NCBI GenBank assembly: GCA_009840005.1
Contig: VXOR01000011.1
Coordinates: 1-6,476 of the forward strand
Reading direction: 5' to 3'
DNA length: 6,476 nucleotides
Source: Gemmatimonadota bacterium
GTDB taxonomy: Bacteria; Latescibacterota; UBA2968; UBA8231
Made by a program: the position numbers and the translations under genes. Of the stretch, positions 1-6,476 are shown piece after piece (position 1 is the stretch's first letter; every line of letters begins with the position of its first letter). The notes beneath the pieces are model-generated. The model made no database searches. It was not told where the DNA came from and was given only the letters and a program-made list of their open reading frames with translations.

Positions 1-90
1 GGGGGTTGGGGCCGGCGGAGGGGCAGGGGGAACGCTCGCGTCTTTGCCGCAGGCGACTAGCCCTAGCAAAATTAGTGCCCTAAGCCCCAT
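1..90 (-). CDS. N-terminus of a second lipoprotein, possibly MbnH-like di-haem peroxidase (truncated)
   Basis: Reading leftwards from an ATG at 90-88 there are 30 open codons running off the window edge. The peptide starts MGLRALILLGLVACGKD: a short basic n-region, a hydrophobic core and the lipobox LVAC with the lipidated Cys at residue 14. A proline-rich linker (PPAPPPAPTP) follows, typical of a tether between a lipid anchor and a periplasmic domain. GGA lies about 10 bases upstream of the start, and the gene begins only 10 bp after the stop of the MbnP-like gene, so the two are almost certainly co-transcribed. No catalytic domain is visible. The identity is inferred from neighbourhood: MbnP-family genes are commonly followed by a di-haem cytochrome c peroxidase (MbnH) that modifies MbnP. 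The lipoprotein start is well supported; the peroxidase call is not shown by sequence. Confidence 0.6.
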   Translation of the reverse strand, partial: MGLRALILLGLVACGKDASVPPAPPPAPTP

Positions 91-100
91 GGATTATTCC

Positions 101-895
101 TCATATGTGTTCGTCGTGATCTTGCGCTGCACGGTCTTGTTCGACTTCCTCTTCCCCGTGGCCTTGGCCGATGTGGTCGGGGTGCCCGATTGGCCCTAGG
201 GAAAAGACCGTAGCGCCGTTGCCTTGCAAGGTCAACTGCGCGTCGGCGTTGCCCATGATTCCGCCGCGACCGTTAAAATCGTATAGCGATGGCGCGTCGT
301 ACCACTCGTTGAGATCCATCACCACGGCGATTGCCCACTCATCTCCGCTTACTGTTAGGGAAAGTGGCAGAGAGACGGCAAACGAAAAGTCTTCCCCTCC
401 TGCCGGCCCGGTATGTGTGAGAAAGGCTCCTTCGCCGTCGTCGGTGTGGAAGAGGCCCTCCAGGCGCATGTAGTGGTAACCGCCGCCCATGGGAGCCGGC
501 CATGCCATGTTGTTGAAGTGATCGACGCTCGGCAGTGCGCCGGTTTCGTTTTTAGCGCTGTCGATGCCAAAGGTAAAGTGCAAAGTAGCGTATTCGCCAC
601 CGGGCACCTTGGCCGAAATACTGCGAGTCGCGCCCACAAAAGCGTTGCGGTAGTGGAATTCGGCCAGTTCGACGCGCTTGCCCCCAGCCGTCTCCAAGGC
701 GATATCCGAGACGATGTACTCTAGGCGAGTGACGCCGTATTCGTTGCCCGCGGCGTTGGTGTAGAGTATCTCCTCGTGTTTGAGATCGGCACCGGCGACA
801 GTGTGGTTGAAATAGATGGTCACCTCGCCTTGGTCGTCATCCGAGTCGCCGCAGGCTAGCAAAAAGCAATATGCGGCCAATAGGAGATATTTCAT
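101..895 (-). CDS. MbnP-like copper-protein-family lipoprotein
   Basis: A 264-residue exported lipoprotein. Residues 1-15 form a lipoprotein signal with lipobox LLAC (Cys15), followed by an acidic Asp-rich linker. The rest matches the MbnP-like family: an early FNHTVAG beta-strand, LEYIVSDIAL near 58-67, VPGGEYATLHFTFGID near 97-112, then MAWPAP and GYHYMRLEG near 130-147, and LPLSLTVSG further on. In characterised MbnP, a periplasmic copper-binding protein, a conserved Trp is oxidised to kynurenine by the partner MbnH. Trp132 in the MAW motif is the likely counterpart, though the usual second Trp after it is replaced (WPAP). The C-terminal 28 residues are rich in His, Asp and Glu, suggesting extra metal binding (inference). 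AAGGAG six bases before the ATG at 895 supports the start. The gene diverges from the histidine kinase and leads into the truncated lipoprotein gene. Metal specificity cannot be read from the sequence. Confidence 0.85.
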   Translation of the reverse strand: MKYLLLAAYCFLLACGDSDDDQGEVTIYFNHTVAGADLKHEEILYTNAAGNEYGVTRLEYIVSDIALETAGGKRVELAEFHYRNAFVGATRSISAKVPGGEYATLHFTFGIDSAKNETGALPSVDHFNNMAWPAPMGGGYHYMRLEGLFHTDDGEGAFLTHTGPAGGEDFSFAVSLPLSLTVSGDEWAIAVVMDLNEWYDAPSLYDFNGRGGIMGNADAQLTLQGNGATVFSLGPIGHPDHIGQGHGEEEVEQDRAAQDHDEHI

Positions 896-936
896 GGGGT
901 ACTCCTTTTGCTAAAGAACGAGAACCACGGCTCGGC

Positions 937-965
937 TTGTTCGTCTTTTTTTAAGACGGTACATT
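937..965 (+). promoter_or_regulatory. Weak sigma-70-like promoter candidate with a dyad in its spacer
   Basis: The 80-bp gap between the divergent MbnP-like and kinase genes holds TTGTTC (937-942) and TACATT (960-965), separated by exactly 17 bases. Each hexamer matches consensus only partly (3 of 6 and 4 of 6). The spacer contains an inverted repeat, CGTCTT (942-947) and AAGACG (953-958), around five T residues. This position would suit a repressor or activator binding site controlling one or both divergent transcripts. If this promoter is real, transcription would begin almost at the ATG at 976. Weak evidence overall. Confidence 0.25.
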
Positions 966-975
966 ACCAAATAGG

Positions 976-2466
976 ATGCGTCAATTTGTCGAGTCTGTCC
1001 AAATGACCAGGGGCAAGCCCGCCCCCAGCGAGCGTCCGCGGACGCGGATCGGCCACAAGCTGATTTTGAGCTTCGTACTGCTGGTCATGGTCGTTGTGGG
1101 GTTATCGGGTTGGGTGCTCTTTGAACTGACGGACCGCAGCTTGGAGCGGCAGATGCGCGACCATCTCGTATCAGTTGCCGCTCTGGTGAGTACGAAGCTG
1201 TCCGGCAGCGTGTTGCCCTATTTGCACGAGGGCCGCGAGCACTCCACTCTCTATCGGAACCTAGTGCTTAGATTACAGCGCGCCGAACAAGGGGTTGGTG
1301 CCCGTCACATCTTCGTCTTCGACCGCGAGTACCGCTCGCTGCTCGACACCGATGGCCTAATGCCCATTGGCCGCGAGTACCCCAAACTGCTCTTCCACCG
1401 CCGGGAGCTAGAGCGGGTTTGGAGGGGCCATACCGCGCATTCAGTGCTTTTTTACGACGGCGATATCCCGTACATGACGGGCTACGCCCCGATTTTTCAC
1501 GACGGTGAGGTCGTCGCGGCCGTTGGGGTTGAAATCGGGGCTGGGTTTGTGGATTCCATCCGCGTCTTTGGGCGGTCGGTGCTGATCTTTGCCGGGGTGG
1601 GAGCGTTGCTCACCGTCGGAGTGGCGTGGGGGTTGGCGCGGACGCTGACGCGGCCCATCCAAAAGTTGGTCGAGGCCGCGCGCGAAATCGGCCGGGGCAA
1701 CATGAACCAAGAGGTGGCTACTGCGTCCGACGACGAAATCGGCTATTTGGGCGAGACTATGGAGGAGATGCGGCGCAAGCTGGTCGCCCGCGACGCCCAA
1801 CTGCGCCTCATGCTGGGCGGCGTTGCCCACGAAATTCGCAACCCGCTGAGCAGCATTGATCTGTATGCCGGTCTGATCGCCGGCGACTTGCCCGCCAGCG
1901 ACGAGCGCAAGCAACACATTGAGAAGGTCATTGAGGAAGTGCGTCGGCTCAATGGCGTAATATCTGAATTTCTCGAATTTGCCCGCCCGGCACCGGCGCA
2001 GCCGCAGCCGACCGAGCTGGCTCCGCTCGTGGCCAACGCGGCCTTTTTACTGGCCCCGGAAATGCAGGCTGCCGGCATTAGCTATGAGGAGCGCGTCGCG
2101 CCGGATTTGGCGTGCTACATCGACGCCGAACAGATGGAGCGGGCGCTAGTCAACCTGATGAAGAATGCCGTGCAAGCCATGCGCGATGGCGGGCACTTGA
2201 CGGTGCGAGCTACAGTCGCAGACGAGGAGGTCGTCGTCGAGGTGGCCGACGATGGCTTGGGTATGTCGGCGGAGGTGCAGGCGCGCCTTTTTGAGCCTTT
2301 CTTTACTACCAAAGAGAAGGGATCGGGTTTGGGGATGGCGCTGGTGGCGCGGGCGGTTGAGGAAAACCGCGGCCGGATCGAAATAGACAGTCGGCAAGGC
2401 GCAGGCACGGTGTGCCGCCTGCGCCTACCGCAGTCCAAAGATGGGGTACTATGGGCAGGATTCTGA
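976..2466 (+). CDS. Membrane sensor histidine kinase
   Basis: A 496-residue inner-membrane kinase expected to autophosphorylate and pass phosphate to the response regulator encoded next. Membrane segments lie at about 29-49 and 200-221, enclosing a roughly 150-residue periplasmic sensor region. That region ends in a Cache/PAS-like strand pattern (YAPIFHDGEVVAAVGVEIG). A HAMP linker follows (RTLTRPIQ, about 222-275), then the H-box VAHEIRNPLSS with phospho-acceptor His285, the N-box with Asn397 (LMKNAVQAM), the G1 box DDGLGM (425-430) and the G2 box GSGLGM (449-454). All catalytic boxes are intact. There is no cytoplasmic PAS domain, so the layout resembles ZraS/AtoS-type kinases paired with NtrC-like regulators. 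The signal is unknown; metal or envelope stress is a guess from the MbnP-like neighbour. No good Shine-Dalgarno precedes either the ATG at 976 or the in-frame ATG at 1003, so the exact start is uncertain. The gene overlaps the regulator gene by 16 bp. Confidence 0.93.
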   Translation: MRQFVESVQMTRGKPAPSERPRTRIGHKLILSFVLLVMVVVGLSGWVLFELTDRSLERQMRDHLVSVAALVSTKLSGSVLPYLHEGREHSTLYRNLVLRLQRAEQGVGARHIFVFDREYRSLLDTDGLMPIGREYPKLLFHRRELERVWRGHTAHSVLFYDGDIPYMTGYAPIFHDGEVVAAVGVEIGAGFVDSIRVFGRSVLIFAGVGALLTVGVAWGLARTLTRPIQKLVEAAREIGRGNMNQEVATASDDEIGYLGETMEEMRRKLVARDAQLRLMLGGVAHEIRNPLSSIDLYAGLIAGDLPASDERKQHIEKVIEEVRRLNGVISEFLEFARPAPAQPQPTELAPLVANAAFLLAPEMQAAGISYEERVAPDLACYIDAEQMERALVNLMKNAVQAMRDGGHLTVRATVADEEVVVEVADDGLGMSAEVQARLFEPFFTTKEKGSGLGMALVARAVEENRGRIEIDSRQGAGTVCRLRLPQSKDGVLWAGF

Positions 2467-3911
2467 TTATCGACGACAACAAAAGCCTCGGCGACGGACT
2501 GGTGCTGAGCTTGAACAAGATGGGGCACCAAGCCGTTGCCGCAAGCAGTGGTCGCGAAGGTTTGGCACGGATGAAGGACGAGCCGTTTGACTTGGTCATT
2601 ACGGATTACCGCATGGAGGAGATGGACGGCTTGGCGGTGATGGAGGCGGTACAGCGCCAAGCACCAGACACCGACGTGATGATGATGACGGCCTACGACA
2701 CCCGGGAGTTGGCTGTAGAGGCGATGGAGCGGGGGGCGATCGACTTTATTGTCAAACCCTTCCTGCCCGACGAACTGTGGCTGAAGGTCAATAAGCGGCT
2801 CGATTATCGAACCAAGCTGCAGGAAGCTCAAGCCAAGCTGCAGGAAGCCCAAACCCTCCGCCAAGAAGCCGAGGCCAAGCTGCGGGACTGGGAGCACTTA
2901 TTCGAGCAAAACCGCTACCTGCGCGAAGAAATCGACAGCCGCTACAACTTCGGCGAGATCGTCGGCCAATCGCCGCAGATCAAGGCCGTGCGCGAGCAAG
3001 TGCGCAAGGTGGCGTCGTCGTCGTCGTCAGTGCTGATCTACGGCGAAAGCGGCACTGGCAAGGAGCTGGTTGCCCGCGCCATCCACTACCAGAGCCGCCG
3101 CAGCAAGGGGCCGTTCGTCAAGGTCAACTGCGGTGCCCTGCCGACGGGGTTGGTCGAAAGCGAATTGTTTGGGCACGAGCGAGGGGCCTTTACCAGCGCG
3201 GTGCGGAGCAAGAAGGGCAAATTTGAACTGGCCGAAGGGGGGACGATTTTTTTAGACGAGATCGGCGATATACCTTTGGAGACTCAAGTGCGGCTGTTGC
3301 GGGTGTTGCAGGAAAAGCAGTTCGACCGCGTGGGCGGCGAGCAGCCGCTCGACGTAGATGCGCGGGTGGTAGGGGCTACCAACCGGCCGCTCAAGCGCAT
3401 GGTCAAAGAGGGCACCTTCCGCGAAGATCTGTTCTATCGGCTGGAGGTCATCCCCCTCACCTTGCCGCCGCTGCGGGAGCGGCGAGAGGACATTGAATTA
3501 TTGGTGAAACACTTTAGGCAAAAAAAATGTGGGGAAATGAACATCTCCCCCAAGCGTCTAACCGAAGAAGCCCTAGCCGGCTTGAAAAGCTACCCGTGGC
3601 CCGGCAATGTGCGCGAACTGGAAAACGTCATCGAGCGCACGATGGTGTTGGTGGATGGCGAGGAAATCGGCTATCACGATCTGCCGCTGACTTTTGACGA
3701 GGGGACTGCGAAGGAAGAGACTACTGAGGCGAGGGCGGAGGCTACAGATGACGGTGTGCTGCTACTCAACGAGCGCCTCGACGAGGTGGAGCGCGACCTA
3801 ATCGCTCGGGCGATGGAGGAAGCACATCACGTTAAGACGAAGGCCGCTTCGCTTTTGGGGATTAAGACGAGTGCTTTGTACTACAAGCTCGACAAATACG
3901 GTCTAGATTAG
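2451..3911 (+). CDS. NtrC-family sigma-54-dependent response regulator (GAFTSA variant)
   Basis: A 486-residue cytoplasmic activator with three domains. The receiver (about 1-115) has acidic Asp8/Asp9, phospho-acceptor Asp52, Thr80 and Lys102. A coiled linker of three heptads (122-142) leads to the AAA+ domain (about 168-400), which has Walker A GESGTGKE (198-205), Walker B IFLDE (Asp269/Glu270), an arginine-finger region REDLFYRLEV and sensor II GNVRELEN. A Fis-type helix-turn-helix closes the protein (KAASLLGIKTSALYYKLDKYGL). The sigma-54-contacting loop reads GAFTSA (245-250) instead of GAFTGA. Family members bind enhancers upstream of sigma-54 promoters and use ATP to open the complex. 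The ATG at 2451 is preferred over an in-frame GTG at 2412: the receiver fold begins directly with GRILIIDD, and GGGG sits about seven bases upstream. The 16-bp overlap with the kinase gene indicates translational coupling and a cognate pair. Its target promoter is unproven; one sigma-54 promoter lies at 5865 in this window. Confidence 0.94.
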   Translation: MGRILIIDDNKSLGDGLVLSLNKMGHQAVAASSGREGLARMKDEPFDLVITDYRMEEMDGLAVMEAVQRQAPDTDVMMMTAYDTRELAVEAMERGAIDFIVKPFLPDELWLKVNKRLDYRTKLQEAQAKLQEAQTLRQEAEAKLRDWEHLFEQNRYLREEIDSRYNFGEIVGQSPQIKAVREQVRKVASSSSSVLIYGESGTGKELVARAIHYQSRRSKGPFVKVNCGALPTGLVESELFGHERGAFTSAVRSKKGKFELAEGGTIFLDEIGDIPLETQVRLLRVLQEKQFDRVGGEQPLDVDARVVGATNRPLKRMVKEGTFREDLFYRLEVIPLTLPPLRERREDIELLVKHFRQKKCGEMNISPKRLTEEALAGLKSYPWPGNVRELENVIERTMVLVDGEEIGYHDLPLTFDEGTAKEETTEARAEATDDGVLLLNERLDEVERDLIARAMEEAHHVKTKAASLLGIKTSALYYKLDKYGLD

Positions 3912-3913
3912 CG

Positions 3914-4804
3914 ATGAGAAATCCATCCATTCTGTTGTTGGTTTTGGGGTTGGCGCTGCCTGGAGCTGCGCCTGGAGATACAGGTAGGTTGGGCGACCTA
4001 AAGGCCCAGTATCGCGCCTTGGAAAGCCAGCGCGATTCCCTCGCCAGCCAGCGCTTGCAGGTTGCGGCCTCAGCCGAGGCACTGTCGGCCCGCATCGATA
4101 GCCTGAAGCTGAGTGCAGCGAATTCTGCCGTGCTGCGAGAAGCACTGCGCTCCTCGCTCCGGTTGGTGCAGCAGATGGTTGCGCTCGACTGGAAGTTGGT
4201 CGCCTTAGAGGCGCGTCAGGATAGCGTGGCCGAGCGCTTGTGTTTGGCCTACGATTGGGAAATTGGCGTCCTCATTCAGAAGTTGGCCGAGCAACCAGAC
4301 CTGGGCTTGTCGGCTCAACTGACGCTCTATCAGGATTCGCGGGAACTACTCGGGGTCGGGGTCGGCAGTGCGAACCTGCACTACAGCGGACAGATGAAAA
4401 TTGAGGTGGATGATGGGCCGGACGAAATTCAGCAAAAGCAAGAGCTATTAGAGGACATCGCCGACCGCCTCAAGGCCGAATGGAGTGCCAATGCCGACTT
4501 GATACGCCGCTTGGAGGACGAGTATCGGCTATGTACCCAGGTGGAACAGAAGCGGGCTAAAGCGCGGCGGCCCGAGGAGCGGGTTTTGGTGAGCGGAGAA
4601 CAGCCGCGTGAGCAGGTGCGGTTACTCAGGCAAGACGAGTCCTTGGCCGAATTTGATCTCGAATCGTCGATTGCCGAAGTGGCGCTGAAAATTCACAAGC
4701 TGAAGGCGCGCCAGCAGGAAATCCTCCAATTACAGGCCGTGATCGAAGACCGTGCCGAGGCGTTCAGGCGCTACTTGCGCAGCATGTTAGAGGGCGAGGA
4801 ATAG
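3914..4804 (+). CDS. Secreted coiled-coil protein of unknown function, third gene of the two-component operon
   Basis: I do not recognise this 296-residue protein. It starts with a signal-peptide-like segment: Arg2, a hydrophobic core ILLLVLGLAL, then PGAAPGD with likely cleavage near residue 21. Most of the rest is predicted helix rich in Glu, Gln, Arg, Ala and Leu. One coiled-coil block covers about 23-120 (DLKAQYRALESQRDSLASQR...) and another about 170-290. They are separated by a less helical stretch near 133-160 (LLGVGVGSANLHYSGQMKIEV). No membrane segment follows the signal, so it is probably periplasmic. It begins two bases after the regulator's stop with no clear Shine-Dalgarno, implying translational coupling. 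Its place in the operon suggests an accessory or output protein of the signalling system, loosely comparable to periplasmic partners of metal or envelope-stress systems; that comparison is positional only. The CDS is certain, the function unknown. Confidence 0.85.
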   Translation: MRNPSILLLVLGLALPGAAPGDTGRLGDLKAQYRALESQRDSLASQRLQVAASAEALSARIDSLKLSAANSAVLREALRSSLRLVQQMVALDWKLVALEARQDSVAERLCLAYDWEIGVLIQKLAEQPDLGLSAQLTLYQDSRELLGVGVGSANLHYSGQMKIEVDDGPDEIQQKQELLEDIADRLKAEWSANADLIRRLEDEYRLCTQVEQKRAKARRPEERVLVSGEQPREQVRLLRQDESLAEFDLESSIAEVALKIHKLKARQQEILQLQAVIEDRAEAFRRYLRSMLEGEE

Positions 4805-4818
4805 CCCGCACTTTTGCC

Positions 4819-4838
4819 GGCGAGGAGCTTCACTCGCC
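4819..4838. terminator. Weak hairpin between convergent genes
   Basis: GGCGAG (4819-4824) and CTCGCC (4833-4838) form a 6-bp stem with an 8-base loop. It lies between the convergent ends of the coiled-coil gene and speD and overlaps the speD stop. There is no proper U-run on either side, so a terminator role is tentative. Confidence 0.25.
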
Positions 4839-5186
4839 CGCGCCCAATCCTCGGCTGACTTCCACTACATTGTCTTGCGTCGCGCCGAAGGCGCAGCGGA
4901 GCCGTTGATAGGCTGCCCACGGGTCGGTCTGGTGGCCGCAGGTGAACAGATCGAGGGCGGCGTAACCGCGCTCGGGCCAAGTGTGGACGGCCAAGTGGCT
5001 CTCTTGGACGATGAGCACGCCGGTGACACCCCCTGGACTGAAGCGATGGAATGCCGCGCCCAAGACGCGGGTGCCGGCCGCTTGGGCGGCGGCCTGCAGC
5101 TCGGCGGTGATATAGTCTGGGTCGTCGAGCCGCTCGCGGTTGCAGCCATAGAGATCGACGAGCAGATGGCGGCCTAGGGCCTGCAT
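4830..5186 (-). CDS. speD: S-adenosylmethionine decarboxylase proenzyme (prokaryotic class)
   Basis: A 118-residue cytoplasmic enzyme of polyamine synthesis. It decarboxylates S-adenosylmethionine to give the aminopropyl donor for spermidine. The protein is made as a proenzyme that cuts itself between Glu62 and Ser63, turning Ser63 into the pyruvoyl cofactor. The cleavage and catalytic motif QESHLAVHTWPE is intact (Ser63, His68), as is Cys83 in FTCG, and the N-terminus MQALGRHLLVDLYGC is typical. Counting from the ATG at 5186 puts these residues at the positions known for the short Thermotoga-type enzyme (63, 68, 83), which argues for this start over an in-frame TTG at 5210. No convincing Shine-Dalgarno lies just before the ATG. 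The gene follows the small helix-turn-helix gene by 39 bp on the same strand and is probably co-transcribed. No aminopropyltransferase gene is visible in the window. Confidence 0.94.
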   Translation of the reverse strand: MQALGRHLLVDLYGCNRERLDDPDYITAELQAAAQAAGTRVLGAAFHRFSPGGVTGVLIVQESHLAVHTWPERGYAALDLFTCGHQTDPWAAYQRLRCAFGATQDNVVEVSRGLGAGE

Positions 5187-5225
5187 TGGAACGCGCCGGA
5201 GCGGTGGCAAAGTGCAGACAGCTTC

Positions 5226-5414
5226 TCAGACATATTCGACGATGTCGGTGGGCAGGCACTTGAGGTCTCGGCAGATATTGGACAGGGTGTACGGATCCAT
5301 GTCCTCGGTGCCTTGGTCAATGGCCTTTTTGATGTGCTGATAGGTGGTCAGGTTGATTTCGGGTTTGCGCTCTTCGAGCATCTGTTCGATCGCTTCTTTC
5401 TTAAAGCGGATCAT
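5226..5414 (-). CDS. Small Cro/C1-type helix-turn-helix protein upstream of speD
   Basis: A 62-residue protein starting MIRFKKEAIEQMLEERK and ending LKCLPTDIVEYV. The length and both ends match the compact HTH_26/Cro-C1-type DNA-binding family, whose members commonly end in a P-x-D-[IL]-[LVI]-E-Y motif. The central helices (TYQHIKKAIDQGTEDMDPYTLSNICRDL) keep the hydrophobic spacing but lack the typical SYNTISRL recognition helix, so DNA binding is likely but not certain. The start at 5414 is fixed by an AGGAGGT site immediately upstream (5418-5424). A longer reading from a TTG at 5489 would run through a palindrome and lacks such a site. A TTGACG hexamer (5468-5473, minus strand) could be a -35 element, but no good -10 partner is seen. 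By position it may autoregulate itself and speD; that is inference. Confidence 0.8.
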   Translation of the reverse strand: MIRFKKEAIEQMLEERKPEINLTTYQHIKKAIDQGTEDMDPYTLSNICRDLKCLPTDIVEYV

Positions 5415-5417
5415 GCG

Positions 5418-5424
5418 ACCTCCT
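5418..5424 (-). promoter_or_regulatory. Ribosome binding site of the small HTH gene
   Basis: The minus strand reads AGGAGGT three bases before the ATG at 5414, within a longer GAGGAGG run. It decides the start of the 62-residue protein against the upstream TTG at 5489. Confidence 0.8.
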
Positions 5425-5474
5425 CGTTTGCGGGTGGGGTAATTAAGTAAGGTCAGGCTGCTGCTGCCGTCAAA

Positions 5475-5501
5475 GTAGGGCGGTTTCAAACCGCCCCCTA
5501 C
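5475..5501. repeat. Near-perfect palindromic element
   Basis: Left arm GTAGGGCGGTTT (5475-5486), one central C, right arm AAACCGCCCCCTAC (5488-5501). The arms pair fully except for two extra C residues in the right arm. The element directly abuts the stop codon of the permease-like tail at 5501-5503. Its form suits a dispersed intergenic REP-like repeat; as RNA it could also act as a stable 3' hairpin. Copy number elsewhere cannot be seen from this window. Confidence 0.65.
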
Positions 5502-5548
5502 TATTCGTAGCGCAGGGCGTCTATGGAATCGCCCGGCACGTTGGGTGC
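5501..5548 (-). pseudogene. Possible C-terminal tail of an FtsX/MacB-type ABC permease
   Basis: Reading leftwards, the minus strand encodes NVPGDSIDALRYE followed by a TAG stop at 5503-5501. FtsX/MacB-type permeases characteristically end in a short motif such as LDPIEALRYE, so this looks like the last dozen codons of such a gene. Upstream (rightwards) the frame stays open to about 5773 but encodes low-complexity Arg/Pro/Phe sequence over repeats, not the expected membrane helices. The gene body is therefore missing. The match is short, so the identification is tentative. It backs onto the Fis-type remnant on the other strand. Confidence 0.4.
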
Positions 5549-5551
5549 TAG

Positions 5552-5641
5552 GGCGTGCGTGGGGCGGCGTTGTTGGGTATGCACCCGGAGAAGCTGCGTT
5601 ACCGCATGCAGAAATACGGGTTGCGCCGCCCGAAGTCGTAG
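5552..5641 (+). pseudogene. Remnant of a Fis-type HTH, C-terminus of an NtrC-like activator
   Basis: The plus strand encodes GVRGAA followed by LLGMHPEKLRYRMQKYGL and RRPKS, then a TAG at 5639-5641. This is the recognition half of a Fis-type helix-turn-helix, closely parallel to the intact regulator's LLGIKTSALYYKLDKYGL in this same window. In frame just upstream, TAG at 5549-5551 interrupts what would be the Gly-Gly-Asn turn before the second helix (VGC, stop, GVR). Neither an AAA+ domain nor the first HTH helix precedes it. I read it as the last piece of a decayed sigma-54 activator gene. It lies about 220 bp before a sigma-54 promoter, so it may have been that promoter's own regulator (inference). 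An internal ATG at 5579 could in principle give a 20-residue peptide, but no Shine-Dalgarno supports it. Confidence 0.65.
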
Positions 5642-5681
5642 CACTGGACCTAGGCGACCACCGGCCAATGCAAGTGGTGGT

Positions 5682-5744
5682 GGTCCACGAAAAATTCGTG
5701 TAGGTCCACGAAAAATCCGTGGAAATCCACGAAAAAATCGTGGA
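5682..5744. repeat. Three 21-bp tandem dyads with phased A-tracts
   Basis: TCCACGA begins at 5684, 5705 and 5726, a period of exactly 21 bp, and each copy is followed by an A-tract and an inverted TCGTG or CCGTGG arm. Typical units are TCCACGAAAAATCCGTGGA and TCCACGAAAAAATCGTGGA. Each is a dyad, and 21 bp is two helical turns, so sites and A-tracts fall on one face of the helix. The array lies roughly 150-210 bp upstream of the predicted start of the sigma-54 promoter, the usual place for activator enhancer sites. That role is inference; the repeat itself is plain. Confidence 0.85.
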
Positions 5745-5748
5745 CCCC

Positions 5749-5773
5749 GTGCGCCGACGGCGCGGCGGCGCAC
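5749..5773. repeat. GC-rich inverted repeat
   Basis: GTGCGCCG (5749-5756) and CGGCGCAC (5766-5773) form a perfect 8-bp stem around a 9-base loop. It immediately follows the 21-bp dyad array. No U-run follows, so it is not a classical terminator; its role is unknown. Confidence 0.6.
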
Positions 5774-5815
5774 CGCAGTAGTGCGCGTCTCATAATTTTA
5801 AGTATCATATTTTTC

Positions 5816-5847
5816 AATCCTTTAGGTGCATCCTAAAGGATTTTTTT
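5816..5847 (+). terminator. Rho-independent terminator upstream of the sigma-54 promoter
   Basis: AATCCTTTAGG (5816-5826) and CCTAAAGGATT (5832-5842) form a perfect 11-bp stem with loop TGCAT, running directly into seven T residues (5841-5847). No intact gene ends just upstream. It is probably the old terminator of the decayed activator gene, and it now insulates the peptide promoter, which starts 18 bp further on, from read-through. TTTCAA-N4-TTA at 5812-5824 also fits an IHF site with one mismatch, but it overlaps the stem and is weak. Confidence 0.9.
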
Positions 5848-5864
5848 GTGCATGGTCTGCTTTT

Positions 5865-5880
5865 TGGCACGGAATTTGCC
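5865..5880 (+). promoter_or_regulatory. Sigma-54 (RpoN) promoter
   Basis: TGGCACG (5865-5871), four bases, TTGC (5876-5879). The -24 GG (5866-5867) and -12 GC (5878-5879) are separated by the canonical 10 bases, and the surrounding bases match the RpoN consensus TGGCACG-N4-TTGC. Transcription would start near 5891 and read the mini-ORF and the Cys-rich peptide gene. Such promoters need an ATP-dependent activator bound upstream; the 21-bp dyads are candidate sites. It was identified by eye, but the match is essentially complete. Confidence 0.88.
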
Positions 5881-5916
5881 CACATATCAGTGGAAGGCGA
5901 GGCCGATGCGGAAGAA

Positions 5917-5925
5917 AGGAGGTGA
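5917..5925 (+). promoter_or_regulatory. Very strong Shine-Dalgarno before the mini-ORF
   Basis: AGGAGGTGA is a near-complete complement of the 16S rRNA 3' end, with GGAGG seven bases before the ATG at 5930. It selects 5930 over the in-frame ATG at 5906, although the upstream ATG is also open and would read through the site (MRKKGGEV). Confidence 0.85.
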
Positions 5926-5929
5926 GGTG

Positions 5930-5977
5930 ATGCGAACTCGTATCGGCGTTGCTCAACACTCACTTCCAGTATCGTAG
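5930..5977 (+). CDS. 15-residue leader peptide (mini-ORF)
   Basis: The first open frame on the sigma-54 transcript encodes MRTRIGVAQHSLPVS and stops at TAG 5975-5977. It has the strongest ribosome site in the window but encodes too little for a domain and matches no family I know. An in-frame ATG at 5906 would add eight residues. Its last four codons form the left arm of the stem-loop at 5966-6002, and its stop lies inside that structure. Ribosomes translating it would therefore open the stem just ahead of the next gene's ribosome site. A regulatory leader role for the Cys-rich peptide gene is inferred from this layout; a small functional peptide is the alternative. Confidence 0.55.
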   Translation: MRTRIGVAQHSLPVS

Positions 5978-6002
5978 CGACATCGGGTCGCGGCGGTACT
6001 GG
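5966..6002 (+). promoter_or_regulatory. Two-tier RNA stem-loop between mini-ORF and peptide gene
   Basis: Outer stem CCAGTA (5966-5971) with TACTGG (5997-6002), a symmetric 5x5 internal loop, inner stem GCGAC (5977-5981) with GTCGC (5987-5991), and loop ATCGG. It contains the mini-ORF stop codon and ends seven bases before the AGGAG (6010-6014) that serves the peptide gene. It could tune translation or transcript stability; no U-run follows, so it is not a simple terminator. Confidence 0.6.
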
Positions 6003-6022
6003 GCAACTTAGGAGACAAGGCG

Positions 6023-6304
6023 ATGAATAGTTTGCGTGAGTTTTTCGTTTCGTCGAGTGGTTTGGCTCCAGTTCGGCAGGGCTTGGGCTTGGGGTGGGTC
6101 ATCAGTGCGCTTACGTGGGTGGCGATCCTGATCGGTGGTAAGGAAGCTGCTGCTTGCAACAGCTCTTGGGGAGAGTTCGGTGGGTATAGCTCAGGTTGTG
6201 CTAATGACCCGAATAATTCGAGTGGGGATTGCAAATGCAGGACGTGTTCATCGGATTCAAACTGTGAATCCGCATGCTCTCATTGGTACTGCTGCGTTTG
6301 CTAA
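6023..6304 (+). CDS. Secreted cysteine-rich peptide precursor under sigma-54 control
   Basis: I do not recognise this 93-residue protein. Residues 1-19 are polar with one late Arg, 20-37 form a hydrophobic core (LGWVISALTWVAILI), and GGKEAAA precedes Cys45, giving an Ala-x-Ala site for signal peptidase I between 44 and 45. The remaining 49 residues carry 10 cysteines (45, 59, 70, 72, 75, 81, 85, 90, 91, 93) and end in WYCCVC, enough for five disulfides or for thioether/metal chemistry. Ser-Ser pairs recur at 47, 56, 66 and 76, about every 10 residues. AGGAG (6010-6014), eight bases upstream, supports the ATG at 6023. Base composition looks more AT-rich than in the neighbouring genes. The gene sits alone behind the sigma-54 promoter and leader, with no intact modifying enzyme or exporter nearby. 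Possible roles are a toxin or bacteriocin-like peptide, a signal, or a metal-binding secreted peptide. The gene is well supported, the function open. Confidence 0.75.
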   Translation: MNSLREFFVSSSGLAPVRQGLGLGWVISALTWVAILIGGKEAAACNSSWGEFGGYSSGCANDPNNSSGDCKCRTCSSDSNCESACSHWYCCVC

Positions 6305-6344
6305 TAGGTTGAAACCCACTTCGGAATCGCCAAGCAGCTTTTTC

Positions 6345-6367
6345 ACCCATTATGGGGTGTAATGGGT
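6345..6367 (+). repeat. Hairpin 1 downstream of the peptide gene
   Basis: ACCCATTA (6345-6352) and TAATGGGT (6360-6367) form a perfect 8-bp stem with a 7-base loop, 40 bases after the peptide stop codon. GC-rich sequence follows, so it is more likely a 3' stabilising structure than a terminator. Confidence 0.55.
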
Positions 6368-6372
6368 CGGGG

Positions 6373-6391
6373 TTAAACCACACGGGTTTAA
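6373..6391 (+). repeat. Hairpin 2 downstream of the peptide gene
   Basis: TTAAACC (6373-6379) and GGTTTAA (6385-6391) form a 7-bp stem with a 5-base loop. It lies between hairpin 1 and the terminator-like hairpin. Confidence 0.5.
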
Positions 6392-6392
6392 G

Positions 6393-6414
6393 CAACCCCA
6401 GGGGTTGTTTGTTT
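6393..6414 (+). terminator. Terminator-like hairpin ending the peptide transcript
   Basis: CAACCCC (6393-6399), A, GGGGTTG (6401-6407), followed by TTTGTTT. Allowing a realistic loop, the stem is about 5 bp and GC-rich, and the T-rich tract suits Rho-independent termination of the sigma-54 transcript. Confidence 0.55.
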
Positions 6415-6476
6415 AAGGGACATGTGGGGGGGGGAAGGAAATTTTTTGGGGGGATGGGGGGGGTGAGAAAAGATCT
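6415..6476. other. G-homopolymer-rich end with no gene
   Basis: This stretch holds runs of 9, 6 and 8 consecutive G residues and one of six T residues, with no coding signal. It resembles low-quality sequence at the end of a contig or read more than a biological element. Confidence 0.6.

Follow-up and report, generated by a model that had tools for sequence, protein, structure and literature searches.

A stretch of 6,476 nucleotides from a Latescibacterota contig (hereafter the window) carries near its end an open reading frame (ORF) for a 93-amino-acid, Cys-rich protein. The original prediction, made from the sequence, placed this ORF in a self-contained, sigma-54-driven module. We asked whether the protein belongs to a real family, whether the elements ahead of it form one regulated unit, and what the product might do.

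A family with a constant leader and a variable Cys-rich core

The ORF follows a Shine-Dalgarno (SD) sequence, AGGAG, at 6010-6014, and its 10 Cys all lie within the last 49 residues. Comparison of relatives divides it into two parts:

6023..6154, + strand: conserved N-terminal leader, residues 1-44 (from the comparison of relatives and a model)
6155..6304, + strand: Cys-rich core of 49 residues with 10 Cys, the presumed mature product, with the stop codon

Database searches found 76 relatives, in which the leader of about 44 residues is near-invariant and the Cys-rich core behind it is hypervariable. Cys columns are kept within subfamilies in the homologue alignments, as the proposed check of Cys spacing had anticipated, and some copies carry stops. 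Several paralogues occur in some Latescibacterota genomes (19, 7, 3, 2, 2 and 2 matches in six genomes; 0 in 41 other genomes of the class). A Phycisphaeraceae locus (L015) and its genome (G007; E 0.009) were taken to be hits by chance and left out.

The statement that no described family has this peptide held for Pfam and NCBIfam. The window peptide had no Pfam match at E ≤ 0.1 and no NCBIfam match at E ≤ 0.5, and neither five stand-alone relatives nor any of the 27 members of group A5 matched a family at E ≤ 1. A natural fusion protein, consisting of the leader, three Cys-rich repeats and a FlgD-type tail, matched only tail families and, weakly, DUF2271 in the same scan as the five relatives. 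The PDB offered no convincing fold or sequence match, and two structure models gave no fold match. Viral origin was rejected on a search of IMG/VR, which gave no relatives. These Cys-rich mini-proteins, apparently secreted, make up a bacterial family that has not yet been named. Its organisation recalls the conotoxins, peptides with a conserved leader and a hypervariable core: both are multigene families with a near-constant signal region and a variable Cys-rich mature part. The family described here, however, is bacterial, has a sigma-54-type promoter and, in relatives, is operonic with type IX-like cargo; the likeness is one of organisation, without shared sequence shown.

The leader comprises a 22-residue n-region, a hydrophobic stretch and an A-x-A motif ahead of the first Cys. 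By the general rule, which asks for an n-region and a hydrophobic stretch with small residues at positions -3 and -1, applied directly to the sequence, it would be of the Sec/SPase I type, consistent with the secreted-type precursor that had been predicted. A42 and A44 are at least 90% conserved, and A44 and C45 are invariant in group A2; residues 24-43 form one predicted helix in a low-confidence part of the structure model. A sister family shares its operon with genes for thioredoxin-like, FMN_bind and A24-peptidase proteins. The last of these prompted the idea that the leader undergoes prepilin-type (A24) processing, which we do not favour: A42-x-A44 ahead of the Cys is conserved, and prepilins typically have a Glu that is not seen here where it would be expected. 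The same operon, together with the constant leader and variable core, could also point to a RiPP substrate modified by leader-recognising enzymes. We consider this very improbable, as no RiPP-type modifying enzyme was found among 19 neighbour proteins scanned with Pfam, and neither the hydrophobic segment nor the A-x-A site of the leader is out of the ordinary.

A recurrent promoter cassette

Ahead of the ORF lie the following elements:

5552..5641, + strand: what remains of a sigma-54 activator gene, its Fis (HTH) end, ...ALLGMHPEKLRYRMQKYGLRRPKS*, without the other parts of the activator
5684..5744, no strand assigned: upstream activator site (UAS), where the activator presumably binds, with three CCACG/CGTG(G) dyads phased at exactly 21 nt
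5816..5847, + strand: intrinsic-terminator-like hairpin with a run of seven T, ending 17 nt ahead of the RpoN -24 element
5865..5879, + strand: RpoN (sigma-54) -24/-12 element TGGCACGGAATTTGC, 0 mismatches
5902..5947, + strand: leader RNA stem-loop A, with the SD-like AAAGGAGG (5915-5922) in its loop
5930..5977, + strand: mini-ORF MRTRIGVAQHSLPVS* (ATG 5930; in-frame ATG at 5906), not conserved as an ORF
5965..6003, + strand: leader RNA stem-loop B

The hairpin, described originally as a perfect terminator, indeed has an 11-bp stem (5816-5842) and seven T (5841-5847), and folds better than its shuffles (z -4.72). Among 64 genomes of the phylum, 8 contain it, at 52 places in all (0 with a reversed-pattern control), and 99% of cells in the alignment are paired, in a set biased to paired stems because the search pattern allowed 3 mismatches. 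The first pair varies between copies as UA, GC, AU or CG. The 15 one-sided changes all give G-U wobbles, which an RNA hairpin would be expected to show; two pairs have a two-sided change, a number also reached in 57 of 500 shuffles. With a GC-containing stem, a T run and pairing kept by compensatory or wobble change, the element has the form of an intrinsic terminator and may end transcripts in vivo.

The RpoN site is not significant on its own (3 sites with at most 2 mismatches, against 2.9 expected). It has GG at -24, GC at -12 and the correct spacing, and its position is conserved in relatives: the site stands behind the hairpin in 47 of the 52 distinct copies, the window's included (5 lack it), and in 46 of these 47 it begins 17 nt after the T run. 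The predicted near-consensus promoter is thus borne out through its company. Spacing this exact is not explained by termination, and the hairpin may have a DNA-bending or binding role instead. An RpoN gene was found in seven of eight related genomes, with no RpoN match in the eighth (G006).

The proposed check had been to ask whether homologues also follow such a promoter, a short ORF and a hairpin. The fixed order does recur, and 13 cassettes retain the promoter, the leader RNA and the start of the peptide, the peptide copy behind one of these having an internal stop; but the strict RpoN pattern lies within 330 nt in only 11 of 20 leader-bearing copies, and three of the nine copies without it belong to the sister family. 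The cassette also precedes genes other than the peptide. What survives of the single regulated unit is a sigma-54-type promoter ahead of the precursor, in an order that recurs; 'self-contained' does not fit, as the window holds only the Fis remnant of an activator and the cassette drives other genes too, and the coding mini-ORF (see below) also falls away.

Upstream sites and the candidate activator

The TCCACG...CGTG repeats begin at 5684, 5705 and 5726, that is, with an exact 21-nt period, as expected of the phased dyads in enhancer position noted originally. Relatives have three types of UAS dyad (CCACG, CGTAT and TTGTTCAA), and for two of these the most frequent spacing is 21 nt. The Fis remnant motif ends 179 nt ahead of the hairpin, and its DNA matches the same stretch beside other cassettes; activators with AAA+ motifs end near the same place in 13 of 51 copies. 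Among 47 cassettes examined, the dyad type agrees with the class of the neighbouring Fis helix in all 20 with a recognisable helix, the UAS and helix classes having been set after looking at the data. CCACG dyads go with one helix class in eight of eight cases, and the window's remnant is of this class. Such a match between upstream dyads and the activator's DNA-binding domain is what the regulon of a bacterial enhancer-binding protein would show. Two or three UAS/helix classes coexist within single genomes (G001, G004, G005 and G035).

As judged from domain content, the intact activators are Reg_prop-propeller/AAA+/Fis proteins. In the two long ones scanned, Reg_prop and Sigma54_activat scored over cut-off in both and HTH_8 in one; the Y_Y_Y match was below cut-off, and Pfam gave no kinase domains. 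Relatives are abundant (6,842 at E ≤ 1e-20 among 7,991 scored), and the best 120 of the 6,842 have Reg_prop and sigma-54 domains, in part with HTH_8. An activator of the LRYR helix class (L151) is present in the nearest relative (G002). A literature search, judged by titles and the starts of abstracts, found no paper on Reg_prop with sigma-54 or RpoN regulators.

The window itself encodes a two-component pair (976-2466 and 2412-3911) with an NtrC-type response regulator, which might be thought to activate the peptide promoter: it is a complete sigma-54 activator, and is syntenic in the closest orthologous locus (L001), beside the orthologous cassette. Its Fis helix TSALYYKLDKYG, however, is unlike the class paired with CCACG dyads in eight of eight cases, to which the remnant adjoining the UAS belongs, and a propeller takes the place of the receiver in both long activators scanned from beside other cassettes. 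We regard this regulator as quite unlikely to be the activator, the helix TSALYYKLDKYG speaking against it, and favour a propeller-type activator acting in trans.

In NtrC/NifA-type sigma-54 promoters the activator binds upstream sites, and the cassette shares their -24/-12 element, phased upstream dyads and AAA+/Fis activator, as well as HU/IHF-type proteins (in eight of eight related genomes). It differs in the terminator-like hairpin, which stops 17 nt short of the -24 element, in the Reg_prop propeller in place of a receiver in the long activators scanned, and in three dyad/helix pairings on one promoter design. The propeller also serves as sensor in Bacteroidetes hybrid two-component systems and other Reg_prop sensors; in the proteins found here, whose Y_Y_Y match is below cut-off, it is instead fused directly to a sigma-54 AAA+ domain and Fis, with no kinase domains in Pfam.

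Leader RNA

The two-tier stem-loop of the leader stood up well, with a folding z of -4.31 against shuffles and a consensus of 20 pairs over 13 leaders, three of them with a two-sided change. Rfam returned nothing at gathering score. The anti-SD match AAAGGAGGTGA (5915-5925) is the complement of CACCTCCTTT, the 3′ end of 16S rRNA, which was found in five of eight related genomes. The SD-like element, as defined by the pattern applied, is in 13 of 13 leaders and is exactly AAAGGAGG in 10. In the predicted mini-ORF with its anti-SD match, the match is thus real and kept, and the coding part is not: a start codon at normal spacing behind the SD-like element is present in four of 13 leaders and absent in nine, and the frame differs between copies. 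The mini-ORF was accordingly rejected as a conserved coding leader.

A translated regulatory uORF acting as an attenuator for the peptide would nevertheless suit the perfect anti-SD match and structured leader, and 12 of the 13 leaders have an ATG or GTG 9 or 14 nt before the SD-like element, opening as M[RK]K(K/R)GG in 10 of those 12 (in one via GTG). Against it, besides the rarity of a normally spaced start, a 5-base length difference moves the frame between copies, and the frame enters the main ORF in some and stops in others, making a uORF improbable. A different precedent is the STAB-SD of cry3A mRNA, an SD-like sequence that can pair with 16S rRNA and for which a translation start is not required (PMC4113751). 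In both cases this sequence stands some 100 nt ahead of the true start, with 16S rRNA pairing possible, but here it is displayed in a conserved stem-loop, and RNase J, the nuclease blocked in Bacillus, scored over cut-off in none of eight related genomes, which weakens a STAB-SD acting via RNase J.

The downstream gene and the role of the product

6345..6401, + strand: tandem 3′ hairpins behind the stop codon, folding z -1.05

These tandem hairpins, listed originally as part of the module, do not outdo their shuffles in folding (z -1.05), nor does the match to the nearest orthologue extend to them, and we do not retain them as a special feature. Of 13 relatives with a partner gene, 12 have a different strong hairpin with a T-rich tail after the stop and ahead of that gene, unrelated to those of the window (counted without a shuffle control).

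In relatives the peptide is the first gene of an operon, the second encoding an FG-GAP protein with a type IX-like C-terminal tail. Of 17 peptide copies, 13 have this partner within 160 nt, starting 54-153 nt behind the stop, and one more (L002 10001) has it about 260 nt downstream. The partner in L001 has FG-GAP and FlgD_ig domains and the T9SS sorting domain TIGR04183 (27.9 bits, cut-off 23); Pfam Por_Secre_tail and CHU_C fell below their cut-offs (15.3 against 27 bits for the Pfam type IX tail model). SprA is present in eight of eight related genomes, and together with the sorting domain suggests that the L001 partner is type IX cargo. No partner gene is visible in the 172 nt behind the window's stop codon, of which the last ~56 nt look low-complexity; this reflects either a contig fault or a real difference.

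The core could be a cell-surface binding or structural domain (an adhesin or glycan-binding head) working with the FG-GAP, type IX-tailed protein. Its proximity in the 13 of 17 copies and in L002 10001, the natural fusion in which a similar tail follows three Cys-rich repeats, and SprA throughout the related genomes all speak for such a domain, as do the Reg_prop sensors, which are typical of polysaccharide-responsive regulators. The stand-alone peptides, however, would have neither sorting tail nor anchor after cleavage, and we rate this role as a serious possibility, somewhat short of even odds. Less likely, though still worth weighing, is a secreted antimicrobial or toxin-like (defensin-like) peptide made variable by an arms race, with the FG-GAP partner as adhesin or carrier. 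Laterosporulin-type Cys-rich bacteriocins have a similar length and rough strand order, but the structural match is not significant, and the title of PDB entry 4ozk calls that peptide leaderless, whereas the present one has a leader. Overall the fold matches are not significant, monellin and cystatin entries scoring equally high; an unsystematic look at the neighbourhood ORF lists inspected recognised no immunity-like gene; and a displayed domain would account equally well or better for the fusion to a surface-type tail. Comparison with the closest orthologue (L001), with pN 0.051 and pS 0.353, indicates that the window's own core is under purifying selection, which also counts against this reading.

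Proposed mechanism and significance

Taken as a whole, we put at about two in three the probability that the ORF encodes a Sec-exported protein of a diversifying family, rich in disulfides, gated by sigma-54 and either secreted or placed at the surface, working as follows. The gene, one of a paralogous Latescibacterota family with a near-constant leader and a hypervariable core, would be controlled by sigma-54. A Reg_prop-propeller/AAA+/Fis one-component activator of the LRYR helix class would act in trans, because only the Fis end remains in the window, binding the three 21-nt-phased CCACG dyads and opening the promoter at 5865-5879. The hairpin at 5816-5847 would halt transcripts from upstream, so that the gene would be silent without the activator, and the structured leader RNA with its displayed SD-like loop would tune translation or mRNA life. 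The product would be exported through Sec and cleaved to a disulfide-rich extracellular protein of ~49 residues, probably a variable binding or effector domain directed at the host or competitors. Regulation and anatomy are supported by comparison, which shows the family, its leader/core split, the recurring cassette with its fixed spacing, the UAS-helix match, the relatives' operon and the selection on the core; the activator in trans, the terminator role, export with cleavage, the disulfides, the function and a partner gene for the window itself we infer.

More tentatively, the family could be a variable arsenal, in which a constant promoter-terminator-leader block, homogenised by recombination, is joined to changing Cys-rich cores paired with type IX cargo, and three non-overlapping propeller-sensor/dyad channels choose the sets, possibly in response to host glycans; we think this rather doubtful as a whole.

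The Latescibacterota are an uncultured phylum reported from sponges, and 425 unnamed short peptides have been listed from sponge Latescibacterota (PMC12993501); members of the present family may be among them. A standard on-switch recurs many times in the related genomes, driving the peptide family and other genes. With its terminator-like hairpin set at a constant distance ahead of a sigma-54 promoter, and with three matched helix/dyad pairs, the cassette resembles a natural leak-proof, orthogonal switch. A diversifying, apparently secreted family under such a shared, strictly gated switch would offer a handle on how this uncultured phylum deals with its hosts and neighbours.

Peptide family

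The original prediction described a unit of upstream dyads, terminator-like hairpin, RpoN (sigma-54) promoter, leader RNA and secreted Cys-rich peptide at 5682..6414, and the elements it named were found in the window at, or very close to, the positions proposed (listed here together with an activator remnant upstream of them):

5552-5641: Fis end of an activator, the only part of it left in the window; class LRYR, matching the CCACG dyads
5684, 5705 and 5726 (starts): UAS dyads of the form TCCACGAAAAA(N)TCGTGG, exact 21-nt period
5816-5842: hairpin, 11-bp stem
5841-5847: run of seven T after the hairpin
5865-5879: RpoN element TGGCACGGAATTTGC
5915-5925: AAAGGAGGTGA, the anti-SD match in the leader RNA
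6023-6304: peptide ORF, 93 residues, the last 49 with 10 Cys

The peptide is a member of a real protein family. A database search with the window protein returned 76 relatives at E <= 10, all except one below 1e-6. When 34 of them were aligned with the window protein, residues 1-44 (the export-type leader) were almost invariant, and the remainder (the core) varied strongly in sequence and length, with three Cys columns invariant across the 35 sequences. The window subfamily (33 sequences) has six invariant Cys columns, C45, C59, C75, C81, C85 and C90; a second group (27 sequences) likewise has six, differently spaced. The window protein matched nothing in Pfam or NCBIfam, all 27 members of the second group were without a match in Pfam, and a PDB sequence search gave nothing better than E 0.4.

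The nearest locus, L001, lies in a Candidatus Latescibacterota MAG and is syntenic with the window (91.5% identity over window positions 1-5526, 85% over 5559-6307). Between the two peptide genes pN is far under pS both in the core (0.051 and 0.353) and in the leader (0.076 and 0.383), which places the whole ORF, and with it the core, under purifying selection at the protein level. Comparison of leader and core substitutions in 136 pairs of 17 genes revealed that paralogues can combine near-identical leader DNA with divergent cores, as at L141 (leader pS 0.027, pN 0; core pS 0.315, pN 0.245) and L167 (leader pS 0.03, pN 0; core pS 0.185, pN 0.283); in one pair the core changes were 10.5 nonsynonymous versus 0.5 synonymous. 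This pattern suggests that recombination homogenises the 5′ block among paralogues. Since the window-L001 pair lacks such core diversification, it stands as a trait of some paralogues and not necessarily of all.

Two core types were modelled, with a mean pLDDT of 63.9 for one and 68.7 for the other; in the second, the core itself scored 87-91 by blocks and has a beta-alpha-beta-beta arrangement. A fold search with both gave no significant match; the weak matches of the second included three laterosporulin bacteriocins, level with monellin and cystatin entries, so that any laterosporulin likeness of the modelled core would be a lead only.

A scan of one genome per species yielded 15 loci. MAGs labelled Latescibacterota, Latescibacteria or Gemmatimonadetes/Gemmatimonadota account for 14; the last-named share a class with the Latescibacteria genome. 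The family is present in 6 of 47 genomes of the class, with 19, 7, 3, 2, 2 and 2 matches per genome, counts that include some longer proteins and copies with stops. From their names we infer a sponge origin for these MAGs; Latescibacterota have been reported from sponges (PMC12993501).

Elsewhere in the window, an MbnP-domain protein is encoded at 101-895 (minus strand; E 1.4e-25); in L001 (2957-3862, minus strand) its orthologue is adjoined by a CCP_MauG di-haem peroxidase gene. An S-adenosylmethionine decarboxylase gene (4830-5210, minus strand; E 1.9e-38) lies between a two-component pair and the module. The tandem hairpins predicted 3′ of the peptide gene folded no better than shuffles (z -1.05). 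Positions 6421-6476 are G-rich and of low complexity, have no counterpart in L001, and are possibly a poor contig end.

Partner gene

In relatives a partner gene continues the operon after 13 of 17 examined peptide copies, starting 54-153 nt past the stop; in 12 of the 13 the two are separated by a strong hairpin whose tail is T-rich (scored without a shuffle control). The window shows no partner gene in the 172 nt past its stop codon, the last ~56 nt of which look low-complexity. Partner proteins have 537-750 residues (some are cut by a contig end) and a DFDDGTTQGW-type opening. That of L001 carries FG-GAP repeats and FlgD_ig; a type IX sorting domain passes the NCBIfam cut-off (27.9 bits; cut-off 23) and falls under that of the Pfam type IX tail (15.3 versus 27). 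SprA of the type IX translocon was found in 8 of 8 genomes. In a natural fusion (L156 4732-5715) a leader of the same kind, three tandem Cys-rich units and a FlgD-type tail form one protein, which suggests that the Cys-rich unit acts outside the cell.

An island at 485-545 kb of the G001 chromosome (L099-L101) alternates peptide genes, some with stop codons, with genes for ~720-residue partner proteins; it also holds A24 peptidase, transglutaminase, GT2 and DUF4159 genes and a weak FMN_bind match. A sister family of 180 proteins at E <= 0.01 (L155 3510-6929; P0198-P0317) has a related leader, EFATSSSGHVEPRQGLALGWLGS, ahead of a variable Cys-rich core of its own; the L155 operon encodes an A24 peptidase, a weak FMN_bind match and two thioredoxin-like proteins, with a cassette of the same kind in front.

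Hairpin-promoter cassette

Taken alone, the RpoN element of the window would not impress: three RpoN-type sites with <=2 mismatches were seen in the window versus 2.9 expected. The hairpin is more stable than its shuffled versions by 4.7 standard deviations. A pattern search located it 52 times, in 8 genomes both among the 47 of the class and among the 64 of the phylum; the control search, with the pattern reversed, gave none in the same genomes. An RpoN element follows the hairpin in 47 of the 52 distinct copies (window included, one identical repeat left out). The same genomes hold many further RpoN-like sites. The T run ends 17 nt ahead of TGG in 46 of 47 cassettes, read in 51 copies with wide flanks after leaving out one place without an RpoN site, and the intervening sequence varies.

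The nine hairpin pairs are intact in 99% of cells, the outermost varies (UA, GC, AU, CG), and all 15 one-sided changes are G-U wobbles, a pattern that fits a hairpin in RNA better than a palindrome in DNA. Two points count against the RNA reading: the search pattern is biased toward paired stems, and 57 of 500 shuffles had at least as many pairs changed on both sides.

By the leader test, a member of the peptide family lies behind 13 of 51 cassettes, and one of these 13 members carries an internal stop; the other cassettes precede genes of several kinds, among them activator genes and genes for secreted PD40-type propeller proteins. The switch is a regulon-wide cassette. Looked at from the peptide side the pattern is less regular: the promoter expected before homologues was present as a strict RpoN match <=330 nt upstream in 11 of 20 leader-bearing copies.

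Activators and dyads

Ahead of the hairpin, 13 of 51 copies have an ORF that carries an AAA+ Walker motif and stops 122-287 nt short of it. Domain scans covered three of the encoded proteins. In the two long ones, Reg_prop repeats and a sigma-54 AAA+ domain score over cut-offs and a Y_Y_Y match stays below its own; a Fis-type HTH_8 passes in one (27.2 bits) and falls short in the other (17.4 versus 22). The third, short, has AAA+ and Fis only. Dyads in the 47 cassettes are CCACG/CGTGG (18), CGTAT/ATACG (17) or TTGTTCAA-type (9), with three unassigned or cut off. With classes defined after data inspection, the Fis helix agreed with the dyad in all 20 cassettes where such a helix could be recognised within 700 nt (LRSR with CGTAT, 9; LRYR..KYGL with CCACG, 8; LRY.MRKYG(I/V) with TTGTTCAA, 3), and each of four genomes holds two or three classes, every one with its match.

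The unit is not self-contained as proposed, given the activator remnant and the non-peptide genes behind other cassettes. Because the window retains only an LRYR Fis end and its complete two-component regulator has another helix, TSALYYKLDKYG, our best guess is that the activator of this promoter would act in trans; an intact LRYR-class activator occurs in the nearest relative, G002 (L151). The regulator, of NtrC type, forms with its histidine kinase a complete pair (976-3911) syntenic in L001. At L012 2893-14839 the order activator gene, cassette, second activator gene, cassette, peptide, partner, further peptide and partner is an apparent cascade.

Leader RNA

The leader RNA of the window folds with z -4.31, and AAAGGAGGTGA is the complement of the 16S 3′ end as it reads in 5 of 8 related genomes. 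By the pattern used, all 13 leaders have an SD-like element, exactly AAAGGAGG in 10, and the consensus fold has 20 pairs, three with two-sided changes. An ATG or GTG lies 9 or 14 nt ahead of the element in 12 of 13; a start codon 4-11 nt past it occurs in only 4 of 13. The mini-ORF claimed here is therefore not a conserved coding part, its frame differing among copies, and because a 5-base length difference alters the frame, what is kept looks like the RNA and not the peptide. Ribosome standby, coupling or stability are candidate roles. We considered the STAB-SD of cry3A, which blocks RNase J (PMC4113751), as a parallel, which is weakened by RNase J being over cut-off in none of 8 genomes. By eye, some TTGTTCAA-class cassettes at L077, L087 and L098 (= L140, L159, L163) have a GATGCGG...AGGAGG..CCGCA stretch that could display an SD-like loop as in peptide leaders.

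The unit is real and recurrent, and the original observation stands. Comparison among relatives supports the proposed regulation and anatomy; export, disulfides and function of the peptide are what we infer. Most likely the gene, gated by sigma-54, encodes a variable disulfide-rich protein that is exported and works at or beyond the cell surface.
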